DNA of 64,000 nucleotides, taken from NCBI RefSeq assembly GCF_000020785.1, contig NC_011126.1, positions 186,001 through 250,000 on the forward strand. Direction: 5' to 3'. Below, one piece after another: positions 1 through 64,000 of this stretch. The position numbers and the translations under genes were made by a program. The notes below the pieces were generated by a model that saw only the letters and a list, made by a program, of their open reading frames with translations, did no database searches and was not told the DNA's origin. The stretch comes from Hydrogenobaculum sp. Y04AAS1. Lineage in GTDB: Bacteria; Aquificota; Aquificia; Aquificales; Aquificaceae. Within the stretch, counting starts at the first letter, position 1; every line of letters starts with the position of its first letter.

Positions 1-2616
1 TATAAAAGATATATCTATTTTAAGTATATCTATCGGAAGGTGTTTTAGATAAGCCAGCGATGAATAACCAGTGCCAAAATCATCTATTGATATTTTAATA
101 TGTTTGTTGAATTCTTTTATACTTCTAAATATCTTTTTGGATTTTTCTACATTTTTTATAATGTTTCTTTCTGTAATTTCTAAAACTAAATTATCTTGAA
201 CATCCACAGGCACAGAAGCCAATTTTTCAATAAAATCCTCATCTGGTAAGCTTAAGATCCCTTTTGCCGATAAGTTCAAAGATATAGATATATCTTTGTC
301 TAAAGATTTAAATATTCTTATCTTATCAGATATCTCTTTTAAAGCCCATTCTTCAAAATGCATGATATACTTACTATTTTCAAGGTAATCTATAAATTTA
401 TAGGGTGCATAGACAGTACCGTCTTTATCTACTATTCTTATAAGAGATTCAAAACCTACGATTTTCAAATCTTTTGAATTAAGATAAGGTTGAAAATAAA
501 ACCTAAACAAATTCTCTTCAGAAGCTCTTTCCACAAGATTTTCTGACGTTATATACTCTTGTAATCTTGTGTTTACCTCAGATTCATAAAACTTTATAAC
601 GTTTTCACCCTCTTTCTTAGAAAGGTTTAGGGTGACAACGGCGTTGTTGTAAACTTCTTCAAAATCAGTATTAGCAACATCAGATAATACGATAGAAACG
701 TTGTAGGATATGCTAATATAGTTTTTAGAGGTTTTTATCTTTCTATCCAAAAGGCTTCTAATCTTATATATCAAAATAGATTCACTTTCTATATCTGGGA
801 CAAATATGCCAAATTCATCGTTTCCGATCCTTGCCACAAATCCCTCTTTAAACTCTTGCTTTAAGATATTTGCTACCTCTTTTAGTACTTCGTTGCCCAC
901 ATCAAACCCATAGGTGGAGTTAACAAAAGACATGTTGTAAATATCTATAAGTATCAAAGCAAAATCTTTGTATCTTTTGCTTTCAACGACATCTGAAACA
1001 TAAAACTTAAAAGCTAAAAAGTTTGGCAGTTCGGTAAGAGTATCGTAAAATTTGTATTTATCAAGCTCTTGGCTCAATACTTTTTCATTGGTGATGTCTT
1101 TGCCAACGAATAAAAATTTCATGGTTCCGTCGTTAAGCACCACTGGATATATAGTCTGATCTATGTATATAACATTTTCATTTTTTGTCTTGTATGCAAA
1201 TATTGCAGAAAAAGGTTTGTTTGACGAAACGGTTCTCCATACCTCATCGCAAAAATTATCACTCTGATATTCGGAGTTAAACATTTTTGGGCTTTTGCCT
1301 ATCACCTCTTCTTTTTTATAACCTGTCAAATCTAAAACATGTTGATTGACGTACTCAATCAGACCCTCTTTGCTTGTTATAAGAAGCCACATTTTTGCAT
1401 CGTCTGTGGCTTTTCTTAAAACGATACTTTCTTTGTCTTTATCAATCTTCTCCAAAGCAAAAGATACATCTTTTTTAAGCTCTTCAAATATTGTCATAAA
1501 TTCTTTTTTAAAAGAAAACGGTATAATAGAATAAACGCTTATTACCGCATAAACTTCTCCATTTTTTTCTATAGGTACAGCTAACGATGAATATATATCT
1601 CTTTTTAAAAGCTCATCTTTCCAAGCTTTCATAAGATCTGATGTTAATGTGTTTTCGTTTATAACAATCCTATTTTCCCTATAAGCTATGCCAGTTTGTC
1701 CTATCCCTTCTGGGACATCTTCTCTTACGCTTATTTTAAGACTATCCACATATCCATCGTCTTCACCGCATTTATGCACTGGTTTTATGAACTCTCCTTC
1801 TTTTTTCCCAACCCATACAAATTTAAAACGGCTTTTATTTACAAGATTTTGGCATATTCGCTCAAAAAGCTCTTCTTCCGTATCAGCAGATATTATCGCC
1901 TGGTTTATATCTTTTAAGCTTTCTACAAGCATGCTACGGATTACAGATTCTCTGATAATATTTCCAGATTTTTGATATATCTTTAGTTTATTCGTGTTTT
2001 CTTCAGAGATTTCTTCCAGTTCCAAGGCTTTTATAAAAGCCTTTATACTATTTTGATGTGTTTCATAAAATTCTTTTGACACCAAGAAGTGATGACCTGC
2101 ATCCAAAGATATTTCCTTTACGATGTTTATGCTGTCTTTGGTTTCTTGGTCTAATTGATCGTAGTATTCTTTAAATATTAGCCCTAATTCTACTTCGCCG
2201 CTTATCACCTTTTTTACAACATCATCATAGAACTCTGACAAGACTATATTTTTGTCGTAAAAATCCATATCGTATAAGACATAAAAAGAATTTAGCTTAT
2301 CTACAATTGTTATATTGCTTGGTTCTTCATCGTTAAACTTTTTTCGGCTTACCAACAAAAAAACATCATTTTCATTTTTAAATTTGCCTATGATCTTATA
2401 GCCCTTATCTAAAAGCAAAAGCGTCATATCAAAGCTTGCGTAATAAATATCTGGTTTAAAATCGTCCTTAGAAAAATAAGCGTATTCTTCGTCAAAGTTT
2501 TTAAAAGGCTTAAGCTCCACCTCTTGGCCAAAAATTTCTTTTATCTTTTTAGCTATATTAAGCCATTTGTCAAGTCCTTTTTGTGTATCATGGGGACAAA
2601 CCCTAAACTCAATCAT
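1..2616 (-). CDS. PAS/GAF/GGDEF/EAL c-di-GMP protein with PhnD-like N-terminus (3' end outside window)
   Basis: The frame is open from ATG 2616 (GAGGT ribosome site just upstream) to the window edge, about 872 codons. Residues 1-200 look like a PhnD-type substrate-binding fold, but I see no signal peptide or membrane segment, so it would act in the cytoplasm. A GAF-like region follows from about 245, then a PAS domain near 410-440. The GGDEF signature near residue 600 reads GNDEF, so cyclase activity is doubtful. The EAL domain starts near 720 with ESL in place of EAL, keeping the metal-binding Glu, and shows LEITE and DDFGTGYSSL near 842. It is probably a c-di-GMP phosphodiesterase. Domain limits are estimates and the last part is missing. 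Confidence 0.85.
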   Translation of the reverse strand, partial: MIEFRVCPHDTQKGLDKWLNIAKKIKEIFGQEVELKPFKNFDEEYAYFSKDDFKPDIYYASFDMTLLLLDKGYKIIGKFKNENDVFLLVSRKKFNDEEPSNITIVDKLNSFYVLYDMDFYDKNIVLSEFYDDVVKKVISGEVELGLIFKEYYDQLDQETKDSINIVKEISLDAGHHFLVSKEFYETHQNSIKAFIKALELEEISEENTNKLKIYQKSGNIIRESVIRSMLVESLKDINQAIISADTEEELFERICQNLVNKSRFKFVWVGKKEGEFIKPVHKCGEDDGYVDSLKISVREDVPEGIGQTGIAYRENRIVINENTLTSDLMKAWKDELLKRDIYSSLAVPIEKNGEVYAVISVYSIIPFSFKKEFMTIFEELKKDVSFALEKIDKDKESIVLRKATDDAKMWLLITSKEGLIEYVNQHVLDLTGYKKEEVIGKSPKMFNSEYQSDNFCDEVWRTVSSNKPFSAIFAYKTKNENVIYIDQTIYPVVLNDGTMKFLFVGKDITNEKVLSQELDKYKFYDTLTELPNFLAFKFYVSDVVESKRYKDFALILIDIYNMSFVNSTYGFDVGNEVLKEVANILKQEFKEGFVARIGNDEFGIFVPDIESESILIYKIRSLLDRKIKTSKNYISISYNVSIVLSDVANTDFEEVYNNAVVTLNLSKKEGENVIKFYESEVNTRLQEYITSENLVERASEENLFRFYFQPYLNSKDLKIVGFESLIRIVDKDGTVYAPYKFIDYLENSKYIMHFEEWALKEISDKIRIFKSLDKDISISLNLSAKGILSLPDEDFIEKLASVPVDVQDNLVLEITERNIIKNVEKSKKIFRSIKEFNKHIKISIDDFGTGYSSLAYLKHLPIDILKIDISFI

Positions 2617-2689
2617 AACAATACCTCAATTATTATTAACATAAGGATATTTTATTATATTATAATTTGATAAGGTTGCAACGATAAAG

Positions 2690-4912
2690 TTAAACCTTTA
2701 CGCTTTCGTCTTTTGGGTTTGGTTGATAGCTTGACATACTGGTATCCCGTGGCAGACTTGCAGTAAGCTTTTTGTATTCTTCTTCCAAAGCGTTTGGTTT
2801 ATGAAGGTAAAACCCTTGGAAAAACATAAACTCTTTTGGAAAATGAATAGACGAAGCAATGTTTGTGAGAGCTTCCAGTATTTGGTTGCTGTCTACAAAC
2901 TCGTATATCACCCTAAGCTTGTTTCTTTTACAAAACATGGTGATAGTTTCCACCATAGACATATAGACCTGTGAATCCAATATTTTCTTTACTATAGCAC
3001 CGTCTATTTTTATGGTTTTTATGAGACCAGACTCCGAAAGCTCTCCTATGAGCTCGTAATTGGTGTATCCTGTGCCAAAATCATCTAAGGCAAGGTAAAG
3101 TAAATGATCTTTCATATCGTTTTCAAACAATTCTTTGTTGGTGGTGATAGCGTATTCGGTAAGCTCTAAGTTTAGCATAACCTCATTTTGTGATAGTGTT
3201 TTGACAAGTTCTTTTAAAAGCCCTACTACTTCACCGTTTTCAAGAGAAGGTGGATATATGTTTAGATAAAGCTCGTTGGTTATAGCTTTTATCTTATCTA
3301 CATTTTCCAATACTTTACCGATAACGGCTATATCAAGTAGCGTCATCGCATTTTCTCTTTGGAGAATGTTTATAAATTTATAAGCTGGTATGTAATTATC
3401 ACCTTGTTTTATCCTTACAAGCACTTCAAAAAATCTGTTTTTCAAGTTTTTATCGTATATCCATTGAACAAAAATATCTACATCTTTATTTTTTACTTTC
3501 TTTAAAACGATATCTTTTAGCTCTAAGTTTGCCTTTGCTTTTTCCAAGAGCTCTAACTTTCTATCACTTACATCTACTATCACCAAAGGTGGTGCAAGTT
3601 CTTTAAATTTTGTTTTTGACTCTTCTTTTATTATATTTATAATCTCATTTAGTTCTTCTGAAGACACTTCAAGAAATCTATTTATATCAAACTTATATAT
3701 ATAAAATACTGGATGGTTGCCAATCGCAAAATTTGATGTTTTTAAATCTTCTGCAAACAATTCTATATCTTTTATTAGATCGTTGTAAAAGCTAACAAAA
3801 TTGTAAGTTAGATCGTTGTTTAAAAATACATAGAGCTCATTTTTAACTCTGGTGAAAAACAGTTGGTTGAAATTTTCCATATGTTTGACAATAACGCTTT
3901 CTAGCATTTCTAAAATTGTTTCACATTGTTTGCCAAGCTGTCTATCTGTCATGGATCCAAAAAAGTTTACCACTAAAAGAGACAATTTGTCCTTATACTT
4001 TTTGTTGTTTAATATCTGTGGTATAAGTATTTCTTTGTCTTGATTCCAACGATTTGAGATAAGTTCATAGTTGTATATAAGCTCATATACAGCGTTTATA
4101 ACGTAGTTTGATATAGAAACAGCATGCCTGTAATCTTTTGAAATATAATAACCTATAAGCTGGTTCATATAAGTGTGAACATCTTTGTGTATTTCTATGG
4201 TTTTGACCTTAATAGCTTCTGCACCAAAACTCATTATGTCAAAACCAAGCCCATGAAGAATCTGCCCTACTTTGCACTCAATGTGGCTTTGCATCTCAGC
4301 TTTGAGATGCTCTTCAGAAACTTCTTTAAAAGCTTTTTGTATAGATTCTAATTTATTTTTTATACCTTCTTTAAAAAATAAGTCGTATTTTGAAGAAGTA
4401 TGTATGTTGTCACCGTTTATTATAAAGTTGATAGCGTAGCCTATTATACCTTCTATATAAGCATTGGCAGTGGTTTTGTCAAGCATCTCTTTTAACCTCA
4501 TTATAGTAGTACTTTCTAACCCAAGCTCTTCTTGATGAAGTTTTAAGAGATCTATGTAATAATCTATGGAATCAAGCATGGTATCTTTATTTACACCAAG
4601 CTGGTAATGTCTTCTGGCTATAATTTCAAGCTCATTCTCAGCTGTTTTTAGAGCGGTATCATCGCATTTCGACTCTGAGGACCAGGCGTTGCCATTTCCT
4701 TGCTCTGAGAACGGCCTTTGGCACACTTCATCTTTTTCTTGGATAAGTTTTATTATATTGTAAAGCACTTCAGATTGGGCTTTTATTAGTTTTTCAATTG
4801 TAAAAGGTGAGTTGAAAAACGCTGATGCATGGTAATCTTGTAAAAAGTGTGAGTAAAACTCGCTGAATATCTTATGCGATATGGTTAAGAACTTCTCTTT
4901 TTCTGCAATCAT
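2690..4912 (-). CDS. Globin-coupled EAL-domain phosphodiesterase
   Basis: 740 residues; ATG 4912 follows an AGAGGTG site. The N-terminal 150 residues resemble a sensor globin (protoglobin type): helical, with RRHYQLGV placing a candidate proximal His at 102. The middle, about 190-480, is not recognised and may include a degenerate GGDEF fold. The C-terminal EAL domain, about 480-720, has EVL for EAL, an ExTE motif (LELTEYA), DDFGTGY at 610-616, KID and QGFYLHKP, so metal-binding residues look kept and c-di-GMP hydrolysis is likely. Gas or redox sensing through heme is inference. Residues 63-88 are encoded exactly by a copy of the repeat family found between genes elsewhere in this window and would form a loop within the globin part. 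Confidence 0.8.
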   Translation of the reverse strand: MIAEKEKFLTISHKIFSEFYSHFLQDYHASAFFNSPFTIEKLIKAQSEVLYNIIKLIQEKDEVCQRPFSEQGNGNAWSSESKCDDTALKTAENELEIIARRHYQLGVNKDTMLDSIDYYIDLLKLHQEELGLESTTIMRLKEMLDKTTANAYIEGIIGYAINFIINGDNIHTSSKYDLFFKEGIKNKLESIQKAFKEVSEEHLKAEMQSHIECKVGQILHGLGFDIMSFGAEAIKVKTIEIHKDVHTYMNQLIGYYISKDYRHAVSISNYVINAVYELIYNYELISNRWNQDKEILIPQILNNKKYKDKLSLLVVNFFGSMTDRQLGKQCETILEMLESVIVKHMENFNQLFFTRVKNELYVFLNNDLTYNFVSFYNDLIKDIELFAEDLKTSNFAIGNHPVFYIYKFDINRFLEVSSEELNEIINIIKEESKTKFKELAPPLVIVDVSDRKLELLEKAKANLELKDIVLKKVKNKDVDIFVQWIYDKNLKNRFFEVLVRIKQGDNYIPAYKFINILQRENAMTLLDIAVIGKVLENVDKIKAITNELYLNIYPPSLENGEVVGLLKELVKTLSQNEVMLNLELTEYAITTNKELFENDMKDHLLYLALDDFGTGYTNYELIGELSESGLIKTIKIDGAIVKKILDSQVYMSMVETITMFCKRNKLRVIYEFVDSNQILEALTNIASSIHFPKEFMFFQGFYLHKPNALEEEYKKLTASLPRDTSMSSYQPNPKDESVKV
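4649..4726 (-). repeat. Intergenic-type repeat inserted in frame in a gene
   Basis: On the coding strand this 78-nt stretch begins GTGTGCCAAAGGC and ends AAATGCGATGATACCGCTCTA, minus one base at each quotation edge, which matches the ends of the repeat copies at 31941-32173. It is exactly 26 codons with no stop and has the same length as the tandem unit at 31941. The 5' hairpin (GCC-AAA-GGC) is intact; the 3' hairpin has one A/C mismatch. Confidence 0.8.
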
Positions 4913-4980
4913 AAGACACCTCTATCTTATTTATAACATAAATTACTAATTTTTTCCATAATACGTATCAGTATTTTTAT

Positions 4981-5025
4981 TTGGACTTCTTTGGACAAAT
5001 GAGACTTTTAGTTTTTGGCTTTTAA
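4981..5025 (+). promoter_or_regulatory. Paired TTGGAC motif upstream of the transglycosylase pair
   Basis: TTGGACTTCTTTGGACA at 4981-4997 is followed 14 nt later by TTTTTGGCTTTTAA at 5012-5025. The same two blocks, with 13 nt between them, occur on the minus strand at 21056-21013 ahead of the unknown operon that starts at 20975. I infer a shared activator or sigma factor site; only two copies were found. Confidence 0.4.
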
Positions 5026-5039
5026 CGATATTAAAATTT

Positions 5040-5273
5040 ATGAGAGATTTAAGTTTAACGGCGGTAATTATCAACGTGTTTGTGGGGCTGTTTTTGTTCT
5101 TTTTCAAGAATAAGCTTGAAACTCTTGAAAAGGAGATAGAAAACCTAAGGCAGAAATCTGTGATAAAAGAAGACTATCACAGGGAGCTTGATAGGTTTTT
5201 CAAAGAAGTGTTTAGAAGACTTGACAGATTGGAGGCTTACTATGTGGGACAAAACCAAGCTAAAAAGCGTTAA
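5040..5273 (+). CDS. Small membrane-anchored coiled-coil protein
   Basis: 77 residues, not recognised as a named family. Residues 7-24 form one hydrophobic segment, and the rest is charged and heptad-like (about 26-65), so it should be an inner-membrane protein with a cytoplasmic or periplasmic coiled coil. No Shine-Dalgarno site is visible before ATG 5040. Its end overlaps the next gene, a lytic transglycosylase, by 32 bp, so the two are probably translated together. Such a pair could assist local wall opening, but this is only suggested by context. Confidence 0.65.
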   Translation: MRDLSLTAVIINVFVGLFLFFFKNKLETLEKEIENLRQKSVIKEDYHRELDRFFKEVFRRLDRLEAYYVGQNQAKKR

Positions 5274-5796
5274 AAACCTCTACAAGGAGGAAGTGCTGCA
5301 GATACCGGCTATTTTTAAAAACAAAGATGACTACGTGGCGTTTTTGATGGCGCAGTCTTATCAAGAATCTGGGTGGAATGAAGAAAGCGTTTCTAAAACA
5401 GGTTGTAAAGGCTTTGCTCAGTTTGAACTATCCACTTGGAAATTTGTTTGGAAAAAGCTCCTAAAACATGAAGAAATACCAAGCATATGGGACATAAAAG
5501 CTCAAATAATAGCCCAGCACACTTATATGAAATACCTTATAAACGCCGTTTCCAAGAAAGAACCCATGTTACCAAGGCAGGAGATACTAGCCTATTCTTT
5601 GATGGCTTACAACGGTGGTCTTAGCGTGGTGGAGTGGTGTCTTGAATATCACGGTGTTGTTTCTGTAATAGCTTTAAGAGATTATAGAAATTCTCACAAA
5701 AGCACATACCCCGATGAAAATAAAATTTTTGAAATTCTAAACTACCCAATATCCATCTTTAACATATGGCGTAGCCTTCGAGAAATTGCTGTATAA
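5242..5796 (+). CDS. Soluble-type lytic transglycosylase domain protein
   Basis: I place the start at ATG 5242, which has GGAGG six bases upstream (184 residues); a longer frame opens at 5188 without such a site. The SLT/goose-lysozyme-like core is visible: QSYQESGWN with catalytic Glu 42, GCKGFAQFE, then LMAYNGG. The enzyme would cleave the glycan strand of peptidoglycan to a 1,6-anhydro end. No signal peptide is evident, so export or phage-like release is unclear. It is embedded in the upstream membrane coiled-coil gene and is followed after 10 bp by ftsW. Confidence 0.75.
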   Translation: MWDKTKLKSVKNLYKEEVLQIPAIFKNKDDYVAFLMAQSYQESGWNEESVSKTGCKGFAQFELSTWKFVWKKLLKHEEIPSIWDIKAQIIAQHTYMKYLINAVSKKEPMLPRQEILAYSLMAYNGGLSVVEWCLEYHGVVSVIALRDYRNSHKSTYPDENKIFEILNYPISIFNIWRSLREIAV

Positions 5797-5806
5797 TATG
5801 TGATAA

Positions 5807-6931
5807 ATGAGGTTTTACATTAAAGAATGGGATGAAATCATACTTGTAAGTGTGTTGCTTTTATACATAATAGGTCTTGTAAATATAGCAAGTGCAAGTT
5901 TGGTGGGTAGTGTATTTATAAAACTTGGCTTTTCTGCTTATAAAAAACTTATATTTCAATTTGGTATTGGTATTGTAGGCTTTTTTATGGCTGCTTTGAT
6001 TACTAAATTTGATTACGAAAAGCTTAAAAACCCAAAGGCCATATATAGTATCATATCTTTAAACATTTTTCTACTCATAGTGGTGCTCTTAATAAAGTAT
6101 GCCAAACATATGCCTGTAAATAGATGGCTTTTTGGTGGAAGTTTACAAGTGTCGGAATTTTCAAAGATTATAAACATTGTTTTTTTAGCTTACTATATAA
6201 GTAGAAAAGGTGAGGTTAGTGCTACGAAGGAGCTTTTGTTTGCTTCCTTTTTGGTGGCCTTACAGTCTTTTCTGATATTTTTAGAACCAGATAGGGGAAG
6301 CGCTATTTTTTTACTTTTTATTGCTTTTATAATGCTTTGGATAGGCAACGCTCCTCCTAGGGTTTTATATCCGGCAACGTTTATGTTTGGTGTGCTTGGG
6401 ATTCTTTTTTTACTTTTAAAAACTGGCGGAAACTATGTGGAAGGTCGTTTTGCGGCATGGTTAAATCCTTTTGCCAAGGCAAACACAAAAGGCTATCAAA
6501 TTATACAGTCTCTTTTTGCTTTTGCCCACGGTAAACTCTTGGGTGTTGGTATAGGGGAGGGTATTCAGAAAGAGGGTTATCTTCCAGAAATAGATACAGA
6601 TTATGCTCTTGCTCTAATAGGTGAAGAATGGGGATTTTTGGGGGTTTTGTTTGTGGTTCTTTTATATGCTGGACTGGTTTACAGAATATTTAAAATATCA
6701 AATTTTGCTGAAAATAGCTTTGGTAAGCTTATTGCGTTTGGCATAGGTATGTATATAGCTACGGAGTCCATATGGAATATGATGATGGCTATGAATGTAA
6801 TACCCTCAAAAGGTATAGCTCTACCATTTATAAGTTATGGAAGCTCAAATTTGCTTGCCAACCTGTTGGCTATAGGTCTTGTGATGTCTGTTTATAGAAA
6901 AGAAAAGAAACCATGGAAAAAACTTTCTTAG
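5807..6931 (+). CDS. ftsW: SEDS-family peptidoglycan polymerase, FtsW (or RodA)
   Basis: 374 residues with about ten membrane segments. Family motifs are clear: EPDRGSA, FAAWLNPF, GYQIIQSLFAFAHGKLLGVG, TDYALALIGEEWG and LPFISYGSSNLL. SEDS proteins polymerise lipid II glycan strands together with a class B penicillin-binding protein. I prefer FtsW over RodA because murG follows with a 19-bp overlap, the usual division-cluster arrangement; sequence alone does not settle it. TATAAT at 5792-5797 ends nine bases before the ATG, so a short-leader or leaderless transcript is possible. No clear ribosome site is seen. Confidence 0.85.
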   Translation: MRFYIKEWDEIILVSVLLLYIIGLVNIASASLVGSVFIKLGFSAYKKLIFQFGIGIVGFFMAALITKFDYEKLKNPKAIYSIISLNIFLLIVVLLIKYAKHMPVNRWLFGGSLQVSEFSKIINIVFLAYYISRKGEVSATKELLFASFLVALQSFLIFLEPDRGSAIFLLFIAFIMLWIGNAPPRVLYPATFMFGVLGILFLLLKTGGNYVEGRFAAWLNPFAKANTKGYQIIQSLFAFAHGKLLGVGIGEGIQKEGYLPEIDTDYALALIGEEWGFLGVLFVVLLYAGLVYRIFKISNFAENSFGKLIAFGIGMYIATESIWNMMMAMNVIPSKGIALPFISYGSSNLLANLLAIGLVMSVYRKEKKPWKKLS

Positions 6932-7980
6932 TATCAGGCGGTGGAACCGGTGGACATTTTTTCCCTGCCATTAGTTTTTTAGAGCTTTTAAAAGAAAAGA
7001 ATATAAATTCTTTCTATGTGGGCTCTTCTTATGGTATAGAGAAAAAACTTCAAGAAGATATACCCTCTAAAAATATTTTTCTTGATACAAAAGGCTTTGT
7101 TGGTAAAAGATATCTTGATAAGTTAAAATCTCTTTATCTTATGGGAAAATCTGTATACTTTTTAAATAAAAATATTAAAGACGATTTTATAGGAGTTGTG
7201 TTTGGTGGATACGCATCTTTACCCGTAGGGGCTTTGAGTATATTAAAAAGAATGCCCCTTTTTCTTCATGAGCAAAATACCATTCCAAGCCTTACGAATA
7301 AATCTCTTTCCAAAAAAGCTAAATTATGCTTTACGACGTTTTCCTATACCTCTAAGTTTTTTAAAAATGCTTTTAGAGTAGGTATGCCTATTAGAAAAGA
7401 GTTTTTGAGCTTTTACGATAAAAAAGAACTTCAAAAGGAGTTTGGTATAGAAAGCCCTTGTGTTTTGGTAATGGGTGGTTCTCAAGGGGCAAAGGTTTTA
7501 AACGATATAGCTATAGATTTTTTCAAAAAAACAAACTTTAATGGCATCATCCTAACAGGTGAAAAAAACTACGAAGAGGTTTCAAACGCTCTTAAAAGCC
7601 TAAAACGAGTGAAGGTTTTTCCTTTTTTTAAAAAGATGTATAAGCTTATGAGAGCTTGCGATGTAGCTATATCTCGTGCTGGGGCAAGTACTGTGTATGA
7701 GATGGCTACGCTGGGTCTTCCGGCTGTGCTTGTACCATATCCGTATGCTGCATACAACCATCAGTATTTCAATGCTTTGGAGATAAAAGATTTAGGCGGG
7801 GCTCAGCTTATAGAACAATCTAAATTAGATTATGATAGTCTTATAAAAGCCTTAGAAAATGTTCTAAATGATTTAGAAAGCTATTCAAAAAATATATCTT
7901 CTTTTTGTATAAAAACCGAAGAAAATGATATAATATTACCACAAGAGCTTATGCTTGAAAAAATACGGGGTATATTATGA
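6913..7980 (+). CDS. murG: UDP-GlcNAc:lipid I GlcNAc transferase MurG
   Basis: 355 residues, the normal length for MurG. It adds GlcNAc to undecaprenyl-PP-MurNAc-pentapeptide on the cytoplasmic membrane face to make lipid II. The N-terminal GGGTGGHFFPA loop (9-19), HEQN, a second glycine loop (VMGGSQGAKVLN) and the SRAGASTVYE donor site are all present. It starts inside the end of ftsW and ends in an ATGA overlap with the downstream diguanylate cyclase, so the three genes are one transcription unit. Confidence 0.95.
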   Translation: MEKTFLVSGGGTGGHFFPAISFLELLKEKNINSFYVGSSYGIEKKLQEDIPSKNIFLDTKGFVGKRYLDKLKSLYLMGKSVYFLNKNIKDDFIGVVFGGYASLPVGALSILKRMPLFLHEQNTIPSLTNKSLSKKAKLCFTTFSYTSKFFKNAFRVGMPIRKEFLSFYDKKELQKEFGIESPCVLVMGGSQGAKVLNDIAIDFFKKTNFNGIILTGEKNYEEVSNALKSLKRVKVFPFFKKMYKLMRACDVAISRAGASTVYEMATLGLPAVLVPYPYAAYNHQYFNALEIKDLGGAQLIEQSKLDYDSLIKALENVLNDLESYSKNISSFCIKTEENDIILPQELMLEKIRGIL

Positions 7981-9065
7981 TAGACTATAAAACTAGATTG
8001 TTTGAGCTTTTAAAGAGATATCATATTAAAAAAGATGCTGCTAACATATTCTTGGAGCTATTTGAAGCGCAAAATAATGCTGGGATTTTTGAAAACCATA
8101 ACCAGCAAACTTATTACGATTTGAATATTTTGAAAAATTTTGGGATAACCGATAAAGATATTAAGAATTTCTGTAGAGTTAAACATATAATTTTGGACAC
8201 CGACGAATGTCTTAAAAAACGCATAAGTCCAATGTTTGATTATCTAAAGGATTTTATATACAAGTTTCTGGATTTATTTTGCAATTTTACTGAAGGCGCT
8301 GTTTATAGCTTTATTTTAGATTGTATAGAACTTGGCTTTGCTTTGGAAAAAGAAAGTGAAAATATCTTTGATTTTTACAAAGCTCAAAATATTTTATCCT
8401 CGTATACTATAGACGCTATAAGAAAGTATAAAGATGATCATCAAAATGAATCCATTGATATCTTTGGTCTTACCGCTTCTTTTGTAAAGTTTTCCCATTT
8501 TGCTTCAGAAGTAGTTTCTTTATCTTACTATGAAAAGCTTCTTACAGACAAAGTATATGAGGTTTATGAAAAATCTACAAAAGATCAGCTTTCTAACCTT
8601 TACAATAGGGCAAAGTTTAACGATATCAAAAATTATGAATTTGCTAGGTCAAGACGGTATAAAATACCGCTATCTCTATGCATGTTTGATATAGATGATT
8701 TTAAGAAAATAAACGATACTTACGGCCATCCTATTGGTGATAAGGTGATAAAAGAGCTTGGCAAGGTTGTTTTGGATAATGTTAGAAAATCCGATATACC
8801 CTTTAGATGGGGTGGTGAAGAATTTTTAATATTGTTTACCCATACTCATTTAAACGAAGCTAAGTTAGCCTGTGAAAAGCTACTTAACAAGATAAGAAAT
8901 ATTGAAATAAAAGAAGGTGATAATATTGTTAAGTTTACCGTAAGCATGGGTCTAACGGAGTTAAAAGAAGAAGACGATAGTCTTGAAAAAGCCATCGAGA
9001 GGGCTGATAAAGCTCTTTACTACGCAAAAAGAAGCGGTAAAAATCGTATTGAGATTTTGATATAA
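7977..9065 (+). CDS. Diguanylate cyclase with helical N-terminal sensor region
   Basis: 362 residues. The C-terminal GGDEF domain (about 200-360) carries an intact GGEEF site at 279-283 and an inhibitory RxxD site (RKSD, 270-273) at the standard five-residue spacing, so it should make c-di-GMP and be product-inhibited. Residues 1-195 are helical and soluble with several Cys residues; I do not recognise the fold. The start overlaps the murG stop as ATGA, linking second-messenger output to cell wall genes. No membrane segment is visible. Confidence 0.88.
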   Translation: MIDYKTRLFELLKRYHIKKDAANIFLELFEAQNNAGIFENHNQQTYYDLNILKNFGITDKDIKNFCRVKHIILDTDECLKKRISPMFDYLKDFIYKFLDLFCNFTEGAVYSFILDCIELGFALEKESENIFDFYKAQNILSSYTIDAIRKYKDDHQNESIDIFGLTASFVKFSHFASEVVSLSYYEKLLTDKVYEVYEKSTKDQLSNLYNRAKFNDIKNYEFARSRRYKIPLSLCMFDIDDFKKINDTYGHPIGDKVIKELGKVVLDNVRKSDIPFRWGGEEFLILFTHTHLNEAKLACEKLLNKIRNIEIKEGDNIVKFTVSMGLTELKEEDDSLEKAIERADKALYYAKRSGKNRIEILI

Positions 9066-9071
9066 ATTAAG

Positions 9072-9100
9072 TTGCAAAAATAACTATAAAAGCTTAAAAT
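9072..9100 (+). promoter_or_regulatory. Promoter of nuoEF (leaderless)
   Basis: TTGCAA (9072-9077), a 17-bp spacer, then TAAAAT (9095-9100). The nuoE ATG begins only seven bases after the -10 box and has no ribosome site, so transcription should start at or beside the ATG and give a leaderless mRNA. Confidence 0.6.
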
Positions 9101-9106
9101 GTATAT

Positions 9107-9571
9107 ATGCTAACTCAAGAGATAAAAGAGGCTATAGAAGGTCATATAAAGTATTTTGGGTCTAAGGAAGAGGCTATGCTGCTTTCTCTTCACTCTATTC
9201 AAGAGCACCTTGGCCACATACCAGAAGAGGCTTTGGAAGAGCTCTCAGAGATTTTAGATATACCGCTTCATCATATAAAAGGTGTGGTGGCTTTTTATGA
9301 AATGTTTGACACAGGCGAAAAAGCCAAGCACCGCATATACGTATGCAATAGCATAGTTTGCTATCTTCTTAAAAGCCACAAAGTTTTCAACGCTGTAAAA
9401 GAACTTCTTGGTATAGAGCCAGGCCAAGTGACAAGAGATGGCATGTTTAAGCTTGTGGAAGTCCAATGCCTTGGTGCTTGCTCAGAAGCACCGGTTTTCA
9501 TGGTAGACAACGATACGTATAGGTATGAATCAAAGGAGAAGCTTCATGAAATACTTGCCAAATATAGCTAA
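9107..9571 (+). CDS. nuoE: NADH-quinone oxidoreductase subunit E (24 kDa, 2Fe-2S)
   Basis: 154 residues, thioredoxin-like 2Fe-2S ferredoxin family. The four ligands appear as YVCNSIVC and, after the usual gap, CLGACSEAP. It carries the N1a-type cluster beside NuoF in the NADH module of complex I, or in a related NAD-linked hydrogenase or formate dehydrogenase. It overlaps nuoF by 26 bp. No NuoG or membrane subunits follow; the next gene is ilvD. It is likely read from a leaderless promoter at 9072-9100. Confidence 0.9.
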   Translation: MLTQEIKEAIEGHIKYFGSKEEAMLLSLHSIQEHLGHIPEEALEELSEILDIPLHHIKGVVAFYEMFDTGEKAKHRIYVCNSIVCYLLKSHKVFNAVKELLGIEPGQVTRDGMFKLVEVQCLGACSEAPVFMVDNDTYRYESKEKLHEILAKYS

Positions 9572-10823
9572 TATACACGCTGAAACGGAGCTAAACCTTC
9601 TTCTTAAAAGAGCCAAACGCAAGCGAACCGCCGATATAAAAGAATACTTAAAAGACAATGGATATCTTGCGTTAGAGAAAGCCCTAAGCATGAAGCCTGA
9701 AGACATAGTAGAAGAAGTAGACAACAGCAATTTAAGAGGAAGAGGCGGAGCAGGTTTTCCTACTGGTAGAAAGTGGAAATTTTGTCTTCAAAACAAAGCT
9801 CCTAGATACTTGGTGTGCAACGCCGATGAATCAGAGCCAGGCACTTTTAAAGACAGGCTTATTATAGAAAGGGATCCTCATCTACTTTTGGAGGGTATGA
9901 TTATATCCGCTTACGCTCTTGGGGTCAACAGAGCTTACATATACATAAGAGGCGAGTATCCAGCCGGTTATTATATATTAAGAAACGCCATAGAAGAAGC
10001 AAAAAAAGAAGGTTTTTTGGGTAAAAATATACTAAACTCTGGTTTTGATCTTGAAATACTTGTTTCAAGAGGAGCCGGTGCTTATATCTGCGGTGAAGAG
10101 ACGGCTCTTCTTAACTCTATAGAAGGTAAAAGAGGGCATCCAAGGCTAAAACCACCTTTTCCAGTCCAGGTGGGCTTATGGGGTAGGCCTACAGTTGTAA
10201 ACAATGTAGAAACGTTGTCAAATATTCCTATTATTATAAATTTAGGTTCTGAAGGCTATAAAGAGATAGGCCCTATGGATTATCCTGGTCCTAAGCTTTT
10301 TCCAGTGAGCGGGAAGGTGAAAAAGCCAGGTGTTTATGAACTCCCCATGAATACAACCCTAAGAGAGGTTATATTTAAATACGCTGGTGGGACTATTAGA
10401 AACGTTCCTATAAAGGCTGTATTTTCTGGAGCTCTTGATTGTCTTAGCGTGAGTGAACTAGATACTCCTATGGATTACTCACAGTTTGGCTTTGGTGGTA
10501 CTGGTACTGTGATAGTGCTAACTGAAGAAGATGATATAGTGAATGCTTGTTATAAGATAGCTGAGTTTTATGAACATGAGACTTGTGGCTTTTGTACACC
10601 GTGCCGTATAGGTTGCCACGAGCAAGCTTATCTTCTTGACAAGATAGAAAAAGACGAAGCCACACCAAAGACTTGGGAAGGTCTTAGGTTTGTGACAAAG
10701 TATATTCAACCCACTTCTGTTTGTGGTCTTGGCGCTGTGGCTAGTAGACTTATCAAACAAGCTATGGAAAAGTTCCCAGAGGATTTTGCCAAGAAAGAAC
10801 AAAAATCCTTTGTAAATATTTAA
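9546..10823 (+). CDS. nuoF: NADH-quinone oxidoreductase subunit F (51 kDa, FMN and 4Fe-4S)
   Basis: I use ATG 9546 because AAGGAG lies seven bases upstream; the frame extends to 9525 without support. 425 residues. NADH-binding GRGGAGFPTGRKWKF, FMN-site NADESEPGTFKDR, GAGAYICGEETALL and the 4Fe-4S ligands CGFCTPC with a distal TSVCGLG are all present. It oxidises NADH and passes electrons to NuoE and onward. HoxF or FdhB-type roles remain possible because the other complex I genes are not here. Confidence 0.93.
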   Translation: MKYLPNIANIHAETELNLLLKRAKRKRTADIKEYLKDNGYLALEKALSMKPEDIVEEVDNSNLRGRGGAGFPTGRKWKFCLQNKAPRYLVCNADESEPGTFKDRLIIERDPHLLLEGMIISAYALGVNRAYIYIRGEYPAGYYILRNAIEEAKKEGFLGKNILNSGFDLEILVSRGAGAYICGEETALLNSIEGKRGHPRLKPPFPVQVGLWGRPTVVNNVETLSNIPIIINLGSEGYKEIGPMDYPGPKLFPVSGKVKKPGVYELPMNTTLREVIFKYAGGTIRNVPIKAVFSGALDCLSVSELDTPMDYSQFGFGGTGTVIVLTEEDDIVNACYKIAEFYEHETCGFCTPCRIGCHEQAYLLDKIEKDEATPKTWEGLRFVTKYIQPTSVCGLGAVASRLIKQAMEKFPEDFAKKEQKSFVNI

Positions 10824-10838
10824 AGTTTGGAGGTTTTT

Positions 10839-12503
10839 ATGAGAAGCGATATAATACAAAAAGGCTATGACAAAGCCCCGCATAGATCTTTATTGAGGGC
10901 TTGTGGTTTTAAAGATGAGGATTTTGGAAAACCCATCATAGGTGTTGCTAATTCTTATATAGATATTGTGCCTGGGCATGTGCATCTTAGAGAATTTGTA
11001 GAACCTATAAAAGAAGAGATTAGAAAAGCCGGTGCTATACCAGTAGAGTTTAACACCATAGGTGTAGATGACGGTATAGCTATGGGACATTACGGTATGC
11101 ACTACTCTTTACCTAGTAGAGAACTTATAGCAGATGCTATAGAAACCGTTGTAGAAGCTCATCAGCTTGATGGTCTTATCTGCATACCAAACTGCGATAA
11201 AATAGTCCCCGGTATGCTAATGGGTGCTCTTAGAGTAAACGTGCCTACGGTGTTTATAAGCGGCGGTCCCATGGCTGCTGGTAAAATAGGAGATAAAAAA
11301 GTAGATCTTATATCTGTTTTTGAAGGGGTTGGCAAGCTAAACAAAGGTGAGATAACAGAAAAAGATCTTCTTGTTATAGAGCAAAACGCTTGTCCTTCTT
11401 GCGGTTCTTGTTCTGGGCTTTTTACGGCAAACTCTATGAACTGCCTTACTGAAGTGCTTGGTCTTGGACTTCCAGGAAACGGTACCACCTTAGCCATAGA
11501 CCCAAGAAGAGAAATGCTTGCAAGGCAAGCTGCTAGACAAGTAGTAGAACTTGTAAAGATAGATTTAAAACCAAGGGATATAGTTACAAAAGCATCTTTT
11601 GACAATGCTTTTAGAGTTGATATAGCTATGGGTGGATCTTCCAACACAGTGCTTCATCTTTTGGCTATTGCAAGAGAGGCTGGTATAGAGTACAAAATGG
11701 AAGATATAGATAAAATTTCAAGAGAAACACCTACGCTTTGCAAAATATCCCCTTCTTCAGATTATCATATGGATGACCTTGATAGAGCTGGTGGAATAAG
11801 TGCTATCATGAAAGAACTTCTTAGAAATGGTTTATTTGACGGTAAACAAAGAACGGTGACTACAAAAACCATAGAAGAGATCGTAAAAGATGTAGAAATA
11901 ATGGATGAAAACGTCATAAGACGTATAGACAACGCTTATTCAAAAGACGGTGGTCTTGCCATACTATTTGGTAATTTGGCACCCAAAGGAAGCGTGGTAA
12001 AAACTGCTGGTGTTGCCAAAGAGATGCTGCAGTTCAAAGGGAAAGCCATATGTTTTGATTCCGAAGAAGAAGCCATAGAAGGTATAAGGGGTGGAAAGGT
12101 AAAACCCGGCCATGTAGTGGTCATAAGATACGAAGGTCCAAAAGGTGGTCCTGGTATGAGGGAGATGCTAAGCCCCACTTCCACCATAATGGGTATGGGT
12201 CTTGGAAGTTCTGTGGCCCTTATTACAGATGGAAGGTTTTCAGGTGGTACTAGAGGTGCTTGTATAGGGCATATATCTCCAGAAGCAGCAGCTGGTGGCC
12301 CTATTGGTATAGTTCAAGACGGTGATGAAATACTTATAGACATACCAAATAGAAAGCTTGAGCTTTTGATATCTCAAGAAGAGTTTGATGCTCGTTTAAA
12401 AGCTTTTAAACCAAAGGAAAAACTTATTAAAAGCTCATGGCTCAAGCGTTATAGGAAATTTGTAAAAGATGCTTCAGAGGGTGCTATTTTATCTGCGGAT
12501 TGA
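10839..12503 (+). CDS. ilvD: Dihydroxy-acid dehydratase IlvD
   Basis: The start ATG 10839 follows GGAGGT at 10829-10834; a TTG at 10827 in frame is less likely. 554 residues, normal for the family. It dehydrates 2,3-dihydroxy acids to 2-oxo acids in isoleucine and valine synthesis. Fe-S ligands are visible in [10 protein letters not shown] and [17 protein letters not shown], and the C-terminal part has [11 protein letters not shown]. It lies 15 bp after nuoF and 10 bp before tgt, so it is probably read through from the nuo promoter. Confidence 0.96.
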
Positions 12504-12513
12504 CATTTAGTTG

Positions 12514-13644
12514 ATGTTTAAGATAGAAAAAACCAATGGTTTAGCAAGGGCTGGTATATTATCAACTTTACATGGTGATATATTAACACCTGTTTTTATG
12601 CCGGTGGGTACAAAGGGTACTGTAAAAGCCATGACTCACCGTTTGTTAGAAGAGCTTGGTACTCAAATCATCCTTGGAAATACCTATCATCTTTACTTAA
12701 GGCCAGGACCTGAGCTTATAGAAAAGTTTGGTGGTCTTCATAAATTTATCAACTGGAATAAGCCTATTCTTACAGATAGCGGTGGTTTTCAAGTATTTTC
12801 TTTGTCTAAGAAAAATAGCTCAAACGTCAAGATAACAGATGATGGAGTTTATTTTAAAGACCACCTTCAAGGGGATAAACATCTTTTTAGCCCTGAGAAA
12901 GTGATAGAAATTCAAGAGATATTTGGCTCAGATATCATGATGCCAATAGATGAGTGTATCTCTTTACCGGCTTCTTACGAATATACCAAAGAAGCTCTTT
13001 ATAGGACTATAAGATGGCTAGAGCGTTCCAAAAAAGCCAAAAAACGAAAAGACCAAATGCTTTTTGGCATTGTTCAAGGCGGTGAATATAAAGATTTAAG
13101 AAAGCTTTCTGCAAGACTTACTGTAGAATTTGATATGGATGGTTATTCTATCGGTGGCTTGTCTGTGGGGGAGTCAAAAGATATCATGTATTCTATGACC
13201 TATTACGTTGTAGAAGAACTGCCGTTTGATAAACCCCATTATCTTATGGGCGTTGGAAAACCAGAGGATATATTGGAAGCCATTTCTCTTGGAATAGATA
13301 TGTTTGATTGTGTGATTCCTACAAGAAACGCCCGTACTGGGCTTTTATACACATCAAAAGGTGAACTTGTTTTAAGACATGAGCGTTATAAAGAAGATCC
13401 AAGACCTGTGGATGAAGAATGTGAATGTTATACCTGTAAAAACTTTTCAAGGGCTTATTTGAGACATCTTTTTATGATGGAGGAAATATCTTCTTATATT
13501 TTAAATACTATTCACAATCTTCACTTTTTCTTAAATCTTACCAAAAAAGCCAGAGAAGCTATAATCCAAGGTAGGTTTTTGGATTTTAAAAGCCAAATGT
13601 TAGAAAAGTTTAATATGAAAAATCATAGCATAAACTTAAACTAA
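12514..13644 (+). CDS. tgt: tRNA-guanine transglycosylase
   Basis: 376 residues from ATG 12514. The enzyme exchanges G34 of tRNAs Tyr, His, Asp and Asn for a queuosine precursor. Motifs include GNTYHLYLRPG, DSGGFQVFSL with the catalytic Asp, GIVQGG, GLSVGE, the nucleophile region CVIPTRNARTG, and zinc ligands in CECYTCKNFSRAYLRHL. Notably a tRNA-Tyr(GUA) target is encoded at 36223. It is the last gene of the plus-strand run; no strong terminator follows, only an AT-rich stretch and a repeat. Confidence 0.95.
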   Translation: MFKIEKTNGLARAGILSTLHGDILTPVFMPVGTKGTVKAMTHRLLEELGTQIILGNTYHLYLRPGPELIEKFGGLHKFINWNKPILTDSGGFQVFSLSKKNSSNVKITDDGVYFKDHLQGDKHLFSPEKVIEIQEIFGSDIMMPIDECISLPASYEYTKEALYRTIRWLERSKKAKKRKDQMLFGIVQGGEYKDLRKLSARLTVEFDMDGYSIGGLSVGESKDIMYSMTYYVVEELPFDKPHYLMGVGKPEDILEAISLGIDMFDCVIPTRNARTGLLYTSKGELVLRHERYKEDPRPVDEECECYTCKNFSRAYLRHLFMMEEISSYILNTIHNLHFFLNLTKKAREAIIQGRFLDFKSQMLEKFNMKNHSINLN

Positions 13645-13660
13645 ATCTAAATTTTAAACT

Positions 13661-13813
13661 ATGAATTTAAAATCTTGGAGTTATTATATACAGCTAAGAG
13701 CTTACGATGAATCTGGAAATGTAAAAGAGGATTCTGCCATAGTGTGCTTGGCATTTCTTACATCGTATATGCCTGTTTTTTCATCAACCTACGACAAGTA
13801 TGCCACGCAATAG
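13661..13813 (+). pseudogene. Chimeric 50-codon ORF, likely gene fragment ending in a repeat
   Basis: ATG 13661 opens 50 codons. The first 26 encode ordinary-looking protein sequence (SWSYYIQLRAYDESGNVKED) not seen elsewhere here; the rest is the repeat at 13740-13836 read through until its internal CAATAG stop. I infer a gene fragment cut off by the element. No ribosome site is present, so expression is doubtful. Confidence 0.35.
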
Positions 13814-13836
13814 TAAAATGCGGTTTCACTGCTCTA
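13740..13836 (+). repeat. Structured repeat, single copy
   Basis: A 97-nt copy starting TAGTGTGCTTGGCATTT and ending CACTGCTCTA, with the ACAAGTATGCCACGCA module inside. It shows the 5' hairpin TGC-TTG-GCA, an inner stem TTAC/GTAA, and the 3' hairpin GCGGT-TTC-ACTGC with one G-T pair. It lies 13 bp beyond the aroD stop on the other strand. Confidence 0.85.
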
Positions 13837-13849
13837 AAGTTATGGCATA

Positions 13850-14503
13850 TTATCTTAAATAAAACATTTCTTTTAGCTTAAGCATCTCTTCTAAAGAAAG
13901 CTGTCCAGGGGCGTTTGGTTTTTCCAAGTATGCGTAGCTTATGAAAGAACCGAAGATAAATCCAGCTATTCTTGAGATTTTGCCAAACTCTCCCATAGAT
14001 ATGAGTATTTTTGGTGTTTTTATATCGATAGCACTACACATAAGCCTTGCCACATCTTCATAGGAGTTTGCTTTTAGGGCGATTTTTGGAATATCTCCAT
14101 ATCTTAAGGCTTCTCTTATGGTTTCTTTTATAACAAAGTTTGCCGGTGTCATTTCAAAGTTGTGATAAGAGACGATAAGCTTTTTGTTGTACTCTTTAGA
14201 GAGTCTTGATATATAGGCTATTATATCTGTGGAAGAAAGCTCTATATCTGTATAATCAGATAAAGGCATAAGTTTTTCAAACATTTCTACTCTGTTTTCT
14301 ACATAAGCCCCACCTTCTTTTTCACTTCTTATAGTAAGTATCGTTTCAAAACCATTTTCTTTTGCTTTTTTTAAAAGCCCAGATACAAAGCTTATATCTT
14401 TGTTTGTAAAAGAATCTACTCTAAATTCTAAGATATCCGCATTTCTGGCTTTTAATAAAACCTCATCAAAATTTTCATCGGTTATTGGTATAGCTATTTT
14501 CAT
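13850..14503 (-). CDS. aroD: 3-dehydroquinate dehydratase, type I
   Basis: 217 residues. It converts 3-dehydroquinate to 3-dehydroshikimate through a Schiff base. EFRVDSF, ILTIRSEKEGG, VSYHNFEMTP with the catalytic His and KIALKAN with the Schiff-base Lys are clear; the C-terminus has SMGEFGKISR. Its ATG overlaps the aroC stop by one base (TAATG), so translation is coupled. Shikimate steps three and seven are thus paired. A structured repeat follows its 3' end. Confidence 0.94.
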   Translation of the reverse strand: MKIAIPITDENFDEVLLKARNADILEFRVDSFTNKDISFVSGLLKKAKENGFETILTIRSEKEGGAYVENRVEMFEKLMPLSDYTDIELSSTDIIAYISRLSKEYNKKLIVSYHNFEMTPANFVIKETIREALRYGDIPKIALKANSYEDVARLMCSAIDIKTPKILISMGEFGKISRIAGFIFGSFISYAYLEKPNAPGQLSLEEMLKLKEMFYLR

Positions 14504-15660
14504 TAAAATGACCTCACGTATTCAAGGTATTGGTTGTAATTTATTATAAGCTCTTCCATGGAATCTGCGCCAAATTTTTCTAATATATGATGAGCTATTA
14601 CAAAACTAAGCATGGCTTCTCCTACCACTGAAGCAGCTGCTATGGCTGTTACATCGCTTCTTTCTTTGCTGGCTTTTATCGGTTCTTTTGAGATGATATC
14701 TACGCTTCTTAAAGGGTTCATAAGAGTAGGTATGGGTTTCATGGCAGCCCTTACTACTATAGGCATTCCATTTGTCATACCACCTTCGGTGCCACCGAGA
14801 TTGTTTGAATATCTCATATAACCGTTTTCGTATCCTATCTCATCCATCACTTCTGATCCAAAAAGCGTAGCCCCCTTAAAACCAAGCCCTATCTCCACTC
14901 CCTTTATAGCTTGAATGCTCATCATAGCTTTTGCTATATCCCCATCTATTCTTTTGTCCCATTGTATGTAAGACCCAAGCCCAGGCGGTACATTTACAGC
15001 TACTACCTCAAATATTCCCCCAAGACTTTCCCCTTGTTCTTTAGCTTTGTCAATATACTCTATTGCTTCTTGGTCTTTGGCTGGGTCTACAAACCTTAAG
15101 ACAGATTTTTCAGCTTCTTTGGCATTGATAAAAGGATCGTCAGATGGTGGCGTTGCAGATATTTTCCCAACGCTTAAGACATAGCTATAAACTTCTATGT
15201 TTAAAGCTTTTAATAAAAGCTTACAAAAAGCACCTATTGCTACTCTTGAAGCGGTTTCTCTGGCAGAAGCCCTTTCTAAGACGTTTCTTAAGTCTTTTTG
15301 ATTGTATTTTATACCACCTACCAAATCAGCATGTCCAGGTCTTGGCCTTGTAAAATCTTTAAAATCTTCTGGTTTTTGACCAAAAGGAGCCATTTTGTTT
15401 TGCCAGTTTTCCCAGTCTTTGTTTTTTATCTCTATGGCTATAGGAGCACCGGTGGTTTTTCCAAACCTAACCCCAGATAAGATATTGGCTTTATCTTGCT
15501 CTATAGCCATACGCCCGCCCCTTCCGTATCCGCCTTGTCTTCTTCTTAGTTCGTTGTTTATAAAATCTATATCCACTTCAAGGTTTGATGGCAACCCTTC
15601 TAATATAGATATAAGAGCTTGTCCATGAGACTCACCAGCGCTTAAAAATCTTAAACCCAT
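14503..15660 (-). CDS. aroC: Chorismate synthase
   Basis: 385 residues. It makes chorismate from EPSP using reduced FMN. The family signatures [48 protein letters not shown] and [10 protein letters not shown] are present. It is the first gene of an aroC-aroD pair on the minus strand. Upstream lies a cluster of structured repeats (15678-15955) rather than an obvious promoter; a promoter could sit in the short gap or within the repeats. Confidence 0.96.
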
Positions 15661-15677
15661 TTAATAATTATATCAAA

Positions 15678-15955
15678 AGTGTGTATAGCATTTCTTACAT
15701 CGTAGTGTGCGTAGCATTTCTTACACTACCAGTGCCTATTCCTTCATCAACCCCCGAAGTAAAATGCGATTTCACCGCTCTAGTGTGCGTAGCATTTCTT
15801 ACACTACCAGTGCCTGTTCTTTGCTTTGTTCACGACGAGTCTGCCACACAATAGTAAAACGCAGGCGTCACCGGTCTAGTGTGCTTGGCATTTTCACCTC
15901 GTGTATACCTGTTCCCTGTTTTGTTCACGATGTAAAATGCGATTATATCGCTCTA
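15678..15955 (+). repeat. Cluster of structured repeats (one partial, three full)
   Basis: A partial copy at 15678-15703 is followed by copies from about 15704, 15782 and 15879. 5' hairpins read TGC-GTA-GCA twice and TGC-TTG-GCA. 3' hairpins read GCGAT-TTC-ACCGC, a diverged form, and the perfect GCGAT-TAT-ATCGC. Adjacent copies share the TA of CTCTA/TAGTG. The cluster fills the gap between the start of aroC and the 3' end of the outer membrane protein gene. Confidence 0.85.
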
Positions 15956-15963
15956 TCTAAATC

Positions 15964-16929
15964 CTAAAAGCTATAACTTACGCTAGCGCTAAACATGTAA
16001 GGAGCCACCTGTTGATATCCGTTTACGTATGTGTATACAGGTATCTGAACATTTGCACTAAGATCGTAATTTCCAAATTTGTACTCTATTCCAGGAGCTA
16101 CAAAAAGCCTTTGAAATCCGCTGCTTGGAGAACCGCTGTTTGTGTATGCGGCGTCTGATCCATCGTCTTTATTTCTTACTGAGTATATGGCTTCTAAAAA
16201 CGGAGATACATGGTATTTTTGCATAAACTTAAGATAGTAAGCTCCCAAAGATACATTGAAACTATCTCCCGGTTTGTAAGTTCCGCCGTCTGATTCTGTG
16301 ACAGCGTAAAATTGGTGTCTCCACATACCTTCACTAAACCACTGAACATTTTTTGTTAGATATCCATAATGATAAAAGCCTAAAAGACTACCCAAAGAAC
16401 CATAACCTGGCTGAGTATCTGGATCTTCTATCTTTAGATTTGTAAGGTTATGCGGTCCTGTTGGTAGTATAAACCCAAAAAGAAGCCCAGTACTCATATC
16501 TGGTGAAAAACCAGAGTATATACCCATTATTCTTATATCTGCTAAGGTAAAATGCTCAGTGGATTGTACGTTTGGATTAACGCCAAGTTGTTCATCGGTA
16601 ATACCGGGCGTGCCATTTGTATCAGTGCTAAAATATCTATCCCAAAATGGTATTTCTATGTGAATTCCCCAACTTCTATTAAACATATGTTGATATCCTA
16701 TGGTAAAGAAGTCTGTTCTTATCTTTTGGTCTGGATTTAAAGCGCTATCGGCTTTGGAACTACCGTGCCAAGTCTCATTTTGATCCATAAACGTATATTT
16801 AAAAAATACCGTGTTTTCCGTGTTTCTTGGCATCATGCTTGGTAGTGTAACTTCAAACACACCACATCCGCAAGCGCACGCAAAAACCGTTTTTGATACG
16901 AACAAGCTCAACCATTCCCACCTTCTCAT
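15964..16929 (-). CDS. Predicted outer membrane beta-barrel protein
   Basis: ATG 16929 is chosen because AGGAGG lies six bases upstream; 321 residues. The N-terminus has a hydrophobic stretch ending in a Cys-rich ACACGCG, which could be a signal peptide with a lipoprotein-like or disulfide-bearing start. The remainder alternates polar and aromatic residues, is rich in Tyr, Gly and Asn, and ends in SASVSYSF with a C-terminal Phe, typical of outer membrane barrels. It resembles phenol-degradation-meta-pathway-like transporters, but the substrate is unknown. A perfect 10-bp inverted repeat overlaps its promoter. Confidence 0.7.
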   Translation of the reverse strand: MRRWEWLSLFVSKTVFACACGCGVFEVTLPSMMPRNTENTVFFKYTFMDQNETWHGSSKADSALNPDQKIRTDFFTIGYQHMFNRSWGIHIEIPFWDRYFSTDTNGTPGITDEQLGVNPNVQSTEHFTLADIRIMGIYSGFSPDMSTGLLFGFILPTGPHNLTNLKIEDPDTQPGYGSLGSLLGFYHYGYLTKNVQWFSEGMWRHQFYAVTESDGGTYKPGDSFNVSLGAYYLKFMQKYHVSPFLEAIYSVRNKDDGSDAAYTNSGSPSSGFQRLFVAPGIEYKFGNYDLSANVQIPVYTYVNGYQQVAPYMFSASVSYSF

Positions 16930-16949
16930 GTTCAACCTCCTAAAATAAA

Positions 16950-16970
16950 TTTATGTTATTATAACATAAA
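16950..16970. promoter_or_regulatory. Perfect palindrome over a promoter, candidate operator
   Basis: TTTATGTTAT, one base, ATAACATAAA: a perfect 10-bp inverted repeat. It covers the -10 box (TATAAT on the minus strand, 16963-16958) of a promoter whose -35 is TTAATA at 16986-16981 with 17-bp spacing, ahead of the outer membrane protein gene. A dimeric repressor site is the natural reading. Confidence 0.5.
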
Positions 16971-17059
16971 ATATATGTGGTATTAACATTATTTTATACG
17001 AAAATTAAAAATATGTTGTTTTGGTTTTTTATAGGTTAAAATAAATATCAAAGGATAAA

Positions 17060-17132
17060 GTGTCTGTAGCTTAACGGATAAAGCGCAGGTCTCCGGAACC
17101 TGAGATTGCGGGTTCGAATCCCGCCAGACACG
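17060..17132 (+). tRNA. tRNA-Arg (CCG)
   Basis: Complete cloverleaf: acceptor GTGTCTG/CAGACAC, D-arm GCTT/AAGC region, anticodon stem CAGGT/ACCTG around loop CTCCGGA giving anticodon CCG, and T-arm GCGGG-TTCGAAT-CCCGC. G is the discriminator and no CCA is encoded. A structured repeat starts 15 bp after it. Confidence 0.97.
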
Positions 17133-17147
17133 TTTAAGGACTTGATA

Positions 17148-17370
17148 AGTGTGCCGAAGGCATTTCTTACATCGTGAGATAAGCGTTTATTAAGAAAATA
17201 GGCATCTGAAATATGGTAAACCACCCTGTGTACAACATTTCTTACACTACCAGTGCTCGTTCTTTTGTCTTGCTACGACAAGTCTGCCACGGTTCACAAG
17301 TCTGCCACGGTTCACAAGTCTGCCACGGTTCACAAGTATGCCACGCAATAGTAAAATGCGATTACATCGC
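17148..17370 (+). repeat. Structured repeats with internal 18-bp array
   Basis: A 5' half (TGCC-GAA-GGCA hairpin, 17148 onward) is followed by unrelated sequence, then a second copy from about 17224 with hairpin TGT-ACA-ACA, ending in GCGAT-TAC-ATCGC. The 3' end runs into the last codons and stop of the gamma-carbonic anhydrase gene on the minus strand. Confidence 0.8.
17279..17350 (+). repeat. 18-bp direct repeats, four units
   Basis: CAAGTCTGCCACGGTTCA occurs three times exactly in tandem (17279-17332), then a variant CAAGTATGCCACGCAATA at 17333-17350. It is an expansion of a module found once in other copies of the repeat and three times inside recR. Confidence 0.95.
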
Positions 17371-17871
17371 TAAATAATTATTTTTATATCTTACATAGTT
17401 TGAAGCAGATTCTTTTATAAGCTCTATCTCTTCTGGTTTTAAGTCTCTTACTATTTTAGCTGGGCTTCCTGCTACCAAAACACCGCTTGGTATATGTTTG
17501 TTTGGTGTTATGAGGGCTCTTGCCCCTACCAATACAAAATCTTCTATTGTAGCTCCGTCCATGATGGTAGCTCCCATTCCCACCAGTACAAAATTTTTTA
17601 TAGTGCATCCGTGTATTATAGCCCCGTGTCCTATAGTGACATCGTGTCCTATGATGGTTGGATGCGTGTCGTGGGTTACATGGATTACGGAATTATCTTG
17701 AATGTTTGTTCTGTTGCCAATTTTGATATAATTTACATCTCCTCTTACAACGGTGCCAAACCATACACTAACATCATCTCCAAGTTCTACATCTCCTATT
17801 ACAAAAGCGTTATCTGCTATATATACGCCGCTACCTATTTTTGGATAAAAGTCTTTGTAAGCTTTTAACAT
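17362..17871 (-). CDS. Gamma-class carbonic anhydrase-like hexapeptide protein
   Basis: 169 residues of left-handed beta-helix repeats. The family (YrdA/PaaY/Cam-like) binds zinc through three His and hydrates CO2 in the cases tested. Candidate metal ligands lie in NSVIHVTHDTH and IGHGAIIHG. The C-terminal SNYVRYKNNYLAM helix follows the usual pattern, and its last two codons and stop come from a structured repeat. Carbon fixation by an autotroph would suit a carbonic anhydrase, but activity is not provable from sequence. Confidence 0.85.
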   Translation of the reverse strand: MLKAYKDFYPKIGSGVYIADNAFVIGDVELGDDVSVWFGTVVRGDVNYIKIGNRTNIQDNSVIHVTHDTHPTIIGHDVTIGHGAIIHGCTIKNFVLVGMGATIMDGATIEDFVLVGARALITPNKHIPSGVLVAGSPAKIVRDLKPEEIELIKESASNYVRYKNNYLAM

Positions 17872-17938
17872 GAAAAGTATTATAGCAAATTATCTTTTAA
17901 TGATGATGCTGATGATCACCGCAGCTAAAGTGTGCTTG

Positions 17939-18253
17939 GCATTTCTTACATCGTATAGTGTGCTGGAAGCATTTCTTACACTACCAGTGCCTATTCCCTC
18001 GTCAACCCCCGACAAGTCTGCCACGCAATAGTAAAATGCGATTTCGTCGCTCTGCCTGTCCCTTCATTAACCCACGAGGTGAAATGCGGGCGTTACCGCT
18101 CTACCTATTTTTTAGCTTTAGCTCTTTTGCCTGTTCTTTAGTCAACCCACGAGGTGAAATGCGGGCGTTACCGCTCTACCTATTTTTTAGCTTTAGCTCT
18201 TTTGCCTGTTCTTTAGTCAACCCACGAGGTGAAATGCGGGCGTTACCGCTCTA
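17939..18253 (+). repeat. Cluster of structured repeats
   Basis: 5' hairpins TGC-TTG-GCA and TGCT-GGA-AGCA are followed by four 3' ends: GCGAT-TTC-GTCGC with a wobble and three GCGG-CCGC forms. The last CTCTA overlaps the stop codon of the NifX-like gene (18251-18253). Confidence 0.85.
18104..18253 (+). repeat. Exact 75-bp tandem duplication
   Basis: Units 18104-18178 and 18179-18253 are identical, each starting CCTATTTTTTAGC and ending CCGCTCTA. Perfect identity indicates a recent duplication of the 3' half of the repeat. Confidence 0.95.
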
Positions 18254-18667
18254 CCTTGTAAGAAGCTCAAATTTATCGGGGGTTATGAGGGTAAGTTCGT
18301 TAGATTCGTATTTTTTTAAAAGCTCATCAAAACTTATCTTATCATCTTCGGCAAAATACACCTTCATACCATTTGTTATAGCGAGGTTGTAAGCTCCTTG
18401 TCCCATGTGTAGGGCTATAAGTTCTCTTACACCAAGAGATAGTAAAAACCTTATCACCATACCGCCCCTTTCTACCGGGTTTCTTAGGGTTTTAATGGTT
18501 TTTGAGTTTTTATCGTAAAAAGCAAAAAACTTCACTTCTCCAAAAAGTGGTGATATTTTGATGGGGCTATTTTCCTTTGGGGCTTTTATTGGTATAGCCA
18601 CATGGTTTTCATAAGATTCAAAGCCTTCTGGCAATGTAAATCTCTCTACTGTTTTAAGCATTTTCAT
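18251..18667 (-). CDS. NifX/NifB-type cofactor-binding domain protein
   Basis: 138 residues; AGGAGG seven bases before ATG 18667. The dinitrogenase iron-molybdenum cofactor domain fold is visible: VAIPIKAP at the first strand, ISPLFGEVKFFAFYD, NPVERGG, LGVRELIALHMGQGAY and GMKVYFAE. Stand-alone members occur in many non-diazotrophs, where they may handle Fe-S or other metal clusters; function here is unknown. Its TAG stop is the end of a structured repeat. An inverted repeat, TAACTA-N6-TAGTTA at 18703-18720, lies upstream and may be an operator. Confidence 0.78.
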   Translation of the reverse strand: MKMLKTVERFTLPEGFESYENHVAIPIKAPKENSPIKISPLFGEVKFFAFYDKNSKTIKTLRNPVERGGMVIRFLLSLGVRELIALHMGQGAYNLAITNGMKVYFAEDDKISFDELLKKYESNELTLITPDKFELLTR

Positions 18668-18702
18668 AGAGCACCTCCTAAAAATTTAAGGTTAATAAAT
18701 AC

Positions 18703-18720
18703 TAACTATTAAATTAGTTA
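18703..18720. promoter_or_regulatory. Inverted repeat upstream of the NifX-like gene
   Basis: TAACTA, six bases, TAGTTA. It sits 36 bp before the ATG at 18667 in an AT-rich gap and could bind a dimeric regulator. AT-rich palindromes also arise by chance. Confidence 0.3.
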
Positions 18721-18753
18721 AAAATTTAGATTGTAGTAGAAGTTTTATCATAA

Positions 18754-18981
18754 TTAGTCTTCTTTGTTTATCCTATCTTCTTCGTGTTTTACGATTTTAG
18801 AAAAAATAACTATCAACAAACCACCTATCACAACAGTTTCTACAAGCCTTTGGGCGTAAATCTTAAATACGTTTGGTATTTGCCCTGTTTGAAACATGCA
18901 GTTATAACAATGTGTATGCCCTTGATAGGGTGTGCCTTCCAACATATGTATAAAATTCATTATGCTATGCCAAATATCCAT
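18754..18981 (-). CDS. Small membrane protein with HCYNC motif
   Basis: 75 residues, family not recognised. The first half is polar with GHTHCYNC, a CxxC next to two His that could bind a metal or form a disulfide. Residues about 46-63 form one membrane segment, and the charged end (KHEEDRINKED) would lie on the other side. TATAAT ends six bases before the ATG on the minus strand, with no ribosome site, so the transcript may be leaderless. It stands between a repeat cluster and the NifX-like gene. Confidence 0.6.
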   Translation of the reverse strand: MDIWHSIMNFIHMLEGTPYQGHTHCYNCMFQTGQIPNVFKIYAQRLVETVVIGGLLIVIFSKIVKHEEDRINKED

Positions 18982-18996
18982 TAGTTTATTATAACT

Positions 18997-19359
18997 CTAG
19001 TGTGTGTAGCATTTCTTACATCGTATATGCCTGTTCCTTCATTTTGCTACGATGTAAAATGCGGGCGTTACCGCTCTAGTGTGTGTAACATTTCTTACAT
19101 CGTAGTGTGCTGGAAGCATTTCTTACACTACCAGTACCTGTTCCCTCGTCAACCCCAGAAATAAAATGCGATTTCATCGCTCTGCCTGTTCTTTTATCAA
19201 CCTACGATGTGAAATGCGGACGTTGCCGCTCTGCCTGTTCTTTCATCAACCTACGAATTAAAATGCGATTGTATCGCTCTAGTGTGCTTGGCATTTCTTA
19301 CGTGGTATATGTCTGTTCTTTCATTTTGCTACGATGTAAAATGCGATTGTATCGCTCTA
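18997..19359 (+). repeat. Largest cluster of structured repeats
   Basis: At least five 3' ends and four 5' ends. The first copy (18997-19077) is the clearest: 5' hairpin, then TTACATCGTA pairing exactly with TACGATGTAA across a 22-nt loop, then GCGG-CCGC. Other 5' hairpins read TGT-GTA-ACA, TGCT-GGA-AGCA and TGC-TTG-GCA. The final CTCTA supplies the stop of the 44-residue gene on the minus strand. Confidence 0.88.
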
Positions 19360-19491
19360 TTTGCTTTTTAAAGCTACTGCAAGTATAGCCAGCATACCTA
19401 TGGCAAATATGATAGAAAGTACTATTACCACTGCACCTGAGTAATGAGAAAATGCCATTTGTTGTTTTGCTAATGCTTTCCATGTGTTCAT
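19357..19491 (-). CDS. 44-residue single-span membrane protein
   Basis: Starts MNTWKALAKQQMAFSHYSGA and continues with one hydrophobic helix (about residues 18-41) and a basic end, LKSK. The TAG stop is the CTA end of a structured repeat. A TAAAAT box ends six bases before the ATG on the minus strand, suggesting a leaderless message. Small single-span proteins of this type often attach to respiratory or transport complexes, but I recognise no family. It is transcribed in the same direction as the next two small genes. Confidence 0.5.
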   Translation of the reverse strand: MNTWKALAKQQMAFSHYSGAVVIVLSIIFAIGMLAILAVALKSK

Positions 19492-19526
19492 AGTATTATT
19501 TTACAACATCAATATAAAATAAATAT

Positions 19527-19548
19527 AAAAAGAGGGCAAAAGCCCTCC
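19527..19548 (-). terminator. Rho-independent terminator of the three-gene operon
   Basis: Read on the minus strand: GAGGGC, TTTT loop, GCCCTC, then TTTTT. It lies 12 bp after the stop of the gene at 19560-20144. Confidence 0.85.
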
Positions 19549-19559
19549 AAGTATTTTGA

Positions 19560-20144
19560 TTAAAATCTCCCAAAGGCATCTTTGTTCCAAGACATGTCTG
19601 GAGGTGATTGTTTTACAGCTTCTTTTACCTTGATACCTTTTATCTTTGCATGCGCTGTGTATTCTATCTGCTTGATGGACCCGGATTGATTTTGAGGGTT
19701 TTTATAAAGAGTTTGTTGGTGTTTTGCTTTTAAAAGCATGAAACTAAAAGGTTTTACATCAAGACCACTTAGCATAATAAGATAAAGGGCATGTCCTATG
19801 TAAGTTATTATGTCTTCTATATAGGGTAGGGCGTTAGCCATATAACCTGTATTTGATATGAGTTCTTTAAACAAGCTTAAAAACTCTTTTTTAGATATTC
19901 TGTTTTTGGTGGATTTTATGGCTTGTAAGCTTTGGAGAAATTTTGCAAATTCATCATCTAGTATATTTGCTTTTAATAAAAGCTCTGTTATGTCCTTATC
20001 GTATAGCGTTTTGTATCCTACATAATTTACCCAAGCTTCTATTATGCTTGGTATATCGTAGCCTATCAAAGATTTTATTTTTGACCTGATATCTTTGTTG
20101 TCTTGGGATACAAATATCTTTTCTAGAATAGCCTTTTCTTTCAT
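19560..20144 (-). CDS. Hypothetical protein, third gene of unknown operon
   Basis: 194 residues, no family recognised. It is helical and soluble with no signal peptide. A polar tail from about residue 140 is rich in Gln, Asn and Ser and ends in DMSWNKDAFGRF. An AAAGGAG-like site precedes the ATG. It follows the 64-residue gene by 11 bp and is closed by a strong terminator, so it belongs with the two upstream genes. The conserved-looking WVNYVGYKTLY region might be a binding surface; that is a guess. Confidence 0.65.
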   Translation of the reverse strand: MKEKAILEKIFVSQDNKDIRSKIKSLIGYDIPSIIEAWVNYVGYKTLYDKDITELLLKANILDDEFAKFLQSLQAIKSTKNRISKKEFLSLFKELISNTGYMANALPYIEDIITYIGHALYLIMLSGLDVKPFSFMLLKAKHQQTLYKNPQNQSGSIKQIEYTAHAKIKGIKVKEAVKQSPPDMSWNKDAFGRF

Positions 20145-20155
20145 AGCTTTCTCCT

Positions 20156-20350
20156 TTATCCTATTTCTTCTAAATCTCTTAACACGCTTTGGAGTCTTGG
20201 TGTTATTTCTTCCAGTATATCCACAATTTCCAAAAGCAAATTTTTTTGATGAGGATCCTTTGTATTTTTTATAAGGACTTCTATATCTTCTACCAGTTTT
20301 ACAAATTTTGGTGTATCTTCTATCAACAGGCTAATTATTTTAAAATCCAT
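20156..20350 (-). CDS. Hypothetical 64-residue helical protein, second gene of unknown operon
   Basis: I place the start at ATG 20350, which has AAAGGAGG seven bases upstream; the longer frame to 20389 would run through a strong hairpin. The product is acidic and wholly helical (amphipathic, Leu/Ile-rich), consistent with a coiled coil or four-helix oligomer. No family is recognised. It lies between the 192- and 194-residue proteins and could bridge them. Confidence 0.65.
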   Translation of the reverse strand: MDFKIISLLIEDTPKFVKLVEDIEVLIKNTKDPHQKNLLLEIVDILEEITPRLQSVLRDLEEIG

Positions 20351-20369
20351 AAAACTACCTCCTTTTAAC

Positions 20370-20387
20370 GCCCCCTTTACAGGGGGC
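20370..20387 (-). terminator. Intercistronic hairpin without a U-run
   Basis: GCCCCC-TGTAAA-GGGGGC on the minus strand, between the first and second genes of the unknown operon, followed by GTTAAAAGGAGG rather than a T-run. It could slow transcription or protect the upstream message, setting a higher level for the first gene. Confidence 0.55.
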
Positions 20388-20396
20388 AAATTATGT

Positions 20397-20975
20397 TTAG
20401 GTTAATTGATCGCAGGAGCGATACAAGACCACTTGGCCGGTTTTTCTGTCTTTTTTGCTTCTTATTTCAGATTCTAGTTTTCTTATGACACATCTTCCAA
20501 CGCTTACTATATCTTGCTTGCCGGAGTTAGATAGTACTGTGCCTAAGCTTGGGGTTTTGGAGCTTGACTTTTTTCTTTTTTCTAAGGAGCTTATGAGGTT
20601 TTGTATTGTAGCTTCTTGGTTTTGGTCTTTTAACTCCTTTAGTATGTCGTTTAATATAGCTATCTCTTCGGCGGTTTTTGAGCCTTTTATAGAACTTTTC
20701 TTATGAGAAGAAACTCTTAACTCTTTTGCCCAAAACTTGAGTGCATCGGCTATTATAAGAGCTTGGCCGTTTATTACATCGCCAAAGACAAAGTAATAGT
20801 TGTCTGCAGATTGGGGCAATGAGCTTGAGCTTCCCATATCTACTACAGCCACAAATCTTGATAAAAGCTCGTATCCGCCAAACCTTATAAGGTTTTGAAC
20901 AGCGCTTTTTGACCTCTCAAGGTCAAAGGTTTCCGTGATAGGTGCTACATGTGGCATTACAAAGGTTTTTAGCAT
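20397..20975 (-). CDS. Hypothetical protein, first gene of unknown operon
   Basis: 192 residues, not recognised. AGGAGGT precedes ATG 20975. Residues 1-90 look globular, with FVFGDVINGQALIIADALKF; residues 90-150 are a charged, Ser/Lys-rich helical linker; the end contains VSVGRCVIRKLE and a basic tail. No signal peptide or membrane helix. The paired TTGGAC motif upstream is shared with the transglycosylase genes at 5040, hinting at common control. Confidence 0.65.
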   Translation of the reverse strand: MLKTFVMPHVAPITETFDLERSKSAVQNLIRFGGYELLSRFVAVVDMGSSSSLPQSADNYYFVFGDVINGQALIIADALKFWAKELRVSSHKKSSIKGSKTAEEIAILNDILKELKDQNQEATIQNLISSLEKRKKSSSKTPSLGTVLSNSGKQDIVSVGRCVIRKLESEIRSKKDRKTGQVVLYRSCDQLT

Positions 20976-21012
20976 GGGCCTTACCTCCTAAAAGTGATAT
21001 GTTAAATTTCTT

Positions 21013-21056
21013 TTAAAAGCCAAAAAACGAAGGTAAGCCTGTCCAAGAAAGTCCAA
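21013..21056 (-). promoter_or_regulatory. Paired TTGGAC motif upstream of the unknown operon
   Basis: On the minus strand TTGGACTTTCTTGGACA (21056-21040) is followed 13 nt later by TTTTTGGCTTTTAA (21026-21013). It matches the arrangement at 4981-5025. The first block is 81 bp from the ATG at 20975. Confidence 0.4.
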
Positions 21057-21061
21057 CATAT

Positions 21062-21081
21062 AATATGGTATATATCATATT
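21062..21081. promoter_or_regulatory. Inverted repeat in a divergent promoter region
   Basis: AATATG, eight bases, CATATT, overlapping a TATAAT at 21059-21064. It lies between the unknown operon and hldD and may be an operator for either. Confidence 0.3.
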
Positions 21082-21146
21082 TTTCTTTGATGTTTTTCAA
21101 TATATTTAAAGCCTTATACCTTAAATATTTAAGTTAAAATATTTTT

Positions 21147-22079
21147 ATGAGAAAATTTCTAATAACAGGTGGAAGCGGTTTTATAGGCTCAAGGATAGCC
21201 TTAAGGCTTCAAGAGCTTTACCCAAAAGCTTATATCCTTGTGGTGGATAACTTTTCTTCAGGATACTTTAAAACTCTTTATGGATTTAAAGGCGATGTGA
21301 TAGAAGGGGCTATAGAAGATAAAGACCTATGGGAATATCTTAAAAAAGAATACGCCTCTTTTGAAGCGGTCTTTCACAACGGAGCTATTACAGATACCAC
21401 AATCCTTGATCAGAAGTTTATGATGGATGTAAACACCAATAGCATGAAATATATAATAGATGCTTGTATAAAATGGGATGCAAAGCTTATATACGCTTCT
21501 TCTGCTGGAGTGTATGGCAACACAGAAGCACCTATGAGAGAAGATAGGGGTCTTATACCGGAAAACGTATACGGCTTTTCAAAGCTAATGGCTGATAACC
21601 TCGTTAAAAATAAGATGGAAGAATATCCTTCTTTTAGGGCAGTGGGTTTTAGATACTTCAACGTATACGGCATGGGAGAGCAATACAAAGGCAAAACCGC
21701 CAGTATGATTTATCAACTTGCCATGCAGATGAAATCTGGCAAAAACCCAAGACTTTTTAAATATGGTGAGCAAAAAAGAGATTTTGTTTATATAGAAGAT
21801 GTATTGCAAGCAAATATAAAGGCTTTGGAAAGATACGATGCTAGTGGTATATTTAACGTAGGCTATGGCAAGGCAAGAAGCTTCAACGATATAGTAGAGA
21901 TTTTAAACCATCTCATGGGTGCAAACTACGAAATAGAGTATTTTGACTGTCCATACGAATTTTATCAAAACTACACAGAAGCCGATATAAGTGCTATCAA
22001 AGAAAAGCTTGGCTACGAGCCCAAATATGATTTGGAATCTGGTATAGAGCATTATCTTAAAAGCTTGAAGCTGATATGA
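21147..22079 (+). CDS. hldD: ADP-glyceromanno-heptose 6-epimerase
   Basis: 310 residues, short-chain dehydrogenase fold. The NAD(P) loop GGSGFIGS (8-15), SSAGVYG and the catalytic YGFSK are present, and GMGEQYKGKTASMIYQ matches the heptose epimerase signature rather than generic UDP-glucose epimerases. It supplies ADP-L-glycero-D-manno-heptose for the lipopolysaccharide core, showing a Gram-negative envelope. TAAAAT at 21135-21140 ends six bases before the ATG with no ribosome site, so the message may be leaderless. It overlaps cysM by four bases. Confidence 0.88.
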   Translation: MRKFLITGGSGFIGSRIALRLQELYPKAYILVVDNFSSGYFKTLYGFKGDVIEGAIEDKDLWEYLKKEYASFEAVFHNGAITDTTILDQKFMMDVNTNSMKYIIDACIKWDAKLIYASSAGVYGNTEAPMREDRGLIPENVYGFSKLMADNLVKNKMEEYPSFRAVGFRYFNVYGMGEQYKGKTASMIYQLAMQMKSGKNPRLFKYGEQKRDFVYIEDVLQANIKALERYDASGIFNVGYGKARSFNDIVEILNHLMGANYEIEYFDCPYEFYQNYTEADISAIKEKLGYEPKYDLESGIEHYLKSLKLI

Positions 22080-23041
22080 GTTTAAAGGGTATTTTTTGGG
22101 TATTAGGAGAACACGACGAGCCTTATTTAAAACCAAGGGAAAGCTCTTTGGAGCTTGTGGGCAACACACCTTTGGTAAGAATAAAAAAAGTTTTAGAGGC
22201 TTTTGATATAAACCCAAATGTGAAAATATATGCAAAGCTTGAATCTACGAATCCAGGGGGCTCTGTAAAAGATAGGGCTGCTCTTTCTATGTTTTTAAAC
22301 GCCATAAAAAAAGGTATTATACAAAAAGATAAGGCTGTGATAGACGCCACCTCTGGTAATACGGGTATAGCGCTTGCTATGGTAGGAGCTTCACTTGGTA
22401 TAAAAGTAGAGCTTGCTATGCCATCAAACGTAAGCGAAGAGCGTAAGAAGATACTGGAGGCTTATGGGGCTATAACCCACTATACTGATCCTTTGGAGGG
22501 CACAGACGGGGCTATCTTATACGTTAGAGATATTGTAAAAAAATATCCAGATAGATATGTGTATCTAGACCAATACAACAACCAAGCCAACTGGCAAGCT
22601 CATTTTTACTCTACTGGTATAGAGATATACAATCAAACTAAAGGTCAGATTACTCATTTTGTAGCAGGGATTGGTACCGGTGGGACTATAATGGGTACTG
22701 GTAGAAGGTTAAAGGTTTACAATCCCAACATAGAGGTTATAGGCATCCAACCAGCCTATCCATTTCATGGCATAGAAGGCCTAAAGCATATAGAGTCTTC
22801 TATAAAACCAGGTATTTTTGATGAAACGTTTTTAGATAGAACAATCTTTGTAGATACGGAAGAAGCTTACGAACTTACAAGAAGACTTGCCAAGGAAGAA
22901 GGGCTTTTCGTAGGACAATCTTCTGGAGCTGCCTTGGCTGGTGCTATAAAACTTGCCAAAGAGCTTGAAAGTGGGCTCATTGTGACGGTGTTTCCAGATG
23001 GCGGGGATAGATATCTATCCACTAGAGTGTGGGGTAAGTGA
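22076..23041 (+). CDS. cysM: Cysteine synthase / O-acetylserine sulfhydrylase type
   Basis: 321 residues, PLP fold type II. PLP-binding Lys in NPGGSVKDRAA, the substrate loop DATSGNTGIA and the phosphate loop GIGTGGTIMGTG are clear. It makes cysteine from an activated serine and sulfide (or thiosulfate). The symbol is the closest match; CysK or a phosphoserine-using form cannot be excluded. It starts within the hldD stop codon. Confidence 0.88.
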   Translation: MSLKGIFWVLGEHDEPYLKPRESSLELVGNTPLVRIKKVLEAFDINPNVKIYAKLESTNPGGSVKDRAALSMFLNAIKKGIIQKDKAVIDATSGNTGIALAMVGASLGIKVELAMPSNVSEERKKILEAYGAITHYTDPLEGTDGAILYVRDIVKKYPDRYVYLDQYNNQANWQAHFYSTGIEIYNQTKGQITHFVAGIGTGGTIMGTGRRLKVYNPNIEVIGIQPAYPFHGIEGLKHIESSIKPGIFDETFLDRTIFVDTEEAYELTRRLAKEEGLFVGQSSGAALAGAIKLAKELESGLIVTVFPDGGDRYLSTRVWGK

Positions 23042-23042
23042 T

Positions 23043-23558
23043 ATGGAGATTTTAAACCTTGTAGATATTTTTAAAAGCCAAAAAACTTACTCCTTTGAAG
23101 AGGATATAAAAAAGGATTTTTGGAAAGATTTTTTACCTGAGGATATAGAAAGTGTTGAGGCCAATGTGAAGATCAATATATCACCAAAAGGTTATATGAG
23201 ATATGAGCTATCTTTGAAGTTAGAGGCTAAGGTAAGGGCTTTTTGTTCTGTTTGCCTTAAGGAGTTTGGATTTGATATAGTTTTGGACGAGGTTTTTGAG
23301 CTTTTAGATAAAAGTTTAGAAACATATTCAAAATCACACATGTTAAAAGAAGAAGAATTCTACACTTACTACATAGACCAGGAGGAGTTTGATCCTTCTG
23401 AGGTTGTTTTGGATGCTCTTATAGGTGCTATGCCTATAAAATTTTTATGTGAAGAGTCTTGTAGTTTGCCATCAAAAGTTGAGCAAGGAAACAAAAGTTT
23501 TGCTATACTTAAAGAGTTACTAACTAAGGAGGAAAAAAATGGCGGTACCAAAGCGTAG
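23043..23558 (+). CDS. YceD/DUF177 family protein
   Basis: 171 residues from ATG 23043, one base after cysM. Two Cys pairs, CSVCLKEF and CEESC, match the family pattern. YceD is almost always upstream of rpmF and, in plants and some bacteria, is needed for 23S rRNA accumulation or processing. Its end overlaps the start of rpmF by 20 bp. No membrane segment is seen. Confidence 0.85.
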   Translation: MEILNLVDIFKSQKTYSFEEDIKKDFWKDFLPEDIESVEANVKINISPKGYMRYELSLKLEAKVRAFCSVCLKEFGFDIVLDEVFELLDKSLETYSKSHMLKEEEFYTYYIDQEEFDPSEVVLDALIGAMPIKFLCEESCSLPSKVEQGNKSFAILKELLTKEEKNGGTKA

Positions 23559-23721
23559 GACTTCTCGTTGGAGAAGAAACCAAAGAAGGGCGCAAGCTTT
23601 TTTTGCGAAGCTAAAATCTTTTAATATGGTAAAATGTCCAAATTGTGGAGAATTTGCAATGCCACACAGGGCTTGTCCTTACTGCGGTTATTACAGAGAT
23701 AAACAAGTATTAGAAGTGTAA
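23539..23721 (+). CDS. rpmF: Ribosomal protein L32 (zinc form)
   Basis: 60 residues, beginning AVPKRRTSRWRRNQRRAQ, with a zinc ribbon CPNCG and CPYCG. AAGGAGG lies upstream, inside the end of the yceD-like gene. The order yceD-rpmF-plsX-fabH is the common bacterial link between ribosome and fatty acid synthesis. Confidence 0.96.
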   Translation: MAVPKRRTSRWRRNQRRAQAFFAKLKSFNMVKCPNCGEFAMPHRACPYCGYYRDKQVLEV

Positions 23722-23732
23722 TTTAGCTATAA

Positions 23733-24752
23733 ATGGAAAGCTTTCGTATAGCGCTTGACTGTATGGGGGGTGATTATGCCCCCGATGAGATAGTAAAAGG
23801 TGGTATACTAGCTTTAGATGAACTAAACTGTGAAGTTTTATTTGTAGGGAAAGAAGAGCTTATAAGACAGGTATTGAAAAAGTATAAATTAAGAGAAGAT
23901 ATAAAAATTATAAATTCTGAAGATTCAATTGAGATTAACTCATCTCCTTCTTCTGTGTTGAAAAGGAAAAACTCGTCTTTATATATAGCTGGTAAGCTTT
24001 TAAAAGAAAATCAAGCCGATGCTCTTGTATCTGCTGGCAACACCGGTGCTGTGTTGGTGATAGGTAAATTTGTGGTGGGGGCGGCGGAGTTTTTAGAAAG
24101 ACCAGCTATAGCTGTAGCTCTTCCAAACAAGCTTGGTAAGAAGACTGTGCTTGTTGATGTGGGAGCAAACGTTGATAGTAGACCAAGGCATCTTTTGGAT
24201 TTTGCCATCATAGGACATACTTACGCAGAGGAGATATTGGGTGTAAAGAATCCAACCATAGGTATTTTAAGTATAGGAGAAGAAGAAGGGAAAGGCAACG
24301 AGCTTGTAAAAGAAACGTTTCCGCTTTTAAAAGAAACAAAGTTAAACTTCAAAGGAAACGCTGAAGGTAGAGATATATACAACGGTACTTTTGACGTCAT
24401 AGTATGCGATGGGTTTGTAGGAAATATAGTTTTAAAAGCATCTGAAAGTCTTGGTATGGCTCTTATAGATATGATAAAAGAAGAGGTTATGAAAAGAAAA
24501 ATAAGTAAGCTTGGAGCTTTTTTGATGAAGCCAGCTATAAATGCTTTTAAGAGAAAAGTAGATTTTGAAGAATACGGTGGTACACCACTTTTAGGAGCAA
24601 AAAAACCTGTTATAATAACACATGGTAGAGCAAACGCGAAAGCCATAAAAAACGCTATAAAGATAGCTAGAGCATTTTTATCTCACCACTTCAACGAAAG
24701 AATGAAAGAAAACTTTGTAAAATATATAGAACCAGTCTTAAAGGAGCAATAA
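23733..24752 (+). CDS. plsX: Phosphate acyltransferase PlsX
   Basis: 339 residues. It makes acyl-phosphate from acyl-ACP for phospholipid synthesis. Motifs ALDCMGGDYAPDEIVKG, SAGNTGAVL, VDVGANVDSRP and CDGFVGNIVLKASE are typical. It lies 11 bp after rpmF and its stop overlaps fabH by one base (TAATG). Confidence 0.96.
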   Translation: MESFRIALDCMGGDYAPDEIVKGGILALDELNCEVLFVGKEELIRQVLKKYKLREDIKIINSEDSIEINSSPSSVLKRKNSSLYIAGKLLKENQADALVSAGNTGAVLVIGKFVVGAAEFLERPAIAVALPNKLGKKTVLVDVGANVDSRPRHLLDFAIIGHTYAEEILGVKNPTIGILSIGEEEGKGNELVKETFPLLKETKLNFKGNAEGRDIYNGTFDVIVCDGFVGNIVLKASESLGMALIDMIKEEVMKRKISKLGAFLMKPAINAFKRKVDFEEYGGTPLLGAKKPVIITHGRANAKAIKNAIKIARAFLSHHFNERMKENFVKYIEPVLKEQ

Positions 24753-25663
24753 TGGGCGTATCTATAAAGTCTATAGGCATTTACGTGCCTTCTCATGTTG
24801 TTACCAACAAGGATTTGGAAAAAAACATTGATACTTCCGATGAGTGGATTACTACGAGAACTGGTATAAAAAGAAGACACGTAGCAAAAGATGAGTCTAT
24901 ATACGATATGGCTGTGAAAGCTGGTAAGATGGCTCTTGAAAAAGCCGGTTTAGAAGAAGTAGATCTTATAATAGTAGCCACTTTAAGCCCAGAGATGCTT
25001 TTTCCAGCTGTAGCTTGTGTAGTTCAACAGCATATAAAATCAAGATTTGCTTTTGATATATCGGCTGCTTGTAGTGGGTTTTTGTATGGGCTTGATATAG
25101 CAAAATCTTACATAGAAAGCTCAAATGTAAATTCAATACTTCTTATAGGAGTAGAAAAACTTTCTTCTATAGTGGATTGGACCGATAGGAGCACCTGTGT
25201 GCTTTTTGGAGATGGGGCCGGTGCTGCTGTAATTACAAAAGGAGAAGGGGATATATTATCAAGTGTTATGTTTTCCGATGGTAAGTACAAGGATCTTCTT
25301 TATGCTGAGAAATGCGATTTTCTAAAGATGAACGGAAAAGAAGTGTTTAAATACGCTGTAAGAAACATGGAAGCTGCTTGTAGAATGGCTATTGAAAAGG
25401 CAAACGTTAGCATAGATGAAATATCTCTTGTGATACCTCATCAGGCAAACATACGTATAATAAACTCGTTGGCGCAAAAACTTGGTGTTCCAAGTTCAAA
25501 AGTTTATGTAAACATACAAGAGTATGCAAACACTAGTGCTGCTTCTATACCTATAGCTATGTATGAGGCTTTTGAAAAAGGTATATTAAAAAGAAAAGAT
25601 AAAATTCTATTAACGGCTATGGGCGGAGGACTTACATGGGGAGCTAGCGTTTTGGAGTTTTAA
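24752..25663 (+). CDS. fabH: 3-oxoacyl-ACP synthase III
   Basis: 303 residues. It starts fatty acid elongation by condensing acetyl-CoA with malonyl-ACP. The catalytic Cys is C107 (DISAACSGF), with His in IPHQANIR and Asn in NTSAASIP. WITTRTGIKRRH binds CoA. It is slightly shorter than the usual 315-320 residues. It is coupled to plsX and followed after one base by a hypothetical gene. Confidence 0.95.
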   Translation: MGVSIKSIGIYVPSHVVTNKDLEKNIDTSDEWITTRTGIKRRHVAKDESIYDMAVKAGKMALEKAGLEEVDLIIVATLSPEMLFPAVACVVQQHIKSRFAFDISAACSGFLYGLDIAKSYIESSNVNSILLIGVEKLSSIVDWTDRSTCVLFGDGAGAAVITKGEGDILSSVMFSDGKYKDLLYAEKCDFLKMNGKEVFKYAVRNMEAACRMAIEKANVSIDEISLVIPHQANIRIINSLAQKLGVPSSKVYVNIQEYANTSAASIPIAMYEAFEKGILKRKDKILLTAMGGGLTWGASVLEF

Positions 25664-25664
25664 G

Positions 25665-26078
25665 ATGGGTAAGGTTATAAGATTTAACTCTGATGACGAT
25701 AGTGAAAAGATAGAACAAGAACAACCTCCTATAGACCAGCAATCAGTTGAAATGCCTCAGTTTCTACAAGAATTAAGAGAATATATACTTGGATATTATC
25801 CTAATACTATAAGCGATATACTTGGCTTTAGCGGTTTTATCAAAAACGACAACCCTTATGTATTCGTGGGATATGTTGCATGGCAAGATAAAAAAGGAAG
25901 CTATTATACCACACCTTTGATAGCTATGTTTAGAAATCAAGACAAGAGGTTTTCTTTTTTAAACGCCAAGAACCACTATTTTGATCCTACGGTGTTAAAA
26001 ACAGACATTGAAAACTCGGGTATAAAAATAGATGAGATTTACAAACATCTTGACAAAGAGTTAAAAAAGCCAACCTAA
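25665..26078 (+). CDS. Hypothetical protein downstream of fabH
   Basis: 137 residues, no family recognised. The first 35 residues are acidic and Gln-rich (probably disordered); the remainder looks like a small mixed fold with YVFVGYVAWQDKKGSYYTTP and an amphipathic C-terminal helix. No signal peptide or membrane segment. It begins one base after fabH stops, so it is probably the last gene of the yceD-fabH unit. Confidence 0.65.
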   Translation: MGKVIRFNSDDDSEKIEQEQPPIDQQSVEMPQFLQELREYILGYYPNTISDILGFSGFIKNDNPYVFVGYVAWQDKKGSYYTTPLIAMFRNQDKRFSFLNAKNHYFDPTVLKTDIENSGIKIDEIYKHLDKELKKPT

Positions 26079-26145
26079 AACACTGCTAAAAATAAAGGTA
26101 GCTTGGTCATAACTTATAAAATCTAAGAATGTAAATTTTTTTCTT

Positions 26146-26715
26146 ATGGAAAAAGATAGATTGCCAAAAGGACAAAAATGGATTTCAAAACCTGTTGTTT
26201 ACGATATAGTAAAAGATATAAAAGATGTTGATTTATCTAAGTATAGGTTGAAGTTTTTTGGATTTTTAGAAAATCCTATAGAAATAACTTACGATGAGTT
26301 TGTATCTATGGCAAAAGACAAAGTGGTGGCGGATTTTCACTGTGTTACCACTTGGAGTGTAAGAGATATCGTTTGGGAAGGCGTAAAAACAAAAAAAATA
26401 TTAGAGATGGTAAAACCAAAGAAAGAAGCTAAGTTTGTTATGGCTCATTGTCTTGAAGGATATACCACAAACTTTCCTATAGAGTATCTTTACGATGAAA
26501 ACTCTATATTGGCTTATAAAATGAACGGTGAAATTATCCCGAAAAGGCACGGCTTTCCTATAAGGCTTGTGATCCCTTCTTTGTATGCATGGAAAAGTGC
26601 AAAGTATTTGGAAGCTCTTGAGTTTATGGATAAAAACGTAAAGGGATTTTGGGAGCTTAGAGGTTATCACGATATAGGAGACCCTTGGAAGGAAGAGCGT
26701 TTTAGTGAAGATTAG
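26146..26715 (+). CDS. Sulfite-oxidase-like molybdopterin protein
   Basis: 189 residues covering only the SUOX/MsrP-type molybdopterin-binding domain. The Mo-ligand Cys is C66 in DFHCVTTWS; EGYTTNFPIEYL, HGFPIRLVIPSLYAWKSAKYL and the closing GFWELRGYHD are typical. No Tat or Sec signal and no dimerisation domain are present, so it appears cytoplasmic and minimal, unlike exported MsrP. The substrate is unknown. It converges with the Ppx gene, leaving two bases between. Confidence 0.85.
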   Translation: MEKDRLPKGQKWISKPVVYDIVKDIKDVDLSKYRLKFFGFLENPIEITYDEFVSMAKDKVVADFHCVTTWSVRDIVWEGVKTKKILEMVKPKKEAKFVMAHCLEGYTTNFPIEYLYDENSILAYKMNGEIIPKRHGFPIRLVIPSLYAWKSAKYLEALEFMDKNVKGFWELRGYHDIGDPWKEERFSED

Positions 26716-26717
26716 CT

Positions 26718-27620
26718 TTATATAAGTCCTGCTGCTTTTAAAAGAAGAGCATGTTTTAGACCAAAGTCGCTTATTATAAGGTAATCTTTTTCAAAAAGCT
26801 CCAAAACTTTATAAAATATGGCTATACCAGATACTATAGCCTTTGCTCTTTTATCTTCTATCTCTTTGTATTTTTTTCTTTCTTCTGTTGGTATTTTTGC
26901 AAGTGCCCAAAACCATTTTTCTAAAGCATCTAAAGACAGGATTTTACCGTGTATTATTTTGCCGTTGTAAGGATATACACCATAGTGAAGAGCTGCTATA
27001 GTTGTAATGGTGCCTCCTATTGCCACTATACTATCTACTAGTTTTAGTACTTGTTTTATGTTTTTTTCAAGAAAATCAAAAAGAGCTTTTATTTCTTCAT
27101 CGGTAGGTGGGTCATGCTTAAAAAACTCTTCGGTAAGATTTACTATACCAAAAGGAAAAGAGTTTATAGATTTTATATTAGAAGCTTTTCCGTAAACAAA
27201 CTCTGTAGAACCACCACCTTGATCTATCACAACTGCGTCTTTTTTAAGCCCCAGGGAAAATATGCTTGCTTTAAAAGAAAGCTCTCCTTCTTCTTCACCG
27301 CTAATAATATTTACATCTATACCAACTTCTTCTTTTACTTTTTTTATAAAATCATCAGCGTTTTTTGCTTTTCTTAGAGCTTCTGTGCCTACTGCAATGA
27401 TGTTTGAAGCATTGTAGCTGTCTATGGTGTTTTTAAAATCTTTTAAAGTTTCCAAAGCTTCTTTGATTTTTTCTTCTTTTATAAAGCCAGTTTCTTTTAC
27501 CCCGGTGCCTAATTCTACTATGTTTCCTTTTTCAAAAATTATTTCAAAAGGTTCTTTGGTGGCTATGCCAAGCCTTATACTGTATGAACCTATGTCTATT
27601 GCCGCTACAACGTCTTTCAT
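26718..27620 (-). CDS. Ppx/GppA exopolyphosphatase family
   Basis: I use ATG 27620, two bases after the lapA stop; the earlier in-frame ATG at 27689 would overlap lapA. 300 residues, actin-like ATPase fold: AAIDIGSYSIRLG, GTEALRKAKN, GEEEGELSF, VIDQGGGSTEFVYG, AIGGTITTIAAL. The short single-module form hydrolyses polyphosphate or pppGpp. I cannot separate Ppx from GppA by sequence alone. Confidence 0.9.
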   Translation of the reverse strand: MKDVVAAIDIGSYSIRLGIATKEPFEIIFEKGNIVELGTGVKETGFIKEEKIKEALETLKDFKNTIDSYNASNIIAVGTEALRKAKNADDFIKKVKEEVGIDVNIISGEEEGELSFKASIFSLGLKKDAVVIDQGGGSTEFVYGKASNIKSINSFPFGIVNLTEEFFKHDPPTDEEIKALFDFLEKNIKQVLKLVDSIVAIGGTITTIAALHYGVYPYNGKIIHGKILSLDALEKWFWALAKIPTEERKKYKEIEDKRAKAIVSGIAIFYKVLELFEKDYLIISDFGLKHALLLKAAGLI

Positions 27621-27622
27621 GT

Positions 27623-27838
27623 CTATTTTTTTAAAAGCCCCAAAATATATCCTATTATAAAACCTATCACAATAGCGCCAGTAAGCCATACTCCAATAGG
27701 ATAATAGATAGTATGGTAGTAATATCCATCTATTGCAGGGCTTAACTTTATGGAAAATAAGCTATCTTTATTTAGCCACGTGATATAAGCTAATACAGCT
27801 ACTATAAGAAAAAACAATATTCCATAAAACATCTTCAT
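27623..27838 (-). CDS. LapA-domain inner membrane protein
   Basis: 71 residues with two membrane segments (about 5-22 and 47-66) and a Lys-rich tail, matching the LapA (DUF1049) pattern. In E. coli LapA works with LapB on lipopolysaccharide assembly. Here it sits between moxR (four-base ATGA overlap) and the Ppx gene. The role is inferred from the family. Confidence 0.7.
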   Translation of the reverse strand: MKMFYGILFFLIVAVLAYITWLNKDSLFSIKLSPAIDGYYYHTIYYPIGVWLTGAIVIGFIIGYILGLLKK

Positions 27839-28746
27839 AACTTAACCTCTTTTACTATCTCTTCTATTATAATAGAATTTTTCTTTTGGGTGGTATCGTC
27901 TGTCAATATTCTATGTGGAAAAGCTATGGGAGCTAACTCTATTATGTCAAAAGGTGTTACAAAATCTCTATCCATCAAGAAGGCATAAGATTTGGCCAGA
28001 TTTATCATTTGCAAAGTACCCCTTGGAGACACACCTACATATACATCTTTGTGTTTTCTTGTTTTTTGTACTATAAACATAAGTACGTCTGCCACATCCT
28101 CTGATACGTGTATATGCTTTACATGTTTTATAATATCTAAAACATCTTGTTTTGTAAGTACAGATTGTATATCTGCTAACCTTTCCGAAGGGTCCCCGTT
28201 CAAAATCATCAATTTTTCTATATCGTAGGATGGGTATCCCATAGATATTTTTATCATAAACCTATCCAATTCTGATTCTGGCAATGCAAACGTGCCATAG
28301 TTGTCCATTGGATTTTGAGTGGCTATTACACAGAAGACATCTTCTAACTTGTGAGTTTTACCCTCTATGCTAACGGTTTTTTCTGCCATGGCCTCTAGTA
28401 AAGCGCTTTGAGTTTTTGGTGGAGCCCTATTTATCTCGTCCGCAAGTATTATGTTGCTAAAGATAGGACCAGGTCTAAATACAAAATCTCTTTTCTTTTC
28501 GTCGTATATGTATATGCCCAAGACATCCGAAGGCATCAAATCTGATGTAAATTGTATTCTATTAAAAATTAATGACATAGCCTTTGCCATAGATATAGCC
28601 AACGTAGTTTTACCAACCCCAGGTACATCTTCTATAAGAATATGCCCGCCAGCAAAGAAAGCAGCCAATACATATCTTATAACGTTTTCTTTGCCTTTTA
28701 TAATTCTTGATATTTCAAATTCTACTTTTTTAGGATTAATAGCCAT
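27835..28746 (-). CDS. MoxR-family AAA+ ATPase
   Basis: 303 residues. Walker A EDVPGVGKTTLAIS, Walker B ILADEINRAPPKTQSALLEAM, sensor 1 CVIATQNPMDNYG and a lid domain are present. MoxR proteins act as chaperones that insert cofactors or mature metalloproteins, often beside a VWA partner. No VWA gene is adjacent, so the client is unknown; lapA and ppx follow. No good ribosome site is seen. Confidence 0.93.
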   Translation of the reverse strand: MAINPKKVEFEISRIIKGKENVIRYVLAAFFAGGHILIEDVPGVGKTTLAISMAKAMSLIFNRIQFTSDLMPSDVLGIYIYDEKKRDFVFRPGPIFSNIILADEINRAPPKTQSALLEAMAEKTVSIEGKTHKLEDVFCVIATQNPMDNYGTFALPESELDRFMIKISMGYPSYDIEKLMILNGDPSERLADIQSVLTKQDVLDIIKHVKHIHVSEDVADVLMFIVQKTRKHKDVYVGVSPRGTLQMINLAKSYAFLMDRDFVTPFDIIELAPIAFPHRILTDDTTQKKNSIIIEEIVKEVKL

Positions 28747-28766
28747 ATGAACTGTTATATTTTAAC

Positions 28767-30689
28767 TTAATATTCTTCTTCTTGCCACATATCTTTTTGA
28801 TATCTAACTACTTTGTTTCTGCCAGATTCTTTTGCTTTATAAAGAGCGACATCTGCAAACTTAACAGCCTGCCAGAATTTATCAGTATCTGTTGGTATTT
28901 CAGATACTCCTATACTTATCGTCCTTTTTATAGTGGTGTTGTTTGGTAATTTTATAACTCTGTTTTCCATATTTTTCCTTATCTTCTCGGCAACACTTTC
29001 ACTATCTCCGGGTTTTACGTTTGTTAAAAGCACCATAAACTCTTCACCACCAAACCTTATAGGAATATCCGATTCTCTTATGGATTCTTTTATAGTTTGA
29101 GCTACTGTTTTTAACACCATATCTCCTACATCGTGTCCATATTTGTCATTTATCTCTTTGAAGTGATCCACATCTATCATCAAAACACCCGTGGTTTCAC
29201 CTTTTCTTTTGGCGTTATTTAATATAGGGTCTATGGCTTCTTCTATATATCTTCTATTGTAGAATCCTGTTAATTGATCTTTTATAGATTGCTCTTTTAG
29301 TTTCTCCATTAAAAGCTTAGACTCCATAACAGGTATAGCTTCATCTAGATAGCCTTTTATATAAGGTATCATCATATTTACAAAATCTTTCATGTAGTGT
29401 TCATATACAATTTGCAATACGTTGTGCACGTGTCCGTTTAGATATATCGGGATGCAGTAATATTCCAAAGAATCTTCTTGTTTTTGAAATTCATTATAGT
29501 CCTTTATAAAACACTTGCATACGTTTGGAAATTCATCGCTGTTTACGTCTGCACCAGTCCTATAGGCTCTGCAACAGTTGTTGTCCTTTAAGATTTCTTC
29601 CTTGCACCAGAGTTTGTCGGTGCCATTTGCAAATATTAGCTTCATTTTATCGTAATGCACTTCATATAAGCTAAACTTATCCAAAGACATGTAGTGTTCT
29701 AGTATTAATCGTAGTCTTTCGTATATATCTTCTTTAGAGCTATCTTTTTCTATGGTTTTTTTGAATTTATATATATTTTCTAGTTCTGTTACTATTTTAT
29801 CGGTATCTTTTATGGTGTTGCCAGAATTCATAACATCGTATCCTATTAGAGTGAAAGCTTTTTGATGTATACTGTTTAAAGCGTTATGCAGTATATCGAT
29901 CATCTTATTGAAAAATATCACCACCTTACCAGCCTCATCTATTATTTCGTTGTTTTCTAATACGCTGCTATCTCTTATCTTAGCTTCTTCGAATCTTCCT
30001 TCTTGCAGTGAGTCGAAGCTCTTTATAAGCTTATTAAACATATCTATATATGGTTTTGAGAATCTAAATATAGAGTAAGATAACGCACCAAAAAGCCCAA
30101 CAAAAATTAACAGCGTAGTTAACATTACTAAAAATGCTTTATATCTTATGCCTGTTACATCAAGTGTTATATCTATTGCGCCTAATACCTGGCCGTTTTG
30201 GACCTCGTGGCACTGAAAGCAATTTACTATGCCTTTATTCGAGGCTTTATAGGGTATTATGTCTCTAACAAGCACTTTTGATGGGCTTTCATATATTTTG
30301 TAAATAGGCTTTCCTGTTAAAAGTACAAGTTTTTCTAAGTTGTCTATTGGTTGTTCTGTCGGAAGCCCTGGACCAAACTGTTTATCTACAGCTTCTCCCC
30401 TTACTATATGTATGTTTGTTACACCTTTTACTCGCTCAAGCCTTTTAATATAAGACTCCCTATCTTTTATAACGCCCATTACCATCAAAGATGTTAGTCC
30501 GTCTCTTACAATACCAGCCACAGTATTGGCTTTTGATAAAGCGTATCTAATACCTTGCTCTCTAAAAGAAACAGCAAATATTCCTTCCGTTATAATGACT
30601 ATTGATGTTATAAGTACAAACAATCTAAATATAAGCTTATGTGTTATAGACGTAACTATAAACTTCTTTATTTTATAAAATAAATGCAT
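28767..30689 (-). CDS. Membrane diguanylate cyclase with c-type heme motif
   Basis: 640 residues. Membrane segments at about 19-41 and 186-206 enclose a periplasmic domain that carries CFQCH at 157-161, a covalent heme c site. A HAMP-like linker follows, then a region at about 330-460 with several Cys (DNNCCRAYR, NVCKCF), GAF-like with possible metal binding. The GGDEF domain has GGEEF at 547-551 and an inhibitory RESD at 538-541, so it should be active. I infer redox or gas sensing through periplasmic heme controlling c-di-GMP. Two micro-protein genes lie upstream. Confidence 0.87.
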   Translation of the reverse strand: MHLFYKIKKFIVTSITHKLIFRLFVLITSIVIITEGIFAVSFREQGIRYALSKANTVAGIVRDGLTSLMVMGVIKDRESYIKRLERVKGVTNIHIVRGEAVDKQFGPGLPTEQPIDNLEKLVLLTGKPIYKIYESPSKVLVRDIIPYKASNKGIVNCFQCHEVQNGQVLGAIDITLDVTGIRYKAFLVMLTTLLIFVGLFGALSYSIFRFSKPYIDMFNKLIKSFDSLQEGRFEEAKIRDSSVLENNEIIDEAGKVVIFFNKMIDILHNALNSIHQKAFTLIGYDVMNSGNTIKDTDKIVTELENIYKFKKTIEKDSSKEDIYERLRLILEHYMSLDKFSLYEVHYDKMKLIFANGTDKLWCKEEILKDNNCCRAYRTGADVNSDEFPNVCKCFIKDYNEFQKQEDSLEYYCIPIYLNGHVHNVLQIVYEHYMKDFVNMMIPYIKGYLDEAIPVMESKLLMEKLKEQSIKDQLTGFYNRRYIEEAIDPILNNAKRKGETTGVLMIDVDHFKEINDKYGHDVGDMVLKTVAQTIKESIRESDIPIRFGGEEFMVLLTNVKPGDSESVAEKIRKNMENRVIKLPNNTTIKRTISIGVSEIPTDTDKFWQAVKFADVALYKAKESGRNKVVRYQKDMWQEEEY

Positions 30690-30728
30690 AATTTTTAATT
30701 ATATTACAAAATAACTTAAGATGATAAA

Positions 30729-30818
30729 CTATTTTTCCTTATATAGGCTAAAGATAAAAAATCCTCCCAATAAAAACATTATTACCAATATGGCTACCAA
30801 AGCTTTTATATATATCAT
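30729..30818 (-). CDS. 29-residue membrane micro-protein
   Basis: Starts MIYIKALVAILVIMFLLGGF and ends LYKEK: one hydrophobic helix. The ATG overlaps the stop of the preceding 30-residue ORF as ATGA, so translation is coupled. A gap of 39 bp separates it from the heme cyclase gene. No family is recognised; its size is like accessory subunits of oxidases (CcoQ, CydX), but no oxidase gene is nearby. Confidence 0.55.
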   Translation of the reverse strand: MIYIKALVAILVIMFLLGGFFIFSLYKEK

Positions 30819-30907
30819 TCCATTTTCGTAAATACGTATATAAGTCCAAATACTATGGGTATAAATATAGGCGCTATTACAAAAGCCCAAAAGCTAAATT
30901 CTTCCAT
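30815..30907 (-). CDS. 30-residue membrane micro-protein
   Basis: Starts MEEFSFWAFVIAPIFIPIVF and ends VFTKME: one membrane helix with acidic ends. A strong AGGAGG lies just upstream, and a TATAAT on the minus strand precedes that, which supports real expression. Coupled to the next micro-protein and then the heme cyclase. Function unknown. Confidence 0.6.
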   Translation of the reverse strand: MEEFSFWAFVIAPIFIPIVFGLIYVFTKME

Positions 30908-30968
30908 AAAGAATATACCTCCTATGTATTATTATAGCCAAGTATTATGCAAATTTTATAAATTTTTG

Positions 30969-30977
30969 TGATATAAT
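30969..30977 (+). promoter_or_regulatory. Extended -10 promoter of ybaB-recR
   Basis: TGATATAAT is an extended -10 element. It ends eight bases before the ybaB ATG at 30986, which has no ribosome site, so the message should be leaderless or nearly so. Confidence 0.55.
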
Positions 30978-30985
30978 CTTTACCT

Positions 30986-31282
30986 ATGGATATAATAAGT
31001 ATGATGAAACAGCTTAAGAGCTTAGAGCTAGAGTATGAAAAGCTAAAAACTGAACTTGCTTCTAAAGAGCATATGTTAGAGCGAGCTGGTATTACCATAA
31101 AGTTTGACGGTCTTGGCAATATAAAGGATTTTAGTATATCAGAAGATGTGTCTTCAAAACCTATAGCAGAATTTAAGGATGATCTTAAAAGCCTAATAGA
31201 AGAATACCAGGATATGGTAAAAGAGAATCTTACTAAAGCTATGAAAGATAGATTGTTAGGGAGTATCCCTTTTGGCCTTTGA
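30986..31282 (+). CDS. YbaB/EbfC nucleoid-associated protein
   Basis: 98 residues. Small dimeric DNA-binding protein, almost always beside recR. The helical N-terminus (MKQLKSLELEYEKLKTEL), the central beta strands (AGITIKFDGLGNIKDFSIS) and the C-terminal helix fit the family. Overlaps recR by 11 bp. Divergent from the micro-protein genes. Confidence 0.9.
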   Translation: MDIISMMKQLKSLELEYEKLKTELASKEHMLERAGITIKFDGLGNIKDFSISEDVSSKPIAEFKDDLKSLIEEYQDMVKENLTKAMKDRLLGSIPFGL

Positions 31283-31943
31283 GGATTTTATACCAAGAAA
31301 TCTTCTAAAAGCTTTGGAAAACATAAAACATATACCTGGCTATGGTGAAAAAAACGCTTCAAGGTTTGTATACGGCTTTTTAAAGCTTGATAAAATCAAA
31401 AAAGAAGATATCGTAAAAAGCTTAGAAAATCTTTTTTCTATAACTACATGTAAAGAGTGCAACATACTTACAGATCAAGAAGTTTGTGCTATATGCTCTA
31501 ATCCAAAAAGAAGTAAAAAGTATATAGCTGTAGTAGAAGAGTCTCAAGATGCTTACAAGATAGAAAAATTGGAGCGTTTTAAAGGTGTTTATCATATTTT
31601 AGGTGGTCGTATAAGTCCACTGGAGGGTATAGCACCAGAAGATTTGAGTATAGAGCTTTTAAAAGAAAGAATAAGAAAATACAATCCGAAGGAGATAATA
31701 ATAGCCACAAATCCAAACCCGGAGGGTGAGGCTACAGCTAACTATCTTATAAAAATAATAAAAAGCTTAAACAATAAATCTGCTACAAGTATGCCACGCA
31801 CCACAAGTATGCCACGCACCACAAGTCTACCACGGTCTACTACACCGAAGATAACACGCATAGCCACCGCTATCCAGTTTGGTACGCTTATAGAGTATGT
31901 GGACGATCTATCTTTGGAAGAGAGCATAGAAAAAAGGGAATAG
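31272..31943 (+). CDS. recR: Recombination mediator RecR with repeat-derived insertion
   Basis: 223 residues from TTG 31272, longer than the usual 195-205. RecR forms a clamp with RecO/RecF for gap repair. The helix-hairpin-helix (IKHIPGYGEKNASRF), zinc ligands (CKEC, CAIC) and Toprim motifs (VVEESQDAYKIE, IIIATNPNPEGEATANYL) are intact. Between the Toprim domain and the final strands (TRIATAIQFGTLIEYVDDLSL) lie three copies of a six-residue unit, TSMPRT twice and TSLPRS once, encoded by 18-bp repeats (172-189). The stop TAG is the first three bases of a structured repeat. The TTG start is a best guess. Confidence 0.92.
   Translation: MAFEDFIPRNLLKALENIKHIPGYGEKNASRFVYGFLKLDKIKKEDIVKSLENLFSITTCKECNILTDQEVCAICSNPKRSKKYIAVVEESQDAYKIEKLERFKGVYHILGGRISPLEGIAPEDLSIELLKERIRKYNPKEIIIATNPNPEGEATANYLIKIIKSLNNKSATSMPRTTSMPRTTSLPRSTTPKITRIATAIQFGTLIEYVDDLSLEESIEKRE
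31785..31838 (+). repeat. 18-bp submodule, three units, in frame in recR
   Basis: ACAAGTATGCCACGCACC twice, then ACAAGTCTACCACGGTCT. The unit is the same 18-bp module that is repeated at 17279-17350 and occurs singly in intergenic copies (13795, 32230). Being 18 bp, it keeps the recR frame. Confidence 0.9.
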
Positions 31944-32273
31944 TGTGCCAAAGGCATTTCTCTGAGCTTTTGAGTGTCTTTGCATGTTCATTAGATCCGA
32001 AACGCGCTGATAGCGCTCTAGTGTGCCAAAGGCATTTCTCTGAGCTTTTGAGTGTCTTTGCATGTTCATTAGATCCGAAACACGCTGATAGCGCTCTAGT
32101 GTGCTTTAGCATTTTTCATAGTTTTGAGCGGCTTTGTCTGTTCTTTAGCTTTGAAACGCGCTGATAGCGCTCTAGTGTGCCGATGGGCATTTCTTACATC
32201 GTATATGCCTGTTCTTTCATCTTGCTACGACAAGTATGCCACGCAATAGTAAAATGCGGGCGCTACCGCTCTA
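31941..32273 (+). repeat. Cluster of four structured repeats between recR and pilT
   Basis: Units begin at 31941, 32019, 32097 and 32173. The first two are near-identical 78-bp tandem copies. 5' hairpins: TGCC-AAA-GGCA twice, TGCT-TT-AGCA, TGCC-GATG-GGCA. 3' hairpins: GCGCT-GAT-AGCGC, one with a first-pair mismatch, again GCGCT/AGCGC, and GCGG-CCGC. The cluster donates stop codons to recR at one end and pilT at the other. Confidence 0.9.
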
Positions 32274-33350
32274 CATCTCTTCATAAGCTACACCCATTAA
32301 CCTTGCCAATTCTTTTGGATCTGGACTGTATTTTAGAGCATCTTCTTTTGTTATAAGCCCCATACCGTATAGTTTTCTTAAGTGTTGATTCATGGTTTGC
32401 ATACCTGTTTGAGCTTGACCTGATTGCATCAAAGCGTAAGCTTGTGGTAGCTTATTTTCTTTTATCAAATTCCTTATACCTGTGTTTGGTATTAAAAGCT
32501 CGTAAGCTAACACTCTACCACCGTTTATTTTGGGTAAAAGCCTTTGAGATATAATACCTTGCAAAGAGATAGAGAGCTGTGTCCTTATTTGATCCTTTTC
32601 TTCTGCACTAAATACATCTACAATTCTATTTATAGTGGATATAGCGGTATTTGTATGAAGTGTTCCAAATACCAAGTGCCCTGTTTCAGCTGCTCTTAAA
32701 GCCATTTCTATAGTTTCTCTATCTCTCATTTCACCTACTAGTATTACATCTGGGTCTTCTCTTAAAGCGCTTCTTAAAGCATCGGAAAAACTTGGTACAT
32801 CTTGTCCTAACTCGCGCTGGTTTACAATACCTTTACTATGTTTAAAAAGATATTCTATCGGATCTTCCACTGTTATAACATGTACAGGCTCATTATCAAG
32901 TATATACTGTATCATCGATGCTAAGGTCGTGGATTTACCGCTACCTGTTGGACCTGTTACTAGAATAAGTCCCATACTCCTTTTGGTAAGTTCTAAGACC
33001 TTTGTGTCCAACCCTAATTTTGTAATATCTTTTATCTCGCTGGTTAAGTATCTTAAAACCATACTTACAGAGTCTCTTTGTCTAAATACATTTACGCGAA
33101 ATCTGCCTAAACCGTGTACTCCGATAGAAAAATCTACTGCATTTTTCTCTTCAAATACTTTTTTATATTTCTCAAGCATAATGCCGTAGGCTAAATGCTG
33201 TGTATCTTCAGGTGTTAATGTATTGTATTCTTCTAAAAACTTTATTTTGCCATCTGCTCTTATAGCAGGTTTAGAGCCTGCCACTATGTGAATATCACTT
33301 CCTTTGTTTTTTACCAGTATTTCTGTTAACGTCCCTATATCAAGTTGCAT
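32271..33350 (-). CDS. pilT: Type IV pilus retraction ATPase PilT
   Basis: 359 residues; AAGGAGG before ATG 33350. Walker A VTGPTGSGKSTT, Asp box AIRAEDPDVILVGEMRD-like, His box GTLHTNTA and the C-terminal GMQTMNQHLRKLYGMGLI are clear (AIREDPDVI is read here as ALREDPDVI). It disassembles pilin for twitching and DNA uptake. It lies 28 bp after pilB. Its TAG stop is the end of a structured repeat. Confidence 0.94.
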   Translation of the reverse strand: MQLDIGTLTEILVKNKGSDIHIVAGSKPAIRADGKIKFLEEYNTLTPEDTQHLAYGIMLEKYKKVFEEKNAVDFSIGVHGLGRFRVNVFRQRDSVSMVLRYLTSEIKDITKLGLDTKVLELTKRSMGLILVTGPTGSGKSTTLASMIQYILDNEPVHVITVEDPIEYLFKHSKGIVNQRELGQDVPSFSDALRSALREDPDVILVGEMRDRETIEMALRAAETGHLVFGTLHTNTAISTINRIVDVFSAEEKDQIRTQLSISLQGIISQRLLPKINGGRVLAYELLIPNTGIRNLIKENKLPQAYALMQSGQAQTGMQTMNQHLRKLYGMGLITKEDALKYSPDPKELARLMGVAYEEM

Positions 33351-33378
33351 AAGTTCCTCCTTAATGTTTGAAATTATC

Positions 33379-35061
33379 TTAATCTTGTATAGATACTCTT
33401 AACACTTCTTCTAAAGATGTAATTCCTTTGTTTACTTTTATTATACCAGACTGAAACAATGTCTTCATACCTTTTTTAATAGCTATTTCTCTTATCTCTT
33501 CTGTGGTTTTCTTTTGATTTATAGCCTCTCTTATTTCATTATCTACAAACATGAGTTCTGCTATTACAGTTCTTCCTTTATAACCTAAATAGTTGCAATG
33601 TTCACAGCCTTGCTTGCTTGCTTTATATATTGTATTGGTGGTAATGCCGTAATATTCTCTTTTTTCCTTTGTGGGTTCATATGGTATTTTGCAATATGGA
33701 CACAACTTTCTAACAAGCCTTTGAGCGGATACTGCCAAAAGTGAAGATGATATGAGAAACGGTTCTATCCCCATGTCTATAAGCCTTGCTACCGTACTTG
33801 GCGCATCGTTTACATGTAGCGTTGATAGGACTAAGTGCCCAGTAAGAGATGATTTTATCGCTATTTCAGCCGTTATAGCATCTCTTATTTCACCTACAAG
33901 CATAATATCTGGGTCTTGCCTTAAAAATGACCTTAAAACCGATTCGAAAGTCCTTCCTACTTTTTCATCTATTTGGACTTGATTAAGCCCTGGTATATTT
34001 ATTTCTACCGGGTCTTCGGCAGTTACTATATTTACATCTTCTTTGTTTAAGTCTTGAAGTATTGAATAAAGGGTTGTAGTTTTCCCGCTACCTGTGGGTC
34101 CTACCACTAGTATTATCCCATAAGGTTTGCTGTAAGTTTGTTTTAGTTTTTCCACTTCATCTTCTTCAAATCCAAGCGTTTCTAATTTTAAAGCTGAAAA
34201 CTCATCAGGAAACTGCACTCTCATTACTATTTTTTCACCGAATATTGTAGGAAGTGTCGATATTCTAAGCTGAACTTTTTTATTTGATATTCTTACTTTT
34301 ATTGTCCCGTCTTGAGGCTTTCTTCTTTCCGATATATCGAGGTTTGCCAATATTTTAAACCTAGATACTAGTGGTTCTTTTATATTTGTTGGGTAAGTGT
34401 CTATTTTTTTCAGCATTCCATCTATTCTAAATCTTAGAACAATTTCTTTTTCCTGAGGCTCTATATGTATATCAGAAGCACCATCTTTTACAGCTCTATA
34501 AAGTATGGAGTCAGCCAATTTCACGATTGCACTTTCGCTTGATTGTTCTACCAACTTTTCTATATTGATATCGTATTCTTGGTTTACTTCTATATATACC
34601 TCTTCTGTGCTTAAGTCTATAGATCCAGAACTATGAAAGATATTATCTATTACACTTTTTATGTGTGACGGTGCCGCGTACCAGATTATTACATTTGTTT
34701 TTTTGGTAATGTACTTTATTTGATTTTCATCTATGTACGGCATATATGTAGCTACAATAATATTATTGTCAGACATAGAAATGGGTATTATTTTATTTTT
34801 TACTATAAAATCTTGAGGAAATAAGTTTAAAAGATTTTTATCTATTTTATCTATGTTTACTATGCTACCGTATCTATCTACAAATTTAAACATTTTTGAA
34901 TATGCGTTAAGAAGATCTTGCTCAGTTATTTTTTTAGTTTCTACAAGATAGCTTACTATGTCTATATCTAGATCTTTTAATTCTTTTAATGTATTGTCAT
35001 CTATGAGTCCTTCGTTTCGCAAAAATCTTAAAAACCTTAAATTCCTTTCTGTATCCGGCAT
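33379..35061 (-). CDS. pilB: Type IV pilus assembly ATPase PilB / GspE
   Basis: 560 residues. An N-terminal GspE/MshE domain (about 1-150), then the ATPase core with VVGPTGSGKTTTLYS, FLRQDPDIMLVGEIRD and STLHVNDAPSTVARL. A zinc motif CPYC...CEHC joins the arms. It powers pilus extension; GspE cannot be excluded but the adjacent pilT favours pili. No ribosome site is seen, and the ATG lies two bases after the reverse gyrase remnant, so it was probably translationally coupled to that gene. Confidence 0.9.
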   Translation of the reverse strand: MPDTERNLRFLRFLRNEGLIDDNTLKELKDLDIDIVSYLVETKKITEQDLLNAYSKMFKFVDRYGSIVNIDKIDKNLLNLFPQDFIVKNKIIPISMSDNNIIVATYMPYIDENQIKYITKKTNVIIWYAAPSHIKSVIDNIFHSSGSIDLSTEEVYIEVNQEYDINIEKLVEQSSESAIVKLADSILYRAVKDGASDIHIEPQEKEIVLRFRIDGMLKKIDTYPTNIKEPLVSRFKILANLDISERRKPQDGTIKVRISNKKVQLRISTLPTIFGEKIVMRVQFPDEFSALKLETLGFEEDEVEKLKQTYSKPYGIILVVGPTGSGKTTTLYSILQDLNKEDVNIVTAEDPVEINIPGLNQVQIDEKVGRTFESVLRSFLRQDPDIMLVGEIRDAITAEIAIKSSLTGHLVLSTLHVNDAPSTVARLIDMGIEPFLISSSLLAVSAQRLVRKLCPYCKIPYEPTKEKREYYGITTNTIYKASKQGCEHCNYLGYKGRTVIAELMFVDNEIREAINQKKTTEEIREIAIKKGMKTLFQSGIIKVNKGITSLEEVLRVSIQD

Positions 35062-35063
35062 AT

Positions 35064-35581
35064 TTATAAATTATAAATAAATTTAAGATAGTTATACAGT
35101 GTTTTTAGCACCTCTTTATAATCTTCTCCTTTCTCGCTTATTATATCCATTTTGTGTTCTAGTTCTCTGGTAAATTCTTCAGATACCAAATAAGAAAGCT
35201 CTTTGTTTTGCTTTAGAAAGTTATATACTTCTATGCCGAGTTTAGTAGATATAAGCTTTGATCTTTTCTCTATTAGATACTTTCTTTCTAAAAGCCTAGA
35301 AACTATGATAGAGTATGTGGATTGGTCTTCCTATTCCTTTTTCTTTCATTTCTTTAACGAGTTCTTCTTGTGTATAATGGCATTTTTTTTGTAGAAATAC
35401 TCTTCCCATAAGTTTAACTCTTTTTCTATATCGCACTACTCTTTTAAAAACCCTCTTTCAATACATCGCATACGTTTTCTTCTTTTAGACATTTTTCGCA
35501 AGGTAGACCTTTTGCAACTCTATAAGAGGATATATCACCTCCACAGTTTGGGCATAGGTTTTTAAATATAGCCTATATCAT
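35064..35581 (-). pseudogene. Reverse gyrase remnant
   Basis: ATG 35581 follows the hpt stop directly, but codon 3 is TAG. Beyond it the frame reads AIFKNLCPNCGGDISS, then VAKGLPCEKCL: the N-terminal zinc finger typical of reverse gyrase, ending at a stop near 35446. After a junction at about 35437-35443 another frame gives the C-terminal topoisomerase IA end: VRYRKRVKLMGRVFLQKK, YTQEELVKEMKEKGIGRP, then after one extra base near 35322 STYSIIVSRLLERKYLIEK and SKLISTKLGIEVYNFL, finishing at TAA 35064. About 1000 residues (helicase domains and topoisomerase core) are missing. Family recognition is from conserved motifs; I ran no search. Confidence 0.85.
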
Positions 35582-36085
35582 CTATATTTCTATCTGAGCT
35601 ATAAAGCTGAAGTTTCTTCCAAAGCCGTTGTAGTCAAGGCCGTATCCTACAACAAACTTATCTTCTATTTCAAAACCTACGTAATCTGCCTTTATACTAA
35701 CCTCTCTTCTAGAGGGCTTATCAAGGAGCACGCATATCTTAAGGCTTTTCGGATGTTTTGATAATATTAGCTCCTTTACTTTACTTAGTGTTTTGCCCGT
35801 GTCTAATATATCATCTACCAAGATTACATCTTTATCCTTTATATCAAAACTAATATCGCAAAGGATATTAAGATTTGAAGATTTATCTCCTACGTATGAG
35901 CTTACTTTCATAAAATCAACAAACACATTTTTTTGTATATGTCTTGATAAATCACTTACAAACATAAATGAACCGTTTAAAAGCCCCAATATATAAACTT
36001 CTTCGTAGTCTTTTTCTATAGTTTTTGATAATTCTATGACTCTTTTTTGTAAATCAAAGCTGTTTATAATAGGTCTTACTTTCAT
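35582..36085 (-). CDS. hpt: Hypoxanthine phosphoribosyltransferase
   Basis: 167 residues. PRPP-binding loop VILVDDILDTGKTL, GLLNGSFMFVSDL and the DYVGFEIEDKFVVGYGLDYN end are diagnostic. It salvages hypoxanthine or guanine to the nucleotide. Its TAG stop adjoins the ATG of the reverse gyrase remnant. It heads a minus-strand unit hpt-(reverse gyrase)-pilB-pilT. Confidence 0.93.
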   Translation of the reverse strand: MKVRPIINSFDLQKRVIELSKTIEKDYEEVYILGLLNGSFMFVSDLSRHIQKNVFVDFMKVSSYVGDKSSNLNILCDISFDIKDKDVILVDDILDTGKTLSKVKELILSKHPKSLKICVLLDKPSRREVSIKADYVGFEIEDKFVVGYGLDYNGFGRNFSFIAQIEI

Positions 36086-36140
36086 CTTCTAGCCTATTCT
36101 CCAATATTTAACATTTTACCATAATTTGTGCTATAATTTA

Positions 36141-36162
36141 AGGCTACATTTTTGTGGCCTTT
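36141..36162. other. Hairpin between divergent promoters
   Basis: AAGGCTACA-TTTT-TGTGGCCTT: nine pairs with one G-T. It lies after a TATAAT (36132-36137) and before the tRNA-tuf promoter. It has no T-run worth calling a terminator. Role unknown. Confidence 0.35.
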
Positions 36163-36176
36163 AAAAGCTACAAAAC

Positions 36177-36205
36177 TTGAATTTTTTTTGAAGAAATGTT
36201 ATAAT
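36177..36205 (+). promoter_or_regulatory. Promoter of the tRNA-tuf operon
   Basis: TTGAAT (36177-36182), 17 bp, TATAAT (36200-36205). tRNA-Tyr begins 17 bases after the -10 box. A second TATAAT at 36132 could be a weaker upstream start. Confidence 0.8.
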
Positions 36206-36222
36206 ATAACATTTAGTAAGTA

Positions 36223-36309
36223 GGAGAGATAGCCAAGCGGCCAACGGCAAGGGACTGTAAATCCCTCGGGCTTCGCCCTTCGCAGGTTCGAATCCTGCTC
36301 TCTCCACCA
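36223..36309 (+). tRNA. tRNA-Tyr (GTA)
   Basis: Acceptor GGAGAGA/TCTCTCC, anticodon loop CTGTAAA giving GTA, a long variable arm (CGGGCTTCGCCCT) as expected of a class II tRNA, and T-loop TTCGAAT. Discriminator A and CCA are encoded. First of the Tyr-Gly-Thr set, the same order as tyrU-glyT-thrT-tufB in E. coli. Confidence 0.97.
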
Positions 36310-36314
36310 TTTTA

Positions 36315-36386
36315 GCGGATGTAGCTCAATGGTAGAGCAGCTGCCTTCCAAGCAGCAGGCTGCGGGTTCGAGTCCCGTCGTCCGCT
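36315..36386 (+). tRNA. tRNA-Gly (TCC)
   Basis: Acceptor GCGGATG/CGTCCGC, anticodon stem GCTGC/GCAGC with loop CTTCCAA giving TCC, T-arm GCGGG-TTCGAGT-CCCGT. No CCA encoded. Confidence 0.97.
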
Positions 36387-36408
36387 TTTGTTTTTAGTTT
36401 TGTTTTTA

Positions 36409-36481
36409 GCCCTGGTAGCTCAGTCGGTAGAGCACACCCTTGGTAAGGGTGAGGTCGCCGGTTCAAGTCCGGTCTAGGGCT
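36409..36481 (+). tRNA. tRNA-Thr (GGT)
   Basis: Acceptor GCCCTGG/CTAGGGC (one G-T pair), anticodon stem CACCC/GGGTG with loop TTGGTAA giving GGT, T-arm GCCGG-TTCAAGT-CCGGT. No CCA encoded. 31 bp before tuf. Confidence 0.97.
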
Positions 36482-36512
36482 TTTGAAAATTTTTTTGGGG
36501 GTTTAGCGTTTT

Positions 36513-37730
36513 ATGGCAAAGGAAAAGTTTGTTAGAGAGAAAGAGCACATCAACGTAGGTACCATAGGTCACGTTGACCATGGTAAATCTACCTTAACAT
36601 CTGCTATCACCTGTGTGTTAGGTGCTGGTGTATTATCAGGCGGTAAGGCAAAATGCTACCGTTATGAAGAAATAGACAAAGCACCTGAAGAAAAAGAAAG
36701 AGGTATTACCATCAACATAACTCACGTTGAATACGAAACACCAAAAAGACACTACGCTCACGTTGACTGTCCCGGACACGCAGACTACATAAAGAACATG
36801 ATTACAGGTGCCGCTCAAATGGACGGTGCAATACTTGTTGTATCAGCAGCAGATGGTCCAATGCCCCAAACCAGAGAACACGTTTTGCTAGCAAGACAAG
36901 TTAACGTCCCTTACATAGTGGTATTTATGAACAAATGCGATATGGTAGATGACCCAGAGCTATTAGATCTAGTAGAGTTAGAAGTAAGAGACCTGCTAAA
37001 CAAGTACGAATTTCCGGGTGATGATGTGCCAATTATAAGAGGTTCTGCTTTAGGAGCACTAGAAGAACTAGACAAAGGCAAACCAGACAAATGGTGCAAT
37101 GCAATAGTAGACCTTATGAAAGCCTTAGATGACTATATACCATCTCCTCAAAGAGAAACTGATAAGCCATTCCTAATGCCAATAGAAGATGTCTTTACCA
37201 TATCTGGTAGAGGTACAGTTGTCACAGGTAGAGTAGAAAGAGGTGTGCTAAAACCAGGCGAAGAAGTGGAAATAGTAGGTCTAAAAGAAGAATCCCTAAA
37301 AACTACAGCCACATCTGTGGAAATGTTTAGAAAAATCCTTGACGAAGCATTACCCGGTGACAACGTAGGTGTGTTATTAAGAGGTGTAGGTAAAGACCAA
37401 GTAGAAAGAGGTCAAGTCTTAGCAAAGCCAGGTTCTATAACTCCACATAAAAAGTTCAAAGCTCAAGTTTACGTATTGTCAAAAGAAGAAGGTGGTAGAC
37501 ACACTCCATTCTTCCTAAACTACAGACCACAATTCTACATAAGAACCGCTGACGTAACTGGTACAGTGGTAAAGCTTCCAGAAGGTCAAGAGATGGTAAT
37601 GCCTGGTGATAACGTAGAGTTTGAAGTAGAGCTAATACATCCAGTAGCTATGGAAGAAGGCCTTAGATTTGCCATAAGAGAAGGTGGTAGAACAGTTGGT
37701 GCTGGTGTTGTCACCAAGATTATAGAGTGA
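36513..37730 (+). CDS. tuf: Elongation factor Tu, copy 1
   Basis: 405 residues. G1 [11 protein letters not shown]3 DCPGHADY, G4 NKCD are intact. It delivers aminoacyl-tRNA to the ribosome. It is about ten residues longer than in E. coli because of an insertion after the switch region ([14 protein letters not shown]), as in Thermus. The protein is identical to copy 2 at 53337. The ribosome site before this copy is weak compared with copy 2. Confidence 0.98.
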
Positions 37731-37740
37731 GGAAGAAAGT

Positions 37741-37890
37741 ATGAGAGAAATTATTACGTTGGCCTGTACTGAATGCAAGAGAAGAAATTATTCTATCACT
37801 AAAAACAGGCAAAAACATCCCCAAAGGGTTGAAATAAGGAAGCATTGTCCTTGGTGTAACAAGCACGTAGTTCATAGAGAGGTAAAATAG
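37741..37890 (+). CDS. rpmG: Ribosomal protein L33 (zinc form)
   Basis: 49 residues: starts MREIITLACTECKRRNYSIT and has the second Cys pair in HCPWCNKH. Too short for the usual cut-offs but a clear L33 in its standard place between tuf and secE. The last G of its TAG stop is also base 1 of tRNA-Trp. Confidence 0.95.
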   Translation: MREIITLACTECKRRNYSITKNRQKHPQRVEIRKHCPWCNKHVVHREVK

Positions 37891-37962
37891 GGGCACTAGC
37901 TCAATTGGCAGAGCGCGGGACTCCAAATTCCGCGGTTGGGGGTTCGACTCCTCCGTGCCCCG
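37890..37962 (+). tRNA. tRNA-Trp (CCA)
   Basis: Acceptor GGGGCAC/GTGCCCC, anticodon stem CGGGA/TTCCG with loop CTCCAAA giving CCA, T-arm GGGGG-TTCGACT-CCTCC. Its first base is the last base of the rpmG stop codon. Discriminator G; no CCA encoded. Confidence 0.97.
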
Positions 37963-37989
37963 CTCTTACGATGAGTTTTGGGATTTTAG

Positions 37990-38190
37990 ATGGATAAAAT
38001 TTTAAATTTTTTAAAAGAAGTAAAGCAAGAGTTACGCAAGGTATCTTGGCCTGATAAAAAACTCGTCATAAGGGCGACGGTTAGTGTTATAATATTTTCC
38101 TTATTTTTTGGAATTTATTTATGGATTGTAGATTTGAGTTTTACGAAGATTTTGTCGTTTATATTTGGTATTTGGGGTGGTAGTTTATGA
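37990..38190 (+). CDS. secE: Preprotein translocase subunit SecE
   Basis: 66 residues: amphipathic N-terminal helix with [14 protein letters not shown] (the conserved SecE motif) and one membrane helix. Minimal single-span form, which clamps SecY. Overlaps nusG by four bases. Confidence 0.95.
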
Positions 38191-38924
38191 CTGATATGAA
38201 GTGGTATGCTCTGCAGGTTGAAGCCGGAAAGGAGACCACCGCTAAAGAATCTCTTATGAAGGTTATAGAACTTGACAAGATAAACGATCTGGTAGAAGAT
38301 ATAGTGTTGCCTGCAGAGGAAAAAGTAGTTATAAAAGCCCTAGGGAAAGAAAAATATAGATTATCTTTAAGAGGAAACAACAGGGATATAAGTGTTTTGG
38401 GTAAAAAATGCGTAACTGTATTTAGAATAGAAGAAGGCACTGTAAAGGTTGTGCCATCGGAAGATGATGAAGACTGTAACCATGACTGTATAAGGGCTGG
38501 AGAAATATCTAAACCGGGGCAAAAAATTACTTGCAAGGACAATAAAACTGAAGCAAAAATAGTTTTGGATAATAAAATGTTTCCAGGGTATATATTGTTA
38601 AAAGCTCATATGGACGACAGGCTTTTAAGAGCAATAGAAAAGGCACCGCACGTTTACAAGCCGGTCTTGGTGGGTGGCAAAATAGCCCCTTTGAAAGAGG
38701 AAGAAGTAAATAAAATATTGGCACATGCTCAGAGAGGATTCAAAACCAAAAAAGCGGTATTTGAAAAAGGTGAGCAGGTTAGAATTATAGAAGGTCCTTT
38801 TATGAGTTTTACCGGTACTATAGAAGAAGTGAACTTAGAAAGAGAAAAGTTAAATGTGCTTATTAGCATATTTGGAAGGTTAACACCTGTGGAGCTTGAT
38901 TTTTCACAGGTAGAAAAGATATAA
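38187..38924 (+). CDS. nusG: Transcription factor NusG with inserted domain
   Basis: 245 residues versus about 180 in E. coli. The NGN domain begins [13 protein letters not shown]; an insertion of roughly 80 residues (about 45-130, with DCNHDC and ITCKD) splits it before [10 protein letters not shown]; the KOW domain ends the protein ([18 protein letters not shown]). Aquifex NusG is known to have such an extra domain. It contacts RNA polymerase and links to Rho or ribosomal S10. Confidence 0.95.
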
Positions 38925-38934
38925 GGAGTAGCAT

Positions 38935-39372
38935 ATGGCTAAAAAGTTAACAGCTACAGTTGAATTGATGCTTCCAGCGGGGCAAGCGACACCGGCTCCT
39001 CCTGTTGGGCCTGCTTTAGGTCAGCATGGTATAAATATAATGGAGTTTGTGAAGCAGTTTAACGCTGCTTCAAAAGATATGGAACCCGGTACTATTGTGC
39101 CGGTTGTGATTAGTATATATGCTGATAGAAGTTTTACGTTTATAATGAAAACACCGCCTACTTCTTTCTTGTTGAAGAAGGCGGCAAAGGTCCAAAAGGG
39201 CTCATCTGATCCAAAACGTCAAAAGGCTGGTAAGATTACCTTAAATCAGTTAAAAGAGATAGCTCAATTAAAAGCTAAAGATATGAACACTCAAGATCTA
39301 GATGCTGTTATGAGAACGATAGCCGGTACTGCCAGAAGCATGGGCATAGAAATAGAAGGTTATAAGGGGTAA
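38935..39372 (+). CDS. rplK: Ribosomal protein L11
   Basis: 145 residues, with [19 protein letters not shown] at the N-terminal domain and [12 protein letters not shown] at the RNA-binding end. It forms the GTPase-associated centre with 23S rRNA. Ribosome site AAGGAG precedes it; six bases separate it from rplA. Confidence 0.98.
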
Positions 39373-39377
39373 GTGTT

Positions 39378-40103
39378 ATGAGAAGAGGAAAGAAGTATAT
39401 AGAGGCTTCTAAGCTTGTAATGCCAGGTAAAACTTATGCTTTGCCTGAAGCGGTAGAGATTCTTAAAAAAATGGAAGACATCTTAAAGCATAAGTTTGAT
39501 GAAACTGTTGAACTTGCTATGAAGTTGGGTGTAGATCCTAAGTATGCCGACCAAATGGTTAGAGGGTCTTTAGTGTTACCGGCCGGGCTTGGAAGAGAGC
39601 TAAAGGTGTTGGTTTTGGCTGAAGGTGATGCTATAAAAGAAGCCCAAAACGCTGGGGCCGATTATGCTGGTGGCGATGATATAATAAATAAAATCCTTAA
39701 AGAGTCTTGGGTAGATTTTGATGTAGTGATAGCTACACCAGAGATAATGCCAAAGGTTGGTAAGCTTGGTAAAGTGCTTGGACCAAGAGGCCTAATGCCA
39801 AACCCAAAAACCGGTACCGTGACACCTAACGTAAAAGCAGCTGTAGAAGAAGCTAAAAAGGGTAGAGTAGAGTTCAAAGTAGATAAAACCGGTAATATTC
39901 ATATGCCTATAGGTAAAATAAGCTTTAAACCAGAAGATATTATGAAAAATGCTTATGCGGCTATAGATGCTGTGGTAAGAGCAAAGCCTCCAGGTGCCAA
40001 GGGCCAATATGTGAAGAATATAGCTATATCTTTAACGATGAGCCCTTCTGTTGAACTTGATATACAAACAACGCTAAAACAATTGCAAGAAGCTGTAGCT
40101 TAA
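39378..40103 (+). CDS. rplA: Ribosomal protein L1
   Basis: 241 residues, containing [20 protein letters not shown]. It forms the L1 stalk and in other bacteria represses its own L11-L1 message. I did not find an obvious L1-binding mimic in the short rplK-rplA leader. Confidence 0.98.
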
Positions 40104-40116
40104 GTGAGGTGAAGTT

Positions 40117-40653
40117 ATGAACAAAGAGACGCTTCAGAAGAAGATAGAAACGGTAGAAGGTTATAAGAAAAAGCTTACCAAAAGCAATTTTGTATTGTTT
40201 TTCAACTTCAACGGATTACCTGCGGATGTGGCTACTTCTCTAAGAAGAGAGCTTAAATCTGTAGATTCTGAGATGTTGGTGGGTAGGACTACGCTATTTT
40301 TTAGGGCTTTTGAGAATACGATAATACATGATCACAGAGAAATCTTTGTGGGACCAACGGCTGTTATCTTTTCATACAAAGACCTGGCTAAAACTGCCAA
40401 GATTGTTTTTGATACATGTAAAAGCATTGACAAAGATAACCCGCTCAGATTTGTAAAAGCTGGTATGCTAGGCAATAAATACCTTACGCCTAAAGATATT
40501 GAAGCTCTTGCCAATTTACCAAGTATGGAAGTGCTTGTATCTAAGCTTATGGGTGTATTGCAGGCCCCTGTGGTTGGCTTTATAATGGCGTTAAAAGCTG
40601 TTCCCCAAAAGCTTGTACTTACTTTAAAAGCTGTAGAAACTAAGAATTCTTAA
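40117..40653 (+). CDS. rplJ: Ribosomal protein L10
   Basis: 178 residues; stalk base that carries L7/L12 dimers on its C-terminal helix. Typical core [18 protein letters not shown]. Only 13 bp separate it from rplA, so there is no room for an L10-leader structure of the E. coli type. Confidence 0.97.
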
Positions 40654-40679
40654 AAAATTTTTTTTGGAGGTTTGTAGAG

Positions 40680-41063
40680 ATGGCTACACTTACAATCGAT
40701 GAAATTGTGGACGCTATAAGCGGCATGACAGTGTTGGAAGTTGCAGAGCTTGTGAAAAAGCTCGAGGAAAAATTTGGTGTTTCGGCGGCCGCTATGGTAG
40801 CAGCATCACCAGCAGCCGGAGGAGCTGCAGCATCACCAGCAGCTGAGGAAAAGACCGAGTTTGATGTGATATTACAAGATGCTGGAGCTAACAAACTCAA
40901 CGTTATAAAGGTTGTTAGAGAGCTAACGGGTTTAGGTCTTAAAGAGGCTAAAGACTTAGTGGACGGAGCTCCAAAACCAATTAAGCAAGGTGTATCTAAA
41001 GAAGAAGCGGAAAATATAAAGAAAAAGCTAGAAGAAGCTGGTGCAAAAGTAGAAGTAAAATAA
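40680..41063 (+). CDS. rplL: Ribosomal protein L7/L12
   Basis: 127 residues: dimerising N-terminal helix pair, an Ala-rich hinge (about 40-58) and the factor-binding end with [26 protein letters not shown] precedes it. A hairpin with U-run lies downstream before rpoB. Confidence 0.98.
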
Positions 41064-41101
41064 AGCTTTGGCAACTTTAAGGGTTTTATTAAAAGAAGGT
41101 G

Positions 41102-41136
41102 ATGCACCCCATGTTAGGGGTGCATTTTGCTTTTTT
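41102..41136 (+). terminator. Attenuator between rplL and rpoB
   Basis: ATGCACCCC-ATGTTA-GGGGTGCAT, nine pairs, followed by TTTGCTTTTTT. As rpoBC must be transcribed through it, it is probably a partial terminator that makes L7/L12 message exceed rpoBC message, as in E. coli. Confidence 0.75.
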
Positions 41137-41172
41137 CAATATGTTTAAAAATTTTAATAAGGTGGTGAAGTT

Positions 41173-44100
41173 ATGCTTAAATTAAAGCATGCTATACCAA
41201 GGAAATTTTTTGGTAGACGTAGTGAGCTTTTAGATTTACCATTTTTAGTTAAGGTCCCCACAGAATCTTTCGAAAATTTTATTCAATTTAACGTGCCCCC
41301 GACCAAAAGGAAGGAACAGGGTCTTGAGTATATACTTAGAACTTCATTTCCTTTTCAAGATACCAATAAAAATATTACTGTGGAATATATAGGATATGAG
41401 ATTGGAAATTGGGAATGTAACAAGTGCGGATATAAACCGGAAACGGATTTTTTAGCTGGTGCTGATACGGAATGTCCAAAATGTAAAACAATTCTTTCTT
41501 ATAAAGAAAAATATACGCCCGAAGAATGTAAAGAAAAAGGAATAACCTATAGTGCTCCTATAAGGATAATGTTAAGACTTAGAAAGAAGACAAAATCAGG
41601 GGAGTTTGTAGATACACCAAAGAAAATATACTTTGGCGAAATGCCAATGATGACACCTATAGGCACTTTTGTTATAAATGGAAGTGAAAGAGTCGTTGTG
41701 AACCAGCTTATAAGATCACCGGGTATATTCTATTCTGATAAGGAAGATAGGCAAAAAGAAGGTACTGTATCAAGAACAATTTTTACAGCTAGCATACATC
41801 CAGACAAAGGTTCTCGTATAGAGTTTGAATTGTCTACTAATTCAGATATAATATCTGCAAGAATAGATAAAAAGCGTATAAGTGCCATTTCGATATTGAG
41901 GGCTTTTGGTTTGGAAACCGCTTACGATATATTGTCTCAGTTTTATGAAGATGTTAAGGCTTTTAATGTGAAAGATGGTCTTATAATCGATAAAAATACT
42001 GGAGAAGTATATAAACCGGAGGACTTGGAATCTCATTATCTTTTTGCGGTTTTAAGATATACCGCCAAGATAGAAGGCACTGAGAAAGAAGAGGAGTTTA
42101 TAGAAGAAAGGTATATTGAAGATTTAAATGTACTAAATAGGTTAATAAAAGACGAAAGAGTAAAGATAGAGCTATTGACCGCAGTCCAATCAGAGAAAAC
42201 CACCAAAAGCTTTTATGGAAAGATAATTCTTGAAACTCTCATAAACGATACAAAAGCAAAGGATCAGCATGGTAAGAGCTTGGTAAGAACCAATTCTCAA
42301 TTTACTTTAAGAGACATAGGATTAAGAGATATATATGTAAAGCTTAGATCTATGGAAGGTCTCGTTCAGGAAATGGCTGATATCATACAGCGCTCTAGAG
42401 CCTACTTTGAAGCTTACTTCCAGGATATCGCAAGATTTGATCTGTCTAAAGTAGGTAGGGTTAAAATAAACGCCAAAATCTATATACACAAAAGAGAGCT
42501 TACAGAAAAAGACTTGGAAATTTTTGATGAGCTTCCGGTTTTAGAGTTGGCTAAAGATTATGATAACTACAAAGAAGGCACCATCTTAACAAAGGATATT
42601 TTTGAGTATATCTTAAAATCTCATAAAACTATAGAGGTAAGGGATTATACTGGCTTAGAAGCAAGGTTCTTAAATCATAAAGATCTGGTAAATGCAATTA
42701 AATATTTGTTAAAGGTAAGGTTTGGTAAGGAAAAGAAAGATGATATTGCTCACCTCGGCAACAGAAGAGTAAGACCGATAGGCGAGCTCTTAGAAAACCA
42801 AGCTCGCATAGGCATAGCTAGAATGTTGAAATCCTTTAGGGATAAAGTTGCTACGATAAACCCAGAAGATCCTACGATAAAAGCTCAAGACTTGGTAAAC
42901 TCTAGATATCTTGTATCTTCTATGTTTGAATTTTTAAAAGGTGGTCAACTTTCTCAATATCTTGATAATTCAAACCCTTTATCTTCCTTAACGCATAGAA
43001 GAAGATTATCTGCTTTGGGACCTGGTGGTTTAACCAGAGAGAGTGCTAAATTTGAAATAAGAGACGTTCATCCTTCTCACTACGGTAGACTTTGCCCTAT
43101 AGAGACCCCTGAAGGTCAGAATATAGGTCTTGTGACTTCTATGACCACTTACGCTCAAACCAACGAGTACGGGTTCTTGGTAACTCCTTATAGGAAAGTT
43201 GAGAACGGTATTGTGACAGATCAAATAGAGTTTTTAGCTGCTTATGAAGAAGAAAACTTTGTAATAGCGCAAAGCACCCCTACAGATCAAAAAGGTAAGA
43301 TATTGGGCGATAGGTTAATAGCTCGTTATAAAAATGATATTCAGATTGTAAAACCATCCGACGTAAACTATATAGACGTTTCTCCAAGGCAAATAATATC
43401 GGTATCGGCTTCTCTGATTCCGTTTCTAGAACATGACGATGCAAATAGAGCTTTGATGGGTTCCAACATGCAAAGACAGGCAGTACCTCTTATATTTACA
43501 CAAGCTCCTTTGATAGGTACAGGAATGGAATCAAAAGTGGCTATAGATAGTGGTGCTGCCATTTTAGCCAAAAGAGGTGGTGTGGTAGAAGAGGTAGATT
43601 CAAATCGTATTGTTATAAGGGTAAATCCGAATGAGATAAATGAAAAAGACCCTCTTGATATGGGTATAGATGTTTATAAGCTTTTAAAATTTACAAAAAC
43701 AAACCAAAACACATCTGTAAATCAAAGACCAATAGTATATAAAGGTCAAAAGATAAAGAAGGGCGATTGTATAGCAGATGGTCAATCTACCTTTATGGGT
43801 GAGTTGGCTCTTGGAAAAGATTTGCTTGTTTGTTTTATGCCGTGGCGTGGTTATAACTTTGAGGATGCTATAGTAATATCGGAAAGATTGGTGAAAGAAG
43901 ATGTGCTTACTTCTGTTCATATAGAAGAACTTAAGGCAGAAGCCAGGGAAACAAAGATAGGTGATGAAGAGATAACTAGACAAGTGCCTGGGGTATCAGA
44001 AAAAGCGTTGGCTTATCTTGATGAGTACGGTATAGTTAAGGTTGGTACATATGTAAAACCAGGCGATATATTGGTGGGTAAGGTTACTCCCATTGGAGAA

Positions 44101-45585
44101 ACTCAGTTAACTCCAGAGCAAAAACTCTTACAAGCTATCTTTGGTGAAAAGACTAGAGATGTTAAAGACTCCTCTCTAAGATGCCCACCGGGTATTGAAG
44201 GTGTTGTGGTAGATGTGCAGGTGTTTACCAGAAAGTTAAGCGAAAGCAAGAAAAACCCTCTAGTAGAGCATGTAGAGCAAGAAGAGAAAAACCGCATAAA
44301 GAAAGAGAAAGAGTTCATGCTTAACCTAGTTATAGAAAAGCGTAACGAGATAGTAAAAGACCTTGTCATTGGTAAGGTTATAAACAAACCTATAAAGTTG
44401 GCTAAAAAGACTTACGAAGAGGGCACTGTAATAGATGAAGCTCTTTTTGACAACATAGCCAATTTTGTTATAACGAAGCCAGAAAACTTTTTCTCCGATA
44501 AGAAGCTTATAAAGAAGATAGAAGAAATAAGAGATAAAGCTCAAGCTCAACGTAAGGTTATAGATAAGATATACGAAGAAAAGATAGAAAATGTTGGAAA
44601 ACAAAGCGATTTACCAAGCGGTGTGATAACGATGGTAAAAGTCTACATAGCTCAAAAGCGTAAAATAAGGGTAGGGGATAAAATGGCTGGTAGACACGGG
44701 AACAAAGGTGTTATATCTGTAGTGCTTCCAGTCGAAGATATGCCATTTTTACCAGATGGTACTCCCGTAGACGTAGTGTTGAACCCTCTTGGTGTGCCAT
44801 CTCGTATGAACGTTGGTCAAATTTTGGAAACGCATCTTGGAATGGCTTCAAAATACATAGGTAAGAAAGTTCAAGAGATGATAGACGAATATTTTAATAG
44901 AGACGAAATAACGGAGTATATAGCTAGTATTTACGCCATAGGTGATAAGAACAACGAGAATAAAAATTTCATCAAGAACATGCTAAAAAGCTTATCCGAT
45001 GAAGAGTTTAAAAACGTTGTGAGTTTTGTTGCTCAAAACGGCATTCCTATAGCTACTCCAGCTTTTGAAGGTTGTAGCGAAGATGACTTGAAAACGCTAC
45101 TCAAAGAAGCTGGTTTGCCAGAGGATGGTAAATTTGTGTTGTACGACGGTAGGACTGGTGAGCCTTTTGATTTTAGAGTTACCACAGGTTATATGCATAT
45201 GTTGAAGTTGATACATATGGTAGAAGATAAGATACATGCTCGTTCCACTGGTCCTTACTCTTTAGTAACGCAGCAGCCTCTTGGAGGTAGGGCTCAATTT
45301 GGTGGTCAACGTTTGGGTGAAATGGAAGTGTGGGCGTTGGAGGCTCACGGTGCAGCTTATACGTTACAAGAGATGCTAACGGTGAAATCCGATGATATAG
45401 AAGGTAGAAATAGAGCTTATGAATCTATAGTAAAAGGTAAATATTTCTACTCACCTGGTATACCAGAATCTTTCAAAGTTTTAGTAAGAGAATTGAAATC
45501 GTTGGGACTAAACGTTGTGTGTGAGAATGGAGAGGCTAAAAGCTGCGATAGTGTTGATTTGGATAAGAAAGAGGAGGAACGTTGA
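41173..45585 (+). CDS. rpoB: RNA polymerase subunit beta
   Basis: 1470 residues. Core motifs include the rifampicin-pocket region ([30 protein letters not shown]), [22 protein letters not shown] and the C-terminal [20 protein letters not shown]. Residues 82-104 contain CNKC and CPKC, 15 residues apart, within an insertion ahead of [10 protein letters not shown]: a zinc-ribbon-like element absent from E. coli beta. A further Lys/Glu-rich helical stretch (about 1030-1150) lies in the region where lineage insertions occur. GTG-GTG ribosome site upstream; rpoC overlaps the stop by one base. Confidence 0.98.
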
Positions 45586-48500
45586 TGAAGAGAGGTTTGT
45601 TACCTTTTAATAAGATAAAGCTTTTGCTTGCCTCACCAGAGCAAATACTTAGTTGGAGTCATGGAGAGGTTAAGCGTCCTGAGACTTTAAATTACCGCAC
45701 TCTGAAACCCGAAAAGGAAGGTCTTTTCTGTGCAAAAATATTTGGACCTTTGAAAGATTACGAATGTTTGTGTGGAAAATATAAAGGTAAGAGATTTGAA
45801 GGTACTATTTGTGATAGATGCGGTGTTGAAGTAACGAAAGCTTACGTTAGAAGAGAACGATTTGGCCATATAACCCTTGCTACTCCTTGTGCTCATATAT
45901 GGTTTTTAAAATCTTCTCCGTCTAAGATAGGTGCATTGCTTGGTTTGTCCGCTAGAGATATAGAAAAGGTTATATATTTTGAGTCTTACTTAGTGGTAGA
46001 ATATCCAACTCCTGACATGGAGGCTACTTTCTCAAATTCAGAAAATACTATCCCTGTTATAAAAGATGGTGTTACTCATCATGTAAAACTGCACGTTGTT
46101 ACGGAAGAACAATATGAGAAGGAGTTTGCTTACAGTATAGACAACAGGTACGAAAGTGGGATGGGAGCCGAATTTGTAAGATATGTTTTATCTATTTTAG
46201 ACTTAGAAACGTTTGCTTTTAAACTAAAGAAAATTTTGAAGCCTTACACCTTTGGATTTGAAGATTTGGGTCCAAAGATGGAGCTAGAGCATAAAAAGCT
46301 TTACGAAAAGATAATAATGTTTTTAGCAGACAGGGTAAAGCTTTACAGCGTAGGTATCGCTACATCGCTTAACGGTGTTCAGATGTCTATTGAAGACGTG
46401 ATTCATGGTATTGTAAGTGAGTCAATATATTTAAACATCAAAACTGGTGAAATATCCAATCAGGATTTAGGGGACGATTGGTATACTTCAAAAGATGCTA
46501 TAAGGTACAGATTTGAATATGTAAGAGGACAAAATCAAAATATCCCTGTTTTTGATAAGATACAAGAAGATGTTAGAAATATAGTTTTAAAGGACTTCTC
46601 GGATACAAGGGTTAAAAATTTAGTAAAAACCTTAAAACTTGTAGAAGGCTTTTTGAAATCTTCCAATAGACCAGAATGGATGATATTAACAGTTTTACCG
46701 GTAATACCTCCAGAGTTAAGACCACTGGTAGCTTTAGATGGGGGCAAGTTTGCTACATCTGATTTAAACGATCTTTACAGAAGGCTTATAAATAGAAACA
46801 ATCGCTTGAAAAGGCTTATAGACTTGGATGCCCCAGATATCATAGTGAGAAATGAAAAGAGGATGCTCCAAGAATCAGTGGATGTTCTTATAGACAACGG
46901 CAAGAGAGGCAAGGTAGTAAGCCAACACAATAGACCGCTTAAAAGCTTATCAGATTATCTCAAAGGAAAGCAAGGCAGGTTTAGACAAAACCTTTTGGGT
47001 AAGAGGGTCGATTACTCTGGTCGTTCTGTCATAGTGGTAGGCCCTTCTTTAAAGATGCACCAGTGCGGTTTGCCAAAGATAATGGCTTTAGAGTTGTTCA
47101 AACCTTTTGTTTATAGAAGACTTGAGGAAAAAGGTTATGCCACTTCTATAAAAAATGCTAGGAAGATGGTAGATCAAAAACAGCCAGAAGTATGGGAATG
47201 TTTAGAGGAAGTTGTCAAGCAACATCCAGTATTGCTAAACAGAGCTCCTACACTTCACAGGATGTCTATTCAAGCCTTTGAGCCTGTTTTGGTGGAAGGC
47301 AAGGCAATTCAACTTCATCCGTTGGTATGCCCTCCATTTAACGCAGACTTTGATGGTGACCAAATGGCTGTGCATGTGCCTCTTGGTATAGAGGCTCAGC
47401 TAGAATCTTATATACTTATACTTTCAACCCAAAACATACTCTCACCTGCCAACGGAAGGCCAATTATGTTGCCCTCTCAAGATATGGTGTTGGGACTTTT
47501 CTACGCTTCAAATTATGTAAAAGGTGCTAAAGGCGAGGGTAAGGTATTCTTCTCTAAAGAAGATGCGTTTTTGGCTTTTGAAAACAAAAAGATAGATATT
47601 CACGCTGTTATAAAGGTGAAGATAGGGGATACTTTTGTAGAGACAAACATAGGTAGACTTCTTATAAATGAGGCATTGCCAAAGGGTTATAGATTTGTGA
47701 ATGAAGTTCTTGATAAGAAAAGCATATCAAAGCTTATAGCCGATATTCACAAAATTTATGGTTCAGAAATCACTGCTCAAACTCTTGATAGACTCAAGGA
47801 ATTTGGTTTTGAAATGGCTACAAGGGCTGGAATATCTATAGGTATTGAAGATATGAAGATACCAAAAGCCAAGAAACGTCTTGTAGATAAAGCTTTTCAC
47901 CAAATGGACGAAGTGCTTGATCAATATAGAAAGGGTATAATAACAAACAAAGAAAGGTACAACAAAACTATAGATATTTGGTCACAAACCACAGAAGATG
48001 TTACAAAGGCTATGTTCTCTGAAATAGAAAAATCTGAACAAATAGAAAACGGTAAAAAACTGCCAGGTCTTTTCAACCCTATTTACATGATGGCAAACTC
48101 AGGTGCTCGTGGTAACAAAGACCAGTTAAGACAGTTAGCAGGTATGAGAGGTCTTATGGCAAAGCACTCCGGTGAGTTTATAGAAACGCCAATTACTTCA
48201 AACTTTAGAGAGGGATTATCTGTATTAGAATACTTCATATCTACTTACGGTGCTAGAAAAGGTCTTGCTGATACCGCTCTAAAGACATCTTTTGCTGGTT
48301 ATCTAACTAGAAGGCTTGTAGATGTGGCTCAAGATATGGTTATTAGCGAATATGATTGTGGTACTAAAAAATATGAAGTTATAGAAGCAATAGTAGAAAG
48401 TGGTGAAGAAAAAATATCTTTGAAAGAAAGGTTGATAGGAAGAGTTTTAGCTGAGGACATATACGATCCAAACAGTAAAGAGCTTATAGCAAAAGCCAAC

Positions 48501-50276
48501 GATGTTTTAGATGAAGAGCTTACAGCTAGAATACAGCAAGCTGGTGTAGTGCAGGTCAAGGCCAGATCAGTACTAAACTGCGAATCTGAAAACGGTATAT
48601 GCTCTATGTGTTATGGATGGGATTTATCTCAAAGAAAACTTGTTTCTCCTGGAGAGGCTGTAGGTATTATAGCTGCTCAATCTATAGGTGAGCCCGGTAC
48701 TCAGCTTACAATGAGAACATTCCACATAGGCGGTGCTGCTACAGCTCAAAAGGTCCAGAGTGAACTCATTATAGAAAGTAGTGGTATTATAAAATTCCAA
48801 GGTTTAAGGCTTTTAAAGAATAGAAATGGAGGACTTATAAACATATCTCAAGAAGGTGTAATATTTGTATTGGATCCAAACGGAAGGACCATAGAAAGGC
48901 ATACAGTCCCTTATGCTGCAGAGATTTTGTTTAAAGATGGTTCAGAGGTAAAGCAAGGTGACATAGTGGCAAAATGGGATCCGTTTAACACTTACATAAT
49001 AGCTGAATCAAGTGGAGAGCTTGTTTTAAAGGATATTATAGTGGATGTTACTGTAAGAGAAGAAAAAGATACTCTTACCGGTAAAACAGCCATAGTTGTA
49101 TCTTTCCTAAGAGCTAAAGACGCTCAACTGCACTCACCGAGAATAGTTATAAAGTCTGAAGATGGTAATGAGTATTCTTATGATTTACCGGTAAACTCTA
49201 TATTAAATATACCGTTTGAAAAGCTTAAAACTATATGGGATAAGTGTTTAGCTTGTTCTGAGGCTGAAAAGAATGATGTTCAGCACAATTACTATTATTT
49301 AGATAAATTTGTTGTACATCCAGGGGATATTATAGCGCGTATTCCCAAAGAAACTACAAAAGTTAGAGACATAGTAGGAGGTCTTCCAAGGGTTGAAGAG
49401 TTGTTTGAAGCTAGGAAGCCTAAAAACCCCGCTATTATATCTGAGATAGATGGTATAGTTAAGATATATGAAGATGCAGATGAGGTTATGGTAATATCGC
49501 CAAAAGGCACTAAGAAGTACGATATAAAAAATGAGTTTATTCTGATTAAGCATGGTCAAGAAGTGAAAGAGGGTACCAAAATTACAGATACTATAGTTAG
49601 TGATGTTAGTGGTAAAGCTATAGTAAGAGCAAAGGGTAGTAAGATAGTGGTTTACAATAAACAAACAGGCCAAGAAAAAGTTTATTCTGTGCCCAAAGGT
49701 AAATTTTTACAAGTAAAGGACGGTGATTATGTAAAAGTTGGTGACCAATTAACAGATGGAACTCCGCTTCTTGAAGAGATACTTAAGATAAAGGGTATAG
49801 ATGAGCTTCAAAAGTTCTTGTTAAAAGAAGTTCAGATGGTGTATAAGCTTCAAGGTGTTGATATAAACGATAAACATATAGAGATAATAATTCGTCAAAT
49901 GCTAAGGAAAAGAGTAATAGTAGATCCAGGAGATAGTAGGTTTGTGGCTAACGAAGAAGTTGATGTAATAGAGTTTAACAAAGAAGTGGAAAGAATTAGG
50001 AAAGAAGATGGTAAAATACCAAAAGCAGAGCCTATATTGGTGGGTATTACCAAGGCTGCCTTGTCTACTAAAAGCTGGATATCTGCTGCTTCTTTCCAAG
50101 AGACTACTAGAGTTTTGACAGAAGCTGCTAGCGAAGGAAAAGTTGATGACTTGTCAGGTATAAAGGAAAATGTTATAATTGGTAATCTTATACCTGCCGG
50201 TACTGGTCTTGAAGAGTACAAAAATGTAAAGATAGAGATTGCAGAGCATGTCACCCAGTTTAAGAAGCAAACTTAA
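45585..50276 (+). CDS. rpoC: RNA polymerase subunit beta'
   Basis: 1563 residues; I take ATG 45585, with GGAGG upstream, rather than the in-frame TTG at 45582. Zinc site 1 [10 protein letters not shown]...CDRCG, the catalytic [12 protein letters not shown], the bridge-helix region [19 protein letters not shown] and zinc site 2 ([18 protein letters not shown]) are present. It completes the catalytic core with beta. A short hairpin with a T-run at the 3' end overlaps the promoter of the str operon. Confidence 0.98.
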
Positions 50277-50281
50277 AATGC

Positions 50282-50310
50282 TTGCTTTTTTTGAGCTTTT
50301 ATGCTAAAAT
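50282..50310 (+). promoter_or_regulatory. Promoter of rpsL-rpsG-fusA-tuf
   Basis: TTGCTT (50282-50287), 17 bp, TAAAAT (50305-50310), then AGGAGG 15 bases on and ATG at 50341. The -35 box is the 3' arm of a weak hairpin (AAGCAA 50265-50270 with TTGCTT) followed by five T, so rpoC termination and rpsL initiation overlap. Confidence 0.6.
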
Positions 50311-50340
50311 ATTAGCTTATTGTTTAGGAGGAGAAAGTAA

Positions 50341-50748
50341 ATGCCAACTGTGAATCAGCTTATAAAAGAAGGACGCGAGAAGATAAAGAAAAAGAGTAAG
50401 GCTCCTGCTTTGCAGGGCAATCCTCAGAAAAGAGGCGTTTGCGTACGTGTTTATACTGTAACGCCAAAAAAGCCAAACTCTGCTCTTAGAAAAGTTGCTA
50501 GGGTAAGATTGTCAAACGGCATAGAAGTTACTTGTTATATTCCAGGAGAAGGACATAACCTTCAAGAGCACTCTATAGTGCTTGTAAGAGGCGGTAGGGT
50601 AAAAGATTTACCAGGTGTTAGATATAAGATAATTCGTGGAGCTTTAGATACTGCCGGTGTTGCCAATAGAAGACAGTCTAGGTCAAAGTATGGTGCTAAG
50701 AGGCCTAAAGCTGGTGCCGCTCAAGCTACGAAAGGGGGTAAGAAGTAA
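50341..50748 (+). CDS. rpsL: Ribosomal protein S12
   Basis: 135 residues, about ten longer than in E. coli at the C-terminus. [14 protein letters not shown] and [10 protein letters not shown] mark the decoding-site loops; Lys residues at the classical streptomycin positions are present. Strong AGGAGG. Its stop TAA overlaps rpsG by one base. Confidence 0.98.
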
Positions 50749-51230
50749 TGCCTAGGAAAGGAAGAGTTCCAAGAAGAGAGATATTGCCAGATGCTAAATA
50801 CAACAGTATTATAGTTCACAAACTTATAAACAAAGTTATGAAAGACGGCAAGAAGAGTACAGCCGAATATATAGTCTATACTGCTTTAGAGAGAGTGGCT
50901 GAAAAGCTAAATTTATCGCCAGTGGAAGTGCTTGAAAAGGCTCTTGAAAATGTCAAGCCAGTTTGGGAAGTGCGTCCTCGTCGTGTTGGTGGTGCTACTT
51001 ATCAAGTACCAGTGGAAGTAGAAGAACATAGAAGAGAGTCCTTGGGTATAAAATGGCTTGTGGATGCAGCCAGAGAAAGAGCAAGACACAGGGGTTCTTA
51101 TACGATGGAAGAAAGGTTGGCAGCAGAAATTATGGACGCCATAGAAAATAAAGGTGCTGCTGTAAAGAAAAAAGAAGATACTCACAGAATGGCGGAAGCT
51201 AATAAAGTTTTTGCTCATTTTAAGTGGTAA
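50748..51230 (+). CDS. rpsG: Ribosomal protein S7
   Basis: 160 residues, binds the 3' major domain of 16S rRNA. Begins [37 protein letters not shown] is the typical central motif. Coupled to rpsL by TAATG. Confidence 0.98.
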
Positions 51231-51244
51231 TAGGGAGATAGAAT

Positions 51245-53323
51245 ATGCCAAGGACAGTTCCTATTCAAGATTTGAGAAACATAGGTATAGTAGCCCACAT
51301 AGACGCTGGTAAAACTACTACTACGGAGCGTATACTTTATTATACTGGTAAAACCTATAAAATAGGTGAGGTGCATGAAGGTGCTGCAACGATGGATTGG
51401 ATGCCTCAAGAAAAAGAAAGAGGCATTACCATTACAGCAGCTACTACGGCTTGCTATTGGGCTGGTAAGCAAATAAACATAATAGATACTCCAGGGCACG
51501 TAGACTTCTCTGTAGAAGTTGTAAGGTCAATGCGTGTTTTGGACGGTATCATATTTATATTTTCAGCTGTTGAAGGTGTACAGCCCCAATCGGAAGCGAA
51601 CTGGAGATGGGCAGATAAATTCAACGTTGCTCGTATAGCTTTTATAAATAAATTAGATAGATTAGGCGCAGATTTTTATAGAGTTTACGATGAGATAGTA
51701 AAAAAACTTACGATAAAACCAGTAGCCATTCAAATACCTATAGGTACAGAAGATAATTTTGTTGGTGTCGTAGATCTTATGAATATGAATGCCATTATAT
51801 GGCTTGAAGAAACCTTGGGTGCGAAATACGAAATAAGGGATATTCCGGAAGAATATAAAGCTAAGGCTCAAGAATGGCGTGAAAAAATGGTGGAATCTAT
51901 AGCTGAAACGGACGACACTTTAATGGAAAAATATTTGGAAGGTCAAGAGATCAGCACAGATGAGCTAAAGCAAGCTTTAAGAAAAGCTACTATAAATAAA
52001 CAGTTAGTGCCTGTTTTATGTGGTTCTTCTTTTAAAAATAAGGGTGTTCAACCTCTATTGGATGCTGTTGTAGATTATCTTCCTTCTCCTTTGGATGTTC
52101 CTTCGGTGGTTGGAATAAATCCAAAAACAGTTCAAGAAGAAACAAGGCTTCCAGAAGATGATCAACCGTTTTGCGCTTATATTTTCAAAGTAGTATCTGA
52201 TCCTTATGCAGGTCAGTTAAGCTATTTTAGAGTATTCTCTGGTAAAGTTCAGGCTGGTTCTTATGTGCTAAATTCTACTAAAGATAAAAAAGAGCGTGTT
52301 GGAAGACTACTTTTGATGCATGCCAATACAAGAGAAGATATTACAGAGGTTGCCGCCGGTGAGATTGCTGCAGCTGTAGGTGTGGATGCTGCTACTGGTG
52401 ATACCATATGCGATGAGAAGAGCCCTATTATTTTGGAAAAACTCGAGTTTCCAGAACCTGTTATATCTATGGCTATAGAGCCAAAAACGAAGAAAGATCA
52501 AGAGAAACTTTCTCAAGTGTTAAATAAATTCATGAAAGAAGATCCGACGTTTAAAGCCTCTATGGACCCAGAAACTGGGCAAACGTTGATACACGGAATG
52601 GGTGAGCTTCATCTTGAAATAATGGTAGACAGGATGAAGAGGGAATACAACATAGAGGTAAACGTAGGTAAGCCTCAGGTGGCTTACAAAGAGGCTATAA
52701 AAGGTAAAGCTGTGGCTGAAGGTAAGTTTATAAGACAAACTGGTGGTAGAGGTCAATACGGCCACGTTGTTATAGAGGTAGAACCGTTAGAAAGAGGAAG
52801 CGGCTTTGTATTTGAAAATGCTATAGTAGGTGGTGTTATACCAAAAGAGTTTATTCCTCCTGTGGAAGAAGGTATAAAAGAAGCCATGGAGAATGGTGTA
52901 TTGGCTGGTTATCCGGTGGTTGACGTTAAGGTTAAACTTTTTGATGGTTCTTACCATGAAGTGGACTCTTCTGAAATAGCCTTTAAGATAGCCGGTTCTA
53001 TGGCTTTTAAAGAAGCTGCTAAGAAAGCTAGTGTAGTACTTTTAGAACCTATAATGGAAGTAGAAGTTGAAACTCCAGATGATTACGTAGGGGATGTTAT
53101 AGGAGATTTAAACTCAAGACGTGGCAAAATTATGGGTATGGAAAACAAAGGTATTATCACTTCTATAAAAGCCCATGTACCACTCTCTGAAATGTTTGGT
53201 TACGCTACTAACCTTAGAAGTTTAACACAGGGGCGTGGTACATTTATTATGAAATTCTCCCATTACAGTGAAGCACCTCAAAGTATTACAGAGAAAGTAG
53301 TTGGAGAAAGAACTCATACTTAA
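51245..53323 (+). CDS. fusA: Elongation factor G
   Basis: 692 residues. G1 [18 protein letters not shown]2 [10 protein letters not shown]3 DTPGHVDF, G4 [10 protein letters not shown], and domain [18 protein letters not shown] are complete. It moves tRNAs through the ribosome and recycles ribosomes with RRF. Between rpsG and the second tuf gene, as in other bacterial str operons. Confidence 0.98.
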
Positions 53324-53336
53324 AAAGGAGTAGCTT

Positions 53337-54554
53337 ATGGCAAAGGAAAAGTTTGTTAGAGAGAAAGAGCACATCAACGTAGGTACCATAGGTCACGTTG
53401 ACCATGGTAAATCTACCTTAACATCTGCTATCACCTGTGTGTTAGGTGCTGGTGTATTATCAGGCGGTAAGGCAAAATGCTACCGTTATGAAGAAATAGA
53501 CAAAGCACCTGAAGAAAAAGAAAGAGGTATTACCATCAACATAACTCACGTTGAATACGAAACACCAAAAAGACACTACGCTCACGTTGACTGTCCCGGA
53601 CACGCAGACTACATAAAGAACATGATTACAGGTGCCGCTCAAATGGACGGTGCAATACTTGTTGTATCAGCAGCAGATGGTCCAATGCCCCAAACCAGAG
53701 AACACGTTTTGCTAGCAAGACAAGTTAACGTCCCTTACATAGTGGTATTTATGAACAAATGCGATATGGTAGATGATCCAGAGCTATTAGATCTAGTAGA
53801 GTTAGAAGTAAGAGACCTACTAAACAAGTACGAATTTCCGGGTGATGATGTGCCAATTATAAGAGGTTCTGCTTTAGGAGCCCTTGAAGAACTAGACAAA
53901 GGCAAACCAGACAAATGGTGCAATGCAATAGTAGACCTTATGAAAGCCTTAGATGACTATATACCATCTCCTCAAAGAGAAACTGATAAGCCATTCCTAA
54001 TGCCAATAGAAGATGTCTTTACCATATCTGGTAGAGGTACAGTTGTCACAGGTAGAGTAGAAAGAGGTGTGCTAAAACCAGGCGAAGAAGTGGAAATAGT
54101 AGGTCTAAAAGAAGAATCCCTAAAAACTACAGCCACATCTGTGGAAATGTTTAGAAAAATCCTTGACGAAGCATTACCCGGTGACAACGTAGGTGTGTTA
54201 TTAAGAGGTGTAGGTAAAGACCAAGTAGAAAGAGGTCAAGTCTTAGCAAAGCCAGGTTCTATAACTCCACATAAAAAGTTCAAAGCTCAAGTTTACGTAT
54301 TGTCAAAAGAAGAAGGTGGTAGACACACTCCATTCTTCCTAAACTACAGACCTCAGTTCTACATAAGAACCGCTGACGTAACAGGTACAGTGGTAAAGCT
54401 TCCAGAAGGTCAAGAGATGGTAATGCCTGGTGATAACGTAGAGTTTGAAGTAGAGCTAATACATCCAGTAGCTATGGAAGAAGGCCTTAGATTTGCCATA
54501 AGAGAAGGTGGTAGAACAGTTGGTGCTGGTGTTGTCACCAAGATTATAGAGTGA
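53337..54554 (+). CDS. tuf: Elongation factor Tu, copy 2
   Basis: 405 residues, same protein as copy 1 (36513). I noticed seven base differences, all silent, for example the codons around GALEELDK and RPQFY. The match runs from the ATG to about 16 bases past the stop (GTGAGGMAGAAAGTATG). A strong AAGGAG precedes this copy. Such near-identity between tuf genes in different operons is kept by gene conversion. Confidence 0.98.
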
Positions 54555-54564
54555 GGCAGAAAGT

Positions 54565-54879
54565 ATGGAGCAGGATAAAATACGTATAAAGCTTAAATCT
54601 TACGATTATAAACTTTTGGATCAATCTGTCAAGCAAATAGTGGAAACAGTTAAACGAACGGGAAGCTCCGTAAAGGGGCCGATCCCTCTGCCCACTTCTA
54701 GAAGGCGCTGGGTGGTCTTACGTTCACCTCATAAGTTTGATCAATCTAGGGAGCATTTTGAAATCAGAGAGTTCAAGAGGATGTTAGATATAGTAAAGAT
54801 TACACCACAAACTATAGAATCTCTTATGGAGATAAGTCTTCCAGCTGGTGTTGATATTGAAGTTAAGATGAGAGGTTGA
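54565..54879 (+). CDS. rpsJ: Ribosomal protein S10
   Basis: 104 residues; [16 protein letters not shown] and [18 protein letters not shown] are diagnostic. It is also the NusB/NusG partner in antitermination. Its start lies in the tail of sequence shared with the first tuf copy. No separate S10 promoter or leader is seen. Confidence 0.98.
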
Positions 54880-54883
54880 AGAT

Positions 54884-55582
54884 ATGATAGGTCTTATAGG
54901 TAAGAAACTTGGAATGATGAGAGTTTTTTTAAATGATGGCACAGCTATTCCAGTAACGGCTATTAAAGTAGAACCTAACTATGTGGTTTATATTAAAAGC
55001 TCTGAAACAGACGGTTATAATGCCATACAGGTAGGTAGCATTCCTTTAAAGCAAAGTAGATTTAAAAAGCCAATGGTTGGTCATTTTAAGAAAGCCAATT
55101 TGACACCTTTAAAATATTTAAAAGAATTTAGAGTAGATGATGTTTCTAGTTTCGCGTTAGGTCAGGAACTAGGTGTTGATATATTTTCACCTGGTGAGTT
55201 GGTGGATATAGTGGGAAGGTCAAAGGGTAGAGGTTTTACAGGTACCATGAAAAGATGGGATTTTGGTGGTTTTCCAAAATCTCACGGTCATAGATATCAT
55301 AGGGCTGTAGGTTCTGTGGGAAATCGTACTGATCCTGGTAGAGTTTGGAAGAGCAAAAGAATGGCTGGAAGACATGGTAACGAAACTATAAGAGTTCAAG
55401 CTCTTGTAGTTGTGGATGTTTTAAAGGATAAAGGAATTATTCTTGTGAATGGCTCTGTGCCTGGTCATAAAGATGGAATTGTATATATAGAAAAGAGTCA
55501 TATTGCCTTTAGGAAGAAAGCTCAAAGGAAGCAGGATCGTTTGTCTTTTATACCATCAAATCTTTTAAGGCAGGAAGTGTGA
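54884..55582 (+). CDS. rplC: Ribosomal protein L3
   Basis: 232 residues. [13 protein letters not shown] at the start, [16 protein letters not shown] and the RMAGRHGN loop near the peptidyl transferase centre are clear. Four bases after rpsJ. Confidence 0.98.
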
Positions 55583-55583
55583 T

Positions 55584-56186
55584 ATGTTGGTGAATGGTGT
55601 AGAACTAAGAGATGATGTTTTTAATGTAGAACCTAAAAAGCATATTTTGTGGGATGTGGTTAGATGGCAGCTTGCTAAAAGAAGGCAAGGTACTCATTCC
55701 ACAAAGACTAGAGCTGAGGTAAATTGTAGCAAGAAGAAGATAATGCCTCAAAAAGGTACTGGTAACGCTAGACACGGTGCCAGATCTGCAAATATATTTG
55801 TTGGTGGCGGTGTTGTACATGGTCCTACACCTAGAGATTATGAATATAAGCTATCTAAAAAGTACAGAAAAATAGCTCTTGCTATGGCTCTTAGCACAAA
55901 AGCTAAGAACAACTCTGTTTATGTATTAGAATCTTTGTTATCTTCTTTAGGAAAGCCCAAAACTAAGGTGGCTTTTGAGCTTTTAAAAGAAAAAGGTATA
56001 TCTGACAAGAAAGTTTTGGTAGTGACAAAAGATCAAAACGATATTGTTTCTAAAAGCTTTAAAAATATACCAAATACAAAAGTATTACCCGTTGTAGGTC
56101 TTAATGTTTACGATATTCTTTGGGCTGATGCTTTGTTGATAGAGCAAGGAGCCTTGGAAAAAATTTATGAGAGGGTAAATTTATGA
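55584..56186 (+). CDS. rplD: Ribosomal protein L4
   Basis: 200 residues, with the exit-tunnel loop ([20 protein letters not shown]). In E. coli it autoregulates the S10 operon; no such leader is visible here. Overlaps rplW as ATGA. Confidence 0.97.
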
Positions 56187-56482
56187 GAGCACCTGAGGAA
56201 GTTATTATACGTCCTATAATCACTGAAAAGACAAATAGATTGATGGAAGATTTAAATAAGTATGTATTTGAAGTTCACAAAGATGCTAACAAACATGAAA
56301 TAAAGCATGCTGTGGAAAAGCTGTTTGGAGTAAAAGTGAAAGCTGTTAACACTCTTTATGCAAGACCAAGGGTAAAAAGGACAATAACAAGAAGAGGCAG
56401 AGTTTACGGTGCCACAAGAGGTTATAAGAAGGCCATTATTACCCTTGATAAGAATTCAAAAATAGATTTTATGAGCTTGTGA
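56183..56482 (+). CDS. rplW: Ribosomal protein L23
   Basis: 99 residues; [16 protein letters not shown] start and [17 protein letters not shown] core. It forms part of the tunnel exit and docks trigger factor and SRP. Confidence 0.97.
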
Positions 56483-56492
56483 GGTTATATAT

Positions 56493-57359
56493 ATGGGTGT
56501 AAGAAAGTTAAAACCTGTAACAAATGGACAAAGACACGCTATACTTTACGATTATTCTGAGCTTACCAGGAGAGAACCAGAAAAAAGCCTTACTTATTAC
56601 TATAAAAGGGCTTTGGGTAGAAGTAGGCAACAGGGTAAAATTACTTCAAGATGGAAAGGCGCTGGTAACAAAATAAGATATCGTTTGATAGATTTTAAGA
56701 GAGACAAAAGTCTTATACCGGCAAAAGTTTATTCAATAGAGTATGACCCATTTAGAAGTGCTCGTATAGTTTTGCTTCATTATAAAGATGGTGAAAAAAA
56801 GTATATTTTGTGGCCTGATAAACTTAACGTAGGAGATACGGTGGTTTCTATAAGCTATGAAGACGCTATTAAAGGAAAGGAACTTCCTGATATAAAGCCC
56901 GGCAACGCTATGCCTTTGCGATTTATTCCTGTGGGTACTTTTATTCACAACATAGAGTTAAATCCCGGCAGAGGGGCAAAGCTTGTAAGAGCCGCCGGTT
57001 TATCAGCCCAAGTTATAGGTAAGATAGAAGGATATGCTCAAGTGCGTTTACCTTCTGGTGAGGTAAGGCTTATAAATGATAAATGTATGGCTACCATTGG
57101 TGTTGTAGGCCTAGCCGAACATGAGCTTGTTAAACTGGGAAAGGCTGGTAGATCTAGATGGCTAGGTATGAGACCAAATGTTCGTGGTACAGCTATGAAC
57201 CCAGTGGATCACCCACATGGTGGTGGTGAAGGTAAAACAAAAGGTAAGCATCCAGAATCTCCTTGGGGTTGGAAAACTAAAGGCTATAAGACCAAGAGAG
57301 GAAAGAGATATTCCGATAGGTTCATAATATCTAAGAGGAATGCTGGAGGTAAGGTATAA
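56493..57359 (+). CDS. rplB: Ribosomal protein L2
   Basis: 288 residues; [14 protein letters not shown] and the [16 protein letters not shown] loop with the functionally important His are present. Its stop overlaps rpsS by one base (TAATG). Confidence 0.98.
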
Positions 57360-57820
57360 TGGGTTTTAGAGGTGCTTGGAATAAGAGAAATAGATTGATA
57401 GAGGATTTAGATACATTTTTGAAGCTTTATAAAAAAGCTCAAAAAGCTTATAAAAAGGTTAGAAAGGTTGAATTTTCTAACAACGATGAACTTATAGAAA
57501 ATGCTAAAAAAAGATATCAGGAAATTTGGGATGAATTTAGAGCTTTTGTAAACAAAAAAGCTTGGGTAGATCCAAAGCTATGGGCGACGATAAGAAAAAT
57601 GAATCAGACCGGTGATAGAAAAGTAGTTAAGACTTATTCTAGGGATAGCCAAGTAATATCCGATTTTGTTAACCATACTATAGCTGTTCATAACGGTAAG
57701 ACTTTCGTACCCATATATATAACTCCTGAAATGGTAGGTCATAAGTTGGGGGAATTTGCTCCTACTAGGACTTTTAGATCTCACCCAGAAAAATCTGCTA
57801 AAGTAGTAAAGAAGAAGTGA
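57359..57820 (+). CDS. rpsS: Ribosomal protein S19 with helical insertion
   Basis: 153 residues against about 92 normally. The C-terminal 85 residues are standard ([53 protein letters not shown]). The N-terminus begins [20 protein letters not shown] and then has about 50 Lys/Glu/Tyr-rich, probably helical residues before [16 protein letters not shown], which corresponds to the usual start region. The addition would lie near the head of the small subunit. Related Aquificales may share it; not checked. Confidence 0.93.
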
Positions 57821-57829
57821 GGTAAGATT

Positions 57830-58195
57830 ATGAGTATAGAAGTAGTAAGTAAGGCTGTTCATAAAAACGCTAGGATCTCACCCCTTAAGGCTTCTCAAGT
57901 GTTGAGGCTTTTAAGAGGAAAACCCGTAGAATATGCTATGTACCAGCTTAGTTTTATGAACAAAAAAGCTGCTGTGATTATAAAAAATGTTTTAAAGAGT
58001 GCTGTAGCAAACGCTGAGCAAAAGGGTATTGATCCTACGAAGTTAGTGATATTGGAAGCGAAAGCTGATAAAGGTATTATGTTTAGAAAGTGGATGCCAA
58101 GAGCTCATGGTAGGGCCACTATGATGAGAAAAAATACATCTCATATCACTATAGCTTTAGGAGAGTTGCAAGAAGCTACTGAGGAGGCTAAGTAA
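57830..58195 (+). CDS. rplV: Ribosomal protein L22
   Basis: 121 residues; [18 protein letters not shown] and the tunnel loop end [15 protein letters not shown]. Coupled to rpsC by TAATG. Confidence 0.97.
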
Positions 58196-58890
58196 TGGGT
58201 CAAAAAACTCATCCAATAGGTTTTAGAATAGGGGTTACAAAAGATTGGTTAAGCAAATGGTGCACTTCTAAAAAAGAATATCCAAATACTTTACATGAAG
58301 ATATTGTTATTAGGAAATATATTAAAGAAAGATATAAATCAGCCGGTATATCAAAGGTGACCATTGAAAGATCAGGAGAGAAGATAAGGGTAAGGATTTT
58401 ATCTTCTAAACCAGGTATAATAATCGGTAGAAAAGGTGCTGAAGTTGATCAATTGAAGAACGATTTGGAAAGAATTGTTAAAAACAAAGATATAAGCTTA
58501 AGCGTAGATGAGGTTAGAGTACCACAGCTTGATGCCCAACTTGTGGCTGAGGATATAGCTCTTCAAATTGAAAGGCGCGTATCTCATAGAAGAGCTATGA
58601 AAAGAGCTATAGATAACGCTATTAAAAGCGGTGCAAAAGGTATAAAAGTTCAAGTAAAAGGCAGAATAGGTGGTGCTGATTTGGCTAGAGCTGAGTGGTT
58701 CTTGGTGGGTAGAATGCCTCTACAAACACTAAGAGCTGATATAGATTATGGTTATGCTACTGCTTATACGAAATACGGTATCTTGGGTATAAAGGTGTGG
58801 ATTTATAAAGGCGATATACTAAAAGGTGGAAAAGAAGAGATAATGAAAAAGATAGAAGAAGATCTTGTAAGCCAAGCAAAGGAGGTATAA
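58195..58890 (+). CDS. rpsC: Ribosomal protein S3
   Basis: 231 residues: [12 protein letters not shown] start, KH domain with [16 protein letters not shown], and C-terminal [16 protein letters not shown]. Part of the mRNA entry channel. Confidence 0.98.
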
Positions 58891-58894
58891 GGAA

Positions 58895-59320
58895 ATGTCT
58901 TTTTTACAACCTAGTAGACAAAAATATAGAAAAACCCAGAGAGGTACTTTAAAAGGTAAATCTTTTAGAGGAAATCAGGTGGCTTTTGGAGAATACGGTA
59001 TTCAAGCGTTGGAAAGCCATTGGATTACTCAGAGACAGATAGAAGCTTCTCGTATAGCTTTGGTGAGAAGTCTAAGAAAGGGTACAAAGGTATGGATTAG
59101 AATTTTTCCCGATAAGCCATATACCAAGAAACCTGCAGAGGTTAGAGGTGGTGGTGGTAAAGGTGATCCAGAAGGCTATGTAGCCGTTGTAAAACCTGGT
59201 AGAATAATGTTTGAATTCTCAGATGTACCTCAAGATATGGCCGAAGAAGCTTTTAGAAAAGTATCCGCTAAGCTGCCTATAAAGGTAAGACTTGTTAAGG
59301 CAGGAGGCATGAGCATATGA
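58895..59320 (+). CDS. rplP: Ribosomal protein L16
   Basis: 141 residues; [28 protein letters not shown] and the [16 protein letters not shown] loop are typical. Its stop overlaps rpmC as ATGA. Confidence 0.98.
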
Positions 59321-59517
59321 AAGCTAGAGATCTTCATCAGTTAAGCATACAAGAGCTTGAGGCTAAGCTTAAAGAGTTGAAAACAGAGTTGTTTAAACTC
59401 CGTATTACAAAAAAGATCGAAGGTCTTAAAGAGCCTTCTAAAATAAGGGATACAAAGCGAGATATAGCAAGGATTTTGACAGTAATAAACGAAAAGAGGA
59501 GAGGCCAAGCGGTATGA
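59317..59517 (+). CDS. rpmC: Ribosomal protein L29
   Basis: 66 residues, two helices with the [20 protein letters not shown] signature. Overlaps both rplP and rpsQ by four bases. Confidence 0.96.
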
Positions 59518-59792
59518 AAGAGAAAAAGTGGCATCAGAAGAGAAAAGAGTTTAAAGGTGTTGTTGTTAGCAACAAGATGGATAAATCTGTAGTTGTAAAA
59601 GTAAATAGAGAAATGCCAGATCCATTGTACGGTAAAAGAGTTATAAAATCTACTAAATTCCATGCTCATGATCCGGAGAATGCTTGCTCTGTCGGCGATG
59701 TTGTGCTTATCAGAGAGACTAGACCGATATCCAAAACAAAAAGATGGGTGGTAGTTAAAATTTTATCTAAAAATTCTTCTTTGCAGTCTTAG
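59514..59792 (+). CDS. rpsQ: Ribosomal protein S17
   Basis: 92 residues; [18 protein letters not shown] and [19 protein letters not shown] are diagnostic. Last gene of the S10-type block; the spc promoter begins inside its last codons. Confidence 0.97.
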
Positions 59793-59809
59793 ATAAATTA
59801 TGCTATAAT
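59781..59809 (+). promoter_or_regulatory. Internal promoter of the spc block
   Basis: TTGCAG (59781-59786), exactly 17 bp, TATAAT (59804-59809), then CAGGAGAG before the rplN ATG. It marks the classical S10/spc boundary, with the -35 box inside rpsQ. Confidence 0.75.
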
Positions 59810-59844
59810 ATTCGTTTTAGAATGCTTTATTCAGGAGAGAGCTT

Positions 59845-60210
59845 ATGATACAGAGGCAGAGTTATTTGAATGTGGCTGATAATTCTGGAGCAAAAAAGGT
59901 GCAGATGATAGGTATACCTTATGCTCTAAGACAGTATGTTAGTGTTGGAGATGTTGTAACGGTGACCGTTAAAGAAGCAACCCCAAACGGCGCAGCTAAG
60001 AAAGGTAAAGTTTATAGAGCTGTAGTGGTAAGGGTTGCCAAAGAGCTAAAAAGAAGCGACGGTTCTTATATAAAATTTGATGATAATGCCGTCATACTAT
60101 TGAATCAGTATGGTGAATCCCTCGGTACTCGTATATTGGGACCTATAGCAAGAGAAGTCAGAAATAGAGGTTTTACCAAGATTGCTTCTTTGGCTGCGGA
60201 GGTTGTATAA
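59845..60210 (+). CDS. rplN: Ribosomal protein L14
   Basis: 121 residues; [20 protein letters not shown] start. First gene after the internal promoter. Stop overlaps rplX by one base. Confidence 0.98.
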
Positions 60211-60566
60211 TGGCTTTTAAGATAAAAAGAGGCGATAAAGTAAAAGTATTGGCTGGTAAAGATAGAGGCAAAATCAGTACTGTTGAATTTTTGGATAGCA
60301 AAAGCGGTAAAGCAATCGTTAAAAACATCAACATAGCTAAAAAGCACGTTAAGGCTATAGAAGGAAGAAGAGAAGGCGGTATATACGAAATAGAGCTTCC
60401 TATGCCTATATCTAAGGTTATGCTTGTATGTCCAAAATGCGAAAAACCTACAAGAGTAGGCTTTAGAATAGAAGAGAAAGATGGTGTAGTTAGAAAATAT
60501 AGATATTGTAAAAAGTGTAATGAAAACATAGATCTTGTTTATGAGAAAAATAAGGTGAAGAGGTAA
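60210..60566 (+). CDS. rplX: Ribosomal protein L24 with zinc-like Cys pairs
   Basis: 118 residues. KOW motif [18 protein letters not shown]; the C-terminal part has [12 protein letters not shown] and YCKKCNE, two CxxC pairs that could hold zinc, as in many thermophile L24 proteins. Confidence 0.97.
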
Positions 60567-60571
60567 GACTT

Positions 60572-61135
60572 ATGTCTACAGATGTGAAGCAAAAACAAAG
60601 ATTGCAAGAGAGATTTGAAAAAGTTGTGGTACCTAGATTGATGGAAAAGTTTAATTATAAAAGCCCGATGGAAGTTCCAAGGATAATAAAGATAGTGGTA
60701 AATATGGGTGTAGGAGAAGCTATAAGCGATATAAAAAATCTAGATAGAGCTATGGAAGATTTAAAGCTTATAACTGGCCAATATCCTTCTGTTAGAAAAG
60801 CTAAAAAATCAGAGGCTTCTTTTAAGTTAAGAAAAGGACTTCCAATAGGCTTAAAGGTTACTTTAAGAAAGGATAGAATGTGGAACTTTTTAGATAAGTT
60901 AATATCTGTAGCGTTGCCTCGTGTGAAAGATTTTAAAGGTTTAAATCCTAGGTCTTTCGATGGTAGAGGAAATTATGCTTTTGGTTTATCAGAGCAAATA
61001 GTGTTTCCAGAGATAGATTATGAAAAAGTAGACGCCATAAGAGGTATGGATATTCTTATTAATACAAGCGCAAAAACTGATGAGGAAGCCTTGTATTTGT
61101 TAGCTTTGCTTGGATTGCCCATAAGAGCTTATTAA
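60572..61135 (+). CDS. rplE: Ribosomal protein L5
   Basis: 187 residues; [28 protein letters not shown] and [18 protein letters not shown] are typical. Binds 5S rRNA. Confidence 0.98.
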
Positions 61136-61144
61136 GGAGGATGT

Positions 61145-61333
61145 ATGCCTAGAAAAGCGAAAGTTGTAAAGGATTTGAAGCATTTCCCTAAGTATGCCAC
61201 TAGACAAAAAAATAGATGTCCTATATGCGGAAGACCTAGAGGGTTTTTAAGGAGATTCAACATGTGTAGGTTGTGTTTTAGAGAGATGGCTTTAAGCGGT
61301 GAGATTACCGGAGTAAGAAAATCCAGTTGGTGA
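61145..61333 (+). CDS. rpsN: Ribosomal protein S14, zinc form
   Basis: 62 residues, short type with [27 protein letters not shown] precedes the ATG. This zinc form is usual in thermophiles. Confidence 0.97.
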
Positions 61334-61344
61334 GGTGGTAATGT

Positions 61345-61755
61345 ATGGATGTTATTGCTGATATGTTTGCTAGAATTAGAAATGGTATTCAAAGAAAAAG
61401 AGATTTTGTGGATGTACCGCACTCTAAATTAAAACAACGTATTTTAGAGCTTTTAAAACAAGAAGGTTATATACAAAATTATGAAATTTTAGAAGATGAT
61501 GCCCATAAAAAGGGTAATCAACCTACTATAAGGATTTATTTAAAGTATCTTGATCAAAGAAAAACACGTTCTGCAATAGAAAATATAGAAAAAGTATCTA
61601 CTCCAGGTAGAAGAGTTTATACACCTATAAAGAAGATGCCTCATGTAAGAAGGGGTCTTGGGTTGGCCATAGTGTCTTGTGATAGTGGTATAATATCAGA
61701 TGCTCAAGCCAGAAAACTTAAAAAGGGCGGCGAAATTATAGGATACGTTTATTAA
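61345..61755 (+). CDS. rpsH: Ribosomal protein S8
   Basis: 136 residues; DVIADMFARIRNGIQRK start and VRRGLGLAIVSCDSGIISD. In E. coli it represses the spc operon; the equivalent target here was not identified. Confidence 0.98.
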   Translation: MDVIADMFARIRNGIQRKRDFVDVPHSKLKQRILELLKQEGYIQNYEILEDDAHKKGNQPTIRIYLKYLDQRKTRSAIENIEKVSTPGRRVYTPIKKMPHVRRGLGLAIVSCDSGIISDAQARKLKKGGEIIGYVY

Positions 61756-61767
61756 AAGGAGAGTGCT

Positions 61768-62313
61768 ATGTCTAGAATAGGTAAAAAACCAATAGCTATA
61801 CCTAACAACGTTAAGGTTTCTTTAGATGGTAATGTGTTAACTATAGAAGGTCCCAAGGGCAAACTGTCAATGCCTGTTCATGAAATTGTGAATGTAAAGA
61901 TAGACAACAATCAAATAACGGTATCAAAAAATCAAGAGTCTCCTTTTGCTCAGGCTATGCATGGTACCACTGCAGCTCTTATAAAAAACACGATAGAAGG
62001 TGTTTCTAAGGGATACTCAGTGACTTTAGAGGTGGTTGGTCTTGGCTATAAAGCGGCCATGAAAGGTCAAGAACTGGAGTTAAATTTAGGGTATTCACAT
62101 CCAATATACTATAAACCGCCTGCTGGTATTAAGCTTGAGGTTAAAGAAAATAAGATTACAGTATCCGGTATAGATAAACAGTTAGTGGGTCAAGTGGCTG
62201 CTGAAATTATAAAGTTTAGGAAACCCGATCCTTACAAAGGAAAGGGTATAAGATACGAAGGTCAAGTGCTTAAACTAAAACCAGGGAAATCTGCAGGTAA
62301 AGGTAAGAAGTAA
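61768..62313 (+). CDS. rplF: Ribosomal protein L6
   Basis: 181 residues; SRIGKKPIAIP start and RKPDPYKGKGIRYEGQ near the end. Sits near the sarcin-ricin loop. Confidence 0.98.
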   Translation: MSRIGKKPIAIPNNVKVSLDGNVLTIEGPKGKLSMPVHEIVNVKIDNNQITVSKNQESPFAQAMHGTTAALIKNTIEGVSKGYSVTLEVVGLGYKAAMKGQELELNLGYSHPIYYKPPAGIKLEVKENKITVSGIDKQLVGQVAAEIIKFRKPDPYKGKGIRYEGQVLKLKPGKSAGKGKK

Positions 62314-62324
62314 GGAGTTAAGGT

Positions 62325-62693
62325 ATGAAGCTTACGAGAGAAGAAAAGCGTATTAAAAGGCATAGAAGGATAAGAAAAAAAATAAGCGGTACAGCTTCAA
62401 GACCAAGATTATGTATGTACAGAAGCTTGAACGCTTTTTACGCTTCTTTGGTGGATGATATTACTGGTAACGCTATTCTTACAGTATCATCTTTGGGCAA
62501 AGAATATGTGGATGCCACTGGTAAAAGAGGTGGCAAGTCTATAGAAGCTGTTCAGAAAGTAGCTGAAATTTTGGTCCAAAAAGCCAAAGAAAAAGGTATA
62601 GATAAAGCGGTTTTTGATAGATCTGGTTATCTTTATCATGGTAAAGTCAAGGCTTTTGCAGAAAAGTGCAGAGAGTTAGGGCTTATAAATTAG
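62325..62693 (+). CDS. rplR: Ribosomal protein L18
   Basis: 122 residues; RRIRKKISGTASRPRLCMYR and VFDRSGYLYHGKVKAFAE are typical. Binds 5S rRNA with L5. Confidence 0.98.
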   Translation: MKLTREEKRIKRHRRIRKKISGTASRPRLCMYRSLNAFYASLVDDITGNAILTVSSLGKEYVDATGKRGGKSIEAVQKVAEILVQKAKEKGIDKAVFDRSGYLYHGKVKAFAEKCRELGLIN

Positions 62694-62702
62694 GAGGTTA
62701 AC

Positions 62703-63272
62703 GTGGGCGCTAAGGATTTAAACCAAAGGATAGACGCTAAAAGGATAGAGCAAGGTATAACCACTCTTGATGATATTCAGTTTGAAGAGAGGCTTTTAGA
62801 AGCTGCCAGAACTACCCGTGTTACAAAAGGTGGGAAGCGTTTTTCTTTTAGCGCTTTGGTAGTGATAGGTGATAAAAGAGGTTATGTAGGGTTTGGACTT
62901 GGTAAAGCTAGAGAAGTTCCACTTTCTATAGCAAAAGCAATAGAAGATGCTAAAAAGAAAACCATAAGAGTTCCTATAGTAAATGGCACTATACCTCATG
63001 ACGTTGTTGGAGAGTATGGTTCTGCTCGCATTATAGCTTTTCCAGCTAGAAGAGGCACCGGTGTTATAGCTGGCGGTGCTGCTAAGCCTATATTTGAATT
63101 GGCGGGCTATACGGATGTGCTTACAAAGGTAGTGGGAAGTTCAAATCATCATAACGTAGTAAGGGCTGTGTTTGATGCGCTTTTAAAATTAAGAGATATA
63201 GATGCAATAGCTAAAGTAAAAGGTGCAACTGTAGAGGATTTGAGAGAAAGATACAACATATACGCGAGGTGA
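62703..63272 (+). CDS. rpsE: Ribosomal protein S5
   Basis: 189 residues. Start is GTG 62703 with TAGGAGG upstream. TKGGKRFSFSALVVIGDKRG and GVIAGGAAKPIFELAG are diagnostic. Three bases before rpmD. Confidence 0.97.
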   Translation: MGAKDLNQRIDAKRIEQGITTLDDIQFEERLLEAARTTRVTKGGKRFSFSALVVIGDKRGYVGFGLGKAREVPLSIAKAIEDAKKKTIRVPIVNGTIPHDVVGEYGSARIIAFPARRGTGVIAGGAAKPIFELAGYTDVLTKVVGSSNHHNVVRAVFDALLKLRDIDAIAKVKGATVEDLRERYNIYAR

Positions 63273-63275
63273 TTT

Positions 63276-63455
63276 ATGAAGCTTAAGATAGTTTTGAGAA
63301 GAGGATTGGCTGGCAAAGATAAAGCAAAAAAAGAAGCTGTTAGGAGTTTAGGTCTAAAGAAAGTTGGTGAAACCGTTATATTAGAGAAAAATCCTATGGT
63401 ATGTGGAAACCTTGAAAAGGTAAAACACCTTGTATGCGTGGAGGAGCTGTCATGA
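63276..63455 (+). CDS. rpmD: Ribosomal protein L30
   Basis: 59 residues: starts [37 protein letters not shown] is the typical middle. GCGAGGTG precedes it. Ends in an ATGA overlap with rplO. Confidence 0.95.
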
Positions 63456-63910
63456 ATTTGCATGAGTTAAAACCAAATGAAAGCGCTGTAAAAGATAAAA
63501 AGCGTATAGGTAGGGGTTTAGGTTCTGGTAAAGGTAAAACAGCAGGCAGAGGATATAAAGGTCAGAAGTCTAGGTCTGGTGACAACAGAGTGGCTCCTTA
63601 CTTTGAAGGTGGTCAAACACCACTACATATGAGAGTACCAAAGGTAGGTTTTAGAAGTCCTTTTAAGAAGGAATATTCTGTAATAAATTTATCAATGCTA
63701 GAAAAACATTTTAACGATGGCGATGAGATTACCAAAGAAACTCTTCTTGCTAAAAGCTTGATAAAAAAGGGTAAACCTGTAAAAATTTTAGGTATGGGTG
63801 AAGTCACTAAAAAATTTAAGGTAAAAGTAGATGCTATATCTTCATCCGCCAAGCAGAAAATAGAAGCTGCTGGTGGTAGTGTGGAGATTTTAGAGGCAGC
63901 AGGTGAATAA
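63452..63910 (+). CDS. rplO: Ribosomal protein L15
   Basis: 152 residues from ATG 63452, which overlaps the rpmD stop and has GGAGG upstream; an earlier in-frame ATG at 63434 lies inside rpm[21 protein letters not shown] is diagnostic. Overlaps secY by eight bases. Confidence 0.97.
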
Positions 63911-64000
63911 TTTTTTAAAAGAAATATTTGAACTAGAAACCTTAAGAAAAAGAGTAGTATTTACTTTAATAGTATTTGCTATATATAGACTTGGTAGCCA
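63903..64000 (+). CDS. secY: SecY, 5' part only
   Basis: GTG start at 63903, inside the end of rplO. The 32 visible residues include [20 protein letters not shown] and AIYRLGS, matching the N-terminal cytoplasmic segment and first membrane helix of SecY. The rest lies beyond the window. Confidence 0.9.

Follow-up and report, generated by a model that had tools for sequence, protein, structure and literature searches.

Mobile repeats that code for part of a protein have been described before in Rickettsia and Wolbachia, where the palindromic elements RPE and WPE (~100–150 bp) are dispersed between genes and also lie in frame within many conserved protein genes. RPEs occur in tmRNA and M1 RNA as well (PMC2229807). 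Duplication of their target is listed as unknown, and Rickettsia orthologues mostly share the insert sites. The TA-targeted MITEs (RUP of pneumococcus, Correia/NEMIS, ERIC) are small and non-autonomous, with a terminal TA and a duplicated target.

A 78-bp repeat family of Hydrogenobaculum has features of both groups. As with RPE and WPE, its copies are dispersed over intergenic DNA and over many conserved protein genes, where they keep the reading frame. It differs from them in being shorter, in its host, a free-living hot-spring thermophile of another phylum, in having a duplicated TA and sites that are exactly empty in other strains, and in that no long palindrome has been demonstrated in it. 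Like the MITEs, it is small and non-autonomous, ends in TA and duplicates its target. Unlike them, it is shorter, has a large fraction of its copies in frame within genes, and is not accompanied by any IS630-type transposase found in the genus (five genomes). We report here on one copy, at 4649–4726, which very probably belongs to an orphan, TA-targeted, MITE-like element (~76 bp plus a shared TA) that is present in two Hydrogenobaculum species and would persist in genes as a translated peptide.

The repeat copy in a globin-EAL gene and its family

The window analysed is a stretch of 64,000 nucleotides (G000:C1:186001–250000) from the 1,559,514 bp genome of Hydrogenobaculum sp. Y04AAS1, hereafter G000; G030, G031 and G033 are congeners. 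A gene on its minus strand (2690..4912) encodes a protein of 740 aa with a sensor-globin-like N-terminal domain (residues ~1–165) and a C-terminal EAL domain (472–685). The repeat copy, on the same strand (4649..4726, 78 bp), is stop-free and, read from 4726 to 4649, starts with GTGTGCCAAAGGC and ends with ACCGCTCTA; its 3' end is also given as CCGCTCTA. In the sense frame, GTG TGC ..., it makes up codons 63–88 of the gene, and the 26 residues are VCQRPFSEQGNGNAWSSESKCDDTAL. A peptide predicted across the insert is, for example, DEVCQRPFSEQGNGNAWSSESK. By BLAST, the copy shares 75% and 72% identity with other full-length copies, among them the 78-bp units that stand in tandem at 31943 and 32021. 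The family model gives it 82.6 bits (E 2.6e-20), the copy being itself among the 19 sequences from which the model was built. Sequence, BLAST and family model bear out the initial annotation, which had read these 78 nt as a repeat copy forming exactly 26 in-frame codons, residues 63–88. It had also matched the length to that of a tandem unit at 31941, and the array there indeed has a period of 78.

The insert had further been placed between helices of a sensor globin. In an AlphaFold model of the protein (3 sequences, mean pLDDT 72.8), residues 68–80 form a disordered loop flanked by helices 39–64 and 86–104, in agreement with this placement, and the N-terminal domain probably represents a sensor globin. 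The best 50 Foldseek matches against the PDB were all globins, several of them globin-coupled sensors, with weak E values (~0.1 and above). The Protoglobin profile, PF11563, was found at E 0.0078, under its cut-off, only once the 26 residues were removed. As a control, 26 residues were removed at offsets −16 to +2; PF11563 appeared there too, best at −8, so that the insert is localised coarsely.

Nineteen copies were aligned, giving 28 invariant columns, and a covariance model built from them was used for genome searches. It detected 60 copies in G000 and 49 in G030, and none in the other 62 of the 64 Aquificaceae genomes searched, three further congeners included. The exact head pattern had one match among 84,980 species genomes (in Chloroflexales, a chance match), none in Rickettsiales and none in viral contigs; by this exact pattern, no sequence link to RPE or WPE was found. 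Copies stand alone or in head-to-tail arrays with a period of 78 bp. In the window, such an intergenic array lies on the plus strand, with units at 31943..32020 (78 bp, the top-scoring copy, 96 bits), 32021..32098 (78 bp) and 32099..32174 (76 bp). Weaker relatives, also on the plus strand, were located at 15705..15782 (GTGTGC...ACCGCTCTA with a variant middle, 20.1 bits), 15879..15955 (22.8 bits), 19105..19184 (27.8 bits) and 19282..19359 (28 bits). At 18069–18256 and 19137–19280, units of 75 bp and 49 bp that carry the tail module AAATGCG...CGCTCT are arrayed in tandem; they are apparently rearranged relatives of the 78-mer.

Two small terminal hairpins of the element, GC[C/T]nnn[G/A]GC and GCGATnnnATCGC, show compensatory changes, whereas none were found in the copy alignment for a long central stem. 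The termini, TAGTGTGC and TAGAGCG, are loosely alike and make imperfect terminal inverted repeats, and folding z-scores of the element ranged from +1.1 to −2.0. A long palindrome spanning the whole element was not supported, the self-complement identity being 0.59 versus 0.56 for shuffled sequence and the central stem showing no covariation. 'Palindromic' is thus apt only in part, the two terminal hairpins covarying and the long central stem not, and since no whole-element stem covaries, the term 'palindromic element' needs care.

Filled and empty sites in protein genes and tmRNA

Stop-free, in-frame copies were found in about 11 protein genes of unrelated functions, several of them essential, and the element enters these unrelated proteins in both orientations and in three frames. 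The gene for ribonucleotide reductase (G000:1215033–1218050), the closest solved homologue of which is a class I enzyme, contains four inserts of the 78-mer type and one 18-mer. A second EAL gene has inserts of 78 and 96 nt and an open frame through both copies; the frame is likewise open in a DinG-type helicase gene with two sites, DinG-a (402044) and DinG-b (403149). One in-frame copy is present in the gene of a type IA topoisomerase, and the IleRS gene (ileS) carries a truncated copy, also in frame. The remaining in-frame copies are in genes for an HDOD protein, TnpB (G000:1438966–1439043), an rve-type transposase (G000:623508–623585) and a low-complexity protein labelled 'FliK-like', a label without a family match behind it, and in a pgsA-like gene.

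The solved IleRS aligns to residue 418 and resumes at 445, with no residues missing on the solved side, and the solved reductase homologue aligns to 482 and resumes at 514. In multi-species alignments, the reductase insert 482–507 was exactly missing in G030, G033 and G031, where the flanks are nearly identical, and 17 residues were missing at the IleRS site in four congeners. The reductase orthologue of one congener, ~94% identical where aligned, has no inserts over its assembled part. In G030, the site in the pgsA-like gene is cleanly empty, and the topoisomerase retains the last 12 insert residues only, which is an in-frame partial deletion. The possibility that contig breaks of G033 hide copies was dropped, as the break in its reductase joins plain coding sequence.

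Sequence was drawn from the neighbourhood of the copies, and the flanks of every copy were mapped between G000 and G030 to find filled and empty pairs. Exact empty sites with a TA duplication were obtained for the reductase, for DinG-b and for an N-terminal pair in the reductase. At this N-terminus, TTCTTCTATATCTTGG of G000 corresponds in G030 to TTCTTCTATA-[GTGTGC...CGCTC]-TATCTTGG, the TA being duplicated, and the G030 insert consists of two tandem copies (G030:1215062–1215217). The same pattern was observed at G000:403149 (DinG-b) and G000:1216528. At the HDOD site, the net gain was 75, not 78. TA precedes 47 of 65 copies and ends 56 of 65. The signature of TA-targeting transposition is present both in the filled/empty pairs and at the copy ends. 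As to an autonomous partner, no DDE_3 transposase was found in five genomes of the genus Hydrogenobaculum, and no DDE_Tnp_1 or Y1_Tnp transposase in G000.

Two expectations of the initial annotation, a duplicated target at the ends and orthologues lacking the 26 residues, were confirmed for the family and not at the EAL site. The duplicated target is TA in the family, but the copy at 4649–4726 is preceded by AA, so that its 5' TA is not intact. Insert-free counterparts exist for the reductase, ileS, HDOD, DinG-b, pgsA-like and tmRNA sites; the only full orthologue of the globin-EAL gene is filled.

As annotated by Rfam, the tmRNA of G000 measures 426 nt and that of G030 348 nt, and the 78-nt gap between them is the copy at G000:60554–60631. 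A paper of 2014 (PMC4227106) described this insertion as an extension without precedent, close to pseudoknot 4 of the Hydrogenobaculum tmRNA. It was left unexplained there and was not linked to the ~60-copy family, which offers an explanation for it. The parallel with Rickettsia palindromic elements drawn in the initial annotation holds for the family, with its in-frame inserts in many unrelated genes, its tmRNA copy and its insert-free orthologues.

A second dispersed repeat, 18 nt long (ACAAGT[A/C]T[G/A]CCACG + 4 nt) and frequently in 18-bp arrays, was observed in the window (17278–17345 and 31785–31834) and at G000:1215928–1216008. Its exact cores number 90 in G000, 69 in G030 and 23–51 in three other congeners, versus 0 for the reversed control. 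It also lies in frame in genes; the G000 reductase, unlike that of G030, contains it as about six residues (QVYHDS). Its presence inside the 78-mer gives the 96-nt copies.

Conservation, length and reading frame of the inserts

The full EAL orthologue, that of G030 (90% protein identity), has the insert at the same place, and the ends VCQR.FSEQ and KCDDTAL are kept in both strains. This is what one would expect of a functional module, a 26-residue loop retained since it tunes the globin sensor and, elsewhere, other hosts; the DinG-a copies, conserved to 96% like their flanks, fit it as well. Such a role is nevertheless improbable. Divergence is concentrated in the core of the EAL insert, and the element DNA is 77% identical between G000 and G030, versus 92–95% for the flanks, which speaks against a peptide conserved for its function. 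Several other orthologous copies also diverge more than their flanks, DinG-a being the exception; exchange between copies may be one explanation for the excess divergence. Moreover, with both orientations and three frames used in unrelated proteins, there is no single shared peptide, and several inserts are strain-specific.

Lengths that are a multiple of three were found for 21 of the 22 intragenic copies, versus 22 of the 43 intergenic ones (Fisher p 0.00025, an optimistic value given the non-independence of the two strains' copies). The sole intragenic exception is 79 nt long, yet the net gain there is 81. Every intragenic copy is read in one of three frames, sense 0 or antisense offset 1 or 2. 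Each of these is open in 16–17 of the 22 intragenic copies, versus 16–22 of the 43 intergenic copies and 24% per frame in shuffled sequence. Neither a length of 3n nor open frames would be required if the insert were removed by RNA excision or skipped by the ribosome, in the manner of an intron or a bypass element, and so never reached the protein. This alternative, to which the covarying terminal hairpins and the presence of inserts in the essential reductase and IleRS lend some appeal, is in our opinion very unlikely; by analogy only, the RPE-bearing gmk of Rickettsia is translated and active (PMC2229807). Judged by their sequence, the Hydrogenobaculum inserts would be translated within the host protein.

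That the 26 residues are ancestral in the EAL protein and gave rise to the other copies is hardly credible: no EAL orthologue without the insert was found in the genomes examined, but the 78-bp unit recurs in many genes of unrelated kinds, relatives provide exact empty sites, and the globin profile emerges only without these residues. The EAL orthologue of G033 is 53% identical, and its contig starts just downstream of the insert site, with 14 nt ahead of the aligned region; the element tail was not seen in those 14 nt. The EAL site itself would once have been empty.

A TA-targeted element in the genes of a thermophile

According to the preferred reading, that of a TA-targeted, MITE-like element, copies would have been moved by a trans-acting transposase. 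The TA at the end of each copy would serve as a new target, and further insertion next to existing copies would yield head-to-tail arrays with the 78-bp period. Within genes, only those insertions would survive that are in frame and fall in a loop able to tolerate them. Translation would then run straight through the host gene and add a flexible loop of 26 residues, here between two helices of the putative sensor globin; this loop would serve no function and be neutral or slightly deleterious.

A more far-reaching proposal, which we regard as tentative and rather doubtful, is that the element has evolved gene tolerance (three of six frames usually open, in either orientation), moved recently and reshaped essential proteins, with four inserts in one reductase, in a free-living thermophile, beside an 18-nt (6-codon) repeat behaving alike. 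For Rickettsia and Wolbachia, reduced and host-bound genomes gave an easy explanation of protein-coding mobile repeats; their occurrence in a thermophile that is free-living and has a compact genome weakens that explanation. With filled and empty sites at the level of strains and a visible TA target, the cost of inserts in essential enzymes becomes directly measurable.

Follow-up and report, generated by a model that had tools for sequence, protein, structure and literature searches.

Decay of the reverse gyrase gene to its two ends in Hydrogenobaculum sp. Y04AAS1

The reverse gyrase gene (rgy) of the hot-spring bacterium Hydrogenobaculum sp. Y04AAS1 is a pseudogene, of which only the two ends are left between the genes hpt and pilB. 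This reading follows from four observations: there is no intact rgy in the genome, intact orthologues are present at the same site in close relatives, the gene carries several independent lesions, and purifying selection on it has been lost. We consider it almost certain that the complete account holds, namely that an Aquificaceae rgy, inherited vertically, decayed on the branch of this strain and left this stretch as a non-functional remnant. Reverse gyrase, which overwinds DNA, is characteristic of organisms living at very high temperatures. Its gene is the usual genomic marker for hyperthermophily and serves to infer ancestral growth temperatures.

The Y04AAS1 genome is complete and consists of one closed contig of 1,559,514 bp, of which we analysed positions 186,001-250,000 (64,000 nucleotides, hereafter the window, to which coordinates refer unless indicated otherwise). 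The remnant lies on the minus strand at 35581-35064 and aligns to both ends of the intact rgy genes of the relatives. Its neighbours on the same strand are both intact: upstream hpt, encoding a hypoxanthine phosphoribosyltransferase-like protein (35582-36085), and downstream the gene of a pilB-type ATPase (33379-35061). The N-terminal part (35387-35581, minus strand) comprises the zinc finger region up to about codon 67 of the orthologous gene in the relative G003, and the C-terminal part (35064-35382, minus strand) holds the last ~108 codons of the topoisomerase domain. Both parts are matched by the NCBIfam reverse gyrase model TIGR01054, the former over profile positions 1-46 (46.8 bits), in the zinc finger that is recognised as zf_Rg (PF17915) in the reverse gyrase of an intact relative, and the latter over positions 1080-1169 (78.9 bits). 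A preliminary description, made from the DNA letters alone, had recognised here the two ends of a decaying reverse gyrase between hpt and pilB, and these matches bear it out. The C-terminal domain of topoisomerase I (TopA) belongs to the same type IA superfamily as the C-terminal piece, but in a profile comparison the piece reaches nearly double the score with reverse gyrase (82.5 bits) that it reaches with TopA (45.0 bits), and the N-terminal piece is a reverse gyrase zinc finger. The family assignment of the C-terminal piece therefore holds, and an origin from an ordinary topoisomerase I, for which a profile test had been proposed, is rejected.

Intact rgy genes are found exactly at the hpt-pilB site in three other Hydrogenobaculum genomes: strain ARK-05 (G001, 1156 aa), G003 (1171 aa) and G004 (1135 aa). 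All helicase and topoisomerase motifs are present in these three. They share the site and the ends of the remnant, whose parts are 89-92% identical at the nucleotide level to the genes of G001 and G003. They differ in being complete and under purifying selection (dN/dS of 0.13 between G001 and G003), whereas the remnant is ~996 codons short. The order hpt-rgy-pilB had been expected in Aquificales in general, but among the genomes checked it is restricted to Hydrogenobaculum: outside the genus, hpt or pilB was next to rgy at none of the reverse gyrase loci checked, and hpt was beside pilB at none of the pilB loci checked. Within the genus, G004 and G001 (L115 versus L003) share 90% identity in pilB and in the 3' end of rgy but 76% in hpt, and this difference suggests a recombination tract that ends inside the locus.

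A tree built from 58 reverse gyrases places the Hydrogenobaculum proteins, on a long stem, inside the main clade of the Aquificaceae (node SH-aLRT 96). This grouping favours vertical inheritance of rgy in the genus, and the position of the gene between hpt and pilB would then go back to the common ancestor of Y04AAS1 and its close relatives. Alternatively, the site originally had no rgy, and transfer or transposition brought the gene to the hpt/pilB junction in some members of the genus before it decayed in Y04AAS1. We regard this as unlikely, although two observations point in its direction. In G002, whose hpt is 68% identical and which diverges most among the Hydrogenobaculum genomes, hpt ends one base before pilB with no rgy between them (L126 5190-5192), and rgy adjoins hpt or pilB in no other Aquificaceae genome checked. 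The empty junction of G002 reflects either a separate, clean loss of rgy or an arrangement that preceded the arrival of rgy at the site. This genome is only 82% complete, however, so that its rgy may lie elsewhere or may have been lost, and the tree, with the rgy of the genus inside the main Aquificaceae clade, points to no outside donor. Moreover, a late arrival would alter the earlier history of the gene and not the decay itself.

Alignment to the rgy genes of the three intact relatives gave the list of lesions. The gene has been disabled by two nonsense codons, three frameshifting indels and a deletion of ~2.99 kb. In the N-terminal part there is a TAG at codon 3 (35575-35573), a loss of 6 nt that leaves the frame intact, a 1-nt deletion (-1 shift) near 35451 and a second TAG at 35438-35436, while the C-terminal part has a 2-nt deletion (-2) near 35372 and an extra A (+1) at 35323/35322. 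The nonsense codon at position 3 and the extra base near 35322 had already been noticed in the preliminary description, and its estimate of about 1000 lost residues agrees well with the ~2,988 bp, or ~996 codons, that are missing relative to G003 (codons ~68 to ~1063). Its position for the junction, near 35440, has to be corrected: the N-terminal part stays in register up to GAGTATTTCTA, and the junction lies in a run of eight A residues at 35390-35383 (minus strand), near 35386. Because both breakpoints are A-rich, with short A-run homology between them, the deletion likely arose via short homology.

The missing segment includes the complete SF2 helicase-like half, with the Walker A and DDxD motifs that are kept in G001, G003 and G004 (APTGIGKS, VDDID). 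It also takes in the Toprim domain of the type IA topoisomerase half, together with the catalytic tyrosine. In the course of events that we propose, rgy would have gained its nonsense and frameshift mutations on the Y04AAS1 branch and lost the ~2.99 kb between the two A-rich breakpoints. With the helicase half and these two elements of the topoisomerase half removed by the deletion, an active enzyme would no longer be possible.

Strain-specific changes were tallied at the alignment columns where the other three genomes agree. The remnant has accumulated 10 non-synonymous (N) and 2 synonymous (S) changes, compared with 21 N and 51 S for hpt and pilB taken together (Fisher p = 0.0006). For G001 and G003 combined, these columns of the remnant show 9 N and 10 S, and the contrast of these intact branches with the 10 N and 2 S of Y04AAS1 is suggestive (p = 0.065). 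Purifying selection on the remnant has thus been lost or relaxed, clearly so in comparison with the neighbouring genes and suggestively so in comparison with the intact rgy branches. The remnant is ~91-92% identical to the G003 gene, similar to the flanking genes, and the loss of rgy therefore occurred on the own branch of Y04AAS1 and is not old. When the 64 kb were compared with G003, almost every conserved gene of at least 100 aa proved intact on both sides, and rgy is the one long gene that is broken. One 151-aa frame of G003 is likewise without a full match in the Y04AAS1 window.

These data also bear on two other ways of reading the locus, each of which we hold to be very improbable. One is that a functional role persists in the retained ends, as a small zinc-finger or winged-helix peptide or as a leader of pilB. 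The 3' frame is indeed open over 88 codons, and identity to G003 remains at 91-92% across the remnant, but this identity does not exceed that of the flanking genes, the N-terminal piece is broken by the stop at codon 3 and by the frameshift, the C-terminal frame has no ORF of at least 50 aa from a usual start, and the strain-specific changes in the C-terminal piece amount to 8 N and 2 S. The other, that an intact reverse gyrase is really present and hidden by a sequencing or assembly error, could appeal to single-base indels at homopolymers as a typical class of error, but hardly to a clean ~3-kb deletion, two nonsense substitutions and shifts of -1, -2 and +1 in one gene with intact neighbours, an excess of amino-acid-changing substitutions and a genome closed in a single contig.

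The searches of the whole Y04AAS1 genome with PF01131 and TIGR01054, in line with a check proposed in the preliminary description, recovered no other rgy, and a second copy is therefore rejected. The earlier idea that one of two copies had been lost does not match the present state either, since there is no second copy in Y04AAS1, G001, G003 or G004. Across the phylum, a strong match to TIGR01054 was obtained in 126 of the 136 Aquificota genomes examined, and in 84 of the 88 that are of good quality (completeness of at least 90% and contamination of at most 5%). The four good genomes without a match are Y04AAS1 (G000), G092, G029 and G031, and only Y04AAS1 among them is a single contig. Loss of rgy in the Aquificota is thus rare, but not unique. 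G092 (family f3, genus g15) is 99% complete and contains TopA without a reverse gyrase match, and the reverse gyrase of its genus-mate G030 is very divergent. Unusually long reverse gyrase frames of 1424-1688 aa are found in G025, G027, G033 and G035 (L192, L193, L111); the large in-frame insert that they carry at profile position 729-730 is possibly an intein.

The remaining topoisomerases of Y04AAS1 were searched for as type IA enzymes and as gyrase A-type subunits. The only other type IA gene, at genome positions 961,672-963,141 (L116 271-2598), encodes a protein of 775 aa. This protein scores 506.6 bits with the topoisomerase 3 model versus 213.1 bits with that of bacterial TopA, and among solved structures it is best matched by those of topoisomerase III (209 bits, versus 114-128 bits for topoisomerase I). 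An assignment as TopA was rejected on these profile and structure-library matches. Because the scores stay below the curated cut-offs of the topoisomerase III models, the name Topo III-like is the safe one. The gene is intact and conserved in the genus, with a dN/dS of about 0.08-0.11. A single gyrase A-type subunit gene is present in Y04AAS1, and a second one, which would indicate topoisomerase IV, was not found. TopA above the cut-off was detected in none of the five Hydrogenobaculum genomes, compared with 107 of the 136 genomes of the phylum and, in the sample of relatives, all other Aquificaceae but one (69% complete). In the same sample TopA above the cut-off is also absent from all seven genomes of genus g12, which includes reverse gyrases with the large insert.

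It is thus probable that Y04AAS1 has a single type IA enzyme, one of the Topo III type, and that gyrase and this Topo III-like enzyme would now carry the whole of its DNA topology at 60-70 °C. According to two reviews, at least one topoisomerase I is universal among bacteria (PMC7140829; PMC10969213). Contrary to the rule that every bacterium has this enzyme, Y04AAS1 appears to live on gyrase and one Topo III-like enzyme. In the other members of the genus the absence of TopA may have been compensated by reverse gyrase.

The known Hydrogenobaculum isolates have growth optima of 60-70 °C (PMC4343020). Of the reverse gyrase carriers with known optima 89% grow best above 65 °C, and the gene is found in all hyperthermophiles (PMC6878951). 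The genus therefore seems to live at the edge where rgy is dispensable, and we infer that the enzyme had become so in a Hydrogenobaculum growing well below the temperature at which it is needed. The G+C content of the 16S rRNA gene is 54.6% in Y04AAS1 versus 55.1-55.2% in G003, and the IVYWREL fraction in the 64-kb comparison is 0.4173 versus 0.4197 (135 gains and 177 losses). Both values are unpolarised and lean weakly toward a lower temperature in Y04AAS1. Loss of rgy through adaptation to lower temperature is plausible, although weakly supported.

Decay of reverse gyrase between close strains is already known from Thermus thermophilus, in which the gene is a pseudogene in strain HB27 and intact in strain HB8 (PMC1274311). 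As in Y04AAS1, the truncated reverse gyrase of one strain has an intact counterpart at the corresponding location in a close relative, and the decay took place in a lineage living below the temperatures of hyperthermophiles. The Thermus gene, however, is located on a megaplasmid and is thought to have been acquired, whereas that of Y04AAS1 is chromosomal and groups with the reverse gyrases of its own family. Y04AAS1 is thus a new, chromosomal case. Unlike HB27, it also lacks TopA, and this is the point that it adds to the Thermus precedent. In the non-subscription literature searched, judged mostly by title and abstract, we found no paper on reverse gyrase or TopA in Hydrogenobaculum. The strain represents a natural rgy knockout in a complete genome, the gene being retained at this position in its close relatives. 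It could serve to examine the contribution that reverse gyrase makes to a bacterium living near its temperature limit.

Finally, two dispersed repeats were encountered in and around the genes discussed here. A dispersed repeat with a period of 18 bp (TGGCATACTTGTnnnnCG) lies in frame inside recR (31780-31840) and is also found at 32230, 13794 and 17332. It occurs 28 times in the Y04AAS1 genome at no more than two mismatches, versus 0 for the reversed control. The same repeat is present inside the reverse gyrase gene of G003 (near genome position 215,912) and, in a shorter form, inside that of G001. The Topo III-like gene (L116) contains an in-frame insertion (ERYQRVSELRN) that is absent or shorter in the relatives, and a longer, tandem dispersed repeat at 31940-32180 of the window is ~80% identical to it.
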